Part shown: piece by piece, positions 1 through 64,000 of the stretch
How the letters are laid out: every line of letters starts with the position of its first letter
Numbering within the stretch: the first letter of the stretch is position 1
DNA from: Variovorax saccharolyticus
Lineage (GTDB): Bacteria > Pseudomonadota > Gammaproteobacteria > Burkholderiales > Burkholderiaceae_C
NCBI RefSeq assembly: GCF_030316765.1
Contig: NZ_JASZYT010000001.1
Location: 62,001 to 126,000, forward strand
Length of the DNA: 64,000 bases
Reading direction: 5' to 3'
Notes under the pieces: model-generated
The model's input: only the letters and a program-made list of their open reading frames with translations
What the model was told of the DNA's origin: nothing
Database searches by the model: none
Made by a program: the position numbers and the translations under genes

Positions 1-2
1 GC

Positions 3-2093
3 GAGGCCTGGGTCGACGGGCCGCTGCTCGAATCGCTCGCACTCAAGGTCGGCGACACGCTGATGCTCGGCGATGCCGGGCTGCGCATCGCGCGCGTGAT
101 CACCCTGGAGCCCGACCGGGGAGCCGGCTTCATGAGCTTCGCGCCGCGCGTGATGCTGAACCAGGCCGACATCGCCCGGACCGGGCTGGTGCAGCCGGCC
201 AGCCGCGTCAGCTATCGCTTCGCGGTGGCGGGCGAGGCGGCCGCGGTGAAGCGCTTCAGCGACGAGGTCGATGCAGCGATCAAGAAAGGCGAGTTGCGGG
301 GCGCCCGGCTCGAATCCTTCGAGAGCGGCCGGCCCGAGATGCGCCAGACGCTCGACCGGGCCGAGAAATTCCTCAATCTCGTGGCGCTGCTGGCCGCACT
401 GCTGTCGGCCGTGGCCGTGGCGCTGGCGGCGCGCGGCTTCGCTGCCAGCCACCTCGACGACTGCGCGATGCTGCGCGTGCTGGGCCAGAGCCAGCGCACC
501 ATCGCGGCCGCCTATGCCTTCGAGTTCGCGGTGATCGGCGTGGTCGCCAGCGCGATCGGCGTCGCCATCGGCTATGGCGTGCACTATGTCTTCGTGCTGC
601 TGCTGGCCGGCCTGGTCGAGAGCGCGCTGCCGGCGCCGACCCTGTGGCCGGTGGCTTTCGGCCTCGGCGTCGGCCTCACGCTGCTGTTCGCCTTCGGGCT
701 GCCGCCGGTGCTGCAGCTGGCGAAGGTGCCGCCGTTGCGCGTGATCCGGCGCGATGTCGGCAATCTCAAGCCGGCCTCGATCGCGCTGCTCGGGCTGGGC
801 GTGGCGGGCTTCGCGGCCCTGCTGGTCGCGGCCAGCAGCGACCTCAAGCTCGGCTTGATCGCGGTCGGCGGCTTCGCGGGCGCGGTGGCGGTGTTCGCGC
901 TCCTGAGCTGGCTGGCGGTCTGGGTGCTGCGGCGCAGCGTCAACGAGGCCACCGCACCGCGCTGGCTGGTTTTGGCGACGCGGCAGATCTCGGCCCGCCC
1001 GGCCTACGCGGTGGTGCAGGTGAGCGCGCTGGCGGTCGGCCTGCTGGCCCTGATCCTGCTGGTGCTGCTGCGCACCGACCTCGTGTCGAGCTGGCGCAAG
1101 GCCACGCCGCCCGATGCGCCGAACCGCTTCGTGATCAATGTGATGCCCGACCAGAGCGATGCCTTCCAGAAGAGCCTGCGCGCCAGCGGCGTGCAGAAGT
1201 TCGACTGGTACCCGATGATCCGCGGCCGGCTGGTGGCGATCAACGACAAGCCGGTCTCGCCCGACGACTACAGCGAGGACCGCGCCAAGCGGCTGGTCGA
1301 TCGCGAGTTCAACCTCAGCAACAGCGCCGAGGCGCCGCCGCACAACCTGGTCACCGCCGGCGCCTGGAAGACGGATGCCGCGGGCGAGCTCAGCGTAGAG
1401 GAGGGGCTGGCCCAGACCCTGGGCCTGAAACTCGGCGACAGCCTGCGCTTCGACATCGGCGGCCAGCAGAACGAGGCCCGCATCACCTCGCTGCGCAAGG
1501 TCGACTGGGGATCGATGCATGCCAACTTCTTCGTCATGTACACAGTCGCTTCGCTGGCCGACGTGCCGGTCACCTACATGGGCGCCTTCCGCGCCCCCGA
1601 GGTCAAGGGTTTCGACAACGCGCTGGTGCGCAGCTACCCCAACGTCACGAATGTCGACATGAGCGCCACCATCGGCCAGGTGCAGCGCGTGCTCGACCAG
1701 GTGATCCGGGCGGTCGAATTTCTGTTCGGCTTCACGCTCGCGGCCGGACTGGTGGTGCTGTTCGCCGCCGTCACGGCGACGCGCGAGGAGCGCGCGCGCG
1801 AGTTCGCGGTGATGCGGGCGGTGGGCGCGCGGGCCAGCCTGCTGCGCCAGGTGCAGCGGGCGGAGCTCGCCGGGGTCGGGCTGCTGGCCGGCTTCCTGGC
1901 CAGCATCGTGGCCTCGGTGATCGGCTGGGCGCTGGCGCGCTTCGTGTTCGAGTTCACCTGGACCGCATCCCCCCTGGTGCTGGTCGCCGGCGCGCTCGCG
2001 GGCGCGGTGCTGGCGCTCGCGGCTGGCTGGTGGGGTCTGCGCGAAGTGCTGCGGCGCCCCGTCGTCGCGACCTTGCGGCAAGCGGCCGAGTAA
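3..2093 (+). CDS. FtsX-family ABC transporter permease (YbbP-like), 5' end missing
   Basis: Inner-membrane permease of the FtsX/MacB type, which usually works with a LolD-like ATPase on lipoprotein or envelope substrates. The frame is open from base 3. The ATG at 63 is internal, because the residues before it (GPLLESLALKVGDTL) read as normal periplasmic-domain sequence. Two FtsX blocks are visible. One follows the first periplasmic domain, with hydrophobic stretches about residues 100-250. The other is at the C-terminus, where the segment FAVMRAVGAR is typical of FtsX domains. Between them lie further membrane segments and a large periplasmic domain. The family is about 800-850 residues, so roughly 150 N-terminal residues lie outside the window. 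The cognate ATPase is probably upstream and is not visible. Substrate unknown. Confidence 0.88.
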   Translation, partial: EAWVDGPLLESLALKVGDTLMLGDAGLRIARVITLEPDRGAGFMSFAPRVMLNQADIARTGLVQPASRVSYRFAVAGEAAAVKRFSDEVDAAIKKGELRGARLESFESGRPEMRQTLDRAEKFLNLVALLAALLSAVAVALAARGFAASHLDDCAMLRVLGQSQRTIAAAYAFEFAVIGVVASAIGVAIGYGVHYVFVLLLAGLVESALPAPTLWPVAFGLGVGLTLLFAFGLPPVLQLAKVPPLRVIRRDVGNLKPASIALLGLGVAGFAALLVAASSDLKLGLIAVGGFAGAVAVFALLSWLAVWVLRRSVNEATAPRWLVLATRQISARPAYAVVQVSALAVGLLALILLVLLRTDLVSSWRKATPPDAPNRFVINVMPDQSDAFQKSLRASGVQKFDWYPMIRGRLVAINDKPVSPDDYSEDRAKRLVDREFNLSNSAEAPPHNLVTAGAWKTDAAGELSVEEGLAQTLGLKLGDSLRFDIGGQQNEARITSLRKVDWGSMHANFFVMYTVASLADVPVTYMGAFRAPEVKGFDNALVRSYPNVTNVDMSATIGQVQRVLDQVIRAVEFLFGFTLAAGLVVLFAAVTATREERAREFAVMRAVGARASLLRQVQRAELAGVGLLAGFLASIVASVIGWALARFVFEFTWTASPLVLVAGALAGAVLALAAGWWGLREVLRRPVVATLRQAAE

Positions 2094-2254
2094 GGCGCGC
2101 CCGGAGCGCGGGGCCGCCCCGCCGACGGGCGGCGGATTCTCGGCGCCGGCATCTACCAGCTTCCTCCGAATTTGACGAGCACATTCGCTGCTCGACTTCT
2201 TCGTTTGGATGTTTGATGCCCGATTTGTTGGATTTTTGCGACTCTTTGCCCCTC

Positions 2255-2509
2255 ATGCGCCGCCTTGCGGCCGGGGTTTCCGCCGGACTGGCTGCCTTGC
2301 TGCTCTCGGCCTGCGAGCACCGGGACGACGCGCGCAGCGTCGCGGCGGATTGCGTGCGCAGTCTCTCCACGCTGGCGCCGATCATGGGCGGCCACGGCCG
2401 CACGCCATGCGCGGCGATGCCCCCCGAGGCGGCGCCGGACGGCCCCGCCTTGCGCCTGGCGCGCGCACAGAGTCCCGACAGCCGGGCGCTGCTTGCTTCG
2501 GCGCGCTGA
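2255..2509 (+). CDS. small putative lipoprotein, unknown function
   Basis: Short protein of 84 residues starting MRRLAAGVSAGLAALL and reaching a lipobox (LLLSAC) near residue 20, so it is probably exported and lipidated. The mature part (about 65 residues) has two further cysteines and no recognisable domain. An in-frame ATG at 2216 would add 13 residues, but the signal peptide fits the 2255 start better. It lies between the permease and the BamA-family gene, on the same strand. I do not recognise the family, and with this GC content a chance frame cannot be excluded; the lipobox is the main support. Confidence 0.45.
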   Translation: MRRLAAGVSAGLAALLLSACEHRDDARSVAADCVRSLSTLAPIMGGHGRTPCAAMPPEAAPDGPALRLARAQSPDSRALLASAR

Positions 2510-2572
2510 CGCCTCTCCCGCCCGCTCCCCTCCGACTTTCCGCCGGCCTTCGTGCCGCGCGGCGCCCTGCTC

Positions 2573-4984
2573 ATGAATGTCCTCCTACCCGGCTTGCGCG
2601 CGCGAAGCCTGATCGTCCTTGCGGCGAGCGCGCTGTCGGTCTCCGCCGCCTGGGCCATCGAAGCCTTCACGGTGCGCGATATCCGCGTCGAAGGCCTGCA
2701 GCGGGTCGAACCCGGAACGGTGTTCGCGTCGATTCCGCTGCGCGTGGGCGAGACCTACGACGACGAGCGCGGCGCCACGGCAATCCGCGCGCTGTTCGAA
2801 CTCGGCCTGTTCAAGGACGTGCGCATCGATGTCAGCGGCAATGTGCTGGTGATCATCGTGGAGGAGCGACCGACGATCGCGGAGGTCGAGTTCTACGGCG
2901 TCAAGGAGTTCGACAAGGACGTGCTCAAGAAGGCACTGCGCGAAGTCGGGCTGGCCGAAGGCCGGGCCTACGACAAGGCGCTGGCCGATCGCGCCGAGCA
3001 GGAACTCAAGCGCCAGTACATCGGCCGAAACCTCTACAACGCGCAGATCGTGACGACGGTGACGCCGACCGAACGCAATCGCGCCAACCTGAGTTTCACG
3101 GTCACCGAGGGCGAAGCGGCGCGCATCCGCGAAGTGCATATCGCCGGCAGCAGGGACTTCAGCGAGTCGACCTTGCTGAGCCTGTTCGAGCAGAACGGCG
3201 GCGGCTGGCTCAGCTGGTACACCAAGTCGAATCAGTACTCGCGCGCCAAGCTCAACGCCGACCTCGAGACGCTGCGCTCGTACTACCTGTCGCGCGGCTA
3301 CCTGGAGTTCCGCATCGACTCGACGCAGGTGGCGATCTCGCCCGACCGACAGGATCTCTCGGTGACGGTCAACATCAGCGAAGGCGACAAGTTCGTGGTC
3401 TCCGGCGTCGCGCTGGACGGCAACTACCTGGGCCGGGAGGCAGAGTTCAAGACGCTGGTCGCGATCAGGCCCGGAGAGCCTTACAACGCCGAGCAGGTGA
3501 CGCAGACCACCAAGGCCTTCACCGACTACTTCGGCAGCTTCGGCTATGCCTTCGCGCGCCTGACTGCGCAGCCCGAGATCGACCGCGAGCGCCACCGCGT
3601 CAAGCTGCTGCTGCAGTCGGAGCCGGGACGCCGGGTCTATGTGCGGCGCGTCAGCATCGGCGGCAACAACCGCACCCGCGACGAAGTGATCCGACGCGAG
3701 TTCCGCCAGTTCGAGGCCTCCTGGTACGACGGCGACAAGATCAAGCTGTCGCGGGACCGCATCGACCGGCTGGGCTACTTCACCGATGTCCAGGTCGACA
3801 CGCAGGAGGTGCCGGGCACGCCCGACCAGGTCGACCTGACGGTCGAGGTCAAGGAGAAGCCGACCGGATCGCTGCAGCTGGGCGCGGGCTATTCGACCAC
3901 CGGCATCTCGGTGAACTTCGGCATCACGCAGGAGAACGTGTTCGGTTCGGGCAACTACCTCGGGCTGCAGGTGAGCGGCAGCTCCTACAACAAGTCGATC
4001 TCGCTGACCGCGACCGACCCTTACTTCACGCCGGGCGGCATCTCGCGCAGCATCAGCCTGTTCCACACGGTGACGCGCCCCTACTACGAGGCCGACGGCA
4101 ACTACAAGCTCGCGAGCACCGGCGCCGCGCTCAAGTTCGGCGTGCCTTTCAGCGAGCTGGACACGGTCTACTTCGGGCTCGGGCTGGAGCGCTACCAGTT
4201 CACGCCGGGCAGCAACGGCACCTACACGCTGGTCGACGGATCGTATGTCTACACCGCGACGCCGCAGGCCTACCTCGACTACTTCCAGTGCACGGGCACG
4301 GTGCCGAGCATCGTCTGTGCCCAGGGCAGCCTGCTCGGCGTGCCGCTGACCGCCGCCTGGTCGCGCGACGATCGCGACAGCGGCCTGGTGCCCAGCCGCG
4401 GCCGCCTCCAGACCGCCAGCATGGAGCTGGGGCTGAGCTCCGAGCTGCGCTACCTCCGAAGCCAATACCAGGTTCAGCAGTACATCCCGCTGAGCAAGCA
4501 GTACACGCTGGCACTGAATGCGGAACTGGGCTACGCGCGCGCGCTGGACGGCGGCAGCTTTCCGATCTTCAAGAACTTCTATGCCGGCGGCCTGGGGTCG
4601 ATCCGCGGCTTCGAGTCCGGCTCCCTGGGACCGCGCGATGCGGTCACCGACGGCGCGCTCGGCGGCACCCGCAAGGCGGTGGTCAACGCCGAGTTCAGCA
4701 CGCCGTTCCCCGGGGCGGGCAACGACCGCACGCTGCGGCTCTACGGCTTCGTCGATGCGGGCAATGTCTTCGCCGAGCGCGGCGCGGGCCTGAGCGATGC
4801 GCAGTGGAAGGCGCAGAACGGCATCCGCGCCTCGGCCGGCCTGGGCATCGGCTGGATCTCGCCGCTGGGCCCGCTGCGCCTGGCCTATGCGCTGCCGCTC
4901 AAGTACCAGAAGCTGGACGAGGCCAACGGCATCGCGGCGGACCGCCTGCAGCGGCTCCAGTTCCAGATCGGAAGCTCCTTCTGA
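2573..4984 (+). CDS. BamA-family outer membrane protein assembly factor (probable paralogue)
   Basis: Omp85-superfamily outer-membrane barrel of about 803 residues. A signal peptide ends near SVSAAWA. Then come about five POTRA domains (residues roughly 25-420, starting FTVRDIRVEGLQRVEPGTVF) and a 16-strand type barrel containing the GGLGSIRGFE segment of loop 6, whose RGF motif is the Omp85 hallmark. The last residue is Phe (FQIGSSF), the usual sorting signal. An ATG at 2552 is possible but puts seven extra residues before the signal peptide. Neighbours are a small lipoprotein and a dioxygenase, not the rseP-bamA-skp-lpxD set that carries the housekeeping bamA, so this may be a second copy. 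TamA is less likely, since the N-terminus carries five rather than three POTRA repeats. Confidence 0.88.
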   Translation: MNVLLPGLRARSLIVLAASALSVSAAWAIEAFTVRDIRVEGLQRVEPGTVFASIPLRVGETYDDERGATAIRALFELGLFKDVRIDVSGNVLVIIVEERPTIAEVEFYGVKEFDKDVLKKALREVGLAEGRAYDKALADRAEQELKRQYIGRNLYNAQIVTTVTPTERNRANLSFTVTEGEAARIREVHIAGSRDFSESTLLSLFEQNGGGWLSWYTKSNQYSRAKLNADLETLRSYYLSRGYLEFRIDSTQVAISPDRQDLSVTVNISEGDKFVVSGVALDGNYLGREAEFKTLVAIRPGEPYNAEQVTQTTKAFTDYFGSFGYAFARLTAQPEIDRERHRVKLLLQSEPGRRVYVRRVSIGGNNRTRDEVIRREFRQFEASWYDGDKIKLSRDRIDRLGYFTDVQVDTQEVPGTPDQVDLTVEVKEKPTGSLQLGAGYSTTGISVNFGITQENVFGSGNYLGLQVSGSSYNKSISLTATDPYFTPGGISRSISLFHTVTRPYYEADGNYKLASTGAALKFGVPFSELDTVYFGLGLERYQFTPGSNGTYTLVDGSYVYTATPQAYLDYFQCTGTVPSIVCAQGSLLGVPLTAAWSRDDRDSGLVPSRGRLQTASMELGLSSELRYLRSQYQVQQYIPLSKQYTLALNAELGYARALDGGSFPIFKNFYAGGLGSIRGFESGSLGPRDAVTDGALGGTRKAVVNAEFSTPFPGAGNDRTLRLYGFVDAGNVFAERGAGLSDAQWKAQNGIRASAGLGIGWISPLGPLRLAYALPLKYQKLDEANGIAADRLQRLQFQIGSSF

Positions 4985-4993
4985 CAGGGCGGT

Positions 4994-6013
4994 TCACAGC
5001 ACCTCGTCGCGCAACTGCGGGAACACCTTCGACACCTTCGCCAGCAGGTAGTCGCCGTAGCGGCCGCTGAAGGCATGGACGTTGGCGCGGTCCCAGCGCT
5101 CGGCGCTGTCGTCCGTGGCGGCGCCGTCCAGCCCTTCGATGCGCCGGACCCGGGCTTCGAAATTCGGATCGAAGAACAGCGGGAAGGACAGCCGGTCGCG
5201 GCCCGAGGTGTTGCGCGTCACGCGGTGCGGGGTCGACTTGTAGAGCCCGCCGGTCATGCGGTCGAGCATGTCGCCGATGTTGCAGACGAAGGACTGCGCG
5301 ACGGGCGGCGCCTCGATCCAGCCGCCGGGCGTGCGCACCTGCAGCCCACCCACGTCGTCCTGGCGCAGGATCGTGAGCAGGCCGTAGTCGGTGTGTTCGC
5401 CGACGCCCCAGTGCACGTCCATGCCCTCGGGCACCGGCTGCGTCGGGTAGTTGAAGATGCGGAACAGGATCAGGGGATCGGCCGTGTAGCGCTCGGCGAA
5501 ATAGGCGGCCGGCAGGCCCAGGCTCAGCGCGATGCCTTCCATCAGGCGGTGGCCGAGCCGCGTGACGGCGTCCATGTAGGCCAGCACCGTGGCGCGGAAG
5601 CCCTCGATGTCGGGGAACAGGTTGGGCCCGTGCACCGGCGTGCCGGCGCGCACCAGCGGATGGTCCGCGGGCAGTTCGGTGCCGAGATAGAGGCCTTCCT
5701 TCCAGTCGGGCCGGCCGGAGGTGAGTTCGCCGCCGAGCGGGAAGTAGCCGCGCCAGGCCCGGCCGCCGAGCGCCATGCGCCAGCGCATCTTGGTCGGCTC
5801 GTCGAGCGCGAAGAAGCGGCGGCTCAGGTCCTCGAGGCGCTGCACCAGTGCCGGGTCGACGCCGTGGCCGGTGACGTAGAAGAAGCCGTGGGCCCGGCAG
5901 GCGGCGCCGATCTGTGCGGCCACCCGTTCGCGCCCGGCGCCGTCGGCGACCAGGGCCGAGACGTCGATGACGGGCAGGCTTTCGCTGGGGGAGGAGGGGG
6001 TTGAATCGGCCAT
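4994..6013 (-). CDS. isopenicillin N synthase-like 2-oxoglutarate/Fe(II) dioxygenase
   Basis: Cytosolic non-haem iron oxygenase of 339 residues, the usual length for the IPNS-like group. The N-terminal DIOX_N domain begins LPVIDVSAL and includes the [11 protein letters not shown] segment (about residues 45-55). The C-terminal double-stranded beta-helix carries the iron ligands: His and Asp in GEHTDYG, His in STPHRV, followed by the arginine of DRLSFPLFF that binds the co-substrate carboxylate. Family members oxidise very different small molecules, so the substrate cannot be named. It ends 9 bp from the converging BamA-family gene and starts 30 bp from the divergent truncated haemoglobin gene. 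Confidence 0.88.
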
Positions 6014-6043
6014 GGCTGCGATGGTGCCTCAAGTCTTGGGACA

Positions 6044-6466
6044 ATGGCGTCCATGCAAATCCAGGACAAACCGCCTTTCGACACCCCTTTCGAATGGATC
6101 GGCGGCGAAGCCGCGGTCCACGCGCTGGTCGAGCGCTTCTACGACCTCATGGACCTCGAGCCGGCCTATGCGCAACTGCGCGCGGTGCACGGCAGCTCGC
6201 TCGACAACGCGCGCCAGCGCCTGTTCTGGTTCCTCTGCGGCTGGCTCGGCGGGCCGCAGCACTACACCGACCGCTTCGGCCATCCGATGCTGCGCGCGCG
6301 GCATCTGCCGCAGAGCATCGGCGGCCACAGCATCGGGATCCGCGAGCGCGACGAGTGGCTGGCCTGCATGGACCAGGCGATGGGCGAGACCGGCGTGCCG
6401 GAAGACTTGCGCGAGCGCCTGCGCGGGTCGTTCTTCCAGACGGCTGACTGGATGCGGAACCGCTAG
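6044..6466 (+). CDS. group II truncated haemoglobin
   Basis: Small haem protein of 140 residues of the 2-over-2 globin class II, thought to bind or detoxify O2/NO or to supply oxygen to oxygenases. Visible class II signs: the B10 tyrosine in ERFYDLMD, the proximal F8 histidine in HPMLRARHLPQSIG, and the G8 tryptophan in DEWLACM. A second ATG at 6053 is an equally good start. It is divergent from the iron dioxygenase gene with only 30 bp between start codons, so their promoters must overlap or lie inside the neighbour. The LysR gene starts 8 bp after its stop and may be co-transcribed. Confidence 0.92.
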   Translation: MASMQIQDKPPFDTPFEWIGGEAAVHALVERFYDLMDLEPAYAQLRAVHGSSLDNARQRLFWFLCGWLGGPQHYTDRFGHPMLRARHLPQSIGGHSIGIRERDEWLACMDQAMGETGVPEDLRERLRGSFFQTADWMRNR

Positions 6467-6474
6467 ACACCGGC

Positions 6475-7392
6475 ATGCAGGAGCTCTTCGATTCGCGGCG
6501 GGTGCATTACTTCCAGCAGATCGTCGCCAGCGGGTCGGTGCGCGCCGCCGCCGAGCAGCTCGGCGTCGAGCCTTCGGCCGTGAGCCGGGCGGTTGCGCTG
6601 CTCGAGAAGGAATGCGGCATGAGCTTGCTGGAGCGTCGCGGCCGCGGCGTCGTGCCGACCGATGCCGGCCGGCTGCTGGCCACCTACGCGCGGCGCCAGC
6701 TCGACGTGCAGGCGACCTTCTATGCCGAGGTCGACAACCTGCGCCATGCCAGCCGGGGCCATGTCGACATGGTGCTGGGCGAGGGCATGCTGGACCTGTT
6801 CTTCGAGCCGCTGATCGCCGACTTCGTGCGCGGCCATCCGCAGGTCACGCTGGCCGTGCACGTCGCCAGCACCGCGGGCAGCGTCGATCTCATCCTCGAG
6901 GACCGGGCGCACATCGGACTGGTCTTCCAGCCGCCGCACGACGTCCGCCTGCGTTCGCACCGCAGCATGCCATCGGCGCCGATCCAGGCCATCGTGCATC
7001 GCAGCCATCCCCTGGCGCGCATCGGGCGGCCATTGCAGCTCAGCGACCTGCTGGACTACCCGGGCGCCGCGATGATGGACAGCTTCGGCGTGCGCCAGCA
7101 CGTGCAGGCCGCGGAGGTCAGCGAGCAGGTGCAGCTGCGCAACGTGGTCACGACCAGTTCCTTCAAGCTGCTGTGGCAGTTCGCCGAGGCCGGCCTGGGC
7201 TATGCGCTGACCACGGCGAGCGCGCCCTACACCTCGCGGATCGGCATGCCGGACGTGGTCGCGCTGCCGATGGCGAACCCCATCCTGAACCGCGGAAGCA
7301 CGCATGTGATGACCCGCGCGGGCCGGCATCTGTCGCCGGCAGTCAATGCGTTGCTGGCGCATCTGGTCGAGGGGCTCGAGTCGCGACGCTGA
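6475..7392 (+). CDS. LysR-family transcriptional regulator
   Basis: Regulator of 305 residues with an N-terminal winged helix-turn-helix (residues about 8-68; helix AAEQLGVEPSAVSRAVALLEK) and a periplasmic-binding-like effector domain from about residue 95. It sits 8 bp after the haemoglobin gene and 81 bp before the M20 amidohydrolase and Bug binding-protein genes, all on one strand. It therefore probably controls the latter two. This is a less common layout than the divergent one usual for LysR genes. Effector unknown. Confidence 0.92.
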   Translation: MQELFDSRRVHYFQQIVASGSVRAAAEQLGVEPSAVSRAVALLEKECGMSLLERRGRGVVPTDAGRLLATYARRQLDVQATFYAEVDNLRHASRGHVDMVLGEGMLDLFFEPLIADFVRGHPQVTLAVHVASTAGSVDLILEDRAHIGLVFQPPHDVRLRSHRSMPSAPIQAIVHRSHPLARIGRPLQLSDLLDYPGAAMMDSFGVRQHVQAAEVSEQVQLRNVVTTSSFKLLWQFAEAGLGYALTTASAPYTSRIGMPDVVALPMANPILNRGSTHVMTRAGRHLSPAVNALLAHLVEGLESRR

Positions 7393-7473
7393 GGCAATGT
7401 TGCCTTTTCGGCAACGATTCTGCGTCGCAAGCGACATTGATCGCCAGGTCGCCGGTGTCGAGAATTCCGGCCC

Positions 7474-8664
7474 ATGCCTTGCTCGACGCCTCGGACCTCG
7501 GAAGAACTGCTCGCGGACATCCGCCGGATCGCACCGGAACTGGTGCAGCTGCGGCGGCAGATCCACGCCCATCCCGAACTGGCCTTCGAAGAGGTCAGGA
7601 CCAGCAATCTGGTGGCCGAGAAGCTGGTCGAATGGGGCTACGAGGTCGAACGCGGCATTGCCGGAACCGGACTGGTCGGCCAGCTTCGCAAGGGCCGCGG
7701 CGAACGGCGGCTGGGCCTGCGCGCCGACATGGACGCGCTGCCGATCGTCGAGCGCACCGGGCTGCCGTACAGCAGCACCGTGCACGGCAAGATGCACGCC
7801 TGCGGCCATGACGGCCACACGGCGATCCTGTTGTGCGCGGCGAAGTACCTGGCCAGCCATGGCGGGTTCGACGGCACGCTGAACCTGATCTTCCAGCCGG
7901 CCGAAGAGAACGAGGGCGGCGCCCTGCGCATGATCGACGAGGGCCTCTTCGAGCGCTACCCCTGCGACAGCATCTATGCGCTGCACAACGCGCCGGGCCT
8001 GCCGGTGGGGCACATGGCGATGAGCGCCGGGCCCGCGATGGCCTCCTTCGACCGTGTCACCATCGAACTCACGGGCGTGAGCGCCCATGGGGCAATGCCG
8101 CACCACGGCGTCGATCCGATGCAATGCGCCGCGAGCATCGTGCTGGGCCTGCAGAGCCTGGTGTCCCGCGAGGTCGACGCCCAGCGCGCCGCGGTCATCA
8201 CCGTGGGCTCGGTCCAGAGCGGGGATGTGTTCAACATCGTGCCCGAACGCGCCCTGATCAAGATCGGCGTCCGCGCGCTGGAACCCGGGGTGCGGGCGCA
8301 GATCGAGCGCCGCATCAAGGGCTTCGTGCAGGCCCAGGCCGAGAGCTACGGGCTGGGCTGCCGCATCGACTACGTGAACAAGTATCCGGTGCTGGTCAAC
8401 GAGGCCGAGCACACGGCTTTCGCCCGCCAGGTGGCCATCGACCTGCTCGGCGACCACAGGGTCTCGGAACGCGAACCGACCATGGGCAGCGAAGACTTCG
8501 CCTGCATGCTGCAAAAGGTGCCGGGCGCCTATGTGCGGCTGGGCAACGGCGTCGGCGCCGACGGCGGCTGCATGGTCCACAACCCGGGCTACGACTTCAA
8601 CGACGAAGCCCTGCCGGTTGGCGCGGCCTACTGGGTCCGGCTGGTGCACGCCGCGCTGACCTGA
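7474..8664 (+). CDS. M20 family amidohydrolase (hippurate hydrolase/N-acyl amino acid amidohydrolase type)
   Basis: Cytosolic zinc hydrolase of 396 residues, normal for the M20D/AbgA-HipO group, which cuts N-acyl or N-aroyl amino acids. Metal-site motifs are in place: HAHPELAFEE, ADMDALPI, the MHACGHDGHTA block with its conserved Cys and His, PAEENEGGA, and a late His in GGCMVHNPGYDF. The dimerisation domain lies about residues 190-300. It is followed after 60 bp by a Bug-type binding protein gene, so the pair may import and split a conjugated organic acid. The exact substrate is not readable from the sequence. Confidence 0.92.
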   Translation: MPCSTPRTSEELLADIRRIAPELVQLRRQIHAHPELAFEEVRTSNLVAEKLVEWGYEVERGIAGTGLVGQLRKGRGERRLGLRADMDALPIVERTGLPYSSTVHGKMHACGHDGHTAILLCAAKYLASHGGFDGTLNLIFQPAEENEGGALRMIDEGLFERYPCDSIYALHNAPGLPVGHMAMSAGPAMASFDRVTIELTGVSAHGAMPHHGVDPMQCAASIVLGLQSLVSREVDAQRAAVITVGSVQSGDVFNIVPERALIKIGVRALEPGVRAQIERRIKGFVQAQAESYGLGCRIDYVNKYPVLVNEAEHTAFARQVAIDLLGDHRVSEREPTMGSEDFACMLQKVPGAYVRLGNGVGADGGCMVHNPGYDFNDEALPVGAAYWVRLVHAALT

Positions 8665-8724
8665 GCGGCGGCGCCAGCCCGAAGGCGGCCAAGAGAAGAC
8701 AGACATCCAAGGAGACAAGCACCC

Positions 8725-9717
8725 ATGTTCACCCTCTCGAGACGATCCCTCATCGCGGCCGCTGCCGCCGCTGCCACGCCGCTGGGCTGGGCGCAGTCCG
8801 GGCCCTATCCGAACAAGCCGCTGACGCTCGTCGTTCCCTATCCGGCCGGTGGCGCCAGCGATGGGGCGGCGCGCATCTTCGCGGAGGCGATCGGCAAGGA
8901 CATGAAGCAGCAGGTGGTGGTCGAGAACATCGGCGGCGGCACCGGCTTGCTCGGCGCCAACAAGGTGCTCGCCGCGGCGCCCGACGGCTACACCTTCTTC
9001 CACGGCTCGGCCAACGAAGTGATCCTGGCGCCGCTGCTCAACGCGGCCGCCAGGTACAAGCCGACCGATTTCAAGTTCGCGCAGCCGACCACGGAAGCCG
9101 TCATCGTCCTCTTGGTGCGCAACGGACTCGGCGTCGGCACCTTCGATGAATTCCTCGAACATGCGCAGCGGAACAAGGCCAGGCCGCTGAGCTTCGCGAC
9201 GGTCGGCATCGATTCGCTCTACCACCTGATGGGCGACGCGATGGCCAGGCGCACGGGCGCCAGCTTCCTGCATGTGCCGTACAAGGGGGCCGCACCGGCC
9301 ATCCAGGACCTGGCTGGCGGGCAGGTCGACTTCGCCATCCTGCCGTACCAGTCCATCATGGACGGCATGGCCCAGCAGGGCCGCCTGAAGGTGCTGACGA
9401 GCTTCTCGAGGACGCTGCCTTCGACCTTGAAGCACATCCCGACCATCGACGCCAGCAAGCGGCTGCCCGATTTCGAGTACACGATCGGGGCCGGCTACCT
9501 GGTGCGAAAGGAGACGCCGAACGAGATCGTGGAACGGCTGCGGGCCTCGGTGGGCCATGCGCTGAGGCAGTCCGACGTGCGCACCCGGCTCGAAGCCGAA
9601 GGGCGAACGGTGCTGCAACCGTTCGCGAGCCAGGCGCAGGCGGATGCCTACCTGGCGGCCCAGATCGACCGCTATGCGCGCTTGCTGAAGGAGATCGATC
9701 GCGAGCCTGCGCGCTGA
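8725..9717 (+). CDS. Bug/TctC-family periplasmic solute-binding protein
   Basis: Secreted binding protein of 330 residues with a twin-arginine-like signal sequence (SRRSLIAAAAAAATPLGWAQ). The Bug fold is marked by PNKPLTLVVPYPAGGASD, by GLLGANKV and by HVPYKGAAPAIQDLAGGQVD. Bug proteins bind carboxylates and amides for TctAB-type transporters and are hugely multiplied in Comamonadaceae and Bordetella. No TctA/TctB membrane partner is nearby, which is usual for these orphan copies. A good Shine-Dalgarno (AAGGAGA) precedes the ATG. Probably co-transcribed with the amidohydrolase gene 60 bp upstream. Confidence 0.93.
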   Translation: MFTLSRRSLIAAAAAAATPLGWAQSGPYPNKPLTLVVPYPAGGASDGAARIFAEAIGKDMKQQVVVENIGGGTGLLGANKVLAAAPDGYTFFHGSANEVILAPLLNAAARYKPTDFKFAQPTTEAVIVLLVRNGLGVGTFDEFLEHAQRNKARPLSFATVGIDSLYHLMGDAMARRTGASFLHVPYKGAAPAIQDLAGGQVDFAILPYQSIMDGMAQQGRLKVLTSFSRTLPSTLKHIPTIDASKRLPDFEYTIGAGYLVRKETPNEIVERLRASVGHALRQSDVRTRLEAEGRTVLQPFASQAQADAYLAAQIDRYARLLKEIDREPAR

Positions 9718-9741
9718 GCGTGCTTCGCGGGCTGCCGCGGC

Positions 9742-10398
9742 TCAGCGCCGCGATGGCGCCAGCAGCACCACCAGGGCCCCGCCGCCGCCCTCGGCCGGCT
9801 TGGCCTGCACGAAGGCCAGGGTCTCGTTCTTCTGGATCAGCCAGCGCTGAACCTTCGCCTTGAGCACCGGCTGCTTGCCCGGCGAGCCGTGGCCCTTGCC
9901 GTGCACCACGCGCACGCAGCGAACGCCTTGCTTCCAGGCCTCGCGGATGAAGGCGCCCAGGGCTTCGCGGGCCTCGTCGCTGCGCATGCCGTGGAGGTCC
10001 AGCTGGCGCTGGATCGACCATTCACCGGCGCGCAGCCGGCGGGTCACGTCGGTGTTGATGCCGGGGCGCCGGAAGCTCATCGCGTCGTCAGCGTCGAGCA
10101 GGGTGCTGACGTCGAACTCGTCGGACAGCGATTCGCGCAGCACGCGCTGGTCGTCGAGCTGCTGCTGCACCGGGATCGGCGCCGGCGGCTCGGGGGTCAG
10201 CGTCACCGCCGCGGTCTTGCGCAGCGGTTGGGTGGCGCCGATCGCGCGCGTGAACAGGTCCTGGTCGGCCAGGCGCTTCTTCTGTGCCGCGGCCTGCGCG
10301 GCTGCTTCGGCGGCATCGCGCTCGCGCTGTTCGGCCAGCGAACGCTGAACCTGCTTGAGATCGGCGAGGCTTTTGAGGCTGTTGGATTTGGCGGGCAT
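9742..10398 (-). CDS. Smr domain protein (MutS2 C-terminal-like)
   Basis: Protein of 218 residues. The N-terminal half is a charged, Ala/Gln/Arg-rich helical region (about residues 10-55). The C-terminal half is an Smr domain from about residue 130, with the diagnostic LDLHGMRSDEA and the loop VVHGKGHGSPGKQPVL. Smr domains are nucleases or nucleic-acid binders; the stand-alone proteobacterial form (SmrA/SmrB type) has been linked to cleavage of mRNA at collided ribosomes. The start at 10398 is chosen because residues upstream of it in the same frame look like non-coding sequence. It follows the sensor kinase gene by 16 bp on the same strand. Confidence 0.88.
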   Translation of the reverse strand: MPAKSNSLKSLADLKQVQRSLAEQRERDAAEAAAQAAAQKKRLADQDLFTRAIGATQPLRKTAAVTLTPEPPAPIPVQQQLDDQRVLRESLSDEFDVSTLLDADDAMSFRRPGINTDVTRRLRAGEWSIQRQLDLHGMRSDEAREALGAFIREAWKQGVRCVRVVHGKGHGSPGKQPVLKAKVQRWLIQKNETLAFVQAKPAEGGGGALVVLLAPSRR

Positions 10399-10414
10399 GG
10401 CGTGCAAATGAGGT

Positions 10415-12271
10415 TCAGGCCGGGACGCTCGCCTCGATCGGGCATTGCAGTTCCAGCAGGGTGCCCGAGCTACCGGAGCGGATCTCGAGTGTGCCTGCCA
10501 GGCGCGCGGCGCGGGCGCGCATGCTCTGCAAACCCATGCCGCTGGTCGGCCGCGATCCGGCGTCGGCCGTGAAGCCGCGGCCATTGTCGTGGATCGAGAG
10601 CCGCAGCTGCCCGTCGGCGGCATCGATGCGCACCTCCACCCGCGTGGCGCCGCTGTGCTTGAGCACGTTGGCCAGCGCCTCCTGCAGCACGCGCAGGAAG
10701 TCCAGCCCGCGCTTGCCTCCGAGCCGGCAGCCCTGCAGGCGCTGGAGCTGCCAGCGGCACTCGATGCCGGCGGACTCCAGCAGGCGCGTGCTGCGATGGC
10801 GCAGCGGCACCAGCCGGTCGGCCAGTTCGTCGGTGTCGTCGAAGGCCGAGCTCTCGATGATCAGGCGCAGGTCGTCGTTGACTTCCCTGAGCGCCCAGAG
10901 CGCGACGTCGTCGCTGTCGCCTTCGGCCCGGTTGCCCAGCGAGTGGATATGGCTGCTCAGCGTCATGCCGAGGCCGTCGTGCAGGTCGCGCACCAGGCTC
11001 AGCCGCTCGGTCAGCCGGGTCTGCACCAGCTCGGCCGCGTGCTGCCGCTTCAGGCCGTCGGCCAGGCGCTGGGTCGCCTCGTCCACGCGCTGGTGCAGCT
11101 CGGCATTGAAATGCTCCACCAGCCGCATGCCCTTGACCATGCGCCAGGTCAGCGCAAACGAGATGCCGAGCAGCGTGGCGCTCGAGGACAAGGTGACGTA
11201 GTAGCGCGTGCCCGGCAGCCACTCGAGGAAGACCAGCGTGTCGTGCAGGCCGGCAGCGACCGGCAGCATCAGGCAGGCCGCCAGCACCGCGACTTCGAGC
11301 CGGCGGGACATGAAGGCGTGCCGGACGATGATCGCGCAGCTGGCGAAGTAGGTGAACAGCGCCAGCAGCACCGTGATGTCGCGCGCCGGCTCGAGCAGTG
11401 CGGTGGGCATCGCGAGCAGGGCCGCGAGCCCGGCCGCGGCCAGCAACAGCACCGTGCGCCGCGTTCGCGCTCGCGCCTTCTCGCAGAAGTGCAGCGCGAA
11501 CATGAAGAAGCAGGCGATGCTGGCCAGCAGCGCCATATGGTTGGCGCGCTGGAAAGCCTCGGTGGTCGCGAAGGGCCAGCTGCCGAGCGCGACGTAGTTG
11601 TACGAATAGAACACCCACAGCAGCGAGAACAGGCTGAACCACCCATAGGAGAGCTCGCTGCGGCGCAGGAGCCACAGCATGCCGTACAGCACGCCCATGA
11701 CCAGGGTCAGCCCGATGCCGAGCAGCGGCAGGGTGCGGCGCATCAGCAGCGACTCGCGATAGGCGGGGCGCAAGGCCTCGGGCGGGCCCAGGCTGACCGT
11801 GCCCAGCCCCGCCTGGTAGGTCGACAGGCCCGAGACGCGGATCAGCAGCTCGTTGGCGCCGGGCCGCAGCAGCGGCGCGTCGAGCACCCAGAAGCGCGGC
11901 AGGTTCCAGGACCGCGAGAGCGGCTCGACCAGGCTGGCGTCGCGTCCGATCAGGCTGCCGTTGAGATGGGCGGCGCCCGCCATGTTGATGTACTCGACCA
12001 GCAGGCCGAGCGGGCGTTGCGGCACGGCGCCGCCGTCCCCGGACCAGCGCAGCCGATACCAGACCACGCCATCGAAGCCGGGCCAGCGCGGCGCCCAGAC
12101 ATCGGGCAGGCTGACCGGAGTCCAGCCCCCGGTCGGTGGGGCGGTGGCGTTCCAGTCGGACCTTGCCGCCTCGATGCTGTCGAAGCCGTGGCCGCTGCGC
12201 GCCGGCGCCGTGCCGTGCGCCGCCGTCACGACCAGCAAGCCCGCCAGCAGCGCGCCGAGCAGCCGGGCCAC
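10415..12271 (-). CDS. 7TM sensor histidine kinase (7TMR-DISM plus HisKA_3)
   Basis: Membrane sensor kinase. A hydrophobic leader (LLGALLAGLLVVTAAHG) precedes a periplasmic sensory domain of the 7TMR-DISM type, seven membrane helices (about residues 190-400), a coiled stretch, and a NarL/DesK-type kinase core. The phospho-acceptor histidine is in VRDLHDGLGM, and the ATPase domain has ANVLKHSGATRVEV and HDNGRGF. The partner is the LuxR-type regulator immediately upstream on the same strand. I chose a GTG at 12271, just after the regulator stop, since it leads straight into the signal sequence. An ATG at 12373 would overlap the regulator by 91 bp and add 34 atypical residues. Signal unknown. 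Confidence 0.87.
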   Translation of the reverse strand: MARLLGALLAGLLVVTAAHGTAPARSGHGFDSIEAARSDWNATAPPTGGWTPVSLPDVWAPRWPGFDGVVWYRLRWSGDGGAVPQRPLGLLVEYINMAGAAHLNGSLIGRDASLVEPLSRSWNLPRFWVLDAPLLRPGANELLIRVSGLSTYQAGLGTVSLGPPEALRPAYRESLLMRRTLPLLGIGLTLVMGVLYGMLWLLRRSELSYGWFSLFSLLWVFYSYNYVALGSWPFATTEAFQRANHMALLASIACFFMFALHFCEKARARTRRTVLLLAAAGLAALLAMPTALLEPARDITVLLALFTYFASCAIIVRHAFMSRRLEVAVLAACLMLPVAAGLHDTLVFLEWLPGTRYYVTLSSSATLLGISFALTWRMVKGMRLVEHFNAELHQRVDEATQRLADGLKRQHAAELVQTRLTERLSLVRDLHDGLGMTLSSHIHSLGNRAEGDSDDVALWALREVNDDLRLIIESSAFDDTDELADRLVPLRHRSTRLLESAGIECRWQLQRLQGCRLGGKRGLDFLRVLQEALANVLKHSGATRVEVRIDAADGQLRLSIHDNGRGFTADAGSRPTSGMGLQSMRARAARLAGTLEIRSGSSGTLLELQCPIEASVPA

Positions 12272-12282
12272 GGCGGCGCGGA

Positions 12283-12954
12283 TCAGGGCAGCAAACCCCG
12301 CGCCCGTGCGCTGTAGACCGCGCCAGCGCGTGATCGCACCGCGAGCTTGCGGTAGATGTTCTTGGCGTGGCATTCGACGGTGTTGATGGACAGTGAGAGG
12401 CTCTCGGCGATTTCGCGGTTGCTGTGGCCCTGCGCCACCAGCTGCAGCACCTCCGTCTCGCGCGCGCTCAGCTCGGCAGGGGCGGCGCTCGCCCGGGCCG
12501 CGCCGATGGTAGCAAGCGGGGCCGGCCCGGGCTGCGGCGCGGCCATCAGCTTGAGGATGCGCCTCGCGATCACGGGGTCGATCGGCGCGCCGCCGCGCTG
12601 CATGCTGCCCAGCGACAGCTCGAGTTCGACGTCGCTGCCGTTCTTCAGCAGGTAGCCGACCGCGCCGCCGCGGATCGCCTGCAGCACGGTGGCGTCATCG
12701 CCGAGGCTGGAGATCACCACCGCATCGACCGCCGGCGCATGGACCTGCATCCAGGGCAGCAGGTCGAGGCCGCTGCCGTCGGGCAGGCCGACATCCAGCA
12801 GGGCCAGGTCGAAGCGGCCCTGGGCCAGCCGTTCGCGCGCCTCGGCCAGCGAACCGGCCATGGCGCAGCGCGCCTGCGGTGCCGCCTGCGCGGCCACGCG
12901 CTCGAGGCGCGTCCGTACGTTCGGGTCGTCGTCGACGATCAGGATCTCTTCCAT
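12283..12954 (-). CDS. NarL/LuxR-type response regulator
   Basis: Two-domain regulator of 223 residues. Receiver domain 1-120: acidic pair in LIVDDDPN, phospho-acceptor Asp in ALLDVGLPDG, conserved Ser in VVISSLGDD, Lys in YLLKNGS. LuxR helix-turn-helix at about 158-215: LSARETEVLQLVAQGHSNREIA, then INTVECHAKNIYRKL. The linker is Ala/Pro-rich. It is the first gene of an operon with the 7TM kinase (12 bp gap to the preferred start) and perhaps the Smr gene. A short non-coding gap with an AT-richer stretch (TCTTACATTTCGTATCA) precedes it and probably carries the promoter. Confidence 0.93.
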   Translation of the reverse strand: MEEILIVDDDPNVRTRLERVAAQAAPQARCAMAGSLAEARERLAQGRFDLALLDVGLPDGSGLDLLPWMQVHAPAVDAVVISSLGDDATVLQAIRGGAVGYLLKNGSDVELELSLGSMQRGGAPIDPVIARRILKLMAAPQPGPAPLATIGAARASAAPAELSARETEVLQLVAQGHSNREIAESLSLSINTVECHAKNIYRKLAVRSRAGAVYSARARGLLP

Positions 12955-13023
12955 GGCTCGGCATTGTCGGGGCGAAGCCGATCATTCTTACATTTCGTAT
13001 CAGGGGCCGCCTGATGGGTTGCT

Positions 13024-13701
13024 TTAGATCAACCCGCGTTCGGCCATGGAGAGCGTGCTCCCCCGCGCGACGATCACGTGGTCGAGCACGCGCACGTCGA
13101 CCAGGGCGAGCGCCGCCTTGAGCGTCTGGGTGAGCGCCTGGTCGGCGCGCGAGGGGTCCACCGAGCCGCTCGGGTGGTTGTGCGCCAGCACGACGGCGGC
13201 GGCGTGATGGTGCAGGGCGCGCGTGACCACCTCGCGCGGATAGACGCTGGTCTGCGTCAGGCTGCCGCGAAACAGCTCCTCCATCGCGATCAGCCGGTGC
13301 TGCGCATCGAGGAACAGGGCGGCGAACACTTCATGCGGCCGGGCGGCCAGGTGCAACTGCAGGTACTGGGCCACGGCGCCCGGCGAGTCGAACACCGCGC
13401 GTTCCTTCAGGCGCTCGGCCATGGCGCGGCGCGCGAGTTCGAGCACTGCGGCCAGTTCGGCGCGCTTGGCCGTGCCGCCGAGTCCCTTGACCTGCCTCAG
13501 GTCGTCGAGCCCCGCATGCAGCAGGCCCGAGAGGCCGTCGAAGCGCTCGAGCAGCTCCTGCGCGAGCTGCAGCACGTTCTTGCCGCGCAGGCCGGTGCGC
13601 AGCAGCAGCGCCAGCAATTCGGCATCGGCCAGCGCACCGGCTCCCAGCGCGATGAGCCTTTCGCGCGGCCGCGCGCCATCCGGCAAGTCCTTGAAAGACA
13701 T
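13024..13701 (-). CDS. radC: RadC-family JAB1/MPN metalloprotein
   Basis: Protein of 225 residues with the RadC layout: an N-terminal UPF0758 helical part ([15 protein letters not shown]) with a helix-hairpin-helix-like segment ([18 protein letters not shown]), then the JAMM domain with [14 protein letters not shown] at about residues 172-186. The true role of RadC is unsettled; the old DNA-repair assignment was withdrawn. The start at 13701 matches the usual MSFKDLP N-terminus. Divergent from slpA across a 64-bp gap that contains TAAAAT and TATAGG, plausible -10 boxes for the two directions. Confidence 0.92.
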
Positions 13702-13765
13702 GGCGAACACGGGGTTCGAGCCCCACTCCCTAAAATAGAGCCCCAGTCTATAGGGCCCCTTCACC

Positions 13766-14224
13766 TTGTCTTCGATTTCCACCGCCGCCGTCGTCACGCC
13801 CGGTTCCTTCCTCACGCTGCATTACCGGCTGGCCGGCCCCGCGGGCGACATCATCAACACCTTCCACGACAAGCCGGCCACGCTGTCGCTCGGGACCGGC
13901 GAGCTGTCGCCGGCCGTCGAGCAGCGCCTGATCGGCCTGGCGGAAGGCGCGCACGCCACCTTCGAGCTGCCGGCGGGCGAGGCCTTCGGCGAGCGCAATG
14001 TCGACATGCAGCAATGGGTCGCGCGCAAGCTGCTGACCCAGATCGGCGACCCCGACGAGCAGTACGCCGTCGGCGACGTGATCCAGTTCCCCACGCCCGA
14101 CGGCACCGGCAGCTATGCCGGCGCGGTCATCGAGTCGAACGAGACCGCGGTGCGCTTCGACTTCAACCATCCGCTCGCAGGTCAGCCCGTGACCTTCGAG
14201 GTGAAGCTGATCGGCGTGCTGTGA
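13766..14224 (+). CDS. slpA: FKBP-type peptidyl-prolyl isomerase SlpA-like
   Basis: Cytosolic prolyl isomerase/chaperone of 152 residues. The FKBP core ([46 protein letters not shown]) carries an insert-in-flap domain (about residues 75-125), as in SlpA and SlyD; it lacks the His-rich tail of SlyD. The start is a TTG at 13766; no ATG lies in a suitable place upstream. Its stop overlaps the GTG start of ispH by 4 bp (GTGA), so the two are translationally coupled. The slpA-ispH neighbourhood is conserved in many proteobacteria. Confidence 0.9.
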
Positions 14225-15182
14225 ACGGCATCGAGGAAGTCATCCTGGCCGAGCCGCGCGGCTTCTGCGCCGGGGTCGACCGCGCGATCGAGATCGTCGA
14301 GCGCGCGATCGCCAAGTTCGGCGCGCCGATCTACGTGCGCCACGAGATCGTGCACAACACCTACGTGGTCAACGAGCTCAAGGCCAAGGGCGCGATCTTC
14401 ATCGAGGACCTGGCCGAGGTGCCGCCCGGCGCGACGCTGGTCTTCAGCGCCCATGGCGTCAGCAAGGCGGTGCAGGCCGAGGCGCGCGAACGCGGCTTCG
14501 AGGTCTTCGACGCCACCTGTCCGCTGGTGACCAAGGTCCATGTCGAAGTGGCCAAGCTGGCCAAGGAGGGCTACGAGTTCATCATGATCGGCCACAAGGG
14601 ACACCCCGAGGTCGAGGGCACGATGGGTCAGCTGTCGAGCGGCATCCACCTGGTCGAGGACGTGGCGGGCGTGGCGCTGGTGGCGCCGGCGCAGACCGAA
14701 AAGCTCGCGGTCGTGACGCAGACCACGCTGTCGGTCGACGATGCGGCAGAGATCTCGGCCGCGGTGCGGGCACGCTTTCCGAAGGTGCGCGAACCCAAGC
14801 AGCAGGACATCTGCTATGCCACGCAGAACCGGCAGGACGCCGTGAAGATGCTGAGTCCGCAGGTCGATCTGGTGATCGTGGTCGGCAGCCCGACCAGTTC
14901 CAACAGCAACCGGCTGCGCGAGCTCTCGCAGCGGCTCGGCACCGAAAGCTACATGGTCGACTCGGCCGCCGAACTGGAGCCCGAATGGTTCGAGGGCAAG
15001 ACCCGCATCGGCCTCACGGCAGGCGCCTCGGCGCCCGAGGTGCTGGTGCGCGAGGTGATCGACCGCATCAAGGCGCTCGGCGCGGTGTCGGTGCGCAAGA
15101 TGGACGGCATCCAGGAGACCCTCAAGTTCCCCTTGCCCAAGGGGCTCAAGCTCGACGACATCCCGCCGCCGGGGCACATCTC

Positions 15183-15186
<4 letters not shown>
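14221..15186 (+). CDS. ispH: 4-hydroxy-3-methylbut-2-enyl diphosphate reductase
   Basis: Last enzyme of the non-mevalonate isoprenoid pathway: reduces HMBPP to IPP and DMAPP with an iron-sulfur cluster. 321 residues. The three cluster cysteines are in RGFCAGVDRA (residue 16), DATCPLVTKVH (about 100) and DICYATQNRQ (about 198). The substrate-binding motifs SAHGVSK, GHKGHPEVEGT and GSPTSSNSNRL are intact. GTG start overlapping slpA by 4 bp; the stop likewise overlaps the GTG of the next gene by 4 bp, giving a three-gene coupled unit. Confidence 0.97.
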
Positions 15187-18120
<2,934 letters not shown>

Positions 18121-18140
18121 AAACGGCCGAAAAGTGCTGC

Positions 18141-18146
18141 TATAAT
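18141..18146 (+). promoter_or_regulatory. -10 box of the tRNA-Ser promoter
   Basis: A perfect TATAAT lies 20 bp upstream of the first base of the mature tRNA, just after the serS stop. No consensus -35 is visible at the right spacing (the region reads TGAAAA). Placement suggests the tRNA has its own promoter in addition to any read-through from serS. Confidence 0.6.
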
Positions 18147-18165
18147 CGTTGGCTCGACAGACACC

Positions 18166-18255
18166 GGAGAGGTGGCAGAGTGGTCGAATGTACCTGACTC
18201 GAAATCAGGCGTACTAGCGATAGTACCGAGGGTTCGAATCCCTCCCTCTCCTCCA
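18166..18255 (+). tRNA. tRNA-Ser(CGA)
   Basis: 90-nt class II tRNA with encoded CCA. Acceptor stem GGAGAGG pairs with CCTCTCC. Anticodon stem CCTGA/TCAGG encloses the loop CTCGAAA, so the anticodon is CGA (reads UCG). The long variable arm is GTACTAGCGATAGTAC; the T arm contains GGTTCGAATCC. It lies directly behind serS and is followed by a strong terminator. UCG is a frequent serine codon in this GC-rich genome. Confidence 0.97.
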
Positions 18256-18256
18256 G

Positions 18257-18285
18257 AATGGCCCCCACAAGGGGCCATTTTTTTT
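18257..18285 (+). terminator. Rho-independent terminator after tRNA-Ser
   Basis: AATGGCCCC and GGGGCCATT form a perfect 9-bp stem around a 5-nt loop (CACAA), running straight into a T tract. It starts one base after the encoded CCA. Confidence 0.92.
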
Positions 18286-18317
18286 GCCTGTGCGTTGGCC
18301 GGATCGGCGCCTTGTTC

Positions 18318-18420
18318 TCCACCGCCCCCGTGGACAGCCCTGTGGACAAGCGCAGGGGTAACCGCGGGGAAGGGCTCCAGGCTTGGCTCGCGACACGATG
18401 CCTCTCAAACAGGCACCGGC
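18318..18420 (+). repeat. 103-bp repeat, copy 1 (inverted partner at 20072-20174)
   Basis: Aligns without gaps to the minus strand of 20072-20174 at roughly four-fifths identity. It begins with a TCCAC/GTGGA stem, then GTGGACA twice in direct repeat, a conserved AAGGGCTCCAG core, and ends in a hairpin TGCCT-CTCAAAC-AGGCA followed by CCGG. In the partner the end hairpin is TGCCTC-CAAAT-GAGGCA: the loop differs but the stem is kept. Located between the tRNA terminator and the end of the esterase gene. The GTGGACAA motif resembles a DnaA box, but no other origin feature is present. Confidence 0.75.
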
Positions 18421-18436
18421 CGCGCCGGAGGGGCGA

Positions 18437-19078
18437 TCAGCGCCAGCCGGCGCTCTTGAGCTTGTCGGCCAGTTGCTGCGCCACTGCCGCATAGCCCTGC
18501 GCATTGGCATGGATCGGGTCCGAGCGCAGCGACGGATTCGACAGCACGGTGGCGTACACCTCGGGGATCAGCAGCACCTTTTCGGCCTTCGCGACCTCTT
18601 CGTAGAAGCCGGCATCGCTGAGCGATCCGATCGTGGCACGTAGGGGCTCGGGCGCCGGCGTCGCGATCAAGGCCACGTGGGGCGTGTGCGCCAGCGCCTG
18701 CCGCACGATCGCCGCCACCTTGTCCCTGGTGGCCTGCTGCGAGCCCCCACGCAGCATGTCGTTGCCGCCGATGCCGATCAGCACCGCGTCGTAGCTGTTG
18801 GCCGCCAGCAGGGCCTCGAGCCGCTGCAGGGCGCCCGCCGAGGTGTCGCCGTTGACGCCGGCGTTCTCGACCTGCCAGCCGGTCAGCTGTGCCAGCAGGG
18901 CGGGCCAGGCCTGGTCGGGCGCCGCGCCGTAGCCGACGGTCAGGCTGTCGCCCAGCGCCAGCACGCGCGCGTCGGGCTTCAGTGCGGCGACCGCCGGCGT
19001 GCGCTTGCCGCAGCCCGCCAGGGCCAAGGCCAAGGCCGACTGCAGGCCGGCGAGCGCGAGCAGTTGTCGTCGGTTCAT
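18437..19078 (-). CDS. GDSL-type arylesterase/lysophospholipase lipoprotein (TesA-like)
   Basis: SGNH-hydrolase of 213 residues. Blocks I, III and V are clear: ALGDSLTVGYG (nucleophile Ser), GGNDML, and DPIHANAQGY (catalytic Asp and His). TesA-type enzymes split thioesters, aryl esters and lysophospholipids in the periplasm. The N-terminus MNRRQLLALAGLQSALALALAGC carries a lipobox, so this copy is probably membrane-anchored, unlike soluble TesA. The start ATG at 19078 is one base past the stop of the proline iminopeptidase gene, so the two form an operon. The TesA-specific ABC ATPase and permease that often flank it are absent. Confidence 0.9.
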   Translation of the reverse strand: MNRRQLLALAGLQSALALALAGCGKRTPAVAALKPDARVLALGDSLTVGYGAAPDQAWPALLAQLTGWQVENAGVNGDTSAGALQRLEALLAANSYDAVLIGIGGNDMLRGGSQQATRDKVAAIVRQALAHTPHVALIATPAPEPLRATIGSLSDAGFYEEVAKAEKVLLIPEVYATVLSNPSLRSDPIHANAQGYAAVAQQLADKLKSAGWR

Positions 19079-19079
19079 T

Positions 19080-20180
<1,101 letters not shown>

Positions 20181-20192
20181 TCAGGACGGTTT

Positions 20193-20711
20193 TTAGCGCC
20201 GCCGCCCGCGCGGCGCGGAAGCCGGCTGCGCCACCGGCTCGATCGGCAGTGCCACCTCGGACTTCACCTGCCGCAGCACGATGCTCGAGCGCACGTGGGT
20301 CACGCCCGGCAGGCTGAACAGCGTCTCGTGCAGGAAGCGCTCGTAGTGCTTCATGTCCTGCACCAGCACGGTGAGGATGTAGTCGGCCGGCCCGGTGGCC
20401 GAGACGCAGTTGATGATCTGCGGGCTGGCCGCGACCGCATCCTCGAAGCGCTGCACCTGCGACTCGCTGTGCCGGTCGAGGTTGACCTCGGCCACCGCCG
20501 CGACATGCAGGCCGACCTTCTCGCGGTCGATCACCGCGGTGTAGCCGCGGATCACGCCCGCTGCCTCCATGTCCTTGATGCGCTTCCAGCAGGGCGTGGG
20601 CGAGAGGCCGACGGCCTCGGAGATCTGCTGCACGGTCTGCCGCGCGTCGCGCTGCAGCTCGAAAAGGATCTTCAGGCTGTGGGCGTCAAGAAGAATGGAA
20701 TCGGCGTTCAT
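20193..20711 (-). CDS. Lrp/AsnC-family transcriptional regulator
   Basis: Regulator of 172 residues. Winged helix-turn-helix at about 8-60 (DARQTVQQISEAVGLSPTPCWKRIKDME), RAM ligand-binding domain at about 70-150 (VSATGPADYILTVLVQDM), and a basic tail ending in RGRRR. Divergent from the indolepyruvate oxidoreductase gene, so it probably controls that gene in response to an amino acid. The start at 20711 is chosen over an upstream ATG because it gives the normal Lrp N-terminus and sits 8 bp from a perfect palindrome that looks like its own operator. Confidence 0.92.
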   Translation of the reverse strand: MNADSILLDAHSLKILFELQRDARQTVQQISEAVGLSPTPCWKRIKDMEAAGVIRGYTAVIDREKVGLHVAAVAEVNLDRHSESQVQRFEDAVAASPQIINCVSATGPADYILTVLVQDMKHYERFLHETLFSLPGVTHVRSSIVLRQVKSEVALPIEPVAQPASAPRGRRR

Positions 20712-20718
20712 TGGCAAT

Positions 20719-20739
20719 TTGGAGAATTTCATTCTCCAA
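20719..20739. promoter_or_regulatory. palindromic operator candidate between lrp-type gene and ior
   Basis: A perfect inverted repeat, TTGGAGAAT and ATTCTCCAA around TTC (21 bp). It begins 8 bp upstream of the regulator start and lies 66 bp upstream of the oxidoreductase start. An AT-rich centre with 15-21 bp dyad is typical of Lrp/AsnC sites. Being so close to the regulator start, it would serve autoregulation as well. A weaker dyad (AAGAAG...CTTCTT, 20764-20781) lies nearer the oxidoreductase gene. Confidence 0.6.
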
Positions 20740-20805
20740 TCGGGTGGAATCGATAGTGTATTGAAGAAGCACTTCCTTCTTGGGCGATGGAACAATTTCC
20801 GCCAT

Positions 20806-23800
20806 ATGAAGAGCATTCCCCACGATTCGAAGGTCCTGCGCGTCGACTACAAGCTGAGCGACAGCCTGTGGGCGGCATCGGGCGCCGTCTTCCTGACCGG
20901 CACGCAGGCCCTGATCCGCGTCCTGCTGATGCAGCGCCAGCGCGACGCCGCGCGCGGCCTCGGCACCCAGGGCTTCATCAGCGGCTACCGCGGCTCGCCG
21001 CTGGGCATGGTCGACCAGGCGATCTGGAAGGCCGGCAAGGGCTTCGAGGAGGCCGGCATCCGCTTCGTGCCGGCCATCAACGAGGAGCTGGCGGCGACGC
21101 AGGTGCTGGGCACCCAGCGCGTGGAGTCCGATCCCGAGCGCACGGTCGAGGGCGTGTTCGCGATGTGGTACGGCAAGGGTCCGGGCGTCGACCGCGCCGG
21201 CGACGCGCTCAAGCACGGCAACGCCTACGGCTCGTCGCCGCACGGCGGCGTGCTGGTGGTGGCGGGCGACGACCACGGCTGCGTCTCGTCGTCGATGCCG
21301 CACCAGAGCGACCACGCCTTCATGGCCTGGAGCATGCCGGTGCTGCAGCCGGCTTCGGTGGCCGAGTACCTCGAGTTCGGACTCTACGGCTACGCGCTGT
21401 CGCGCTACTCGGGCGCCTGGGTCGGCATGGCTGCGCTGTCGGAAGTGGTCGAGAGCGGCAGCACCGTCGACCTCGACCTGATCCACGCCCGCGTCGCGAC
21501 CTGGGCCGATGCCGACACGGTGCGCGCCGCCACCGGCCACCGCGAGCCGGCCGACGGCCTGCACTACCGCTGGCCCGACCTGCCGTCGCTGCGCATCGAG
21601 TCGCGCCTGGCCGACAAGCTCGAGGCAGTGGCTGCCTTCACGCGGGTCAACAGCATCGATCGCCACGTGATCGAGAGCCCGCAGGCCAAGGTCGGCATCG
21701 TGACCTGCGGCAAGGCCCACTACGACCTGATGGAGGTGCTGCGCCGCCTCGAGGTCACGCCCGAAGCGCTGGCGCGAGCCGGCGTGCGGCTCTACAAGGT
21801 GGGCCTGAGCTTCCCGATCGAGCAGACCCGCATCAAGGCCTTCGCGCAAGGGCTGGACGAGATCCTGATCGTCGAGGAGAAGGGCGCGATCGTCGAGACC
21901 CAGCTGCGCGACCTGTTCTACAACGCGCCGCCCGGTGCCCGCCCGGCGCTGGTCGGCAAGCAGGACCGCGACGGCCGGCCGCTGGTGTCGGCGCTCGGCG
22001 AGCTGCGGCCCTCGCGGCTGATCGAGCTCGTGGCGCACTGGCTCGCGGCCCATTTCCCGAACAACAGCGAGCTCGGCGACCACCTGCAGCACGTGCGCGA
22101 CTTCACGCCGCCCGATCTGCTGAGCAATGACGGCGACTCGGTCAAGCGGCTGCCTTACTTCTGCGCCGGCTGTCCGCACAACACCAGCACCAAGGTGCCC
22201 GAAGGCTCGACCGCGCGCGCCGGCATCGGCTGCCACTTCATGGCCAACTGGATGGACCGCAGCACGGCCGGCCTGATCCAGATGGGCGGCGAGGGCGTCG
22301 ACTGGGTCTCGCACTCGATGTTCACGCGCACGCCGCACGTGTTCCAGAACCTCGGCGACGGCACCTACTACCACTCGGGCTATCTCGCGATCCGCCAGGC
22401 GGTGGCGGCCAAGGCCACGCTGACCTACAAGATCCTCTTCAACGACGCGGTGGCCATGACCGGCGGCCAGCCGGTGGACGGCATCATCAGCGTCGATGCG
22501 ATCGCGCGCCAGGTCGAATCCGAAGGCGTGAAGCAGGTGGTGGTGGTCAGCGACGCGATCGAGAAGTACGACGCCATCAAGGGCAAGTTCCCCGCCGGCA
22601 CCGAGTTCCACGACCGCGCCGAGCTCGACGCGGTGCAGCGGCGCCTGCGCGAAGTGCCGGGCGTCACGGTGCTGATCTACGAGCAGACCTGCGCCGCCGA
22701 AAAGCGCCGTCGCCGCAAGAAGGGCGAGCTGGCCGACCCGGACATGCGCCTCTTCATCAACGAGGCGGTGTGCGAGGGCTGCGGCGATTGCGGCGTGCAG
22801 AGCAACTGCGTGGCGGTGCTGCCGCACGAGACCGAATTCGGCCGCAAGCGCAAGATCGACCAGACCAGCTGCAACAAGGACTATTCGTGCGCCAAGGGCT
22901 TCTGCCCGAGCTTCGTCGGCGTCAGCGGCGGCAGGCTGCGCAAGAAGAGCGGCGCGCTGGCGGCCGGCAAGGAGGCCTTCCTGCAGCACGTGGCGGCGCT
23001 GCCGCGGCCGGCGGCCCACGGCTGGACTGCGCCCTACGACCTGCTGGTCACCGGCGTCGGCGGCACCGGCGTGGTCACGGTGGGCGCGGTGATCGCGATG
23101 GCCGCGCACCTCGAAGGCAAGTCGGCCAGCGTGCTCGACTTCATGGGCTTCGCGCAGAAGGGCGGCGCGGTGCTGAGTTTCGTGCGGCTGGCCGACACGC
23201 CCGCGCGCCTGAACCAGGTGCGCATCGACACCCAGCAAGCCGATGCGATCCTGGCCTGCGACGTGGTGGTCGGCGCTTCGCCGGAGGCGCTGCAGACCGT
23301 GCGCCACGGCCGCACCCGCATCCTCGCGAACATGCACGAGATCCCGGTGGCCGAGTCGCTGCGCAACCCCGACGCCGACCTCAAGACCGCGCTGCTGCTC
23401 GAGAAGATGCGCTTCGTCGCCGGCCGCGGCCAGGTCCAGACCTTCGATGCCCAGACCTTGGCCGAGGAGTTTCTCGGCGACACGCTGGCATCGAACATCC
23501 TCGCGGCGGGCTATGCATGGCAATGCGGCCTGATCCCGCTGAGCCTGGAGGCGCTGACCCGCGCGATCGAACTCAACGGCGTCGCGGTGGCTTCGAACCA
23601 GATGGCCTTCTCGCTGGGACGGCTGGCTGCGGGCGATCCGCAGGCGATCGATGCCTTGCGCGGGGCAGCGGCCGTGCTGCCCGAGGACGAGTCGCTGGAC
23701 GCGCTGATCGCACGCGCCATGCGCCACCTCGCGGCGTATCAGAACGCGGCCTGGGCGCAGCGCTTCGAGACCCGCGTGCTGGCGCTGCGCCGGCGCGAGG

Positions 23801-24396
23801 CCTCATTGGCCGGCGGCGATGCGTCGTTGCCCGTGACGCGCAATGCGGCGCAGAGCCTGCTCAAGCTCATGAGCTACAAGGACGAGTACGAAGTGGCCCG
23901 CCTCTACAGCGATGGCAGCTTCCGCGAGAAGCTCGCCGAGCAGTTCGAAGGCGATCTCAAGCTCGAATTCCACATGGCGCCGCCGTTCCTGGCGCGGCCG
24001 AAGAACGGGCAGCCGCCGGTCAAGATCCGCCTCGGCGGCTGGATGCTGCCGGCGATGAAGTGGCTGGCGCGCGGCAAGGCGCTGCGCGGCACGGCCTTCG
24101 ACCTGTTCGGCCACACCGGGGAGCGCCGGCTGGAGCGCGAACTGATCGAGCGATTCGAAGCAAGGCTCGACGAACTGATGGCCGGGCTCGCGCCTGCCAA
24201 CCAGCGCTTCGCGGCACAGATCGCCGCCGTGCCGCTGGCGATCCGCGGCTATGGTCACGTGAAGCTGGCCAACCTGGCGATGGCGCGCGGCCGCGAGGCC
24301 GAACTGCTGCACCGTTTTGCGCCCGAGCGCTATCCGCGGCCGGTGGTGGAGGCGAAGGCGGGGCAGATCCGGGGGATTGCGGTGGTGGCGCAGTGA
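20806..24396 (+). CDS. indolepyruvate ferredoxin oxidoreductase, fused alpha-beta form
   Basis: 1,196-residue 2-oxoacid:ferredoxin oxidoreductase that decarboxylates aryl-2-oxoacids to acyl-CoA with TPP and iron-sulfur clusters. In order: N-terminal pyrimidine-binding (POR-like) domain to about residue 430; TPP domain with YFCAGCPHN (about 452) and GIGCHFMANWMD; a ferredoxin-like stretch, CEGCGDCGVQSNC and CNKDYSCAKGFCPSF (about 655-710); and the gamma-type domain starting GVGGTGVVTVGAVIAMAA (about 750), which in IorAB is a separate subunit. The ATG at 20806 follows the divergent promoter region. Likely role: catabolism of aromatic amino acids via their oxoacids, under the adjacent Lrp-type regulator. 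Confidence 0.94.
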   Translation: MKSIPHDSKVLRVDYKLSDSLWAASGAVFLTGTQALIRVLLMQRQRDAARGLGTQGFISGYRGSPLGMVDQAIWKAGKGFEEAGIRFVPAINEELAATQVLGTQRVESDPERTVEGVFAMWYGKGPGVDRAGDALKHGNAYGSSPHGGVLVVAGDDHGCVSSSMPHQSDHAFMAWSMPVLQPASVAEYLEFGLYGYALSRYSGAWVGMAALSEVVESGSTVDLDLIHARVATWADADTVRAATGHREPADGLHYRWPDLPSLRIESRLADKLEAVAAFTRVNSIDRHVIESPQAKVGIVTCGKAHYDLMEVLRRLEVTPEALARAGVRLYKVGLSFPIEQTRIKAFAQGLDEILIVEEKGAIVETQLRDLFYNAPPGARPALVGKQDRDGRPLVSALGELRPSRLIELVAHWLAAHFPNNSELGDHLQHVRDFTPPDLLSNDGDSVKRLPYFCAGCPHNTSTKVPEGSTARAGIGCHFMANWMDRSTAGLIQMGGEGVDWVSHSMFTRTPHVFQNLGDGTYYHSGYLAIRQAVAAKATLTYKILFNDAVAMTGGQPVDGIISVDAIARQVESEGVKQVVVVSDAIEKYDAIKGKFPAGTEFHDRAELDAVQRRLREVPGVTVLIYEQTCAAEKRRRRKKGELADPDMRLFINEAVCEGCGDCGVQSNCVAVLPHETEFGRKRKIDQTSCNKDYSCAKGFCPSFVGVSGGRLRKKSGALAAGKEAFLQHVAALPRPAAHGWTAPYDLLVTGVGGTGVVTVGAVIAMAAHLEGKSASVLDFMGFAQKGGAVLSFVRLADTPARLNQVRIDTQQADAILACDVVVGASPEALQTVRHGRTRILANMHEIPVAESLRNPDADLKTALLLEKMRFVAGRGQVQTFDAQTLAEEFLGDTLASNILAAGYAWQCGLIPLSLEALTRAIELNGVAVASNQMAFSLGRLAAGDPQAIDALRGAAAVLPEDESLDALIARAMRHLAAYQNAAWAQRFETRVLALRRREASLAGGDASLPVTRNAAQSLLKLMSYKDEYEVARLYSDGSFREKLAEQFEGDLKLEFHMAPPFLARPKNGQPPVKIRLGGWMLPAMKWLARGKALRGTAFDLFGHTGERRLERELIERFEARLDELMAGLAPANQRFAAQIAAVPLAIRGYGHVKLANLAMARGREAELLHRFAPERYPRPVVEAKAGQIRGIAVVAQ

Positions 24397-24479
24397 GTCC
24401 ATTCATCGGCTCGACGTTGCGCGCACGCGACGATCCAGGGAATGAATTGCCCGCCGACGCAGGGCCGGCCAATTAAGAT

Positions 24480-24572
24480 CGAGCCCTAGCGCCTGGCGCA
24501 CCAGGGGTGCGTGGCACGAGGCGGCATCCGGCCGCCGAGCTTTTCGATTGCGAGCCGCAGTGCCGCATCCAT
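24480..24572 (+). ncRNA. candidate structured leader or small RNA upstream of the sensor kinase
   Basis: Lies in the 229-bp gap between the oxidoreductase and kinase genes. Successive stems are visible: CCTGG-CGCA-CCAGG and GGCGGC-ATCCG-GCCGCC. The strong terminator annotated separately follows, and the kinase start codon comes 28 bp after it. That layout suits either an attenuated leader of the kinase mRNA or a short independent transcript. No clear promoter was found (an AATTAAGAT stretch at 24471 is the best candidate). No known riboswitch class was recognised. Confidence 0.3.
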
Positions 24573-24598
24573 GGCCCCTCGCGAGGGGCCTTTTTTTT
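24573..24598 (+). terminator. Rho-independent terminator 28 bp before the kinase gene
   Basis: Perfect 18-bp palindrome GGCCCCTCGCGAGGGGCC followed by eight T. It would end transcripts of the upstream oxidoreductase gene or of a short leader RNA. Confidence 0.9.
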
Positions 24599-24625
24599 GG
24601 CCTGGATGACAAGGGCGTGCAAGCA

Positions 24626-26062
24626 ATGGTGGGTAATTCGTCGTTCGCGGGACTGGGCAACTCGTCCTTTGCCAGCCTCACGCCGGCACCGGCCTCGGCC
24701 GACGAGGCCGAGCCGTGGGTGCGAGGCGAACTGATCCGCAGCCTGATGCGGGCCTCTCGCGGCTCCTACCTGCTGGCGGCGGCCCTGATGCCGGCGATGG
24801 TGGGCCTGAGCTGGGGCCACGTGCCGGCCTGGCAGCTGATCGTGTGGCTCGCCATCGGCATCGCCGCCACCGGTTGCCGGATCTGGGGCGAGCAGCTGTA
24901 TGCCCGGCACTACGCCGACCGCGATTCGGCCGCGCAGCAGTACTTCGTCGAGCGCTACCGCTATCTATGGAGCGCCAGCGGCTTCGCCTGGGGCCTGTCG
25001 ATCCTGATCTTCTTCGAGCGCACGCCGCTGGTGAACCAGTTCATGAGCTGGCTGATCGTCGCCGGCGTGGCGACCTTCCCGCTCAATGGCCTGGCGCTGC
25101 ATCCGCCGCTGCTCAGGCGCTACGTCAATACCCTGTTCTTCACCATGCTGGCGGCGATCGTGCTGCGCATGATCGAGCTCAAGTTCGAGCGGCCGCATTT
25201 CCATTACGGCTTCCTGATGCTGCCGGTGCTGCACTGGTGGCTGCTGCTGCGGGCCGGCCGGCGCATCCACGAGACCGCGCGCAACAGCTTCGAGCTGCTG
25301 TTCCACAACCACATCCTGATCAATTCGCTGACGCAGCAGCGGCAGGCGGCGGTGTCGGCCGTGGCCATGAAGAACCGTTTCCTGGCCAGTGCCGCGCACG
25401 ACATGCGGCAACCCGTGCTGGCGCTGTCGCTCTATGCCGACTGGCTGCGCAACGAGCCCGAGCTGGTGGCCGAGATCGCGCCGAAGATCGTCCGCGCCAC
25501 GCATGCCGTGAACGCCCTGTTCGATTCGCTGTTCGACCTCGCCCGCATCGACTCGGGGCAGGTGCGGCTGCACATCGAGCGGGTCGAGGTGGCCCAGCTG
25601 CTGCACGACCTCGAACTGCAGTACCGTCCGGTGGCCGAGGCCAAGGGCCTGACCTTCCGCATGCACGTGACGCCCGGCACCGTGCTGACCGATCCGATCC
25701 GCGTGCGCCGCATGATCGGCAACCTGCTGGCCAACGCCACCAAGTACACCGCCGAGGGCGGCATCCTGCTGGCGTCGAGGCAGACCCGGGACGGCCTGCG
25801 GGTGGAGGTCTGGGATACCGGCATCGGCATCGCGCGCGAGCACCTGCGCGATGTCTTCCTGGAGTTCTACAAGGTGGCCGACCATGCCGGCACCTCGGAC
25901 GGCTTCGGCCTCGGCCTGGCGATCGTCGCCCGGCTGTCGCACGCGCTCGGCCATCCGGTCAGCGTGCGTTCGCGGCTGGGCCGGGGCAGCGTGTTCCGCG
26001 TCGCCTTGCACGACGCCGACGAAACGCAAGCCCAGACCCGCATCTCGGGCGCTGTGGGCTGA
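24626..26062 (+). CDS. membrane sensor histidine kinase
   Basis: 478-residue kinase. A short Ser/Ala-rich N-terminus, then about six membrane helices (residues roughly 45-225), a short helical linker, and a HisKA domain with phospho-acceptor His in ASAAHDMRQPVLALSLY (about 260). The ATPase domain has RMIGNLLANATKYT, DTGIGI and FGLGLAIV. No PAS or periplasmic sensing domain, so the membrane part probably senses. Start ATG at 24626, after the terminator; longer in-frame starts would run through it. The response-regulator gene ends only 31 bp downstream but on the other strand, an unusual convergent pair. Confidence 0.9.
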   Translation: MVGNSSFAGLGNSSFASLTPAPASADEAEPWVRGELIRSLMRASRGSYLLAAALMPAMVGLSWGHVPAWQLIVWLAIGIAATGCRIWGEQLYARHYADRDSAAQQYFVERYRYLWSASGFAWGLSILIFFERTPLVNQFMSWLIVAGVATFPLNGLALHPPLLRRYVNTLFFTMLAAIVLRMIELKFERPHFHYGFLMLPVLHWWLLLRAGRRIHETARNSFELLFHNHILINSLTQQRQAAVSAVAMKNRFLASAAHDMRQPVLALSLYADWLRNEPELVAEIAPKIVRATHAVNALFDSLFDLARIDSGQVRLHIERVEVAQLLHDLELQYRPVAEAKGLTFRMHVTPGTVLTDPIRVRRMIGNLLANATKYTAEGGILLASRQTRDGLRVEVWDTGIGIAREHLRDVFLEFYKVADHAGTSDGFGLGLAIVARLSHALGHPVSVRSRLGRGSVFRVALHDADETQAQTRISGAVG

Positions 26063-26100
26063 GCCCGTTGGCCGGCGAAGCTCGGCCCGGGGGTCAGCCC
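26056..26100. terminator. symmetrical stem covering both stop codons of the convergent kinase and regulator genes
   Basis: GGGCTGA (26056-26062) pairs with TCAGCCC (26094-26100), and inside it GGCCG (26070-26074) pairs with CGGCC (26083-26087). The outer arms contain the two stop codons. It lacks T-runs, so if it terminates transcription it would be a weak, two-way one. Confidence 0.45.
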
Positions 26101-26690
26101 GACAGAAGTCCGTTGGTGCGGGCGTGGTGCAGCGCCTGGGTGCGGCTCTTCACGCCGAGGCGGCGGAACAGGCGCCACAGGTGCACCTTGACCGTGTGCT
26201 CGCTGATGTCGAGTTCGGTCGCGATGTCGCGGTTGCTCATGCCCTGGTCGAGCATGGCGATCAGCTGGGTCTGGCGCTTCGACAGCTTGCTGTTGGCGGC
26301 TGCCACCGGCTCTTCGGCATCGGTGTCGGCCATCAGCAGGCCGCGCAGCGCGGCCGTGAGTTCGGCCGAGCTGGCCGACTTCTCGATGTAGGTATCGGCG
26401 CCGGCCTCTATGCAGGCTTCTTCCATGTCGGCCGAGGGCGAGGCCGAATAGACCGCGATCGGCACGTCCGGGTAGGCCAGCTTGACCGCCACCACGCCCG
26501 AGACGCCGGTGGTGTCGGGCAGCTTCAGGTCGAGGCAGAACAGGCCCGGAGCGCCGTGCTGCTTGACGGCCGCCGCCAGCTTGTCGAGGCGCTCGAGTTC
26601 GACGATGTTCTCGGCCGGTCGCAGGCGCCGCAGCACCATCACGATGGCGTCGCGCATCAGGGGGTGGTCGTCGATGACATAGATACTCAT
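26094..26690 (-). CDS. LuxR/NarL-type response regulator
   Basis: 198-residue regulator. Receiver domain: acidic pair in YVIDDHPLMRD, phospho-acceptor Asp in FCLDLKLPD (about 53), Ser in AVYSASPSA, Lys in YIEKSAS. C-terminal helix-turn-helix: LSKRQTQLIAMLDQGMSNRDIA and SEHTVKVHLWRLFRRLGVKSRTQA. Predicted partner of the convergent membrane kinase. Followed on its strand by no co-directional gene; upstream lies trpS, whose 3' end is 59 bp away. Confidence 0.92.
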   Translation of the reverse strand: MSIYVIDDHPLMRDAIVMVLRRLRPAENIVELERLDKLAAAVKQHGAPGLFCLDLKLPDTTGVSGVVAVKLAYPDVPIAVYSASPSADMEEACIEAGADTYIEKSASSAELTAALRGLLMADTDAEEPVAAANSKLSKRQTQLIAMLDQGMSNRDIATELDISEHTVKVHLWRLFRRLGVKSRTQALHHARTNGLLSG

Positions 26691-26749
26691 GATTTACTCG
26701 CAGTGTCCGCAGGTCGGGCTTGGCCCATCGCTGCGGGTATTGACCGTGT

Positions 26750-28075
26750 TTAACCCTCGCTTGCCGCTTCGGCCGCAGCAAGCGCCTCCAGTGCGGCCGA
26801 AGCCGCACGCATACCCTCGTCATCCAGCGCCTCGAGCTGCGCCGCGAGCTGCGCCAGGGCCGCCCCGCGCTGCTGTCGCAGCGTTCCGATCGCCCGGCCC
26901 GCTTCCTGCGGCGATGCGAATCCCAGGCTTTGTACCAGTTGGACCCCACTCACGTCGAGCAACTTGAAGTAGAAAAGCCCGTCGCGCTCGCGGTACTGCT
27001 TGAAGCTCGGCCGCGCCACCTTGGCCGCCTTGGGCGCCGCCGCCTTGTCCTGGCTGGCGAGATTGCGCAGGCCGACCGCGTGGCGCAGGTCGGTCATGAA
27101 GGGCCGCGACAGCGCGCGCGCCTTCTCGGCGCCGGCGCGCAGGATCCGCTCGATCTGGGCCGGATCGTTGAGCAGGGCCTCGTAGTGCGCCCGCATCGGC
27201 GCCACTTCGCGGTCGATGCGCTCGAACAGCAGCTGCTTGGCGTCGCCCCAGCCGATGCCGTCGGCGAAGGCCTGGCGCAGGGTCTCGGTCTCCTCGTCGT
27301 CGGCGAAGGCCTGGTAGATCTGGAACAGCGCCGAGCCCTCGGTGTCCTTGGGCTCGCCGGGGGCGCGCGAATCGGTCACGATGCCGTTGATCAGCTTCTG
27401 CAGCTGGGCCCGCGGCGTGAAGAGCGGGATCGTGTTGTCGTAGCTCTTGCTCATCTTGCGGCCGTCCAGGCCCGGCAAGGTCGCCACCGCGTCGTCGATC
27501 TCGGCCTCGGGCAGCGTGAAATGCTCGCCGTACAGGTGATTGAAGTGCTGCGCCATGTCGCGCGCCATCTCGATGTGCTGCACCTGATCGCGGCCCACCG
27601 GCACCTTGTGGGCGTTGAACATCAGGATGTCGGCGCCCATCAGCACCGGGTACATGAAGAGGCCGGCACTGACCTCGGCGTCCGGGTCCTCGCCGCGGGC
27701 GGTGTTCTTGTCGACCTGCGCCTTGTAGGCGTGGGCCCGGTTGAGCAGGCCCTTGCCGGTGACGCAGGTCAGGAACCAGGTCAGCTCGGGGATCTCGGGG
27801 ATGTCGGACTGGCGGTAGAAGGTGACCCGCTCCGGATCCAGCCCGCAGGCCAGCCAGGTGGCGGCGATCTCGAGCGTCGAGCGCTGGATGCGGGCCGGTT
27901 CGTCGACCTTGATCAGCGCGTGGTAGTCGGCCAGGAAATAGAAGCTCTGGACGTCGTCGCGGCGGCTGAAGCGCACCGAGTGGCGCACCGAGCCGACATA
28001 GTTGCCGAGGTGCGGCGTGCCGCTGGTGGTGATGCCGGTCAGGAAGCGGATGGGCGTGTCGGGAAGCAGGGCCAT
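26750..28075 (-). CDS. trpS: tryptophanyl-tRNA synthetase
   Basis: Class I synthetase of 441 residues. The HIGH-like signature is TSGTPHLGNYVGS, the KMSKS loop is LDGRKMSKSYDN, and DQVQHIEMARDMA is the tryptophan-site region. The catalytic body ends near residue 345; the remaining ~95 residues form a C-terminal extension (PSFKQYRERDGLFYFKLLDVSG) that the shorter E. coli-type TrpS lacks but which I believe is common in Comamonadaceae. It ends a run of five same-strand genes (PHP phosphoesterase, DMT permease, YciO, M50 protease, trpS). Confidence 0.97.
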   Translation of the reverse strand: MALLPDTPIRFLTGITTSGTPHLGNYVGSVRHSVRFSRRDDVQSFYFLADYHALIKVDEPARIQRSTLEIAATWLACGLDPERVTFYRQSDIPEIPELTWFLTCVTGKGLLNRAHAYKAQVDKNTARGEDPDAEVSAGLFMYPVLMGADILMFNAHKVPVGRDQVQHIEMARDMAQHFNHLYGEHFTLPEAEIDDAVATLPGLDGRKMSKSYDNTIPLFTPRAQLQKLINGIVTDSRAPGEPKDTEGSALFQIYQAFADDEETETLRQAFADGIGWGDAKQLLFERIDREVAPMRAHYEALLNDPAQIERILRAGAEKARALSRPFMTDLRHAVGLRNLASQDKAAAPKAAKVARPSFKQYRERDGLFYFKLLDVSGVQLVQSLGFASPQEAGRAIGTLRQQRGAALAQLAAQLEALDDEGMRAASAALEALAAAEAASEG

Positions 28076-28082
28076 GGGAGGT

Positions 28083-28754
28083 TCAGCGAATGAGGGCGGT
28101 GAGCGGGCTCAGCAGCAGGGAGATGGCCTGGTAGCCGAAGGCCATCAGCGGGCTCAGCCACCAGGTGCTGACGACACCGGCGATGACCAGGCCCATCACG
28201 ATGAAGAAGCCGTAGGGCTCGATGCGGGCCAGGAATTCCTGGGCGCCGCCGCGCGGCAGCAGGCCGGCCAGCACGCGGCCGCCGTCGAGCGGGGGCAGCG
28301 GGAACAGGTTGAAGGCCCACATCACGAGGTTGACCAGCACGCCGCCCTGGGCCATCTTGATGAAAAAGGTTTCATCGATGCCGGCACCCACCAGGCCGAC
28401 CAGGAACAGCGCCCACACGATGGCCTGGAAGAAATTCGACGCCGGGCCGGCCAGCGCGACCCAGACCATGTCGCGTTTGGGGTGGCGCAGCCGGTTGAAA
28501 TTGACCGGAACCGGCTTGGCGTAGCCGAACAGGAAGGCGCCCGAGGTGGCGAAATAGAGCAGCAGCGGCATCAGGATGGTGCCGATGGGGTCGATGTGCT
28601 TGAGCGGGTTGAGCGTCACGCGGCCCATCACGTAGGCCGTGTTGTCGCCGAAGTACCGTGCCACGTAGCCGTGCGCCGCTTCGTGCACCGTGATCGCGAA
28701 GACCACGGGCAGGGCGTAGATCAGGACGGTTTGAATCAGGTTTTGGATATCCAC
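28083..28754 (-). CDS. site-2 protease family M50 membrane metalloprotease
   Basis: Integral membrane protein of 223 residues with about six hydrophobic helices. The zinc site is HEAAH at about residue 24 in the first helices plus Asp in FPLPPLDGGRV near residue 152. This is the short, PDZ-free, YwhC/Rv-like branch of site-2 proteases, not RseP. Substrate unknown. 7 bp upstream of trpS on the same strand; the same order is frequent in betaproteobacteria. Confidence 0.93.
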   Translation of the reverse strand: MDIQNLIQTVLIYALPVVFAITVHEAAHGYVARYFGDNTAYVMGRVTLNPLKHIDPIGTILMPLLLYFATSGAFLFGYAKPVPVNFNRLRHPKRDMVWVALAGPASNFFQAIVWALFLVGLVGAGIDETFFIKMAQGGVLVNLVMWAFNLFPLPPLDGGRVLAGLLPRGGAQEFLARIEPYGFFIVMGLVIAGVVSTWWLSPLMAFGYQAISLLLSPLTALIR

Positions 28755-28795
28755 CGCCGGATTGTCTCAGACGGTAAGGATGTCCCTTCGGCGAC

Positions 28796-29431
28796 TCACA
28801 GCCCCAGGGCGGCGAGCGGGCCGCGTCCCTGCCGCACCAGCAGCGGTTCGCCGCCCGCGCCCATGGGCGTGAGGTCGACCACGGTGGTCGGCTCCGAGGG
28901 GCAGGCGCCGGCATCGATGACGGCGCCGATCTGCTTCTCGAAGCGCTCGCGGATCTGGGTCGGGTCGTTCATGGCCTCGGTTTCGCCGGGCGGGATCAGC
29001 GTGGTGGCGAGCAGGGGCTCGCCGTGCAGCGTCAGCAGCTCGAGCAGCACCCGGTGGTCGGGCACCCGCAGGCCGATGGTCTTGCGCTGCGGATGGCTGA
29101 CCCGGCGCGGCACTTCCTTGGTCGCTTCGAGCAGGAAGGTGTAGGGGCCGGGGGTGGCGGCCTTCAGCAGCCGGTATTGCTTGTTGTCGACCCGGGCGTA
29201 GTTCGAGAGCTCGCTCAGGTCGCGGCAGATCAGCGTCAGGTGGTGCTTGTCGTCGACCTGGCGGATCCGTCGCAGCTGGTCGACAGCGTCCTTGTCGTCG
29301 AGGTGGCAGGCCAGCGCGTAGCTGGAGTCGGTGGGTACGGCGACGATCTCGCCGCGTGCCAGCAGGGCGACCGCCTGCTTCAGCAGCCGCTGCTGAGGGT
29401 TGTCGGGGTGGACTTCGAAGAACTGGGCCAT
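28796..29431 (-). CDS. YciO/Sua5/YrdC family protein (threonylcarbamoyl-AMP synthase type)
   Basis: 211-residue protein with the YrdC fold: VAVPTDSSYALACHLDDKDAVDQLRRIR, the KHHLTLICRDLSELSNYARV stretch and RKTIGLRVPDHRV. Sua5/TsaC members make threonylcarbamoyl-AMP for the t6A base of ANN-reading tRNAs; the YciO branch is close but its role is less certain. This N-terminus (FFEVHPDNPQQRLLKQAV) and the link to the PHP gene fit YciO. It lies between the M50 protease and DMT permease genes on the same strand. Confidence 0.9.
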   Translation of the reverse strand: MAQFFEVHPDNPQQRLLKQAVALLARGEIVAVPTDSSYALACHLDDKDAVDQLRRIRQVDDKHHLTLICRDLSELSNYARVDNKQYRLLKAATPGPYTFLLEATKEVPRRVSHPQRKTIGLRVPDHRVLLELLTLHGEPLLATTLIPPGETEAMNDPTQIRERFEKQIGAVIDAGACPSEPTTVVDLTPMGAGGEPLLVRQGRGPLAALGL

Positions 29432-29459
29432 GGGGCGATTCTGTCAGGAAGCGCGGGGC

Positions 29460-30398
29460 TCATGATTCGGCGGGCTCGATCGGGACCCGGCGTTCGCGCA
29501 CCGTCAGCCAGGCCCCGGCCGCCCCGCAGACCGCGATCATGCCCATGCCGATCAGGGAAATCATGTCCGGCACATAGGAGAACATGATCCAGCCGCCCAG
29601 CATGGCGAAGGCGATCTGCGCATAGAGGTAGGGCGTCAGCGTGGAGGCCGGGGCCCGCTGGTAGGCCAGGATCAGGATGAAATGGCCCACCGTGCCCATG
29701 AAGCCCATCAGGCACAAGAGGGCCCACCAGTGCCAGGACGGCAGCGTGGCCCAGACGAAGGGCAGGGCGAAGGAGGCCAGCAGCGCACCGACCCAGCCGG
29801 TGTAGAAGTGCATCGTGAGCGGGTCCTCGGTCTGCGCCAGCTTGCTGGTCAGCACCTGGAACCAGGCGTTGGTCAGCACCAGGCCGATCGGGAGGAACAT
29901 GGCCCAGCTGAAGGCTTCTCCACCCGGGCGCAGGATCACCAGCGTGCCGGCGAAGCCGCCTGCCACCAGCGCCCAGCGCAGCGGCGACACGTGCTCCTTG
30001 AGAGTGGTGGCGGCCAGCAGTGTGATCACCAGCGGCGCGATCAGCACGATCGAGGTGAACTCGGCCAGCGGCATGTAGCGCAGGCTGAAGAAGGCCAGGG
30101 TGCTGGAGGCCAGCAGCAGGGCGCCGCGCAGCAGCTGGTAGCGCGGATGGCGGGTGCGCAGCAGCGCGGTGCCGTGACGCGGCAGCAGCACCAGCGTGGT
30201 CGCCACCGCCTGGAAGATATAGCGGACCCAGACCCCCATCAGGATCGGCACCGCCGCGGTCGACAGCTTGGTGGCGGTGTCCAGCGTGGCGAAGCAGGCC
30301 ACCGCCAGCAGCACCAGGCCGATGCCGGCGAGGATGCGTTCGGACTCCAGGTCGCGCGTGCTCTTCGCAGCGACCGCTTCGCTCGCCGGGCTGCTCAC
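29460..30398 (-). CDS. EamA/DMT superfamily transporter
   Basis: 312-residue inner-membrane protein with ten hydrophobic helices in two EamA repeats. The first begins about residue 27 (LVLLAVACFATLDTATKLS) and the second about residue 165. Members export amino acids or metabolites. Its ATG overlaps the stop of the PHP phosphoesterase gene by 4 bp, so translation is coupled. Substrate unknown. Confidence 0.92.
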   Translation of the reverse strand: MSSPASEAVAAKSTRDLESERILAGIGLVLLAVACFATLDTATKLSTAAVPILMGVWVRYIFQAVATTLVLLPRHGTALLRTRHPRYQLLRGALLLASSTLAFFSLRYMPLAEFTSIVLIAPLVITLLAATTLKEHVSPLRWALVAGGFAGTLVILRPGGEAFSWAMFLPIGLVLTNAWFQVLTSKLAQTEDPLTMHFYTGWVGALLASFALPFVWATLPSWHWWALLCLMGFMGTVGHFILILAYQRAPASTLTPYLYAQIAFAMLGGWIMFSYVPDMISLIGMGMIAVCGAAGAWLTVRERRVPIEPAES

Positions 30399-31249
30399 TG
30401 GATGCGGTGCTCCAGCAGCTCCCAGACCGGCGTCAGCTTGCCGGGCAGCGGGGGCAGCTTGCCGAGGTCGCAGTGGCTTTCGTCGGGGCTGTGGAAATCG
30501 CTGCCGCGCGAGGCGGCGAAGTCGAATTCGAGCGCCTTGTCGGCGTACTCGACGTACTCGGCCGGCGTGTGGCTGCCGGTGACGACCTCGATCGCCCGCC
30601 CGCCGTGGGCCTTGAACTCGACGAACAGGGCGTATTCCTCGTTGGCCGTGAACTTGTAGCGGCCGGGGTGGGCGATCACGGCCAGGCCCTTGGCGGCGGT
30701 GATCCAGTGCACCGCGTCCTTGAGCGTGGCCCAGCGGTGCGGCACGTAGCCGGGCTTGCCTTCGGTCAGGAACTTGCGGAACACCTCGGACGTGTCGCGG
30801 CAGTGGCCGGCCTCGACCAGGAAACGGGCGAAATGGGTGCGCGAGATCAGTTCGGGATTGCCGACGAAGCGCAGCGCGCCCTCGTAGGCGCCGTGGATGC
30901 CGACCCGGGCCAGGCCCTCGGACATCTCCATGGCCCGCTTGCCGCGGCCGCCGCGGGTGTCGTAGAGGCCTTCGCTGATCGCGGCGTCGTCGGGGTCGAA
31001 GCCCAGGCCGACGATGTGGACCGTCTCGCCGGCGAAGGTGACCGAGATCTCGGTGCCCGTGAGGTACTTCATGCCGTGCTCGCGGGCGGCGGCGGCGGCG
31101 CGGTGCTGGCCGCCGATCTCGTCGTGGTCGGTCAGGGCCCAGAGCTCGACGCCGTTGGCGGCGGCGCGGGCCGCCAGTGCCTCGGGTGTCAACGTGCCAT
31201 CGGACACCACGGAGTGGCAGTGCAGGTCGGCGTTGAGGATGGAAGACAC
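30395..31249 (-). CDS. PHP-domain 3',5'-nucleoside bisphosphate phosphatase / RNase AM-like
   Basis: 284-residue metal-dependent phosphoesterase. PHP motifs: DLHCHSVVSDG near the N-terminus, LTDHDEIGG, GTEISV, AHPGRY, and SRGSDFHSPDE near the C-terminus. The close relative YciV (Rnm/TrpH) of E. coli removes 5' ends of RNAs and hydrolyses pAp. In E. coli yciV is next to yciO near the trp genes; here the YciO homologue lies one gene downstream and trpS follows. First gene of this five-gene strand run. Confidence 0.93.
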   Translation of the reverse strand: MSSILNADLHCHSVVSDGTLTPEALAARAAANGVELWALTDHDEIGGQHRAAAAAREHGMKYLTGTEISVTFAGETVHIVGLGFDPDDAAISEGLYDTRGGRGKRAMEMSEGLARVGIHGAYEGALRFVGNPELISRTHFARFLVEAGHCRDTSEVFRKFLTEGKPGYVPHRWATLKDAVHWITAAKGLAVIAHPGRYKFTANEEYALFVEFKAHGGRAIEVVTGSHTPAEYVEYADKALEFDFAASRGSDFHSPDESHCDLGKLPPLPGKLTPVWELLEHRIQ

Positions 31250-31360
31250 CGCACGAGTTTATTCTTTCTCGGAATTGCCCGTGGCGGCCCTCATTTTTGT
31301 CTCGACCTCATGCTCGCATGACCCGTGGCACATGAAACCGTCATGCTCCAAACCCAGGGA

Positions 31361-31410
31361 TACCGCGGATCCGGCTTTGCCGGGCCGCTGGTATCGCCCC
31401 CTCGAGGGGG
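31361..31410 (-). repeat. 3'-end hairpin repeat, copy C (shortened)
   Basis: Read on the minus strand, it starts 3 bp after the corA stop. It has the stem CCCCC-TCGA-GGGGG, then the long stem from ATACCAGCGG to CCGCGGTAT around CCGGC-AAA-GCCGG. Compared with copies A and B, the outer pair of the long stem changed together (ACACC...GGTGT to ATACC...GGTAT). The first stem of the full element is missing. Confidence 0.75.
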
Positions 31411-31413
31411 ACT

Positions 31414-32427
31414 CTACCGCTTGTTGCGGAAGGCGAACCAGGCGGCGACTGCGGTGAAAGAGATGACTATGGCCACCACGATCCAGAAGCCGTGGGGATG
31501 CTCGGCCAGCGGGATGCCGCCGACGTTCATGCCGAACAGGCCGGCCAGGATGTTGATCGGCAACGCCAGCACGGTGACCACGGTCAGCACGAACAGGCTG
31601 CGGCTGTTGTCCTCGTTGACGTCGGCGGCGATCTCTTCCTGCAACAGCTTGATGCGCTCCTGCAGCGCCCCCATGTCGCGCAGCACCACCGAGAACTCCT
31701 CGGTCGAGCCGCGCAGCTCGAGCACGTCGGGCTCGGCCATCCAGGCCGGCGGGCTCTGCAGCAGCCGGAACAGGGCCGCCGGCTCGGGCGCCAGCAGGCG
31801 CTGCAGCCGCACCAGCACCCGGCGCAGCACGCCGAGCCGGGCCCGCTTGTGGTCGAGCCGGCCGGCCAGCAGCGCGTCCTCGATGTCGTCGATGCGGCCG
31901 GTCACGTCGCGCACGATGCGCACCAGCACGTCGGCCTGCACGCGCAGCAGGTGCTCCAGCAGCTCGGTGCTGGAGCGCGGCGCATCGCCGGCCTTGACCG
32001 CGGTGCGCAGCGCATCGACCGAGCGCAGCGGCTGGGTGCGCGCGGTCACGACCAGCCGCGGCCCGACGCTGATCCACAGGGTCGAGATGTCGGACGGTTC
32101 GAAGCTGAACTCGAAGTGGACGTCGTTGATGACCGCGATCAGTGAATCGTCGGCGCGCTCGATGCGGGTCGAGTGCAGCCCGTCCTTCAGGGTTTCGAAG
32201 AAGAGGTCGGAGAGGCCCGCGTGGCGCAGCAGCCAGCGTTCGGCCTGGGCGTGGCTCAGGTTGAAGTGCAGCCACATGTAGGCACCGGGCGGCGTGCCGG
32301 CGGCCAGCCAGTCGGCGGCCTGGGCGGAGTCGACCGGGCGGCTCGGTTCGGGGGCGGCGGCATCGAAGAGGTAGCCGCAGATCAGCCCGGCTTCGTCGCT
32401 GCCGTAGGCGCCAGCGATCGAATTCAT
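31414..32427 (-). CDS. CorA-family divalent cation transporter (ZntB-like)
   Basis: 337-residue CorA-type channel. A large cytosolic N-terminal domain ends in a long stalk helix (about 190-275), then two C-terminal membrane helices with the family motif FGMNVGG between them and a short basic tail FRNKR. The N-terminal pattern (WLHFNLSHAQAERWL) is closer to ZntB, a zinc transporter, than to the magnesium CorA. Start ATG at 32427; a further in-frame ATG at 32475 adds only Arg/His-rich residues. Divergent from ppk2 across 147 bp. Confidence 0.9.
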   Translation of the reverse strand: MNSIAGAYGSDEAGLICGYLFDAAAPEPSRPVDSAQAADWLAAGTPPGAYMWLHFNLSHAQAERWLLRHAGLSDLFFETLKDGLHSTRIERADDSLIAVINDVHFEFSFEPSDISTLWISVGPRLVVTARTQPLRSVDALRTAVKAGDAPRSSTELLEHLLRVQADVLVRIVRDVTGRIDDIEDALLAGRLDHKRARLGVLRRVLVRLQRLLAPEPAALFRLLQSPPAWMAEPDVLELRGSTEEFSVVLRDMGALQERIKLLQEEIAADVNEDNSRSLFVLTVVTVLALPINILAGLFGMNVGGIPLAEHPHGFWIVVAIVISFTAVAAWFAFRNKR

Positions 32428-32574
32428 GGTGCGGGGGGCATGGTGGGAGTCGCGCCGATGATGGCGGCGCTTCATGTCAGTTGTGTGACGACGCGGTCGC
32501 TGCGTGTTTTCTGTCACGCGACGGTCATGCGGCGGCGTCAGCATGGGGCATTCCTCCGCCCTCCGAGTAGAACC

Positions 32575-33492
32575 ATGACGCTGCCAAGTACCTTCAATGA
32601 CCACAACGAACTGATGGCGCGGATCGCGCGCGACCTGGTGGACAGCTACGACGAGGAGATCGAGCTCGAGCTCGAGGACCGGAACCTCGACGAGCTGCAG
32701 TCCGGCGTGGTCGCCGACAAGGCGGGCCGCCAGGCCTACTTCAAGGAGCTGTTCCGGCTCCAGGGCGAGCTGGTCGAGCTGCAGGACTGGGTGCAGCACA
32801 GCCGGCAGAAGGTCGTGATCCTGTTCGAGGGCCGCGACGCGGCCGGCAAGGGCGGCGTCATCAAGCGCATCACGCAGCGGCTCAACCCGCGCGTGGTGCG
32901 GGTGGCGGCGCTGCCGGCGCCGAACGACCGCGAGCGCACCCAGTGGTACTTCCAGCGCTACGTGGCGCACCTGCCGGCGGCCGGCGAGATGGTGCTGTTC
33001 GACCGCAGCTGGTACAACCGCGCCGGCGTCGAGCGCGTGATGGGCTTCTGCTCCGACGAGGAGTACGAGGAGTTCTTCCGCACCGTGCCCGACTTCGAGC
33101 GGATGCTGGTGCGCTCGGGCATCAAGCTCATCAAGTACTGGTTCTCGATCACCGACGACGAGCAGCACATGCGCTTCCTCGGCCGCATCCACGATCCGCT
33201 GAAGCAGTGGAAGCTGAGCCCGATGGACCTGGAGTCGCGCCGCCGCTGGGAGGAATACACCAAGGCCAAGGAAATGATGCTGGACCGCACCCACATCCCC
33301 GAGGCGCCCTGGTGGGTGGTGCAGGCGGTCGACAAGAAGAAGGCGCGCCTGAACTGCATCAGCCACCTGCTGGGCCAGCTGCCCTACCACGACGTGCCGC
33401 ACGCGCCGGTGGAGCTGCCGGCGCGGGTGCGCAATGCCGACTACCTGCGCCACCCGGTCCCGGCCAGCATGTACGTGCCCGAAAAGTACTGA
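32575..33492 (+). CDS. ppk2: polyphosphate kinase 2
   Basis: 305-residue kinase of the PPK2 superfamily, class I length; transfers phosphate between polyphosphate and nucleoside diphosphates. Walker A is FEGRDAAGKGGVIKRI (about residue 84). The Walker B region is LFDRSWYNRAGVERVMGF, and the lid has RRRWEEYTKAKEMML. The N-terminus is acidic (DEEIELELEDRNLDEL). ATG at 32575. Divergent from the CorA/ZntB gene. Followed by a lower-GC stretch with no intact gene until 33926. Confidence 0.95.
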   Translation: MTLPSTFNDHNELMARIARDLVDSYDEEIELELEDRNLDELQSGVVADKAGRQAYFKELFRLQGELVELQDWVQHSRQKVVILFEGRDAAGKGGVIKRITQRLNPRVVRVAALPAPNDRERTQWYFQRYVAHLPAAGEMVLFDRSWYNRAGVERVMGFCSDEEYEEFFRTVPDFERMLVRSGIKLIKYWFSITDDEQHMRFLGRIHDPLKQWKLSPMDLESRRRWEEYTKAKEMMLDRTHIPEAPWWVVQAVDKKKARLNCISHLLGQLPYHDVPHAPVELPARVRNADYLRHPVPASMYVPEKY

Positions 33493-33925
33493 TCCGGGCA
33501 ATTTCGGGCGCTTCGGCGGCGGATCGGCCCGGGGCGGATTGGCCGATCGTCCGGAGTCCGCAGCAGGGAGGAAAGTCCACGGTCTCGGTGCCGCCCAGCA
33601 CGGCGCGCACGTCTTCCACGGTACGGATTCGTAGCTCGCTCAAGCTGATGATCATTCAAAGTCGATGTTCATCCATCCCGCATAGCTGCCGCCTATCGGC
33701 AGTAACTCCGAACGCCTTTTGCACAACACAGGCTCGTCGTCCGATGGAAACGCGCCTGCAGCAACTCGTCCAGGCTCATCCGCCATTGAAAAGTGTCAAT
33801 AGAGATTTCCGAGATTGTTTTGGATGAATCTGATTTACGGCGCCCGGAGGTCTGCATAGATTCCCTTGCGAGCTTGTCTGGCTGTCCCGGCGCGCACCGG
33901 TTATCCAAAAACGAGAACTATGTAA
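33493..33925. other. 433-bp non-coding stretch of lower GC
   Basis: Between ppk2 and the small membrane-protein gene. GC falls visibly from about 33640 on. It contains a probable transposase scrap on the minus strand (annotated separately), and otherwise no frame with codon use like the neighbours. The stretch CGCCCGGAGG...GGTTATCC before 33926 may hold the promoter of the next gene, but no consensus boxes were identified. Confidence 0.6.
33566..33655 (-). pseudogene. possible transposase/integrase N-terminal remnant
   Basis: On the minus strand an ATG at 33655 opens a frame reading MIISLSELRIRTVEDVRAVL followed by GGTETVDF, after which the sequence becomes unrelated. This resembles, from memory, N-termini of DDE-type integrases that begin with an (S)LEDVRAFL-like helix. 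Only about 30 residues remain. Its place at the edge of a lower-GC patch supports a decayed mobile element. The match could be accidental. Confidence 0.35.
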
Positions 33926-34300
33926 ATGTCCCCAATCCTCAGCAAGACGTTCGGCGGCCTGTCGCGTACGTACTACCTGCGCCAGTTTCTCTTCGGAGCA
34001 ATTTTTCCCGCGCTCGTCGTGTTCATGGTGACGTCCAGAGGCGGTGCCATGCCACTCAGCATGGTACTCATCTTCGTCGCGAACACTTTGCTCTATCCCT
34101 ACGCACGCTTTGTTTACGAAAGGGTCGTCGGTTTCATCATGGGCTCCAACGTGTTCTTCGTCAGCGCCCTGCCCATGCTGTTCGTGAAGCTGATGACGAT
34201 GGTCTGTTGCTGGGGGTTTGCCGTCTTTATCGCGCCCTTAGGCCTGGGCTACCTGTACTTCCACCACACACGAGCTGAGCGTCAGCAACTCCCGGACTGA
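33926..34300 (+). CDS. small four-helix membrane protein, unknown
   Basis: 124-residue very hydrophobic protein with about four membrane helices (roughly 20-36, 44-58, 68-84 and 90-112) and a charged C-terminal tail (HHTRAERQQLPD). No domain recognised. Codon use is less GC-biased than in flanking genes. The next gene, a putative lipoprotein, lies 215 bp downstream. Both look like recent arrivals and may act at the envelope. Confidence 0.7.
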   Translation: MSPILSKTFGGLSRTYYLRQFLFGAIFPALVVFMVTSRGGAMPLSMVLIFVANTLLYPYARFVYERVVGFIMGSNVFFVSALPMLFVKLMTMVCCWGFAVFIAPLGLGYLYFHHTRAERQQLPD

Positions 34301-34515
34301 GCGGGGCTTGGACCGATGTGCCGCGAAGGTCGGCGCGGCTGCTCGTGGTTGTGGCCTGCTCGGATCGTTCCTGGCAGCGCATTCGCAAATCGCATCGAAC
34401 CCCGTCCCGTTATCGAGGAGCAGCGCCACGTCGGCGCACCCGTCCACAAGCCCCAGGGCTTTCGCACTGCGCGCGTGACCGCGGGCTTTTCGTTGACCTA
34501 CAACTTTTGATCGAC

Positions 34516-35229
34516 ATGAAAACCATCCTGATTGGCGCGTTCCGCCTCCTTCTCGTGCTCGCCACGGGCGCACTGCTCAGTGCTTGCGAAACCTCCATGC
34601 CTCTGAGCTCGAAAACGAAGCAACTGGATTTGAGCGAGCAGTCCATTGGCCTGCTGATGCTGGAGCAGACCCGCGAGGAGAGCCGCACGATGCCGTGGCC
34701 GCGCAATCTGTTCGTCAGAAACATGGCGACTGGCAAATCGCAAATGGTGGCAGTGGACACCACGTTCATCGACTACGGCGAGAACGGGGATCACTACGTG
34801 ACCCCATTGCGACTTGCATTGGCCCCCGGCAAGTACCGCCTTGACGCGCTGCACGGAACAATCCAGGTTTTCCCGCTGAACGGCACGTTCATGGTGCCGC
34901 TGGGCCTCGAGTTCGAAGTGCCGGCCCAGTCGGTGTTCTATATGGGGCGAATCCATGCGCATATGCGTCCGCGCAAAGGCACGGAGTTCCGCGCCGGCCC
35001 CCCTTTCCCACTGATCGGTCAGGCGGCATTGAACATCGTCACCAGCACCTTCGACGTGCAAGTGCGAGATGCCGCTGCGACGGACCTGCCGATTTTCCGC
35101 GAGGCCCTTCCCGTGCTGCAGGCGGGGGAGATTGGCTTGCACGTGCTGCCCGCATTCGACCGCTCGAAGTTCGACGCCCTCCATGCGGGCGTCGTGGATG
35201 CCAAGCAAGGGGCCGCAGAAGCGCGATAG
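34516..35229 (+). CDS. putative lipoprotein, unknown function
   Basis: 237 residues; signal peptide MKTILIGAFRLLLVLATGALL with lipobox LSAC at about residues 21-24, so lipid-anchored. The mature part looks all-beta (repeated short hydrophobic strands such as GTFMVPLGLEFEVPAQSVFYMG) and reminds me of carboxypeptidase-regulatory or Ig-like periplasmic domains, without a firm match. Lower-GC codon use like the preceding membrane protein. The start ATG at 34516 is 5 bp after a stop in another frame (TTTTGA). Confidence 0.75.
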   Translation: MKTILIGAFRLLLVLATGALLSACETSMPLSSKTKQLDLSEQSIGLLMLEQTREESRTMPWPRNLFVRNMATGKSQMVAVDTTFIDYGENGDHYVTPLRLALAPGKYRLDALHGTIQVFPLNGTFMVPLGLEFEVPAQSVFYMGRIHAHMRPRKGTEFRAGPPFPLIGQAALNIVTSTFDVQVRDAAATDLPIFREALPVLQAGEIGLHVLPAFDRSKFDALHAGVVDAKQGAAEAR

Positions 35230-35368
35230 CGGCGACGCGCACACAGCAGCAATCAGCTATTGCTTCGGACGAGCAACCAGCACGCGTAGGAGGAGGAAGA
35301 GGGTAGCTGGCCGGGGGCGAAGCTGCTACCGTGTTTGCAACGATGCACCGCTGCCTGCCCCCGTCTCC

Positions 35369-36412
35369 ATGCCCCGCCGTTCCCTTTCCCCGCTGACCCG
35401 TGCCTACAAGCGCAACCTGAAGGCGCTCACCCAGGCCACGCTGGGCAGCGGCAAGCGCATTGCCCGGCAGGTGCAGAGTGCTGCGGCGCAGCAGCTCAAG
35501 CCGCCGCCGGGGCGCGGCGACTGGATCGCCGGTGCGGCCCTGGGCCCCGCCGGCGCCAGGCGCTTTCACCTCTACCGGCCGCCGGCGCTGCAGCTGGACC
35601 CGGGCGAGAAGCTGCCGTTGATGGTCATGCTGCACGGCTGCGCCCAGACCGGCCGCGACTTCGCGATCGCCACCCGCATGAACAGGGTCGCCGACCGCGA
35701 GCGCTTCCTGGTGCTCTACCCCGAGCAGGACCGCCTGGCCAACGCCCAGGGCTGCTGGAACTGGTACGACCGCCGCTCCGGCAAGGCCGACGCCGAGGCC
35801 GCCACCCTGATGGCCGCGATCGACCAGGTGTTGCTGCTGTATCCGGCCGATCGGGACCGGGTGGCGATCGCAGGCTTGTCGGCCGGCGCCAGCATGGCGG
35901 CCCTGCTGGCCACCCGCTATCCGGGGCGCTTCAAGGCGGTCGCGATGCATTCGGGGGTGGCGCCCGGCGCGGCCAAGTCGCCCGCCACCGCGCTGGGCGC
36001 CATGCGCGGTCAGCACGTGCCGCCGATGCCGGCCACCGCGGTCGGCAAGGCGATGGGCGCCGCGGCGGCATTCACCACGCTGCCGCCGCTGCTGATCCTG
36101 CATGGCGACGCCGACAGCGTGGTCGCGCCGAGCAACGCCGGCAGCAGCGCGGAGGTCTGGGCGCTGGCCACCGGCGGCCGGCCCGTGGCCGCGCGGGCGC
36201 TGCAGCGCGGCAAGCGCCATCCGATGCGGGTCACCGATTTCAACCGTGGCGGCCGCACGATGGTCTCGCTGTGCGAGATCGCCGGCCTGGGCCATGCCTG
36301 GAGCGGCGGGGCGCCGAGCATGCGCTTCACCGACGCCGCCGGCCCCGATGCCTCGAAGCTGGTGTGGGCCTTCGCAGCCCGCCAGTTCCGGCTTGCCGCG
36401 CCGCGGCCCTAG
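35369..36412 (+). CDS. PHB depolymerase-family esterase (LpqC-like)
   Basis: 347-residue alpha/beta hydrolase of the Esterase_phb family, which contains intracellular-type PHB depolymerases and feruloyl-type esterases. A basic N-terminal 60 residues without a signal peptide precede the core: LPLMVMLHGCAQTGRDFA (oxyanion region), nucleophile elbow AGLSAGASMAALLA (Ser about 172), acid in ILHGDADSVVAP, and catalytic His in GLGHAWSGG. The N-terminus resembles cytosolic members found with PHB metabolism. The lipase gene begins 22 bp downstream. Substrate (short PHB oligomers or other esters) not determined. Confidence 0.88.
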   Translation: MPRRSLSPLTRAYKRNLKALTQATLGSGKRIARQVQSAAAQQLKPPPGRGDWIAGAALGPAGARRFHLYRPPALQLDPGEKLPLMVMLHGCAQTGRDFAIATRMNRVADRERFLVLYPEQDRLANAQGCWNWYDRRSGKADAEAATLMAAIDQVLLLYPADRDRVAIAGLSAGASMAALLATRYPGRFKAVAMHSGVAPGAAKSPATALGAMRGQHVPPMPATAVGKAMGAAAAFTTLPPLLILHGDADSVVAPSNAGSSAEVWALATGGRPVAARALQRGKRHPMRVTDFNRGGRTMVSLCEIAGLGHAWSGGAPSMRFTDAAGPDASKLVWAFAARQFRLAAPRP

Positions 36413-36434
36413 CGCCACCCGCCGGGAGTTGCCG

Positions 36435-37280
36435 ATGCCTTCCATTGCCTACGACGCCAGCCGGGCCGCGCTCTACACGCCCGAGCGGCAGCCGACGCTG
36501 TTCGAGGACGGACGCTGCTACACGCCCACCCAATGGGCGGTCGAGGCGGCGCGGCTCGCCTACTACCGGGCGGAGGAGTCCGATGCCGAGATGCGGCGGC
36601 TGGCACAGGCTTTCGACTGCGCCGGCTTCGGCGCGCCGACCCTGTTCCGCGACCACGCCACGCTGGCCATCGGTACCCTCCAGGCGGACGGCACTGCGCT
36701 GGTCGTGTTCCGCGGCACCCAGCCCGACGAGATTCGCCACCTGGCGACCAACCTCCAGGCCCAGCAGACCGACTGGAACGAGAGCGGCGGCCGGGTGCAT
36801 GCCGGATTCGCCAAGGCGGCGCGGTCGGTGCTGCCGCAGGTGCAGGACTGGCTGTACGGCGAGGCGCACCGGCATGAGCGATTGATCCTCGCCGGCCACA
36901 GCCTGGGCGCCGCGCTCGCCACCCTGGCCGCCAGCGTGCTGAATCCGGCCCTGCTGCTCACGCTCGGTTCGCCGCGGGTCGGCAATGCGGATTTCGTGTC
37001 CACGCTGGCCGACTTGCACGTGATGCGCATCGTCGACGGCTGCGACGTGGTGACGCAGCTGCCGCCGGCCTTGTCCTTCTATGCCCACACCGGGACCGTG
37101 AGCTACATCCGCTGCGTCGACGGCGTCTGCGTGGACGACCCGAGCCCGTCCGAGATCGAGGCCGACCGGATCCAGGGCCGGGCCAGCTACGCGGCGGAGC
37201 ATGCCTGGCGGCCGGGATCGGTGCTGCTGCGGGAGCTGGCGGACCACGCGCCGATCAATTACGCCCGGGGGTTCTTCTAG
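36435..37280 (+). CDS. class 3 lipase family protein
   Basis: 281-residue alpha/beta hydrolase of the fungal-type Lipase_3 family: VVFRGTQPDE near residue 95, nucleophile elbow ILAGHSLGAALATLAASVL (Ser about 155), LTLGSPRVGN, and catalytic His candidates in the C-terminal part. No signal peptide is visible, so either intracellular or exported by another route. Directly follows the PHB-depolymerase-like gene, suggesting a two-gene ester-hydrolysis unit. Confidence 0.87.
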   Translation: MPSIAYDASRAALYTPERQPTLFEDGRCYTPTQWAVEAARLAYYRAEESDAEMRRLAQAFDCAGFGAPTLFRDHATLAIGTLQADGTALVVFRGTQPDEIRHLATNLQAQQTDWNESGGRVHAGFAKAARSVLPQVQDWLYGEAHRHERLILAGHSLGAALATLAASVLNPALLLTLGSPRVGNADFVSTLADLHVMRIVDGCDVVTQLPPALSFYAHTGTVSYIRCVDGVCVDDPSPSEIEADRIQGRASYAAEHAWRPGSVLLRELADHAPINYARGFF

Positions 37281-37298
37281 CCAGCCAGGCAAGCTCCG

Positions 37299-37314
37299 TA
37301 CGCCACCGGGCGTA
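37299..37314. terminator. weak hairpin between lipase gene and urtA
   Basis: TACGCC-ACCG-GGCGTA followed by only three T, 19 bp after the lipase stop. Could separate the hydrolase unit from the urea transporter operon, but the stem is short. Confidence 0.35.
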
Positions 37315-37384
37315 TTTCCGCTCTGCCGCCGCGTCCGCAGACTCCTCTCCATCGTTCCAACCAAACCAGGAGAAGGTAGTCACC

Positions 37385-38653
37385 ATGCAACGTCGATTCA
37401 CACTCAAGGCGATGACCGCCGCCGTCGCGCTCGCCAGCCTGTCCGCCGTGCCCGCCTTCGCGCAGGACACCATCAAGGTCGGCATCCTGCACTCGCTGTC
37501 GGGCACGATGGCGATCTCCGAGACCGTGTTGAAGGACACGGTGCTGATGGCCATCGACGACATCAATGCCAAGGGCGGCGTGCTGGGCAAGAAGCTCGAG
37601 CCCGTGGTGGTCGACCCGGCGTCCAACTGGCCGCTGTTCGCCGAGAAGACCAAGCAGCTGCTGGGCCAGGACAAGGTCTCGGTGATCTTCGGTTGCTGGA
37701 CCTCGGTGTCGCGCAAGTCGGTGCTGCCGGTGGTGGAGGAAATGAACGGCCTGCTGTTCTATCCGGTCCAGTACGAGGGCGAAGAGCTCAGCAAGAACGT
37801 CTTCTACACCGGCGCCGCGCCCAATCAGCAGGCGATCCCCGCGGTCGACTACCTGATGAGCAAGGAAGGCGGCGGCGCCAAGCGCTGGGTGCTGCTGGGC
37901 ACCGACTACGTCTATCCGCGCACCACCAACAAGATCCTGCGCGCCTACCTGAAGAGCAAGGGCGTGGCCGACAAGGACATCGACGAGAAGTACACCCCCT
38001 TCGGCCACAGCGACTATCAGACCATCGTCGCCGACGTCAAGAAGTTCTCGGCCGGCGGCAAGACCGCCGTGGTCTCGACCATCAACGGCGACTCCAACGT
38101 GCCCTTCTACAAGGAACTCGGCAACGCCGGCCTGAAGGCCAAGGACGTGCCTGTGGTGGCCTTCTCGGTCGGCGAGGAGGAACTGCGCGGCGTCGACACC
38201 AAGCCGCTGGTCGGCCACCTGGCTGCCTGGAACTACTTCATGAGCATCAAGAACCCGACCAACACGGCGTTCATCAAGCAGTGGAGCGACTACGCCAAGG
38301 CCAAGAACATCGCCGGCCACAAGGACAAGCCGCTGACCAATGACCCGATGGAAGCCACCTGGATCGGCATCCACATGTGGAAGCAGGCGGTCGAGAAGGC
38401 CAAGAGCACCGACACCGACAAGGTGATCGCCGCGATGGCCGGCCAGACCTTCACCGCGCCCTCGGGCATAGTGTCGAAGATGGACGAGAAGAACCATCAC
38501 CTGCACAAGAGCGTGTTCATCGGCGAGATCAAGTCCGACGGCCAGTTCAACGTGGTGTGGAAGACGCCGGGCCCGGTCAAGGCCAAGCCGTGGAGCCCGT
38601 TCATCGAAGGCAACGACAAGAAGCCTGACCAGCCGGCCGGAAAGTCCATGTAA
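37385..38653 (+). CDS. urtA: urea ABC transporter substrate-binding protein
   Basis: Periplasmic urea-binding protein of 422 residues, first gene of a high-affinity urea uptake system. A signal peptide ends at AVPAFAQD. The mature part has the branched-chain amino-acid-binding fold with UrtA hallmarks: VGILHSLSGTMAISE, FGCWTSVSRKSVLPVVEE, LLFYPVQYEGEE and GTDYVYPRTTN. Strong Shine-Dalgarno AGGAGAAGG. A structured repeat (copy B) lies between it and urtB. No NtrC or sigma-54 site was recognised upstream. Confidence 0.97.
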   Translation: MQRRFTLKAMTAAVALASLSAVPAFAQDTIKVGILHSLSGTMAISETVLKDTVLMAIDDINAKGGVLGKKLEPVVVDPASNWPLFAEKTKQLLGQDKVSVIFGCWTSVSRKSVLPVVEEMNGLLFYPVQYEGEELSKNVFYTGAAPNQQAIPAVDYLMSKEGGGAKRWVLLGTDYVYPRTTNKILRAYLKSKGVADKDIDEKYTPFGHSDYQTIVADVKKFSAGGKTAVVSTINGDSNVPFYKELGNAGLKAKDVPVVAFSVGEEELRGVDTKPLVGHLAAWNYFMSIKNPTNTAFIKQWSDYAKAKNIAGHKDKPLTNDPMEATWIGIHMWKQAVEKAKSTDTDKVIAAMAGQTFTAPSGIVSKMDEKNHHLHKSVFIGEIKSDGQFNVVWKTPGPVKAKPWSPFIEGNDKKPDQPAGKSM

Positions 38654-38657
38654 CTGG

Positions 38658-38752
38658 GCTCGCCCCCAGGTTGCCCGGCACTTCGTGTCCGGGCGCCCAC
38701 CCCCTACCGGGGGCAACACCAGCGGCCCGGCGAAGCCGGTTCCGCGGTGTTT
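38658..38752 (+). repeat. 3'-end hairpin repeat, copy B, between urtA and urtB
   Basis: 95-bp element 4 bp after the urtA stop, same orientation. Stems: CCCGGCAC-TTC-GTGTCCGGG, CCCCC-TACC-GGGGG, and the long ACACCAGCGG...CCGCGGTGT stem around CCGGC-GAA-GCCGG. Nearly the same as copy A except for paired changes in stem 1. In an operon this could stabilise the urtA part of the mRNA, giving more binding protein than permease. Confidence 0.8.
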
Positions 38753-38790
38753 TTGAAACAGAGTCGCTCACGTCGCCGCCTTCAATTCTT

Positions 38791-40371
38791 ATGCGTCTTA
38801 TTCACTCTTGCCTGGCGGCGTTGATGCTGCTGGTTGCTCTCCCGGGTCACGCGCTGACCAGGGAAGAGGCCAAGGCGATCGCTTCGGGCGAGTCGGAGGC
38901 CCGCATCGCGGCGCTCAACCAGGCCGTGCTCACGGCGGACGAGAAGACCGCCGCCTTCATCCAGGCGATGGCGGACGATGCGGTCAAGTTCACGGCCGAC
39001 AAGGTCTTCGTCATCAAGGACGACAAGGCCTACGACCCGGTCAGCGGCGTCGAGCAGAAGCTGCCCGACGACGCCGAGGACGTGGTCAACAACAACATGA
39101 TGCGCGGCGCGCTGGATGCCGCGCAGGCCGCGCTCAAGCTCACCAGCAAGGACGACGCGGTGCGCGCCGAGGCCGCGCGGGCGCTCTTCAAGGAGCCCGA
39201 CGAGTCGCGGCTGCCGATGGTCGAGAAGGCGCTGGCCGCCGAAGGCAATCCGAAGATCAAGGCGCAGCTCGAACTGGTGCGCGCCGCCAGCCTGCTCACG
39301 AGCACCGACAAGGGCAAGCGCCTGGCTGCCGCCAAGGACCTGGGCGAAAGCCGCAGCCCCGACACCAAGCTGCTGCTGAACCAGCGGCTAGCCGACGAGA
39401 CCGAGGCCGAGGTCAAGGCCGCCATCGTCGCCTCGATCGCCAGCATCGACGGCTCGCTGGTCTGGGGCGACCGCATCAACGCGATCTTCAGCGGCATCAG
39501 CCTGGGCTCGGTGCTGCTGCTGGCCGCACTCGGCCTCGCGATCACCTACGGGCTGATGGGCGTGATCAACATGGCGCACGGCGAGCTGATGATGATCGGC
39601 GCCTACGCCACCTACGTGATGCAGGGCATCTTTCAGCGCTACTTCCCCGAGTCGGCCTTCGGCTGGTACCTGGTGGCGGCGATCCCGGTGGCTTTCATGG
39701 CCTCGGCGCTGGTCGGCGCGGTGCTCGAACGCGGCGTGATCCGCTTCCTGTACGGCCGGCCGCTCGAGACGCTGCTGGCCACCTGGGGCATCTCGCTGAT
39801 GCTGCAGCAGTTGGTGCGCTCGCTGTTCGGGGCCCAGAACGTCGGCGTCGAGAACCCGTCGTGGATGAGCGGCGGCCTGACCCTGCTGAGCAACGTCGTG
39901 CTGCCCTGGAACCGCATCTGCATCATCATCTTCGCGGGCCTGGTGCTGCTCGCGATGGGCTGGCTGATCGGCCGCACGCGGCTCGGCCTGTTCGTGCGCG
40001 GGGTCACGCAGAACCGGCCGATCGCTTCCTGCATGGGCGTCAACACCGCGCGCATCGACACCTACGCCTTCGCGCTCGGCTCGGGCATCGCGGGCCTGGC
40101 GGGCTGTGCGCTGTCGCAGATCGGCAACGTCGGTCCCGACCTCGGCCAGAGCTACATCGTCGACTCCTTCATGGTGGTCGTGATGGGCGGCGTCGGCCAG
40201 CTCGCCGGCACCGTGTATGCCGCCATGGGCCTGGGCATCCTGAACAAGTTCATCGAAGGCTGGGCCGGCGCGGTGCTCGCGAAGATCGCGGTGCTGGTCT
40301 TCATCATCATCTTCATCCAGAAGCGTCCGCAAGGGATCTTCGCGATGAAGGGCCGCAGCGCGGAAGCCTAG
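38791..40371 (+). CDS. urtB: urea ABC transporter permease UrtB
   Basis: 526-residue permease. A signal peptide (LAALMLLVALPGHA) and a ~220-residue HEAT-like helical periplasmic domain precede a LivH-type membrane domain with about eight helices (from residue ~235; GLMGVINMAHGELMMIGAY, GRPLETLLATWGISLMLQQ). That N-terminal extension is the mark of UrtB against LivH. 137 bp downstream of urtA, with the repeat element between; urtC follows after 11 bp. Confidence 0.96.
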   Translation: MRLIHSCLAALMLLVALPGHALTREEAKAIASGESEARIAALNQAVLTADEKTAAFIQAMADDAVKFTADKVFVIKDDKAYDPVSGVEQKLPDDAEDVVNNNMMRGALDAAQAALKLTSKDDAVRAEAARALFKEPDESRLPMVEKALAAEGNPKIKAQLELVRAASLLTSTDKGKRLAAAKDLGESRSPDTKLLLNQRLADETEAEVKAAIVASIASIDGSLVWGDRINAIFSGISLGSVLLLAALGLAITYGLMGVINMAHGELMMIGAYATYVMQGIFQRYFPESAFGWYLVAAIPVAFMASALVGAVLERGVIRFLYGRPLETLLATWGISLMLQQLVRSLFGAQNVGVENPSWMSGGLTLLSNVVLPWNRICIIIFAGLVLLAMGWLIGRTRLGLFVRGVTQNRPIASCMGVNTARIDTYAFALGSGIAGLAGCALSQIGNVGPDLGQSYIVDSFMVVVMGGVGQLAGTVYAAMGLGILNKFIEGWAGAVLAKIAVLVFIIIFIQKRPQGIFAMKGRSAEA

Positions 40372-40382
40372 GCGAACCACTC

Positions 40383-41594
40383 ATGTCTTCCACCAAACTT
40401 CCCACCAAGGGCCCGCTGCTCAGCGGCAAGGGCTGGACCGTCTTCTTCGTCGCGCTGATCGTGGTCTGCGCGGTGGCGCCGGTGCTCAACATCATGGTGC
40501 CGGCAGGCAGCGCGCTGCACATGAGCGACTACGCGGTGGCGCTGGTCGGCAAGATCATGTGCTATGCGATCTGCGCGCTGGCGATGGACCTGATCTGGGG
40601 CTACACCGGCATCCTGTCGCTGGGCCACGGCCTGTTCTTCGCGCTCGGCGGCTACATGATGGGCATGTACCTGATGCGCCAGATCGGCCGCGACGGCAAC
40701 TACAAGAGCGACCTGCCGGACTTCATGGTGTTCCTCGACTGGAAGACGCTGCCCTGGCACTGGAGCCTGAGCGACAGCTTCGTCGCCACGCTGATCCTGA
40801 TCGTCGCGGTGCCGGGCCTGATCGCCTTCGTGTTCGGCTTCTTCGCCTTCCGCTCGCGCATCAAGGGCGTGTACTTCTCGATCATCACGCAGGCCATGAC
40901 CTTCGCCGCCATGCTGCTGTTCTTCCGCAACGAGACCGGCTTCGGCGGCAACAACGGCTTCACGGACTTCAAGCGCATCCTGGGCATCCCGATCCAGACC
41001 CAGGAGATGCGCATGACGCTGTTCGCGCTGACCGGCCTGACCTTGCTGGGCTTCTTCCTGTTCTCGAAGTGGCTGATCGCGAGCAAGTTCGGCCGCGTGC
41101 TGCAGGCGATCCGCGACGCCGAGACGCGCGTCATGTTCTCGGGCTACAACCCGCTGGGCTACAAGCTCACGATCTGGGTCATCTCGGCCATCATGTGCGG
41201 CGTGGCGGGCGCGCTCTACGTGCCGCAGGTCGGCATCATCAACCCGGGCGAGATGAGCGCCGCCAACTCGATCGAGATCGCGATCTGGGCCGCGGTCGGC
41301 GGCCGCGCGACCCTCATCGGGCCGATCATCGGCGCCTTCATCGTCAACGGCGCGAAGAGCTGGCTGACGGTCGCCTATCCCGAGTACTGGCTGTACTTCC
41401 TCGGCGCGCTGTTCATCGCCGTCACGCTGTTCCTGCCCGACGGCATCGTCGGCCTGGTGAAGAAATGGAAGGCCAGGGTCAAGGCGCCGAGCGAGGGCCG
41501 GCGCGAGGCGCAGCGCGCTGTGGCGGTGGAGCAGGGCGTCGAGCCCTCGGCGCTGGCGCCGCTGGCCGTCGATGCCAAGGGAGCGCGCGCATGA
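40383..41594 (+). CDS. urtC: urea ABC transporter permease UrtC
   Basis: 403-residue LivM-type permease with about ten helices. Family segments: LIWGYTGILSLGHGLFFALGGYMMGMYL, GFGGNNGFTDF and AAVGGRATLIGPIIGAF. It pairs with UrtB to form the urea channel. The stop overlaps the start of urtD (ATGA), so ATPase production is coupled. Confidence 0.96.
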   Translation: MSSTKLPTKGPLLSGKGWTVFFVALIVVCAVAPVLNIMVPAGSALHMSDYAVALVGKIMCYAICALAMDLIWGYTGILSLGHGLFFALGGYMMGMYLMRQIGRDGNYKSDLPDFMVFLDWKTLPWHWSLSDSFVATLILIVAVPGLIAFVFGFFAFRSRIKGVYFSIITQAMTFAAMLLFFRNETGFGGNNGFTDFKRILGIPIQTQEMRMTLFALTGLTLLGFFLFSKWLIASKFGRVLQAIRDAETRVMFSGYNPLGYKLTIWVISAIMCGVAGALYVPQVGIINPGEMSAANSIEIAIWAAVGGRATLIGPIIGAFIVNGAKSWLTVAYPEYWLYFLGALFIAVTLFLPDGIVGLVKKWKARVKAPSEGRREAQRAVAVEQGVEPSALAPLAVDAKGARA

Positions 41595-42466
41595 CGCCCG
41601 ACCTGATGGAAGCCGGCGCCGAGCGCATCGCCCGCCATGGCGGACCGGTCGACCATGCCCCGCAGACCGAATCGGGCGGCCGTGCGGCGGGCTACGGCCG
41701 GCATGCGACCGGCGAAGTCGACGTCACGCACGGCCGCATCCTCTATCTCGAAGACGTCAGCGTGAGCTTCGACGGCTTCAAGGCGATCAACAAGCTCTCG
41801 CTCGACATCGCGCCGGGCGAGCTGCGCTGCATCATCGGACCCAACGGCGCAGGCAAGACCACGATGATGGACATCATCACAGGCAAGACCCGGCCCGACG
41901 AGGGCACGGTGTTCTTCGGCAGCACCATCGACCTGCTGCGCCACAAGGAGGCCGAGATCGCGCAGCTCGGCATCGGCCGCAAGTTCCAGAAGCCGACGGT
42001 GTTCGAGCATCTCACGGTGTTCGAGAACCTCGAGCTGGCGCTCAAGACCGACAAGGGCGTCAAGGCTTCGATGCTGTTCAGGCTCGATTCGGCGCAGTCC
42101 GACCGGCTGGCCGAGGTGCTGCACACGATCCATCTCGAGGACAGCGTGCAGCGGCTGGCCGGCAACCTGAGCCACGGCCAGAAGCAGTGGCTCGAGATCG
42201 GCATGCTGCTGATGCAGGACCCGAAGCTGCTGCTGCTCGACGAGCCGGTGGCGGGCATGACCGACGAGGAGACGGCGCGCACCGCCGAGCTTTTCCTGAC
42301 GCTCAAGGGCAAGCACTCGCTGATGGTGGTCGAGCACGACATGAGCTTCATCCGCACGATCTCGGAGATCGTCACGGTGCTGTGCGACGGCTCGGTGCTG
42401 GCGCAGGGCACGCTCGACGAGGTGCAGGCCGACGAACGCGTGATCGAGGTCTACCTCGGCCGCTGA
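41591..42466 (+). CDS. urtD: urea ABC transporter ATPase UrtD
   Basis: 291-residue ABC ATPase. An unusual ~45-residue hydrophilic N-terminal extension precedes the LivG-like domain: Walker A GPNGAGKTTMMD, Q-loop region RKFQKPTVFEHLTV, signature LSHGQKQWLEIG, Walker B LLLLDEPVAGM. Start ATG overlaps urtC by 4 bp; a later internal start would also give a complete ATPase domain. urtE follows after 15 bp. Confidence 0.95.
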   Translation: MTPDLMEAGAERIARHGGPVDHAPQTESGGRAAGYGRHATGEVDVTHGRILYLEDVSVSFDGFKAINKLSLDIAPGELRCIIGPNGAGKTTMMDIITGKTRPDEGTVFFGSTIDLLRHKEAEIAQLGIGRKFQKPTVFEHLTVFENLELALKTDKGVKASMLFRLDSAQSDRLAEVLHTIHLEDSVQRLAGNLSHGQKQWLEIGMLLMQDPKLLLLDEPVAGMTDEETARTAELFLTLKGKHSLMVVEHDMSFIRTISEIVTVLCDGSVLAQGTLDEVQADERVIEVYLGR

Positions 42467-42481
42467 TCCACAAGGAAGCAC

Positions 42482-43174
42482 ATGCTCAGCGTCAAGAACA
42501 TCCACCAGTACTACGGCGGCTCGCACATCCTGCGCGACCTCAGCTTCGAAGCGCGGCTCGGCAAGGTGACCGTGCTGCTGGGCCGCAACGGCGTCGGCAA
42601 GACCACGCTGCTCAAGTCGCTGATGGGCCTGGTGCCGATCAAGAGCGGCAGCATCGAGTTCGACGGCGCGCCGATCCAGAAGAAGACGCCCTACGAACGG
42701 GCCCGCGCCGGCATGGGCTTCGTGCCCCAGGGCCGCGAGATCTTCGCCCGCCTGACGGTCGAGGAGAACCTGCGCATGGGCCTGGCCTACAAGCCGGGCT
42801 CGACGCCGGTGCCGCCGGAGCTGTTCGAGCTGTTCCCGGTGCTCAAGCAGATGCTGAACCGGCGCGGCGGCGACCTGTCGGGCGGGCAGCAGCAGCAGCT
42901 GGCGATCGCGCGCGCGCTGGCGCCTCGCCCCAAGCTGCTGGTCCTCGACGAGCCCACCGAAGGCATCCAGCCCAGCATCATCAAGGACATCGGCCGCGTG
43001 ATCCGCATGCTGGCCGACCGCGGCGACATGGCGATCGTGCTGTGCGAGCAGTACTACGACTTCGCGCAGGAGCTGGCCGACGACTACCTGGTGATGGAGC
43101 GCGGCGAGGTGATCGCGCGCGGTCTCGGCAAGGACATGGAAGCGCAGGGCGTCAGGCAGCTGGTGGCGATCTGA
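42482..43174 (+). CDS. urtE: urea ABC transporter ATPase UrtE
   Basis: 230-residue LivF-type ATPase: Walker A GRNGVGKTTLLKS, MGFVPQGREIFARLTVEENL, signature LSGGQQQQLAIARAL, Walker B LLVLDEPTEGIQPS. The EQYYDFAQELADDYLVMERG end is typical of UrtE. Last gene of urtABCDE; it stops 2 bp before the end of a converging amino-acid ABC ATPase gene. Urease structural genes, often next in related bacteria, do not follow. Confidence 0.96.
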   Translation: MLSVKNIHQYYGGSHILRDLSFEARLGKVTVLLGRNGVGKTTLLKSLMGLVPIKSGSIEFDGAPIQKKTPYERARAGMGFVPQGREIFARLTVEENLRMGLAYKPGSTPVPPELFELFPVLKQMLNRRGGDLSGGQQQQLAIARALAPRPKLLVLDEPTEGIQPSIIKDIGRVIRMLADRGDMAIVLCEQYYDFAQELADDYLVMERGEVIARGLGKDMEAQGVRQLVAI

Positions 43175-43176
43175 GC

Positions 43177-43907
<731 letters not shown>

Positions 43908-43911
<4 letters not shown>

Positions 43912-45170
43912 CGGGTTTCCTCTGGCGGAGTCAGGAGTTGCAGGAGGGTGTTGGCCACGACGACGGTCGCGCGGCGCAGTTCATCGAGCGGCACGCGCTC
44001 GTCGGCGCGATGGCCGTTGGCCTCGAGCAGCGACTCGGGGCCGGCGCCGTACATCACGGTCGGGATGCCGGCTTCGCTGTAGAGGCGCGCGTCGGTGTAG
44101 AGCGGCACCCCGATCGGCGTCACGGGCTTGCCCATCACGGCGCTGGCTTCGCGGCACATCAGCTCGGCGAATTCCCTGGCGCCGGGCGCGGGCGCGAAGG
44201 GTCGCGCCAGCAGGATCTGGCGGATCTCGACGGCGATGCCCGGGAGGGCGCGGCAGGCGTCCTCGATGACCTCGCGCAGCTCGGCCTCGACGGCTTCGGG
44301 CACTTCCTCGGGCACGATGCGGCGGTCGATCCGCAGGCTCAGCGTGTCGGCCACCACGTTGGTGTTGATGCCGCCCTCGATCAGGCCGACGACCATCGTC
44401 GGATGCGTGATGCCGGGGGTCTGCGAGGGCCGCTCGGCCAGCCGGTCGCGATAGCGGTACAGCGCGGGCAGCAGGGTCGCCGCGGCCTCGATCGCATCGG
44501 CGCCGGTGTCGGGGCGCGCCGCGTGCGCCGACTTGCCGCGCAGCGTCACCTCGAGGTGCAGGCAGCCGTTGTGGGCCACCACCACGTGATGGGAGAAGGC
44601 GGCCGAGATCACGTAGTCCGGCCGGCTCAGGCCCTGCGACAGGATCCATCTGGGGCCGGTCATGCCGCCGGTCTCCTCGTCGTAGGTCAGGTGCAGCTCG
44701 ACCGTGCCGGCGAGCGCGACGCCGGTCGAACGCAATTGCCCGAGCGCCCGCAGCGCGAAGGCGTAGGTCGTGAAGTCGGACTTCGAGACCGCCGCGCCGC
44801 GGCCATACAGCCAGCCGTCGCGCACCTCGCCGCCGTAGGGCGAGCCGGTCCAGCCCGAGCCGGGCGGCACCACGTCGCCGTGGGCGTTGAGCGCCACCAC
44901 CGGCCCGTCGCCGAAGCGCTCGCGCACGATCAGGTTGGTGACGCTGCGCATGCCGTGCTGCTGCGCGAAGCCGGCCGGCACCGGGTGGCGCTCGACCTCG
45001 AACTCCATGGCCTCGAGCAGCCGCGCCGTCAGTTCGGCGTGCGGCGCGCAGTCGCCGGGCGGGTTGTCGGAGGGGCATTGCACCAGGGTGGCAAGCGTTT
45101 CGACCTGCTGGTCGAAATGGCTGTCGATGAACTGGCGCAGCGTCGCGCGCGCGGAGGAATGGTCGGTCAT
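43908..45170 (-). CDS. M20 family deacylase (ArgE/DapE type)
   Basis: 420-residue metallohydrolase removing acyl or carbamoyl groups from amino acids. Metal ligands: [10 protein letters not shown] (His, Asp), YDEETGG (Glu pair; catalytic base and ligand) and a late His in [11 protein letters not shown]. The lid domain holds the usual [16 protein letters not shown]. It is placed in an operon with the fused oxidoreductase (5 bp upstream) and the amino-acid ATPase (overlapping). It probably frees an amino acid that the oxidoreductase then oxidises; substrate not known. Confidence 0.9.
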
Positions 45171-45175
45171 GGGGA

Positions 45176-48121
45176 TCAAAGGAATCGGTCGATGCGAAAA
45201 GGAGTGATGTCGATGTCGGTGCGGCCATGCACGATCAGGTCGGCGACCAGCCGCGCAGTGACCGGTGCCAGCGTGTAGCCGTTCGAGGTCACGGCGTTGT
45301 AGAAGCCGGGCAGGCCGGGCACGTCGCCGATGATCGGCGCGCCATCGATGTTGACGTTCATGCCGGCCCAGCAGCGCACCATGTGCAGCCCGCTGACCGC
45401 CGGCAGCACCTGGCGCGCGACCCACAGGCCGCCCTCGATGCTGGCGCGCTCGGCGCGGTTCAGGCGCATGCCTTCGTGGAAGGCGGCGGTCCAGCCGCCG
45501 CCGATGATCAGGCCGCCGGTGGCCGCCTGCTTGAGGCTCAGGTGGCGGTCGGCATGCGCGATCAGGTGGTTGACCAGCGGCGGCGCCGGTTCGGTGACGA
45601 TCATCTGCAGCGGCGCGCCCTTGACCGGGATCTTCACGCCGAGCATGTCGCCGACCGTGCTCGACCAGGCGCCGCTGGCATTCACCACGCGGCCCGCGTG
45701 GATCGTGCCGCGCGAGGTGTGGACCACGAAGCCGGCGCCGTCGCCCGGCAGGCGTTCGATCTCGCGCACGTCGCAGCCGCGCAGGAAGCGCGCACCTTGC
45801 GCTTGGGCGCGCGTCGCCACCGCATAGGTCGCGCGCAGCGGATTGATCTTGCCCTCCATCGGGCACAGCTCCGCGCCCAGCAGCGCTTCGGACAGCGCGG
45901 GCGAGAGCCGGCGCAGTTCGCTGCCGTCGATCACCTGCGCATCGATGCCGTGGCTGCGTTCGAGCGCGGCCTTGGCCTCGATGAAGCGCATGCCGGCCTC
46001 GCTGTCGGCCACCATCAGGCCGCCCGTGATCTTGATCTCGAGGTCTTCGCCGCAGTCGGCTTCGATCTGCTGCCACAGCCGCACCGACATCGGGCCGAGC
46101 GGCAGCGTGGCCGCGGCCGGGCCGCCGCCTTCCTGGGCCTTGGCGCCGAAATCGAAAGACAGCAACTGCACGTGCAGGCTGCCCGCGTTGGCGCCCGAGG
46201 CCTGCAGGTTGACGTCGTCGCGATCGACCACCGTGACGTCCTGGCCGGCCTTCGACAGGTAGTAGCCGAGGCAGGAGCCGAGCACGCCGGCACCGATCAC
46301 GAGCACGTCGGTGCGGATGGTGCCGAAGGGCGCGTGTTCGACCGGCCGTGCGAGGTTCGGCGTGATCGCGGGCTTGTGTCCGCCCCATTCGGGCTTCTCG
46401 AAGCCGAGCGCGCCGGCCGGCACCGGCTTGGCCGGCGGGCGCGGTGCGAAGTACTGCTCGACCTCGAGCGGGCGCCCGGTCATTTCGCTGACCAGCTTTG
46501 CCGCGGTGACCGCGCAGTAGCGGCCCTGGCAGCGGCCCATGCCGAGCCGCGTGTTGCGCTTGAGTGCGGCCAGCGTGTCGCGGCCGGCGCGGATCTGCTC
46601 GCGCACCGAGCCGAAGCTGATTTCTTCGCAGCGGCACAGCAGGGTGTCGTCGCTGACCGCGGCAAGCGCGACCGGCGGCGCTTCGTACAGCGACCACAGC
46701 GCCTGCTGGAAGCACTCCGCCTGCCGCAAGCGGCCTTGTGCCTTGAACGGCTCGGAAGCCAGCAGCCCGAGGTTGCGCGCCGCCGCCACGCCGGCCAGCG
46801 TGCCGCGCGCCAGTGCGACGCGCGAGCCGCCGAGGTCGGCGCCGTCGCCGACCACGAAGACGCCGGGCAGGCTGGTGGCGCCGTCCTTGCCGGTCACTGT
46901 CGCGAGATAGCCGAGATGCCGCTCGGCCACGCGGTGCTCGCAGCCCAGCATGCGCGCCAGCTCGGTCGAGGGGATGAAGCCGTAGCCCAGGCACAGCGTG
47001 TCGGCCTCGAAACGCAGCGCCGGGGAGGGCGCCGCGCGACCCTGGTGGTCCAGGCGGGCGGCCTGCACGGACTGCAGCTCGCCGGCGCCCTCGGCGGCGA
47101 CCACCGCGTGGCCCCACAGCAGCGGCACCTTGTGGGCGCGCAGCTGCCGCAGGTAGCCCCAGCCCTGGCGCAGCAGGTCGGGCGCGGTGCGAGCGGCTGC
47201 GAGCAGCTGGCGCCAGTCGCGCACCGAAGGGCGGGCCGCCGATTCGAGCACCGCGACCACCTGGGCGCCGCCGGCCAGCAGCTCCGCCGCCAGCTGCAGG
47301 TTCAGCGGGCCGTTGCCGGCGATCAGCACGCGCCGGCCCGGCGCGACGCGATAGGCCCGGGCCAGCGTCTGGGCGGCGCCCGTGGTCATGACGCCGGGCA
47401 GGGTCCAGCCTGGGAAGGGCACCGGCCGCTCGTAGGCGCCGGGCGCGATCACCAGCTGCCGGCAGCGGATGAGGGTGGCGCGGCCGCCGATCAGCGCGCT
47501 GACTTCGCGCGGCGAGAAGGCGGCCCACACCTGCGCCCCCTGCTCGACCGTGACGCCGGCGCCGAGCACCTCGCGCTCCAGCGCGAGGCCGTCCGCGAAT
47601 TGCCGGTCGGCGGGCGTCGCGGCCTGGTGCGACGGCGCCAGCGGCTTGTAGAACTGGCCGCCGGACTGCGGCCGCTCGTCGAGCACCAGCACGCGGGCGC
47701 CGGCACGGCGGGCCGCGAGCGCTGCCGAGAGGCCGGCCGGGCCGGCGCCGACCACCAGCAGGTCGACCTCGCGCTGGAGCGCTTCGGCCGCCGCAGGTGG
47801 CGTCAGCGGCTGCAGCGGGTCCGCGGCCGTGCCGGCCGGCATCGTCGAGCGGATCTGCTGGCCGTCGGCCGCCTTGGTCAGGCAGGCGCGCTGGCTGGCC
47901 TGGCCGTCGACCGTCACGAGGCAGTCGAAGCAGGCGCCCATGCCGCAATAGAGGCCGCGGCGAGCGCCGTCGCGCGTGTGCCGCAGCTGCCGGATGCCGC
48001 TGGCCGCGAGCGCGGCGGCCACGGTCTCGCCTTCGAGGCCGTCGACGGCTTGGCCGTCGTACCAGAAGCGGATCGGGCGTCCGCCCGCGGCAATGGAGGA
48101 ATGGGTCAGTCTGGCGCTCAT
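45176..48121 (-). CDS. three-part FAD/iron-sulfur amino acid dehydrogenase (HcnA-HcnB-HcnC type fusion)
   Basis: 981-residue single chain joining what are normally three subunits. Residues ~1-100: 2Fe-2S ferredoxin domain, cysteines in YCGMGACFDCLV and RACLT. ~115-450: NAD(P)/FAD disulfide-oxidoreductase domain (LLVVGAGPAGLSAAL). ~455-540: BFD-like 2Fe-2S domain (LLCRCEEIS and MGRCQGRYC). ~600-980: D-amino-acid-oxidase fold (VLVIGAGVLGSCLGYYLSKAG, WAGMNVNIDGAPIIG). Related heteromers are hydrogen cyanide synthase, opine oxidase and D-hydroxyproline dehydrogenase. Cyanide formation is unlikely given the context of a DHDPS-type lyase, M20 deacylase and hydantoinase. Start at 48121 preferred over 48163, which lies next to the operator. 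Confidence 0.9.
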   Translation of the reverse strand: MSARLTHSSIAAGGRPIRFWYDGQAVDGLEGETVAAALAASGIRQLRHTRDGARRGLYCGMGACFDCLVTVDGQASQRACLTKAADGQQIRSTMPAGTAADPLQPLTPPAAAEALQREVDLLVVGAGPAGLSAALAARRAGARVLVLDERPQSGGQFYKPLAPSHQAATPADRQFADGLALEREVLGAGVTVEQGAQVWAAFSPREVSALIGGRATLIRCRQLVIAPGAYERPVPFPGWTLPGVMTTGAAQTLARAYRVAPGRRVLIAGNGPLNLQLAAELLAGGAQVVAVLESAARPSVRDWRQLLAAARTAPDLLRQGWGYLRQLRAHKVPLLWGHAVVAAEGAGELQSVQAARLDHQGRAAPSPALRFEADTLCLGYGFIPSTELARMLGCEHRVAERHLGYLATVTGKDGATSLPGVFVVGDGADLGGSRVALARGTLAGVAAARNLGLLASEPFKAQGRLRQAECFQQALWSLYEAPPVALAAVSDDTLLCRCEEISFGSVREQIRAGRDTLAALKRNTRLGMGRCQGRYCAVTAAKLVSEMTGRPLEVEQYFAPRPPAKPVPAGALGFEKPEWGGHKPAITPNLARPVEHAPFGTIRTDVLVIGAGVLGSCLGYYLSKAGQDVTVVDRDDVNLQASGANAGSLHVQLLSFDFGAKAQEGGGPAAATLPLGPMSVRLWQQIEADCGEDLEIKITGGLMVADSEAGMRFIEAKAALERSHGIDAQVIDGSELRRLSPALSEALLGAELCPMEGKINPLRATYAVATRAQAQGARFLRGCDVREIERLPGDGAGFVVHTSRGTIHAGRVVNASGAWSSTVGDMLGVKIPVKGAPLQMIVTEPAPPLVNHLIAHADRHLSLKQAATGGLIIGGGWTAAFHEGMRLNRAERASIEGGLWVARQVLPAVSGLHMVRCWAGMNVNIDGAPIIGDVPGLPGFYNAVTSNGYTLAPVTARLVADLIVHGRTDIDITPFRIDRFL

Positions 48122-48163
48122 GAATTCGGTGCGAAGCAAAAAAACCACTTTGACATGGTTCAA

Positions 48164-48188
48164 TGTATACGTATACTAACCGTATACA
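48164..48188. promoter_or_regulatory. GTATAC operator between the divergent catabolic operons
   Basis: TGTATACG (48164-48171) and CGTATACA (48181-48188) are inverted with a 9-bp spacer, and the middle adds another GTATAC, making GTATACGTATAC a 12-bp perfect palindrome. Thus three GTATAC cores lie in 25 bp, between the fused dehydrogenase and the DHDPS-type gene. GT-N2-AC cores are typical of FCD-type GntR regulators, and one is encoded at 52294-53001 in this cluster. Confidence 0.65.
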
Positions 48189-48225
48189 AATACTTCGTCA
48201 CCCGATTTTTCACCGAGGACTGGCA

Positions 48226-49122
48226 ATGACAGCGTTCCGAGGCACCTATACGGTGCTCATCACCCCCATGACCGCCGACGGAAAGCACGTGGACGTGCCG
48301 GCCCTGAAGAAGCTGGTCGACTGGCAGATCGAAGAGGGCATCCACGGGCTGATCCCCCTGGGCAGCACCGGCGAATTCCTGTCGTTGACGCCGGATGAGC
48401 GGCAGCTGGTGATCGAGACCTGTGTGCAGACCGCTGCAAAACGCGTGCCCGTGCTGATCGGAACCGGCGCCGAGTGGACCGACGAGTGCGTGCGCCTGAG
48501 CCGCGAGGCGGAGACGATGGGCGCCGACGGCGTCATGATCATTCCGCCCTTCTACAGCACGCCCACCGACGACGAGCTGTTCGAGCACTACCGCAAGGTG
48601 GGCGAGTCGATCGGCGTGCCGATCATGGTCTACAACAATCCGGCCACGGCCAATGTCGACCTCAAGCCGGAGCTGGTGGCGCGCCTCTCGCGCATCGACA
48701 ACTGCAAGTACATCAAGGAGTCGACGCTCGAGGTCACGCGGGTGCGCGACATCATCGAGTTGTGCGGCGACCGCATGACCGTGTTCGCGGGCATCCTGGG
48801 CTACGAGTCGTTCTGGCTCGGCGCGCAGGGCTGGGTCGCGGTCTGCTCGAACCTGATCCCCAAGATGTCGGCCCGTCTCTTCGAGCTGGTGGCCGACGAG
48901 CGCAACATGCCCGAGGCCCTCGCGCTCTACAAGGAGATGCTGCCGATCGTGCGCTGGGTCGGTGGCCACCGCTATGTGGCGGCCTCGAAGGACGGCCTCA
49001 CGATGATGGGCCTGCCGGTCGGCAAGCCGCGTGCGCCGCGCCTGCCGCTGCCCGAGGCCGATGCCGTCGACCTGCGGCGCGAACTCGACCGCCTGGGCCT
49101 GCTGGGCTCCATCGCCGCCTAG
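48226..49122 (+). CDS. dihydrodipicolinate synthase family lyase
   Basis: 298-residue TIM-barrel Schiff-base enzyme of the DHDPS/NAL superfamily: YTVLITPMTADGKHVD, PLGSTGEFLSLTPDER (the GXXGE motif), active Tyr in MVYNNPATANVD, and Schiff-base Lys in CKYIKESTLEV (about 162). This superfamily also includes the hydroxyproline-pathway deaminase (Pyr4H2C deaminase), which acts after an HcnABC-like dehydrogenase; the same pairing is seen here. A housekeeping DapA role is unlikely in this context. Start ATG at 48226, 38 bp from the operator; first gene of the plus-strand operon. Confidence 0.9.
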   Translation: MTAFRGTYTVLITPMTADGKHVDVPALKKLVDWQIEEGIHGLIPLGSTGEFLSLTPDERQLVIETCVQTAAKRVPVLIGTGAEWTDECVRLSREAETMGADGVMIIPPFYSTPTDDELFEHYRKVGESIGVPIMVYNNPATANVDLKPELVARLSRIDNCKYIKESTLEVTRVRDIIELCGDRMTVFAGILGYESFWLGAQGWVAVCSNLIPKMSARLFELVADERNMPEALALYKEMLPIVRWVGGHRYVAASKDGLTMMGLPVGKPRAPRLPLPEADAVDLRRELDRLGLLGSIAA

Positions 49123-49174
49123 TCGACACCTGTTCCCACCTTTCGCCTCGTTCCATCTCCACCAGGAAACCACC

Positions 49175-50005
49175 ATGAAACTGCTTCCCGCTCTCACATC
49201 GGCCACGGCTCTTTTCATCCTCGGCACGGGGCTAGCGAACGCCCAGGCCTGCAAGTCGCCGGTGCCCGATTCGGCGCTGGTCAAGAAGGGCACGCTGATC
49301 ATGTCGGTCAACCCGACCCTGCCGCCGATGCAGTTCGTCGACCAGACCGGCACGCTCAAGGGCATGCGTGTGGAACTCGGCGAGGCGATCGCCAAGCGCC
49401 TGTGCCTGACGCCCGAATACGTGCGCATCGAGTTCTCGGCCATGATCCCGGGCCTGCAGGCCGGCCGCTGGGACGTCATCAATACCGGCATCTTCTACAC
49501 CGACGAGCGCGCCAAGCTGATGCAGATGCTGCCCTACGAAGACCAGGCGATCAGCATCAGCACCGCCAAGGGCAACCCGCTCAAGATCACGAAGCCCGAC
49601 GACCTGTCGGGCAAGAGCATCGGCGTCGAGATCGGCGGCTTCGAAGAGCGCAAGGCGCGCGAACTCGACAAGCAGTTGACCGACAAGGGCATGAAGGGCA
49701 TGACCATCCGCACCTTCGAGAACTTCGCGATGGCCTTCCAGGCGCTGCGCGCGGGGCAGGTCGAGGTCGCGCTGTCGATCGATTCCACTGGCGCCGAATA
49801 CCAGAAGCGCGGTGATTTCGACCGCGTCCTCAACGGCCTGTTCCCGACCCCGGTGGCGCTGGCCGCGAAGAACAAGGACCTGTCGGTTGCCATGGCCAAG
49901 GCCCTCAACGACATGAAGGCCGACGGCAGCTTCCAGAAGCTGTTCGACCAGTACGGCGTCAAGTCGATCGACGGCGCCGTGGTCGTCAAGGGCCCGGCGA
50001 GCTGA
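49175..50005 (+). CDS. family 3 amino acid ABC transporter substrate-binding protein
   Basis: 276-residue periplasmic protein: signal peptide to ANAQ, then the SBP_bac_3 fold (KKGTLIMSVNPTLPPMQFVDQTGTLKGMRVELGEAIAKRL, YEDQAISI, LSGKSIGVEIGG, LRAGQVEVALSIDS). The N-terminal ACKSPVPDSALV begins the mature part. It partners with the permease 47 bp downstream and the ATPase at 43177-43911. The usual Asp/Arg amino-acid clamp cannot be fully assigned, so the ligand may be a modified amino acid. Confidence 0.92.
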   Translation: MKLLPALTSATALFILGTGLANAQACKSPVPDSALVKKGTLIMSVNPTLPPMQFVDQTGTLKGMRVELGEAIAKRLCLTPEYVRIEFSAMIPGLQAGRWDVINTGIFYTDERAKLMQMLPYEDQAISISTAKGNPLKITKPDDLSGKSIGVEIGGFEERKARELDKQLTDKGMKGMTIRTFENFAMAFQALRAGQVEVALSIDSTGAEYQKRGDFDRVLNGLFPTPVALAAKNKDLSVAMAKALNDMKADGSFQKLFDQYGVKSIDGAVVVKGPAS

Positions 50006-50052
50006 GTCTTCCGCCTGCCGCATCACCACACTGAGTTCGAGAAGGAAAGTCC

Positions 50053-50775
50053 ATGGGACAAGGCTGGAGCTGGTCGGGATTCGCCGACTACCTGTTCAAT
50101 CCGTACATCCTGAACGGGGCGCTGACCACGCTCTGGCTCACCCTGGCGTCGATCGCCGGCGGCCTGGTCGTCGGATGTGCGCTGGCCCTGGCCCGCCTGT
50201 CGCGCCACGCCTGGCTGGCGGCGCCGGCGCACTTCTACATCTGGGTCTTCCGCGGCACGCCGCTGCTGGTGCAGCTGATCATCATCTACACCGGCCTGCC
50301 GCAGCTCGGGGTCAAGCTGTCGGTGGTCGAGTCGGCGCTGCTCGGTCTGATCCTCAACGAGGCCGCCTATCTTGCCGAGGTGGTGCGCGGCGGCATCCAG
50401 TCGGTGCCGGCGGGCCAGACCAACGCGGCGCGCGCGGTCGGCTTCAGCAGCGCCCAGTCGATGCGCTACATCGTGATGCCACAGGCCATGCGCCTGATCA
50501 TCCCGACGCTGGGCAACAGCATCAACGGCCTGCTCAAGACCACCTCGATCACTTCGGTGATCTCGATGGAAGAGCTGCTGCGCCGCACCCAGGTTCTGAT
50601 CCAGGAGAAGTTCATGGTGCTGGAGCTGTTCGTCGTCGCCGCCATCTACTACCTGCTGATGACCACGGCGTGGGACTTCATCCAGCGCCGCATCGAGCGC
50701 CACTACGGCCGCGCCTACGGCACCGCGAGCGCCGCCGTGCCGGTGGCGACCGAGGCCGTGCTTGAGCAACGCTAG
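50053..50775 (+). CDS. polar amino acid ABC transporter permease
   Basis: 240-residue HisM/GlnP-type permease with about five helices: ILNGALTTLWLTLASIAGGLVVG, FRGTPLLVQL, and the EAA-loop region EVVRGGIQSVPAGQTNAARAVGFS. Only one permease gene is present, so the transporter would use a homodimer. Good Shine-Dalgarno (GAAGGAAAG). The hydantoinase gene starts 13 bp after its stop. Confidence 0.94.
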   Translation: MGQGWSWSGFADYLFNPYILNGALTTLWLTLASIAGGLVVGCALALARLSRHAWLAAPAHFYIWVFRGTPLLVQLIIIYTGLPQLGVKLSVVESALLGLILNEAAYLAEVVRGGIQSVPAGQTNAARAVGFSSAQSMRYIVMPQAMRLIIPTLGNSINGLLKTTSITSVISMEELLRRTQVLIQEKFMVLELFVVAAIYYLLMTTAWDFIQRRIERHYGRAYGTASAAVPVATEAVLEQR

Positions 50776-50788
50776 CCGGAGCCGTGCC

Positions 50789-52243
50789 ATGAACCACTAC
50801 GACCTGATCCTTCGCAACGCCGACATCGCCACGGTCGGCGACCGCTATCGCGCCGACATCGGCGTGCGCGACGGCCGCATCTGCGCCATCGCGCAGCAGC
50901 TCGACGGCAGCGCCGCGCGCGAGATCGATGCCGCGGGCCGGCTGGTCACGCCCGGCGGCGTCGACGGCCACTGCCACTTCGACCAGCCGACCAGCGACGG
51001 CTCGCGCTTTGCCGACGACTTCTTCACCGGCACCCGCTCGGCGGCCTGCGGCGGCACCACCACGGTGCTGCCGTTCGCGGCGCAGCAGAAGGGTCACAGC
51101 ATCCAGGAGGCGGTCGACGACTACCACCGCCGCGCCGAAGGCAAGGCGGTGATCGACTACGCCTTCCACCTGATCGTGGCCGACGCCACCAAGGACGTGA
51201 CGCAGCGCGAGCTGCCGGCCCTGATCGAGAAGGGCTACACCTCCTTCAAGATCTACATGACCTACGACGACCTGAAGCTGGCCGACCGGCAGATCATCGA
51301 GGTGCTGGCGGTGGCGCGCAAGCACGGCGCGATGACCATGATCCACGCCGAGAACAGCGACTGCATCGCCTGGCTCACCGAGCAGCTGCTCGAAGCCGGC
51401 CTGACCGCGCCGCGCTACCACTCGAGCTCGCGGCCGATGGCGGTGGAGCGCGAGGCCACGCACCGTGCGATCGCGCTGGCCGAGCTGATCGACACCCCGA
51501 TCCTGATCGTCCACGTGTCGGGCCGGGAGGCGGTCGAGCAGATCCACTGGGCGCGCGGGCGCGGGCTGCCGATCCATGCCGAGACCTGCCCGCAGTACCT
51601 GTTCCTGAGCGCCGAGGACCTGGGCATCGATCCGGACGACCCGATGCATGGCGCGCGCTGCATCTGCAGCCCGCCGCCGCGCGACAAGGGCAACCAGCAG
51701 TTCATCTGGAACGGCCTGTCGAGCGGGCTGTTCACGATCTTCTCGTCCGACCACGCGCCGTTCAACATGCAAGGCAGCGACGGCAAGCGCGTTGCCGGCG
51801 ACGATGCCTCCTTCGACCGCATCCCGAACGGCATTCCTGGCGTCGAGACCCGGCTGCCGCTCTTGATGAGCGAGGGCGTGATGGCCGGACGCATCGACAT
51901 CCACCGCTTCGTCGAACTCACGGCCACCAACCCGGCGCGGCTCTACGGGCTGTACCCGAAGAAGGGCACCATCGCGGTCGGCGGCGACGCCGACTTCGTG
52001 GTCTGGGACGTGTTCGGCGAGGGCGAGGAGAAGATCATCGCCAACGACATGCTCCACCACGCGGCCGACTACACGCCCTACGAGGGCATGAAGCTGCGCG
52101 CCTGGCCGGGGGTCACGGTGTCCCGCGGCCGGGTGGTCTGGCAGGACGGCGTGTTCTCGGCTGCGGCCGGCTCGGGCCAGTTCCAGCCCTGCCTGCGGCC
52201 GCGCACGCCCAATGCCACGAATCCGCTCGACAAGTGGATCTGA
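50789..52243 (+). CDS. dihydropyrimidinase / D-hydantoinase family hydrolase
   Basis: 484-residue cyclic amidohydrolase, family length. Binuclear metal site: HCH in GGVDGHCHFDQPT, carboxylated Lys in YTSFKIYMTYD (about 152), His in MIHAENSD, His in IHAETCPQY, and Asp in FSSDHAPFN. HydA-type enzymes open hydantoins or dihydropyrimidines to N-carbamoyl amino acids. In this cluster an M20 deacylase could remove the carbamoyl or acyl group next. Start at 50789 gives NHYDLILRNADIATVG, the usual N-terminus. Confidence 0.93.
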   Translation: MNHYDLILRNADIATVGDRYRADIGVRDGRICAIAQQLDGSAAREIDAAGRLVTPGGVDGHCHFDQPTSDGSRFADDFFTGTRSAACGGTTTVLPFAAQQKGHSIQEAVDDYHRRAEGKAVIDYAFHLIVADATKDVTQRELPALIEKGYTSFKIYMTYDDLKLADRQIIEVLAVARKHGAMTMIHAENSDCIAWLTEQLLEAGLTAPRYHSSSRPMAVEREATHRAIALAELIDTPILIVHVSGREAVEQIHWARGRGLPIHAETCPQYLFLSAEDLGIDPDDPMHGARCICSPPPRDKGNQQFIWNGLSSGLFTIFSSDHAPFNMQGSDGKRVAGDDASFDRIPNGIPGVETRLPLLMSEGVMAGRIDIHRFVELTATNPARLYGLYPKKGTIAVGGDADFVVWDVFGEGEEKIIANDMLHHAADYTPYEGMKLRAWPGVTVSRGRVVWQDGVFSAAAGSGQFQPCLRPRTPNATNPLDKWI

Positions 52244-52293
52244 AGTTCTCGCGTCGCACCGCATCGGCCTGCTAAGCTTTTCCCCGTCCCTTC

Positions 52294-53001
52294 GTGGAAA
52301 CCTTCCATCTCCGCATGCCAAGCCTTCCCAGTCCCGCGCAACCCGCCACCATCACCATCGCTCCGCTGGAGGTGCGCTCCGCCAGCCTGGCCGAGCAGGC
52401 CTACGCGAGCCTGCGCACGCTGATCCTCGACCGCAAGATTTCCCCCGGCAGCCCGCTCCAGGAAGGCCGCCTGGCGGACGACCTGCGGATCTCGCGCACG
52501 CCGATGCGCGAGGCGCTGGTGCGGCTGGCCGGCGAGGGCCTGCTGGTGCGCCGCGACGCGCGCTCCTATGCGGTGCGCGCGCTGGGCACCAAGGAGTACT
52601 TCGACTGCATGCGGGCGCGCGAGGTGATCGAATGCGAGGCCATCGCACAGGCCTGCGGCAAGATCACCGATGCCGAGATCGATGCGCTCGAAGCCGATCT
52701 CAAGACCCTCGACAGCGGCGAGCATGACGAGATCGAGCACTGGCATTTCGACGACCGCTTCCACCAGCTGATCTCCACCGCCAGCGGCAACGTGGTGTTC
52801 CCGCGCCTGGTCGAGGAACTGCGCGTGAATGCGCGGCTGTTCCGGCTGCACAGTCCGCTGCACCGCCAGCGCGAGAACCACGAAGAGCACGGCGAGATCA
52901 TCCAGGCCCTGCGCGCACGGGATCCCGAGCGGGCCCGTGCGGCCATGCGCGAGCACCTGCGCAGCCTGCAGGAAGACGTCAAGCGCGCGATCATCGAGTG
53001 A
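52294..53001 (+). CDS. GntR-family regulator with FCD domain
   Basis: 235-residue repressor-type protein. Winged helix at about 30-95 (LAEQAYASLRTLILDRKISPGSPLQE, RISRTPMREALVRLAGEGLLV), then a helical FCD domain whose metal/ligand residues include HFDDRFHQLI and HEEHGEIIQAL. The first 25 residues are Pro/Thr-rich, and an ATG at 52315 is an alternative start. Last gene of the plus-strand operon; probably binds the GTATAC site at 48164-48188 and responds to the cluster's substrate. Confidence 0.93.
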   Translation: METFHLRMPSLPSPAQPATITIAPLEVRSASLAEQAYASLRTLILDRKISPGSPLQEGRLADDLRISRTPMREALVRLAGEGLLVRRDARSYAVRALGTKEYFDCMRAREVIECEAIAQACGKITDAEIDALEADLKTLDSGEHDEIEHWHFDDRFHQLISTASGNVVFPRLVEELRVNARLFRLHSPLHRQRENHEEHGEIIQALRARDPERARAAMREHLRSLQEDVKRAIIE

Positions 53002-53113
53002 GCGCCGGGCCGGGCGGCCCGGACTGCTGCGCCGCTTCTCGGCGACAATCGCTGCGTCGCACCGGCCATGGTGCGAATCGCGCCATGCTCACCGAACCGA
53101 ATTCGCTGCCCTC

Positions 53114-54055
53114 ATGATCGTCCGGCCACGCCCGTCCGGCTTCAAGTTGTTCCTGTTGAGGCGTGGCTCCATCCTTCCGCGCATCGCCCTTCCGTTGCTG
53201 GTCAACGTGCTGGTTGCCGTGATCGTGACGGCGGCGCACGGCAGTCTGGGCGGCCTCAAGATTCCCATCGGGACCGCGCCTTTCGCCTTGCTCGGACTGC
53301 CGCTGGCCATCTTCCTGGGATTCCGCAACTCCGCGGCCTACGACCGCTTCTGGGAGGCGCGCAAGCTCTGGGGCGAGGTGGTGCTGCGTTCCCGCGGCCT
53401 GGCGCGGCAATGCCAGAGCCTGATCGTCGGCGACGGCCCGGTGGATGTCGCCAACGGGGGCCTCGACGACCTGCGGGTGCGCATGACGCTGCGCAGCGCC
53501 GCCTTCGCCCACGCCCTGCGCCATCTGCTGCGCCGCAGCGACGAGCGTGCCGATACGCGGCCGTTCCTGCGCGAAGACGAGTGGCGGGAGATGGCCGAGT
53601 TTTCCAACAAGCCGCACTTCCTGCTGTTGCGCATGGGCGCCGACCTGCAGGAAGCGCTGCGTACCGGACGCATCGACCCGGTTCTGGCCGTGAACGTGGA
53701 CAACTCGATCGGCGCGCTCGGCAGCGCGGCCGCGTCATGCGAACGCATCCTGGGCACGCCGATCCCGTTCTCGTACACCTTGCTGCTGCACCGGACGGCC
53801 TATCTTTACTGCTATCTGCTGCCCTTCGGGCTGGTGGACTCGGTCGGGTTCATGACGCCGCTGGTCGTGCTCATGATCGCCTACACCTTCTTCGGCCTGG
53901 ACGCGCTGGGCGACGAGATCGAGGAGCCCTTCGGCAACGAGGCGAACGACCTGCCGCTCGATGCCATCTGCCGCGCCATCGAGATCGATCTGCGCGAGTC
54001 GGTGCGCGACAAGGCCCCCGAGCCGCTGCTGCCGGTCGACTACCAGCTGCGCTGA
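53114..54055 (+). CDS. bestrophin-like channel protein (YneE family)
   Basis: 313-residue membrane protein of the bacterial bestrophin/UPF0187 family, pentameric ion channels. Seen: an N-terminal amphipathic stretch, then helices LPLLVNVLVAVIVTAAHG and APFALLGLPLAIFLGFRNSAAYDRFWEARKLWG (family signature). A long cytosolic helical part follows, then LLHRTAYLYCYLLPFGLVDSVGFMTPLVVLMIAYTFFGLDALGDEIEEPFG with the conserved acidic gate region. Alone on its strand between the GntR gene and a converging MFS gene (29 bp gap). Confidence 0.92.
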   Translation: MIVRPRPSGFKLFLLRRGSILPRIALPLLVNVLVAVIVTAAHGSLGGLKIPIGTAPFALLGLPLAIFLGFRNSAAYDRFWEARKLWGEVVLRSRGLARQCQSLIVGDGPVDVANGGLDDLRVRMTLRSAAFAHALRHLLRRSDERADTRPFLREDEWREMAEFSNKPHFLLLRMGADLQEALRTGRIDPVLAVNVDNSIGALGSAAASCERILGTPIPFSYTLLLHRTAYLYCYLLPFGLVDSVGFMTPLVVLMIAYTFFGLDALGDEIEEPFGNEANDLPLDAICRAIEIDLRESVRDKAPEPLLPVDYQLR

Positions 54056-54084
54056 CGCCCTTCGCCCCCGCGCGCAAGCCCGGA

Positions 54085-55509
54085 TCATGGAGCGCGGTCC
54101 GAGCCGAGCGGCGGCGCCACCTCCTCGAGCGGCTTGCGTTCCGCATTCACCGCGTAGCGCAGCGCCAGCAAGCCGGCGAAGACGACCAGTGCGGCACCGA
54201 TCGCGTAGCCGACGGCGACCGCGCCGCGGCTGCCGGTCTCGATCAGCGCGCCGAACAGCACTGGCGCCACGAAGCCGCCGGCACCGGTGCCCACCGCATA
54301 GAAGATCGAGATCGCGACCGCGCGCATCTCGAGCGGAAACACCTCGCTGACCGTGAGGTAGGCCGAACTGGCGGCCGCCGAGGCGAGGAAGAACACCGCC
54401 GACCAGCACAGCGCCTGGCTGCGGGCGTCGAGCCATCCCTGCATGAAGGCCCAGCCGGTCAGCGCCAGTCCGACACCCGACAGCACATAGGTCAGCGCGA
54501 TCATGCGGCGCCGGCCGACGCGGTCGAACAGCGGACCCAGCAGCAGCGGGCCCAGCACGTTGCCGAGCGCGAACGGAAAGATGTAGAGCGCCACCCTTTC
54601 GGCCGGCACGCCGTGGAAACGGGTCAGCACCAGCGCATAGGTGAAGAAGATCGCGTTGTAGAAGAAGGCCTGCGAGATCATCAGGGCCAGTGCCACCGCG
54701 CTGCGCTGCGGATAGCGCCGCAGCAGCACGTGGGCGATCTCGCGCCAGCCCGGGCTCTGCGCGCGCCCGGCCGGGCCCGGCGGTCCGTCCGGCGGCGCGA
54801 GCGCCCCATGCTGGGCCCGGACCTCCGCCTCGATGCGCCGCACGATGTCCTCGGCTTCTTCGGCACGGCCATGCGCCATCAGCCAGCGCGGGCTCTCGGG
54901 CACGTCGCGCCGCACCAGCAGGATCGCCACCGCGAGCAGTGCACCGAGCGCGAAGGCGGCGCGCCAGCCCCAAGTCGGGCCGAGCACCCGGGGATCGAGC
55001 AGCCACAGGCTCAGGCCGGCGCCCAGTGCCGCGCCGATCCAGAAGCTGCCGTTGATCGCGAGGTTCACGCGGCCGCGCACGCGCGCCGGAATCAGTTCGT
55101 CGATGGCCGAGTTGATCGCCGCGTACTCGCCGCCGATGCCCAGACCGGTGATGAAGCGGCACACGGCGAAGAAGGCGAAATTCGGCGAGAAGGCGGTGGC
55201 GAGCGTCGCCGCCGCATAGACCATCAGCGTGATCAGGAACAGCTTCTTGCGGCCCAGCCGGTCGGCCAGCCGGCCGAACACCAGCGCGCCGATCACTGCG
55301 CCGCCGATATAGAGCGAACCGGTCCAGCCGATCTGCGCCGCGCCGAGCCCGAGCGTGTCGGGCCGCTCGAGCACGCCGCCGATCGATCCGACCAGCGTGA
55401 CCTCGAGCCCGTCGAGCACCCAGGCCACGCCGAGGGCGATCACCACGCGCCAGTGCCAGCGCGACCAGGGGAGGCGGTCGAGACGGGCCGGGATGTCGGT
55501 GCGGGTCAT
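54085..55509 (-). CDS. MFS transporter, metabolite/sugar:proton symporter type
   Basis: 474-residue carrier with 12 helices. Signature loops: GRLADRLGRKKLFLITLM between helices 2 and 3, GLGIGGEYAAINSAIDELIPARVRGRVNL, the PESPRWLMAHGR motif after helix 6, GPLFDRVGRRRMIAL, and VSEVFPLEMRA. Close to the aromatic-acid/sialic-acid/sugar-porter side of MFS. The central cytosolic loop (about 215-260) is extended and Pro/Gly-rich. It follows ureD by 61 bp on the same strand, in the place where ureA would be expected. Confidence 0.92.
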   Translation of the reverse strand: MTRTDIPARLDRLPWSRWHWRVVIALGVAWVLDGLEVTLVGSIGGVLERPDTLGLGAAQIGWTGSLYIGGAVIGALVFGRLADRLGRKKLFLITLMVYAAATLATAFSPNFAFFAVCRFITGLGIGGEYAAINSAIDELIPARVRGRVNLAINGSFWIGAALGAGLSLWLLDPRVLGPTWGWRAAFALGALLAVAILLVRRDVPESPRWLMAHGRAEEAEDIVRRIEAEVRAQHGALAPPDGPPGPAGRAQSPGWREIAHVLLRRYPQRSAVALALMISQAFFYNAIFFTYALVLTRFHGVPAERVALYIFPFALGNVLGPLLLGPLFDRVGRRRMIALTYVLSGVGLALTGWAFMQGWLDARSQALCWSAVFFLASAAASSAYLTVSEVFPLEMRAVAISIFYAVGTGAGGFVAPVLFGALIETGSRGAVAVGYAIGAALVVFAGLLALRYAVNAERKPLEEVAPPLGSDRAP

Positions 55510-55570
55510 CGCCGGCCAGTCTAGGCAGCACGGCGGGGCGTCCTCGTCGGACGAGCGCCCGTTCAGCGGC

Positions 55571-56401
55571 CTACATCGACCAGATGCGCGGCGGCTCGCT
55601 GGTCATGCCCCAGAGTTCGGCGCGCCAGGCTTTCCAGACCTGGCGCAGCAGCTGCATCGCCGGCTCGACCACCGGCGCCAGGGCGCGCAGCACGATGATC
55701 TCGGCATGCGGACTGGTGGCGCCGGCGCTCTCGTGCAGTGGGTGGGCCTCGATCAGCGAGCGCGCGGCGTCGAGCGCCGCATCGCGGCGCGCGCGCGCGA
55801 TCGGCGAGCCGGCGACGAAGAAGATCGACGCCAGGCAGCGCTGCCCCGCAAGACCGAGCGGGCTCTGCAGCAGCCGCCGGTCGTCGGCGTCGATGCGCCC
55901 GCGCTCCAGCCACCTGCCCGGGGCCTCGATGTGCTGCTGCAGCGTGCCGCGTTCGAAGGGCTTGCCGGCGTTGGGCAGGCCGAGGGCCGTGACGTCCCAG
56001 CCGATCAGCTCGGCGCCGGCCTCGACCCGCAGGGTCAGCCGGTTCTCGGCCCGGCAGCCGCTGAAGCAGATCGCCTCGAGCGGCAGCCATTCGAGACGGG
56101 CGCCGGCTTCGACACTCAGTTCGGTCCGCTGCAAGGCCAGTTCGCCGTCCGAGCGGTAGAAGCGAGAGGCGCCGGGCGTCGTGATGAGGCCGTGGCTGCC
56201 AGCCGCGGCACGCACGCGGATGTCGAGCGTGTCGCCGCCGACCAGGCCGCCGGGCGGATGCACCAGCACGTTGTGGCAGACCGCGTCGCCCTCGGGGTAG
56301 AGGCTCTGCAGGATGCGCAGCGGGCCGTCATGGCGGAAGCGGGCGACGCTGCGCCGGCTTTCGGATTGGTAGTCGAGATCGAGTCGGGCGTGCCAGGGCA
56401 T
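55571..56401 (-). CDS. ureD: urease accessory protein UreD, without neighbouring urease genes
   Basis: 276-residue UreD/UreH homologue, full length. Family marks: DGPLRILQSLYPEG, VHPPGGLVGGDTLDI, TTPGASRFYRS, EWLPLEAICFSGCRAEN, and IGWDVTALGLPNAGKPF. UreD binds the urease apoenzyme and, with UreFG, guides nickel insertion. Here no ureA, B, C, E, F or G follows; downstream is an MFS gene and upstream a nucleoside deaminase. urtABCDE ends 12 kb away on the opposite strand. It may serve a urease encoded elsewhere or be a leftover. Confidence 0.93.
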   Translation of the reverse strand: MPWHARLDLDYQSESRRSVARFRHDGPLRILQSLYPEGDAVCHNVLVHPPGGLVGGDTLDIRVRAAAGSHGLITTPGASRFYRSDGELALQRTELSVEAGARLEWLPLEAICFSGCRAENRLTLRVEAGAELIGWDVTALGLPNAGKPFERGTLQQHIEAPGRWLERGRIDADDRRLLQSPLGLAGQRCLASIFFVAGSPIARARRDAALDAARSLIEAHPLHESAGATSPHAEIIVLRALAPVVEPAMQLLRQVWKAWRAELWGMTSEPPRIWSM

Positions 56402-56454
56402 GGGGTGAGTGTAGGGACAAGGACCGCGACGCTCCGCCCCGGCGTCCCGCGCAA

Positions 56455-56976
56455 TCAGGCCTTCCAGGCCCCCACGTGCGCCGCGCCGGCTTCATCGACC
56501 AGCGCCGGGCCGATGCACTCGATCGGATGCGGCGACGCCCGGAACACGTCGCGGCAGGACAGCTCGGCGTCGCGCTGGTCGCCGCGCTCGCCACGGAACA
56601 CGCGCAGCCGCTCGGCGTCGATGCCGAACACCACGCGGCCGATGTTCGACCAGAAGATCGCGCCCGCGCACATCACGCAGGGCTCGCCCGACGAATAGAT
56701 CGTGGCGCCGGCGAGCTCCTCGCGCGACAGCTTGCGCTCGCCGAGCATGCGCACCGCATTGGTCTCGGCGTGGCCCGTGACGTCGCCGGTCTCGGCGGTG
56801 TTGCAGTAGGCCTCGGCCAGCACCTCGCCGGCCGCCGAGACCACCACCGCGCCGAAGGGCCGGTTGCCGCGCCGGCGCCCGGCGTGCGACCAGACGATCG
56901 CCTTGCGCAGGTAGCGGCCGTCGCGCTCGTCGAGCTGCTGTTCAGCCGGAAAGGTGTCTGAAAGAAGTGAACTCAT
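56455..56976 (-). CDS. nucleoside/guanine deaminase family protein
   Basis: 173-residue zinc deaminase of the CDA superfamily: zinc and proton-shuttle residues in GHAETNAVRM and PCVMCAGAIFWSNIGRVVFGID. The length and FWSNIGRVVFG pattern match guanine deaminase/tRNA-adenosine deaminase relatives; a free-base deaminase is the best guess. Its start overlaps the stop of the NMT1-type binding protein gene by 4 bp, so they are co-translated, and ureD follows after 53 bp. This suggests uptake and nitrogen release from a purine- or pyrimidine-like compound (inference). Confidence 0.88.
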   Translation of the reverse strand: MSSLLSDTFPAEQQLDERDGRYLRKAIVWSHAGRRRGNRPFGAVVVSAAGEVLAEAYCNTAETGDVTGHAETNAVRMLGERKLSREELAGATIYSSGEPCVMCAGAIFWSNIGRVVFGIDAERLRVFRGERGDQRDAELSCRDVFRASPHPIECIGPALVDEAGAAHVGAWKA

Positions 56977-58001
56977 GCCTTGATGCTACGTTCGTTGCGC
57001 GCCGGCAGCATCGAGCTGTTGAAGATGGCGTCGGCCGACGGCCTGGTCTTGAGGCCGAACACCTCGGCCACCTCGTCGACCTGCTGCTCGAGCAGCAGCT
57101 TCTTGATGTCGCCCAGGCCATGGCTGCGCGTATCGGCCGCGCCGACGTACTGCGCGGTGATGGCCCAGCGGTCGAGCTCGATCTTCGCATCGAGGATCGG
57201 CTCGCGCAGGCGCATGGCCGCGATGCTGGGCGCCGGGTTGGCGAAGGTCTCGACGATCGCGCGGTTGGTGGCGCGCAGGAAGGCCGCCACCGCCTTCGGG
57301 TTCTGGGCAATCAGGTTGCTGCTGGCGAGGATCGCGTTGCCGTACAGGTTGACGCCGGCGTCCGAGTACTTCAGCACCGAGAGCTCCTCGCTCTTCATGC
57401 GCGCGAACAGCGAGATCGCGGAGTCGTGGAAGTAGGTGGCTGCATCGACGTCGCCGCGCACCATCACGTTGTCGCGGGCGCTGAAGTCGGTGGTCTGCCA
57501 CTGGAAGGCGTCGGGCTTCATGCCCTGCTTGCGCGCCACCATCGGCCAGGCGCGGCGCGTCGACTCGACGGCGGCGGCAGCGACCTTCTTGCCCTGCAGG
57601 CTCTTGAAGTCGGCGCCGACGCCGCGGTCCTTGCGCCCGATGATCACGAACGGTGCACGGTTGTAGTACTGGTACACCGCCTGCACCATCGGGGTGCCCG
57701 GGTTCTGTGCGTTGAACTCCACCAGCGAGCTGATGTCGCCGAGGCCGAGCTGGTAGACGCCGCTGGCGATGCGCGTGATCGAGGCCACGGAGCCGGCGCC
57801 GGTGTCGATCGTGACGTCGAGTCCTTCGTCCTTGTAGTAACCCTTGCTCTCGGCCAGGAAGAAGGGCGCGGTCTGGCCGTTGATGCGGAAGTCCAGCGTG
57901 AACTTGAGCGGTATCGGCTTGCCGCCCTGGGCGAGGACGGCAGGCGCGGCGAGGGTGGCGGCGCAGGCGGCGCCCGTGGTGATGAAGGTACGGCGTTGCA
58001 T
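56973..58001 (-). CDS. NMT1/SsuA-type ABC transporter substrate-binding protein
   Basis: 342-residue periplasmic protein with signal peptide (RRTFITTGAACAATLAAPAVLAQ, twin Arg). NMT1-fold segments: LKFTLDFRINGQTAPFFLAESKGYYKDEGLDV, GVYQLGLGDISSL, GKKVAAAAVES, NLYGNAILASSNLI. Relatives bind pyrimidines (thiamine precursors), taurine, nitrate or aromatic acids. It has no permease or ATPase beside it; a homologous binding protein with both is at 61519-64000. First gene of the minus-strand unit with the deaminase and ureD; its promoter is one arm of the mirrored region 58062-58238. Start at 58001 follows a GGAGAT ribosome site. Confidence 0.92.
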   Translation of the reverse strand: MQRRTFITTGAACAATLAAPAVLAQGGKPIPLKFTLDFRINGQTAPFFLAESKGYYKDEGLDVTIDTGAGSVASITRIASGVYQLGLGDISSLVEFNAQNPGTPMVQAVYQYYNRAPFVIIGRKDRGVGADFKSLQGKKVAAAAVESTRRAWPMVARKQGMKPDAFQWQTTDFSARDNVMVRGDVDAATYFHDSAISLFARMKSEELSVLKYSDAGVNLYGNAILASSNLIAQNPKAVAAFLRATNRAIVETFANPAPSIAAMRLREPILDAKIELDRWAITAQYVGAADTRSHGLGDIKKLLLEQQVDEVAEVFGLKTRPSADAIFNSSMLPARNERSIKA

Positions 58002-58061
58002 GTGGGTGATCTCCGGAATTCGCGGGGCCTTGAACACCCCGCCGGGCCGGCGAGGCACTTC

Positions 58062-58238
58062 AAGAGCAATTTCCGGGCGGCGCACGAATCGGGTGCGTGC
58101 GCTGCTGAACGCTTCTACTCTTGACCGCTGTCATGCAGGAGGCATGCCAGCGCCGCGGGCCCGCAATTTGCATGAGAATCGGAGCAGAGTAGAAGCGTTC
58201 AGCTCCAGCGCACGGTCGCGGAGCGGGAAATTGCTCTT
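58062..58238. promoter_or_regulatory. mirror-image divergent promoter/leader modules
   Basis: Two near-identical modules face outward. Each reads TGCATGA, 9-10 bp, AGAGTAGAAGCGTTCAGC, a 22-29 bp variable part, then GGAAATTGCTCTT. Plus arm: 58169-58175, 58186-58203 and 58226-58238. Minus arm: 58131-58137, 58104-58121 and 58062-58074. A weak sigma-70 fit is TTGCAT, 16 bp, TAGAAG (plus) and CTGCAT, 15 bp, TAGAAG (minus). It would give the binding-protein operon and the Rieske operon the same control. Confidence 0.8.
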
Positions 58239-58274
58239 TCAGGTGGGTCCCCACGCAACCGAAGGAGTCTTTTC

Positions 58275-59351
58275 ATGCTCGTCACGCAGCAACCCGTTTT
58301 CCGCAAGTTCTGGCATGCCGTCATGCCCCTGGCCGATCTGCAGCAGGGCCCGAAGCCCTTCACGCTGCTCGGCGAGAACATCGTCCTGTTCCTCGATGCC
58401 GACGGCCAGCCCGCCGCCTTGCGCGACCGCTGCTGCCACCGCACTGCGAAGCTGTCCAAGGGCTGGTGCGTCGACGGCGAAGGCAAGGCCTGCGGGCAGG
58501 GCGCGATCCAGTGCGGCTACCACGGCTGGACCTACGACCGCAGCGGCCAGGTGATCCGCATCCCTCAGTACGAGCCGGACCGCAAGATCTCGCCCGAATA
58601 CAAGACCACCGCCTACCACTGCAGCGCGCGCTACGGCTACGCCTGGGTCGCGCTCGAGGAGCCGATCGCGGAGATCCCGGCGATTCCGGAGTTCGACGAT
58701 CCGGGATTTCGCACCATCCACCAGTTCTATGAAGAGTGGCAGACCAGCCCGATGCGCGCGCTCGAGAACTCCTTCGACAACTCGCACTTCAGCTTCGTGC
58801 ACCGGGCGACCTTCGGCGTGGCCGCGAGCCCGAAGCCGAGCAAGTACGAACTGGTCGAGAACGAATCGGGCTTCTACGCCGAGACCGTGATCCAGGCGGT
58901 CAACCCCGAGAAGTTCCATGCGATCAGCGGCGTGACCGACCCGATCACCACCCGCCACATGCGCAACGCCTACTTCCTGCCGTTCTCGCGCCGGCTCGAC
59001 ATCGAGTACCCCTCGGGCATCCGCCACATCATCATCAACTGCTTCACGCCGATCGACGACGGCCGCATGCAGCTGTGCCAATGGCTGTTCCGCAACGACA
59101 CCGAGGCCGATTGCGCGGCGCAGATGCTGATCGACTTCGACGAGGAGATCACGCGCGAGGACAAGGACATCCTCGAGTCGACCGACCCCGATGCGCTGGT
59201 CGACACCCGCCGGCGCGGCGTCGAGTATTCGATGGAGTCCGACCGCCCCGGTATGCTGATCCGCAAGCACCTGATGCAGCTGCTGGCCAGGCATGGCGAG
59301 GCCGAGGTGCATCGCGGCATGCGCGTGGTGCCGCTGCAGCAGGCCGCCTGA
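58275..59351 (+). CDS. Rieske-type aromatic ring-hydroxylating/demethylating oxygenase alpha subunit
   Basis: 358-residue oxygenase. Rieske domain: first ligand pair Cys-x-His in DRCCHRTAKLSKGW, second in QCGYHGWTYDRSG (about 76-79). The catalytic non-haem iron site is NSFDNSHFSFVHRATFG (Asp-x2-His-x4-His, about 165-180), with the distal Asp further on. The fold resembles the phthalate/vanillate-demethylase group (alpha-3 type, no beta subunit). The gap between the two ligand pairs is 24 residues, longer than usual, and contains two extra cysteines. First gene of the plus-strand operon. Substrate probably an aromatic or heterocycle imported by the NMT1-type systems around it (inference). Confidence 0.92.
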   Translation: MLVTQQPVFRKFWHAVMPLADLQQGPKPFTLLGENIVLFLDADGQPAALRDRCCHRTAKLSKGWCVDGEGKACGQGAIQCGYHGWTYDRSGQVIRIPQYEPDRKISPEYKTTAYHCSARYGYAWVALEEPIAEIPAIPEFDDPGFRTIHQFYEEWQTSPMRALENSFDNSHFSFVHRATFGVAASPKPSKYELVENESGFYAETVIQAVNPEKFHAISGVTDPITTRHMRNAYFLPFSRRLDIEYPSGIRHIIINCFTPIDDGRMQLCQWLFRNDTEADCAAQMLIDFDEEITREDKDILESTDPDALVDTRRRGVEYSMESDRPGMLIRKHLMQLLARHGEAEVHRGMRVVPLQQAA

Positions 59352-59389
59352 AGCGGCGCTACCATGGCGCTCCAATCGAAGGAGTGCCG

Positions 59390-59998
59390 ATGGTCACGCG
59401 TGGATTCACAGGACGACGTCCGACCGCTGCCTTTGCCCGCCGCCTGCCGCCCGGCCAGTTCGAGACCGACGACTTCCCGGTGCTGGCCAAGGGGCCGACG
59501 CCCGAGGTCGATCTCGCGGCCTGGCGCTTCACGCTGAGCCAGGGGCCGCGTCCGCTCGCGAGCTGGAACTGGGCCGAGTTCCAGGCGCTGCCGCGCACGC
59601 TGTGGCAGGGCGACATCCACTGCGTCACGACCTGGTCCAAGTTCGACACCCGCTGGGAGGGAGTGAGCATCGACGACCTGCTGGCCGCTGCGGGCGTGGC
59701 GCCGCCCAGTGCCTTCTTGCTGGCGCTCTCGCACGACGACTACGACACCAACGTTCCGCTGGCCGACCTGGTCGGCGGACGCGCGATGGTAGCGACCCAT
59801 TTCGACGGCCAGCCGCTCACGGCGGAGCATGGCGGGCCGGCGCGGCTGCTGGTGCCGCACCTGTACTTCTGGAAGAGCGCCAAGTGGCTCAAGGGCCTGC
59901 GCTTCACGGCGCGCGACGAGGCCGGCTTCTGGGAGCTGCGCGGCTACCACATGTACGGCGATCCGTGGAAGCAGCAGCGCTACTCGGACGATCCGTGA
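59390..59998 (+). CDS. sulfite-oxidase-like molybdopterin oxidoreductase (YuiH/YedY-type catalytic domain)
   Basis: 202-residue protein consisting of the Oxidored_molyb domain: LASWNWAEFQALPRTLWQGDIHCVTTWSKFDTRWEGVS contains the molybdenum-ligating Cys in the HCVTTWS motif (about 79). LALSHDDYDTNVPL and the end GYHMYGDPWKQQRYSDD are typical. No dimerisation domain, haem domain or TAT signal, so it is a cytosolic minimal form. Its stop overlaps the GTG of the flavin reductase gene, so the reductase is probably its redox partner. Reaction unknown. Confidence 0.9.
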   Translation: MVTRGFTGRRPTAAFARRLPPGQFETDDFPVLAKGPTPEVDLAAWRFTLSQGPRPLASWNWAEFQALPRTLWQGDIHCVTTWSKFDTRWEGVSIDDLLAAAGVAPPSAFLLALSHDDYDTNVPLADLVGGRAMVATHFDGQPLTAEHGGPARLLVPHLYFWKSAKWLKGLRFTARDEAGFWELRGYHMYGDPWKQQRYSDDP

Positions 59999-60732
59999 GC
60001 GCGCAGGGGCCCACGCGCTGGCAGGAGGCGGTGATCGAGCGCATCGCGCCGCTGACGCCGCGCATCGTCAGCGTGATCCTGAAGGCGGACCTGGCGCGGC
60101 ATGTGGCGGGCCAGCATGTCGACGTGCGCCTGACCGCGCCCGACGGCTACGCGGCCCAGCGCAGCTATTCGATCGCCTCGGCGCCCGGGCAGCCGGTCGA
60201 GCTGATCATCGAGAAGCTCGACGACGGCGAGGTCTCGCCGTATTTCCACGACATCGCTCGAGCCGGCGACGCCATCGAGGTGCGCGGTCCGCTGGGCGGC
60301 CATTTCATCTGGCGCGCCGGGGACGGAGGGCCCGTGCTGCTTGTGGCGGGCGGCTCGGGCATCGCGCCGCTGATGGCGATGGTGCGCGACTGGGCGCGCA
60401 CCGCGGCCGACCTGCCATTGATGCTGGTCTGTTCGGCTCGCACCTGGGACGAACTGGCCTTCGGCGAAGAGCTGGAGCGACTCGAAGCGAGCCGCGCTGA
60501 TTTCCGCTTCGTCGCCGCGATCACGCGCGGTCCCGGCCGCCGCCCCGCCGACCGCAGCCAGAGGCTGGATGCCGCCGCGCTGAAGGAACTGATCGCGCAA
60601 TGGGGCCATCAGCCGCGCCACGTCTTCGTGTGCGGCTCGAACCGCTTCGTCGAGGGCGTGACCCGAGGGCTGGCCGGCGAATCGCTGTCGGCGGGCATGA
60701 TCCGAACCGAGCGCTATGGTGGCGCCGAATGA
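59995..60732 (+). CDS. ferredoxin-NADP reductase-like FAD oxidoreductase
   Basis: 245-residue FNR-family flavoprotein: FAD-binding RSYSIASAP (about 58-66), GPLGGHFIWR, pyridine-nucleotide site LVAGGSGIAPLMAMVRDW, and CSARTWDELAFGEELE. It has no 2Fe-2S domain, unlike most Rieske-oxygenase reductases. GTG start inside the preceding stop (GTGA overlap). It could feed electrons to the molybdoenzyme; serving the Rieske protein would need a separate ferredoxin. Confidence 0.92.
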   Translation: MSAQGPTRWQEAVIERIAPLTPRIVSVILKADLARHVAGQHVDVRLTAPDGYAAQRSYSIASAPGQPVELIIEKLDDGEVSPYFHDIARAGDAIEVRGPLGGHFIWRAGDGGPVLLVAGGSGIAPLMAMVRDWARTAADLPLMLVCSARTWDELAFGEELERLEASRADFRFVAAITRGPGRRPADRSQRLDAAALKELIAQWGHQPRHVFVCGSNRFVEGVTRGLAGESLSAGMIRTERYGGAE

Positions 60733-60754
60733 CATTCAAACAGGAGCAATTCAA

Positions 60755-61153
60755 ATGACCCTCACGGTCCGGCGCGACGGCGTCACAGGCACCCGCCACA
60801 TCCTAAATATCCGCGCGCACGAAATCCCGGTCGACGCCTCGCCCGACGGCGGCGGCACCGATGCGGGCCCGACGCCGCACGACCTCTACGACGCCTCGCT
60901 GGCCGCGTGCAAGGCGCTCACCGTGCTGCTGTACGCGCGGCGCAAGGGCATGCCGATCGAGGAGATCGAGGTCGCGGTCGACCGCGACGACAGCGAGGAG
61001 CGCCACGGCGTCTACCGCCTCGACAGCACGCTGCGGGTCACGGGTGAGCTGACCGAGGCGCAGCGCGCCGAACTGCTGCGGGTGGCGGGCAAGTGCCCGG
61101 TGCACCGCCTGATGACCGAGGTCAAGACCGAGATCGAGACCCGGCTCGTGTGA
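60755..61153 (+). CDS. OsmC family protein
   Basis: 132-residue OsmC/Ohr-fold protein with the two reactive cysteines in SLAACKALTVLLYARRKGM (about 53) and AGKCPVHRLM (about 117). Thiol-dependent peroxide reduction is the known activity of the family. Start at 60755 with a good AGGAG site; the in-frame ATG at 60716 would overlap the reductase. Last gene of the plus-strand Rieske operon, converging with the EthD-like gene 7 bp away. Confidence 0.92.
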   Translation: MTLTVRRDGVTGTRHILNIRAHEIPVDASPDGGGTDAGPTPHDLYDASLAACKALTVLLYARRKGMPIEEIEVAVDRDDSEERHGVYRLDSTLRVTGELTEAQRAELLRVAGKCPVHRLMTEVKTEIETRLV

Positions 61154-61160
61154 GCAGGCC

Positions 61161-61475
61161 TCAGCCCACCACCACTTCGCTGATCTGCATCACCGGCTGG
61201 ATGTCGGTGTAGTTGGCGATGTCCGCCAGGATCTCCTTCGCATGCGGGCCGAAGGCGGCCTGGAAAGACTCCACCGAGTCGGCGAAGACGTGGCACATGC
61301 CGACATAGGTGGGCGGCTGGCCGGGTGCGCCGCCGGCCAGGCCCTTGTCGATCGTGTAGGACTTGCAGGCGTCGCCCATCCGGTTCGCGAGCAGCGGCAT
61401 GTGCTTGTCGCGGTAGTAGGCGTGGTCGAACCGCGCGCCGGGGGAGAAGGGGTACATCACGCTGACCTTGATCAT
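61161..61475 (-). CDS. EthD family small protein
   Basis: 104-residue dimeric alpha-beta barrel protein: MIKVSVMYPFSPGARFDHAYYRDKHMPLLANRMGD, then YVGMCHVFADSVESFQAAFG. The Y-x2-KHMPL motif is typical of EthD. EthD proteins accompany cytochrome P450 and other oxidative degradation genes; the role is often unclear. It is the last gene of the minus-strand unit that starts with the NMT1-type ABC transporter, 43 bp after the permease. Confidence 0.9.
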   Translation of the reverse strand: MIKVSVMYPFSPGARFDHAYYRDKHMPLLANRMGDACKSYTIDKGLAGGAPGQPPTYVGMCHVFADSVESFQAAFGPHAKEILADIANYTDIQPVMQISEVVVG

Positions 61476-61518
61476 GGGTTCGTCTCTCCTGAAAAAGAAC
61501 CCGCAAGGATAGGCGCTT

Positions 61519-62289
61519 TCACTCCCCCTGCGAACCCCGGTGCGCCCAGCCCGTCGTGTGCTTCTCGACCGCGCTGAACAGCTCGTACATGCCCATCGCC
61601 ATCGCGCCCACCACCATCAGGCCGGCGAAGGCCAGGCCCATCTGCATCGACGAACCGGCCGAGATCAGCAGGTAGCCGATGCCCTCGTTGGCGGCGGTCA
61701 TCTCCGACACCGTGGTGCCGACGAAGGCCAGCGTGATCGCCACCTTGAGCGAGGCGAAGAAGTAGGGCATCGAGCGCGGGAAGCCGATCTTCATGAGCAC
61801 GTCCCAGCGCTTGGCGCCGAGCACGCGCAGCACGTCCTCGAGTTCGGGCTCCAGGGTCGCCAGGCCGGTCGCGATGTTGACCATGATCGGGAAGAAGCTG
61901 ATCAGGAAGGCCGTGAGGATCGCCGGCCCGACGCCGATGCCGAACCAGACCACCAGGATCGGCACGAAGGCCGCCTTCGGCAGTGCGTTGAAGGCGGTCA
62001 TCAGCGGGTACATCGCCGCGTAGGCCAGCCGCGAACTGCCGATCACGAAGCCCAGCAGCACGCCCACCACGATCGCCAGGCCGAAGCCCGCCATCGTGAC
62101 CCAGAAGGTGCGCCAGGCGTGGCCGGCGATGATTTCCTTGAACTCCCAGAACTGGGTCCAGATGCGCCAGGGGCTCGGGAAGATGAATTCCGAGACGCCG
62201 AAGCCCGAGCAGATGATCTGCCACAGCACGATGACCGCGACCAGCAGCAGCCAGGGCGACCAGCGTTCGATTTGCTTGTTGTTCTTCAT
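61519..62289 (-). CDS. NitT/TauT-type ABC transporter permease
   Basis: 256-residue permease of the SsuC/TauC family with about six helices: PWLLLVAVIVLWQIICSGFGV, FWVTMAGFGLAIVVGVLLGFVIG, the EAA loop RVLGAKRWDVLMKIGFPRSMPYFFASLKVA, and a C-terminal helix pair. Start at 62289 (MKNNKQIERW) preferred over an upstream ATG overlapping the ATPase end. 7 bp after the ATPase gene. Confidence 0.94.
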   Translation of the reverse strand: MKNNKQIERWSPWLLLVAVIVLWQIICSGFGVSEFIFPSPWRIWTQFWEFKEIIAGHAWRTFWVTMAGFGLAIVVGVLLGFVIGSSRLAYAAMYPLMTAFNALPKAAFVPILVVWFGIGVGPAILTAFLISFFPIMVNIATGLATLEPELEDVLRVLGAKRWDVLMKIGFPRSMPYFFASLKVAITLAFVGTTVSEMTAANEGIGYLLISAGSSMQMGLAFAGLMVVGAMAMGMYELFSAVEKHTTGWAHRGSQGE

Positions 62290-62296
62290 GAATGGC

Positions 62297-63148
62297 TTAC
62301 TGCGGGATCGCCGCCGGGGCCTTGGCGGCATCGGCGATCGCGTTGCTCCGGATGGCGCCGATGTGGCCGCGCAGCTCCAGCACGATGTCGGTGAATTCCT
62401 TGGTGTAGGTCAGCTCCAGCTCGCGCGGGCGCGGCAGCTCGATCTCGCGCTTGACCACGAAGCGGCCCGGGCTCTTGCTCATGACGTAGACCGTGTCGGC
62501 CAGGAACACCGACTCGCGCAGGTCGTGCGTGACCAGGATCACGTTGAACTGCTGCTCGGTCCAGAGGTCGCGCAGGATGCACCAGAGCTCCTCGCGCGTG
62601 AAGGCGTCGAGCGCGCCGAAGGGCTCGTCGAGCAGCAGCATCTTGGGCTCGTGGATCAGCGCGCGGCAGATGCTGGCGCGCTGCTGCATGCCGCCCGAGA
62701 GCTGCCACGGGAACTTGTCCTCGTAGCCGCCGAGGCCGACCTTCTGCAGCAGCTTGCGGGCCCGCTCGACGTACTCCTTGCGCTTGGCCTTGAAGGTCGA
62801 GCGGTAGGGCTCGACGATTTCCAGCGGCAGCAGCACGTTGTCGACCGTGGTGCGCCAGGGCAGCAGCGACGGCGCCTGGAAGGCCATGCCCGAGATCTTC
62901 AGCGGACCGGTGACCGGCTCGCCGTCGATCCGGATCTTGCCCATCGACGGCATCCTGAGGCCCGTCGTGAGCTTCATGAAGGTCGACTTGCCGCAGCCCG
63001 AAGGGCCGACGATGGCGATGAACTCGCCGCGCTTGACCTTCAGGTCGATCGCCTCGACCGCGAAGTGGTTGGCGCGCAGCAGTTCCTCGTTGTAGGCGAG
63101 CCAGACGTCCTGGAAATCGACGAAGGGCGCGTTGTCGGTCTCCGCCAT
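62297..63148 (-). CDS. NitT/TauT-type ABC transporter ATPase
   Basis: 283-residue ATPase: Walker A GPSGCGKSTFMKL, Q-loop MAFQAPSLLPWRTTVDNVLLPLEI, signature LSGGMQQRASICRAL, Walker B MLLLDEPFGALDAF, switch His in LVTHDLRESVFLAD. The tail of about 60 residues (KREIELPRPRELELTYTKEF) is typical of SsuB/TauB relatives. The ATG shares one base with the stop of the binding-protein gene (TGATG). Confidence 0.95.
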   Translation of the reverse strand: MAETDNAPFVDFQDVWLAYNEELLRANHFAVEAIDLKVKRGEFIAIVGPSGCGKSTFMKLTTGLRMPSMGKIRIDGEPVTGPLKISGMAFQAPSLLPWRTTVDNVLLPLEIVEPYRSTFKAKRKEYVERARKLLQKVGLGGYEDKFPWQLSGGMQQRASICRALIHEPKMLLLDEPFGALDAFTREELWCILRDLWTEQQFNVILVTHDLRESVFLADTVYVMSKSPGRFVVKREIELPRPRELELTYTKEFTDIVLELRGHIGAIRSNAIADAAKAPAAIPQ

Positions 63149-64000
63149 CACTTGCGCAGAATGTTCAGCTCGGCCGAGGACGGCAGCAGCGAGCCGTTCC
63201 ACACGGCGTCGGGGTTCACGCGGGTCTTGGTCGCGAAGGCGTCCGACACCTGCGAGGCCATCAGCGACAGCCGGCCGGCATTGACCTGGCCGAATCCCTC
63301 GGCGCGCGCGTCGGGTGTGTTCACCACGGTGTCGATCGCCAGCTTGAGGCGGCGCGTCTCGAGTTCGCTGTTGACGATGCCGTCGCGCGCCTTGATCGAC
63401 TCGATCGCCACCGCCGGGCTGGCGATCACTTCCTTGGCGCCCTTGGTGAAGGCCGTGAGGAAGGCCTTGACCGCCGCCGGGTTCTCCTTGATGAGCTTGG
63501 GCGAGGCGATGATCGCGTTGCCGTAGAGCTTCACGCCGAAGTCGGGGTAGGGCAGGATCACGATGTCGGCCGCCTTGGCGCCGCGCGATTCGAGGTTCAG
63601 CAGCGAGGTGAAGGTGAAGCCCGTGATGGCGTCGATGTCGCCGCGCATGAGCATGGTCTCGCGCAGCGTCGGGTCCATCGCTGTCCAGTTCACCGCGCCG
63701 ACGTTGTTGGCCTTGGCGAAGATCGGGAAGGCGCGGCGGCCGGCGTCGAACACCGGGGCTCCGAGCTTCATGCCCGTCAGGTCGGCGGGCTTCGTGATGC
63801 CGCTCTTCTTGAGCGCCATGACCGAGGCCGGCGTGTTGTTGTAGACCATCATCACCGCGACCGGCTTGTTCGGGCTGTCGGGGTTGTTGGCGTGGAACTC
63901 CATCAGCGCCGCCAGGTCGGCGAAGCCCATGTCGTAGGCGCCCGAGGACACGCGCGTGACGGCGCCGCCCGAGCCGTTGCCGGCGTCGACCGTGACGTCG
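63148..64000 (-). CDS. NMT1-type ABC transporter substrate-binding protein, N-terminus outside window
   Basis: At least 283 residues are visible; the frame remains open to the window end (DVTVDAGNGSGGAVTRVSSGAYDMGFADLAALMEFH), so the signal peptide and about the first 60 residues are missing. Homologous to the binding protein at 56973-58001, e.g. KLYGNAIIASPKLIKENPAAVKAFL here against NLYGNAILASSNLIAQNPKAVAAFL there. First visible gene of the transporter unit binding protein-ATPase-permease-EthD. Confidence 0.92.
   Translation of the reverse strand, partial: DVTVDAGNGSGGAVTRVSSGAYDMGFADLAALMEFHANNPDSPNKPVAVMMVYNNTPASVMALKKSGITKPADLTGMKLGAPVFDAGRRAFPIFAKANNVGAVNWTAMDPTLRETMLMRGDIDAITGFTFTSLLNLESRGAKAADIVILPYPDFGVKLYGNAIIASPKLIKENPAAVKAFLTAFTKGAKEVIASPAVAIESIKARDGIVNSELETRRLKLAIDTVVNTPDARAEGFGQVNAGRLSLMASQVSDAFATKTRVNPDAVWNGSLLPSSAELNILRK

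What the first reader, a model, noticed from the sequence alone, without database searches (positions are those of the whole stretch)
58062..58238. Mirror-image promoter modules drive two divergent operons
Seen: three blocks (TGCATGA, AGAGTAGAAGCGTTCAGC, GGAAATTGCTCTT) occur in the same order and nearly the same spacing on both strands, pointing away from a centre near 58153, while the DNA between the blocks has diverged. Retention of only the blocks suggests selection on each. Inference: one regulator or one RNA-leader signal controls both the binding-protein/deaminase/ureD operon and the Rieske/molybdoenzyme operon. The third block is close to both start codons (36 and 60 bp), so it may act in the 5' UTR. 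No regulator gene is next to it.
Basis: seen in the sequence. Interest (0 to 1): 0.75.

Follow-up and report, generated by a model that had tools for sequence, protein, structure and literature searches.

The report
Paired xanthine riboswitches behind sigma-54 promoters
The mirror-image blocks are two copies of a known RNA switch that senses xanthine or uric acid, set back to back, each starting at what looks like the kind of promoter that bacteria use when short of nitrogen; I did not find that promoter layer, or the likely activator site inside one of the switches, described before.

Summary
The two long blocks are the conserved strands of two xanthine (NMT1) riboswitch aptamers, Rfam RF03054, at 58059-58125 (-) and 58182-58241 (+), both above the gathering score. 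The class is known, and one divergent pair is mentioned in print. In the family sample all 44 close pairs among 128 hits are divergent.

The first block, TGCATGA, lies outside the RNA. It is the -12 element of a sigma-54 promoter. Such a promoter precedes 80 of 88 paired aptamers (shuffles: mean 3.7, maximum 10), with the predicted RNA start at or within a few bases of the aptamer. Word searches of the two main papers found no mention of it.

In the window's genus an NtrC-like dyad, GCAC-N7-GTGC, lies inside stem P2b of 68 of 78 binding-protein-side aptamers and of 0 of 82 Rieske-side ones.

Best reading: nitrogen shortage switches on both operons through sigma-54, and xanthine or urate tunes them through twin riboswitches. 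All of this is sequence evidence; the sign of the switch is open here.

The parts
58059..58125 (-). Xanthine (NMT1) riboswitch aptamer in the leader of the NMT1/deaminase/ureD operon
   Evidence: RF03054, 56.1 bits, gathering 36; holds the pocket nucleotides of the crystal RNA (compared by eye)
58182..58241 (+). Xanthine (NMT1) riboswitch aptamer in the leader of the Rieske/molybdoenzyme operon
   Evidence: RF03054, 51.4 bits, gathering 36
58134..58149 (-). Sigma-54 -24/-12 promoter TGGCATGCCTCCTGCA; holds most of the minus TGCATGA block (58131-58137)
   Evidence: 10 of 12 consensus positions, exact GG-N10-GC
58157..58172 (+). Sigma-54 -24/-12 promoter GGGCCCGCAATTTGCA; holds the start of the plus TGCATGA block (58169-58175)
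   Evidence: 10 of 12 consensus positions, exact GG-N10-GC
58123..58123 (-). Predicted transcription start (12 nt after the -12 C), within a few nt
   Evidence: Inferred from promoter geometry; not mapped
58183..58183 (+). Predicted transcription start, within a few nt
   Evidence: Inferred from promoter geometry; not mapped
58082..58096 (.). NtrC-like dyad GCAC-GAATCGG-GTGC inside stem-loop P2b of the minus aptamer
   Evidence: 10 of 12 positions of GCACCANNNTGGTGC; exact GCAC-N7-GTGC in 68 of 78 binding-protein-side and 0 of 82 Rieske-side aptamers of the genus
58029..58034 (-). TTCAAG, able to pair with the 3' strand of P1 (58059-58064) in competition with P1: candidate expression platform
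   Evidence: A complement of at least 6 nt exists in 60 of 71 genus copies, shuffles mean 4.2, max 8
56973..58001 (-). NMT1/THI5-like ABC-transporter binding protein
   Evidence: PF09084
56455..56976 (-). TadA-like zinc deaminase
   Evidence: PF00383; best NCBIfam match TadA, below its cut-off
55571..56401 (-). UreD-family protein, the only UreD match in the genome
   Evidence: PF01774
58275..59351 (+). Rieske non-haem iron oxygenase
   Evidence: PF00355 and VanA_C; among the best PDB sequence matches are the methylxanthine demethylases NdmB/NdmA
59348..59998 (+). Molybdopterin-binding oxidoreductase (start not determined)
   Evidence: PF00174
59983..60732 (+). FAD/NAD(P) reductase, probable electron donor (start not determined)
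   Evidence: PF00970, PF00175

Best explanation
Two divergent operons, probably for uptake and oxidation of purine-related compounds, are each read from a sigma-54 promoter whose transcript begins with a xanthine riboswitch. Shown by sequence: the two aptamers, the two -24/-12 promoters placed so that the RNA starts at or within a few bases of P1, and an NtrC-like dyad inside P2b of the minus aptamer. Inferred: under nitrogen shortage phosphorylated NtrC (or a similar enhancer-binding protein) activates both promoters; xanthine or urate then binds each leader, stabilises P1 against a competing downstream stem and changes translation of the first gene. The published sign is repression; it was not established for these two leaders.
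For: Riboswitch: RF03054 hits at 56.1 and 51.4 bits; pocket nucleotides as in the crystal RNA. Sigma-54: 80 of 88 upstream regions of 44 family pairs match at 9 of 12 or better with exact GG-N10-GC (200 shuffles: mean 3.7, max 10), 77 of 88 at 28-34 bases before the core (null mean 0.6, max 3); 162 of 166 genus aptamers; 33 of 37 unpaired family aptamers; 88 of 90 named Burkholderiales aptamers against 0.46% of 20,000 random 60-mers. These sets overlap. The published Hydrogenophaga pair has both promoters (L211). The genome has one RpoN and one NtrC above its cut-off. NtrC-like sites: 21 of 44 pair regions at 10 of 12 or better after masking the promoters (60 shuffles: mean 1.0, max 5); unmasked 22 of 44 against 2 of 86 control flanks. 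Embedded site: exact GCAC-N7-GTGC in 68 of 78 NMT1-side, 0 of 82 Rieske-side, 1 of 5 dioxygenase-side and 0 of 1 other genus aptamers, sorted by downstream gene only. Function fits: in Burkholderia cenocepacia xanthine dehydrogenase and urate oxidase clusters are named among common sigma-54/NtrC targets (PMC5491218, passages).
Against: No start site, binding or expression was measured. The window's own dyad matches the NtrC box at only 10 of 12, and such matches alone are common (18 in this 64-kb window). 23 of 44 family pairs have no NtrC-like site at this cut-off. In the genus the gap between the aptamers holds none (0 in 9,390 nt). The only nitrogen gene checked for validation, upstream of a PII-like/amt pair in this genome, shows no promoter match at 10 of 12, but only about 170 nt are held there before the contig ends. 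The dyad lies just downstream of the minus start, an unusual place. The promoter is not universal: 2 of 23 named gamma and 8 of 17 named alpha aptamers have it at the fixed place, and 44 of 72 in the remaining group. Folding does not give one sign of control: the Shine-Dalgarno region is less open with P1 formed in the minus leader, more open in the plus leader, and less open in only 9 of 58 genus leaders.
Confidence: 0.8

Rival explanations
1. Only the riboswitches are real; transcription comes from ordinary sigma-70 promoters, and TGCATGA is a chance or lineage-inherited similarity.
For: No start site is known. The published reporter used a foreign thiC promoter, so the native promoter was not tested there. 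TGCATGA itself varies among relatives.
Against: The conserved part is not TGCATGA but GG-N10-GC with TGGC and TGC at a fixed distance, in 80 of 88, 162 of 166 and 33 of 37 aptamers, far above shuffles and random genomic windows. It also occurs in 8 of 11 alphaproteobacterial loci. Second same-strand copies further along the contig, where no promoter is expected, lack it: L109 and L110 and five alpha loci, L222, L248, L257, L268, L272.
Confidence: 0.07
2. The GCAC-N7-GTGC dyad in P2b is conserved for an RNA reason (tertiary contact, loop pairing or protein binding to RNA), not as an activator site on DNA.
For: It lies in transcribed RNA, and part of it (GTGC) is in the P2b stem. The right half matches the NtrC box only in GTGC; positions 6-7 of the spacer are not TG as a rule. 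The 68 binding-protein-side copies are from one genus and share ancestry.
Against: The left half GCAC sits mostly in the predicted apical loop and is not needed by the aptamer, whose P2b varies freely in 94 other genus copies (75 distinct sequences of 12-47 nt). No downstream GGTGC partner is enriched (3 of 72, shuffles 2.4). The spacer is exactly 7 nt in 68 of 70 copies with both arms, despite 39 different spacer sequences, and its first two bases are mostly C (62 of 68) and A (55 of 68), as in GCACCA. One copy (G408) breaks a P2b stem pair but keeps the dyad (by eye).
Confidence: 0.3
3. The activator is another enhancer-binding protein, specific for purines, not NtrC.
For: The genome encodes eight further proteins with long matches to the NtrC model. 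23 of 44 family pairs lack an NtrC-like box at the cut-off used.
Against: The sites that are present fit the NtrC box of E. coli (PMC8743547, passages) about twenty times more often than in shuffles. None of the long NtrC-model matches lies in the window (C1:62001-126000).
Confidence: 0.25
4. The blocks are a DNA inverted repeat left by duplication, with no function as RNA.
For: Two nearly identical blocks in mirror image.
Against: The class is characterised biochemically, with a crystal structure. The aptamers are spread over many genera (44 of 141 sampled genera of the family) while the DNA between the conserved strands diverges.
Confidence: 0.01

Closest known systems
Xanthine riboswitch / NMT1 motif (RF03054), Yu and Breaker 2020, PMC7373994
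   Same: Same covariance model, conserved core, gene partners (NMT1-like, tadA, dioxygenases) and, in Hydrogenophaga intermedia S1, adjacent motifs in opposing orientations (legend of Fig. 5).
   Different: A word search of the main text finds no RpoN, NtrC or native promoter and no molybdoenzyme or sulfite oxidase. It reports an OFF switch, not established for these leaders.
Xanthine riboswitch crystal structure, Xu et al. 2021, PMC8266621
   Same: Both window copies have the core G7-A8-A9-G10-C11-G12, U13-A38, G35, A39 and U40 of the crystallised Ideonella RNA.
   Different: The plus copy has G at the place of C34, a change that the paper found to weaken binding 3- to 4-fold. P2b differs and carries the dyad in the minus copy. 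No RpoN or NtrC in a word search.
NtrC/sigma-54-dependent nitrogen promoters (E. coli set, PMC8743547; B. cenocepacia, PMC5491218)
   Same: TGGCACnnTTnTTGC promoter and TGCACCAnnnTGGTGCA box; purine genes in the regulon.
   Different: Here the RNA is predicted to begin with a riboswitch, two promoters stand back to back with 7 bp between the -24 elements, and the box-like site lies inside the riboswitch.
hpxDE of Klebsiella (known to me through PMC7373994; I tried the original paper and it is not held)
   Same: A Rieske oxygenase with a reductase, linked to purine oxidation.
   Different: Extra molybdoenzyme and OsmC-like genes; best PDB sequence matches are saxitoxin-pathway oxygenases and methylxanthine demethylases; substrate unknown. 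No direct comparison with HpxD was made.

Membership tests
Xanthine riboswitch (RF03054) | Covariance-model score above the gathering cut-off | tested here: met
   56.1 and 51.4 bits against 36
Xanthine riboswitch (RF03054) | P1, P2a, P2b and conserved pocket nucleotides | tested here: met
   Alignments compared by eye; position 34 is G in the plus copy, tolerated in the paper
Xanthine riboswitch (RF03054) | Lies in the 5' leader of purine uptake or oxidation genes | tested here: met
   NMT1/TadA-like and Rieske genes follow, 60 and 36 bp from the third block; their substrates are not known
Xanthine riboswitch (RF03054) | Binds xanthine or urate | not testable with these tools
   Needs in-line probing or calorimetry
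Xanthine riboswitch (RF03054) | Represses translation on binding | tested here: inconclusive
   Folding gives opposite signs for the two leaders; 9 of 58 genus leaders fit OFF
Sigma-54 promoter | GG-N10-GC within TGGCAC-N5-TTGC | tested here: met
   10 of 12 on both sides; conserved in 162 of 166 genus aptamers
Sigma-54 promoter | RpoN encoded in the genome | tested here: met
   One PF04552 match, 215.8 bits
Sigma-54 promoter | Transcription starts about 12 nt after the -12 element and needs RpoN | not testable with these tools
   No RNA data
NtrC-activated promoter | TGCACCA-N3-TGGTGCA box near the promoter | tested here: inconclusive
   10 of 12 in the window; GCAC-N7-GTGC kept in 68 of 78 binding-protein-side genus copies, but the right half is only GTGC
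NtrC-activated promoter | NtrC encoded in the genome | tested here: met
   TIGR01818, 667.3 bits with its neighbour in the frame, cut-off 558.6
NtrC-activated promoter | NtrC binds and activates | not testable with these tools
   Needs footprinting and an ntrC mutant

The most novel reading that the evidence does not exclude
One stretch of DNA works twice: as DNA it is the NtrC-type enhancer that turns on two back-to-back sigma-54 promoters, and as RNA it is the P2b hairpin of the riboswitch that one of those promoters transcribes. More widely, the xanthine riboswitch in Burkholderiales and several alphaproteobacteria is the start of sigma-54 transcripts, so that the class reads oxidised purines only when nitrogen is short.
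Probability: 0.45. Interest if true: 0.72.

Novelty: new variant of a known kind. Interest (0 to 1): 0.52.

Why it matters
Yu and Breaker noted that this riboswitch controls purine uptake and oxidation but not the breakdown of xanthine or urate, and left open what the control is for. A sigma-54 promoter in front of most copies in this family gives a testable answer: the genes belong to the nitrogen-shortage response, and the riboswitch tunes a nitrogen-scavenging pathway by its own intermediates. It also predicts the 5' end of the RNA to within a few bases, and it says that reporter work with a foreign promoter would miss one layer of control. The exchange of two unrelated oxygenases at the same paired locus (34 pairs with a DIOX_N type, 9 with a Rieske type, of 44) suggests that they serve the same step. 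An enhancer inside a riboswitch stem-loop, if shown, would be a compact case of one sequence under both DNA and RNA selection.

Tried and rejected
Sigma-70 reading of block 1: TGCATGA is not a convincing -10 box; set aside after aligning 88 upstream regions. Loop-to-leader pseudoknot as the reason for the conserved loop GCAC: no enriched partner. A ribozyme: the weak CPEB3-like hit (18.2 bits, gathering 35) overlaps the aptamer and is taken as chance. NtrC-like matches partly made by the -24 element itself: checked by masking the promoters; 21 of 44 remain, from 22. A second NtrC-like site at 57683-57697 (11 of 12) recurs in the genus but lies in the NMT1 reading frame; I take it as conserved for the protein (inference from the frame, not tested). 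Validation of the motifs at a PII-like/amt region (the PII-like gene named by eye): no match, but only about 170 nt upstream are held. Sign of the riboswitch by folding: inconclusive.

Rows dropped and limits. Of 128 hits (five of them below the Rfam cut-off), 125 were fetched; three weak ones were not. Of the 37 unpaired ones scored, four lack the promoter: L081 has it at -36, just outside the range, L104 scores 8, and L109 and L110 are second copies. The genus listing was cut; the set analysed holds 166 aptamers from 89 of the 92 genomes with a match, and the first 29 loci were the best-scoring ones. In one search the group of 72 was picked by a pattern that contains the left half GCAC, so the left half is not independent there. 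In one search the group was picked by GCAGCGCAC alone: 69 copies, all 69 followed by GCAC, 65 with the exact dyad. One search sorts by downstream gene, without looking at P2b, and is the fair count; it was added on review. In one search I grouped loci by title, but put L261 (titled Gammaproteobacteria) with Burkholderiales and left L236 with the untitled group. The family, genus and named sets overlap. The consensus strings were chosen after seeing the alignment; they are close to the published ones. Class sample: 4 of 369 genomes have a match, 2 above the cut-off.

Reading. Yu and Breaker: abstract, parts 1-2 of 5 of the text, sections 7 and 8, and word searches. Xu et al.: abstract, sections 12-16 and word searches. 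PMC5491218, PMC4676750, PMC8743547 and PMC12316311: passages only. That I found no description of the sigma-54 link rests (listings and word searches in an open-licence library). Supplements and the 2017 motif-discovery paper were not read (one search found only papers citing it).

Full report
What is there. The mirror-image blocks exist as described. A covariance-model scan of the window gives two hits to one family, RF03054, the xanthine riboswitch aptamer formerly called the NMT1 motif: 58059-58125 on the minus strand (56.1 bits) and 58182-58241 on the plus strand (51.4 bits), gathering score 36. The second block, AGAGTAGAAGCGTTCAGC, is the 5' strand of the core, and the third, GGAAATTGCTCTT, the 3' strand. 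What has diverged between them is mostly the P2b hairpin. By eye, both copies carry the nucleotides that the crystal structure places around the ligand (G7 to G12, G35, A39, U40) and the U13-A38 pair of the crystallised RNA. The plus copy has G at position 34; in the paper C34G costs 3- to 4-fold in affinity.

What was known. Yu and Breaker (PMC7373994) showed that the RNA binds xanthine and urate and that a representative acts as an OFF switch, likely on translation. The legend of their Figure 5 says that Hydrogenophaga intermedia S1 carries adjacent motifs in opposing orientations. So neither the RNA nor the divergent pair is new.

How general the pair is. The own genome has these two copies and no other match. 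In the family sample 75 of 399 genomes have at least one match, in all 128 hits. Of these, 88 form 44 pairs less than 1000 bp apart, and all 44 are divergent. The gap runs from 56 bp, in this window, to 305 bp. In 43 of the 44 pairs one side begins with a gene similar to the NMT1-type binding protein and the other with an oxygenase: 34 similar to a dioxygenase that one representative places in Pfam DIOX_N, and 9 similar to the Rieske protein found here; in the last pair one side was not identified. In the genus 92 of 101 genomes have the RNA, in a spread of the class 4 of 369 (2 above the cut-off), in a spread of the phylum 17 of 398.

The first block. Aligned on GAGTAGAAGCG, the 88 upstream regions show a conserved -24/-12 element of sigma-54 promoters. 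Scored against TGGCACGNNNNTTGCW with an exact GG-N10-GC, 80 of 88 reach 9 of 12; 200 shuffles give 3.7 on average, at most 10. Placed 28 to 34 bases before the core, 77 of 88 do; shuffles give 0.6, at most 3. With slightly wider limits the same holds for 162 of 166 genus aptamers and 33 of 37 unpaired family aptamers. Of the four unpaired exceptions, one has the element at -36, one scores 8, and two (L109, L110) are second copies a few kilobases further along the same strand, where no promoter is expected. In the pattern scan of named genomes it holds for 88 of 90 Burkholderiales, 4 of 4 Rhodocyclales, 8 of 17 alpha, 2 of 23 gamma and 44 of 72 remaining aptamers, against 0.46% of random 60-mers. 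Five of the nine alpha misses are second same-strand copies. In 10 of the 23 gamma aptamers a match lies elsewhere in the 60 bases, so a longer leader is possible. Rouxiella and Prodigiosinella copies show TTGGCA-N5-TTTGTAT, close to the pattern but outside my test. The published Hydrogenophaga pair has the element on both sides (11 and 10 of 12, L211). TGCATGA is thus the -12 element and the bases after it. The promoter geometry puts the RNA starts near 58123 and 58183, so each transcript would begin with its riboswitch. The two promoter elements are separated by 7 bp.

The activator site. Sigma-54 needs an enhancer-binding protein (established knowledge). The genome has one RpoN and one NtrC above the family cut-off. 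NtrC-like boxes (10 of 12 positions of GCACCANNNTGGTGC) occur in 21 of 44 pair regions after masking the promoters; 60 shuffles give 1.0, at most 5. Without masking it is 22 of 44, against 2 of 86 control flanks. Of the 17 such pairs outside the genus, 15 have the box in the gap and two (G384, G190) inside the minus aptamer. In the window's genus (apparently Variovorax, from the titles) it lies inside P2b of the binding-protein-side aptamer: GCACGAATCGGGTGC at 58082-58096. Sorted only by the gene that follows, 68 of 78 NMT1-side aptamers have exact GCAC-N7-GTGC, against 0 of 82 on the Rieske side, 1 of 5 on the dioxygenase side and 0 of 1 unassigned. Among 70 copies with both arms there are 39 distinct spacers; in 68 of the 70 copies the spacer is 7 nt long, with C (62 of 68) and A (55 of 68) in the first two places, as in GCACCA. 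In the 94 other aptamers P2b is free to vary (75 distinct sequences). The left half lies mostly in the predicted RNA loop, so pairing does not explain it.

Results against this reading. The window's box alone would not be significant (18 matches at this level in the window). The right half is weak. The box is absent in 23 of 44 pairs. In the genus the gaps hold no such box (0 in 9,390 nt). A box-like sequence in the NMT1 coding region recurs across the genus (67 matches in the first 600 nt after 71 aptamers), probably because of the protein, which shows that conservation alone is not proof. A PII-like/amt region, the one nitrogen locus that I looked at, did not show the promoter, though little upstream sequence is held. 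Of the named alpha, gamma and Rhodocyclales regions, 5 of 44 have a box at 10 of 12; shuffles give 1.2, at most 4.

The switch. In 60 of 71 genus copies the 3' strand of P1 has an exact complement of at least 6 nt downstream (30 shuffles: 4.2, at most 8). Ligand-stabilised P1 and this stem exclude each other, which is a plausible expression platform. Folding does not settle the sign: the minus leader fits OFF (Shine-Dalgarno region unpaired 0.30 with P1, 0.57 without), the plus leader fits ON (0.56 and 0.19), and only 9 of 58 genus leaders fit OFF. I keep the published OFF as the default and mark it unproven here.

The genes. Minus side: NMT1-type binding protein, TadA-like deaminase, UreD (the only UreD match in the genome) and further on an MFS transporter. 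Plus side: Rieske oxygenase, molybdopterin oxidoreductase, FAD/NAD reductase, OsmC-like protein. The Rieske protein's best PDB matches are SxtT, SxtDIOX and the methylxanthine demethylases NdmB and NdmA (E 4e-31 to 9e-30). The genome also has two matches to the xanthine dehydrogenase large subunit above the cut-off, so the Rieske enzyme is not simply a stand-in for a missing dehydrogenase. In Ralstonia, xanthine as nitrogen source did not support growth of an rpoN1 mutant (PMC4676750, passages), and in B. cenocepacia xanthine dehydrogenase and urate oxidase clusters are named among common sigma-54 and NtrC targets. This makes a nitrogen-shortage role likely.

Verdict. Observation confirmed. 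The RNA elements and their divergent pairing are known. The sigma-54 promoter at the head of this riboswitch class, and the box inside the aptamer, were not found in the literature that I could search. All conclusions are from sequence.

Noticed in passing
window 55571-56401 (-): The UreD-family gene in the riboswitch-controlled operon is the only UreD match in the whole genome. Whether urease structural genes exist elsewhere was not checked.
   Followed up: partly
L032-L074 and the window: At the paired locus two unrelated oxygenases replace each other: 34 of 44 pairs have a DIOX_N-type dioxygenase and 9 a Rieske oxygenase opposite the binding protein, suggesting the same step.
   Followed up: partly
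L218, L271, L304: Three copies, two of them titled Rouxiella and Prodigiosinella, have TTGGCA-N5-TTTGTAT upstream, like sigma-54 with GT in place of GC. L218 and L271 also have an NtrC-like box about 120 nt upstream.
   Followed up: no
L103, L109, L110 and other same-contig copies: In seven genomes a further riboswitch copy lies 2.5 to 4.6 kb away on the same contig (five tandem, two convergent). L109 and L110 lack the sigma-54 promoter, so they may act inside operons.
   Followed up: partly
L163: One genome of the genus (G431) has two plus-strand aptamers in tandem; the second has no promoter match of its own.
   Followed up: no
window 57683-57697: An NtrC-like sequence (11 of 12) in the NMT1 reading frame recurs across the genus at about 420 nt; probably conserved for the protein.
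   Followed up: partly
L141, L142: Weak RF03054-like hits (28.1 bits, below cut-off) in two small genomes of another family, perhaps a distant variant or chance.
   Followed up: no
window 18166-18252 (+): A tRNA gene (RF00005, 59.9 bits).
   Followed up: no
window 50762-52998 (+): A dihydropyrimidinase/hydantoinase gene (PRK13404, 805 bits) followed by a GntR-type regulator, near but not part of the paired operons.
   Followed up: no
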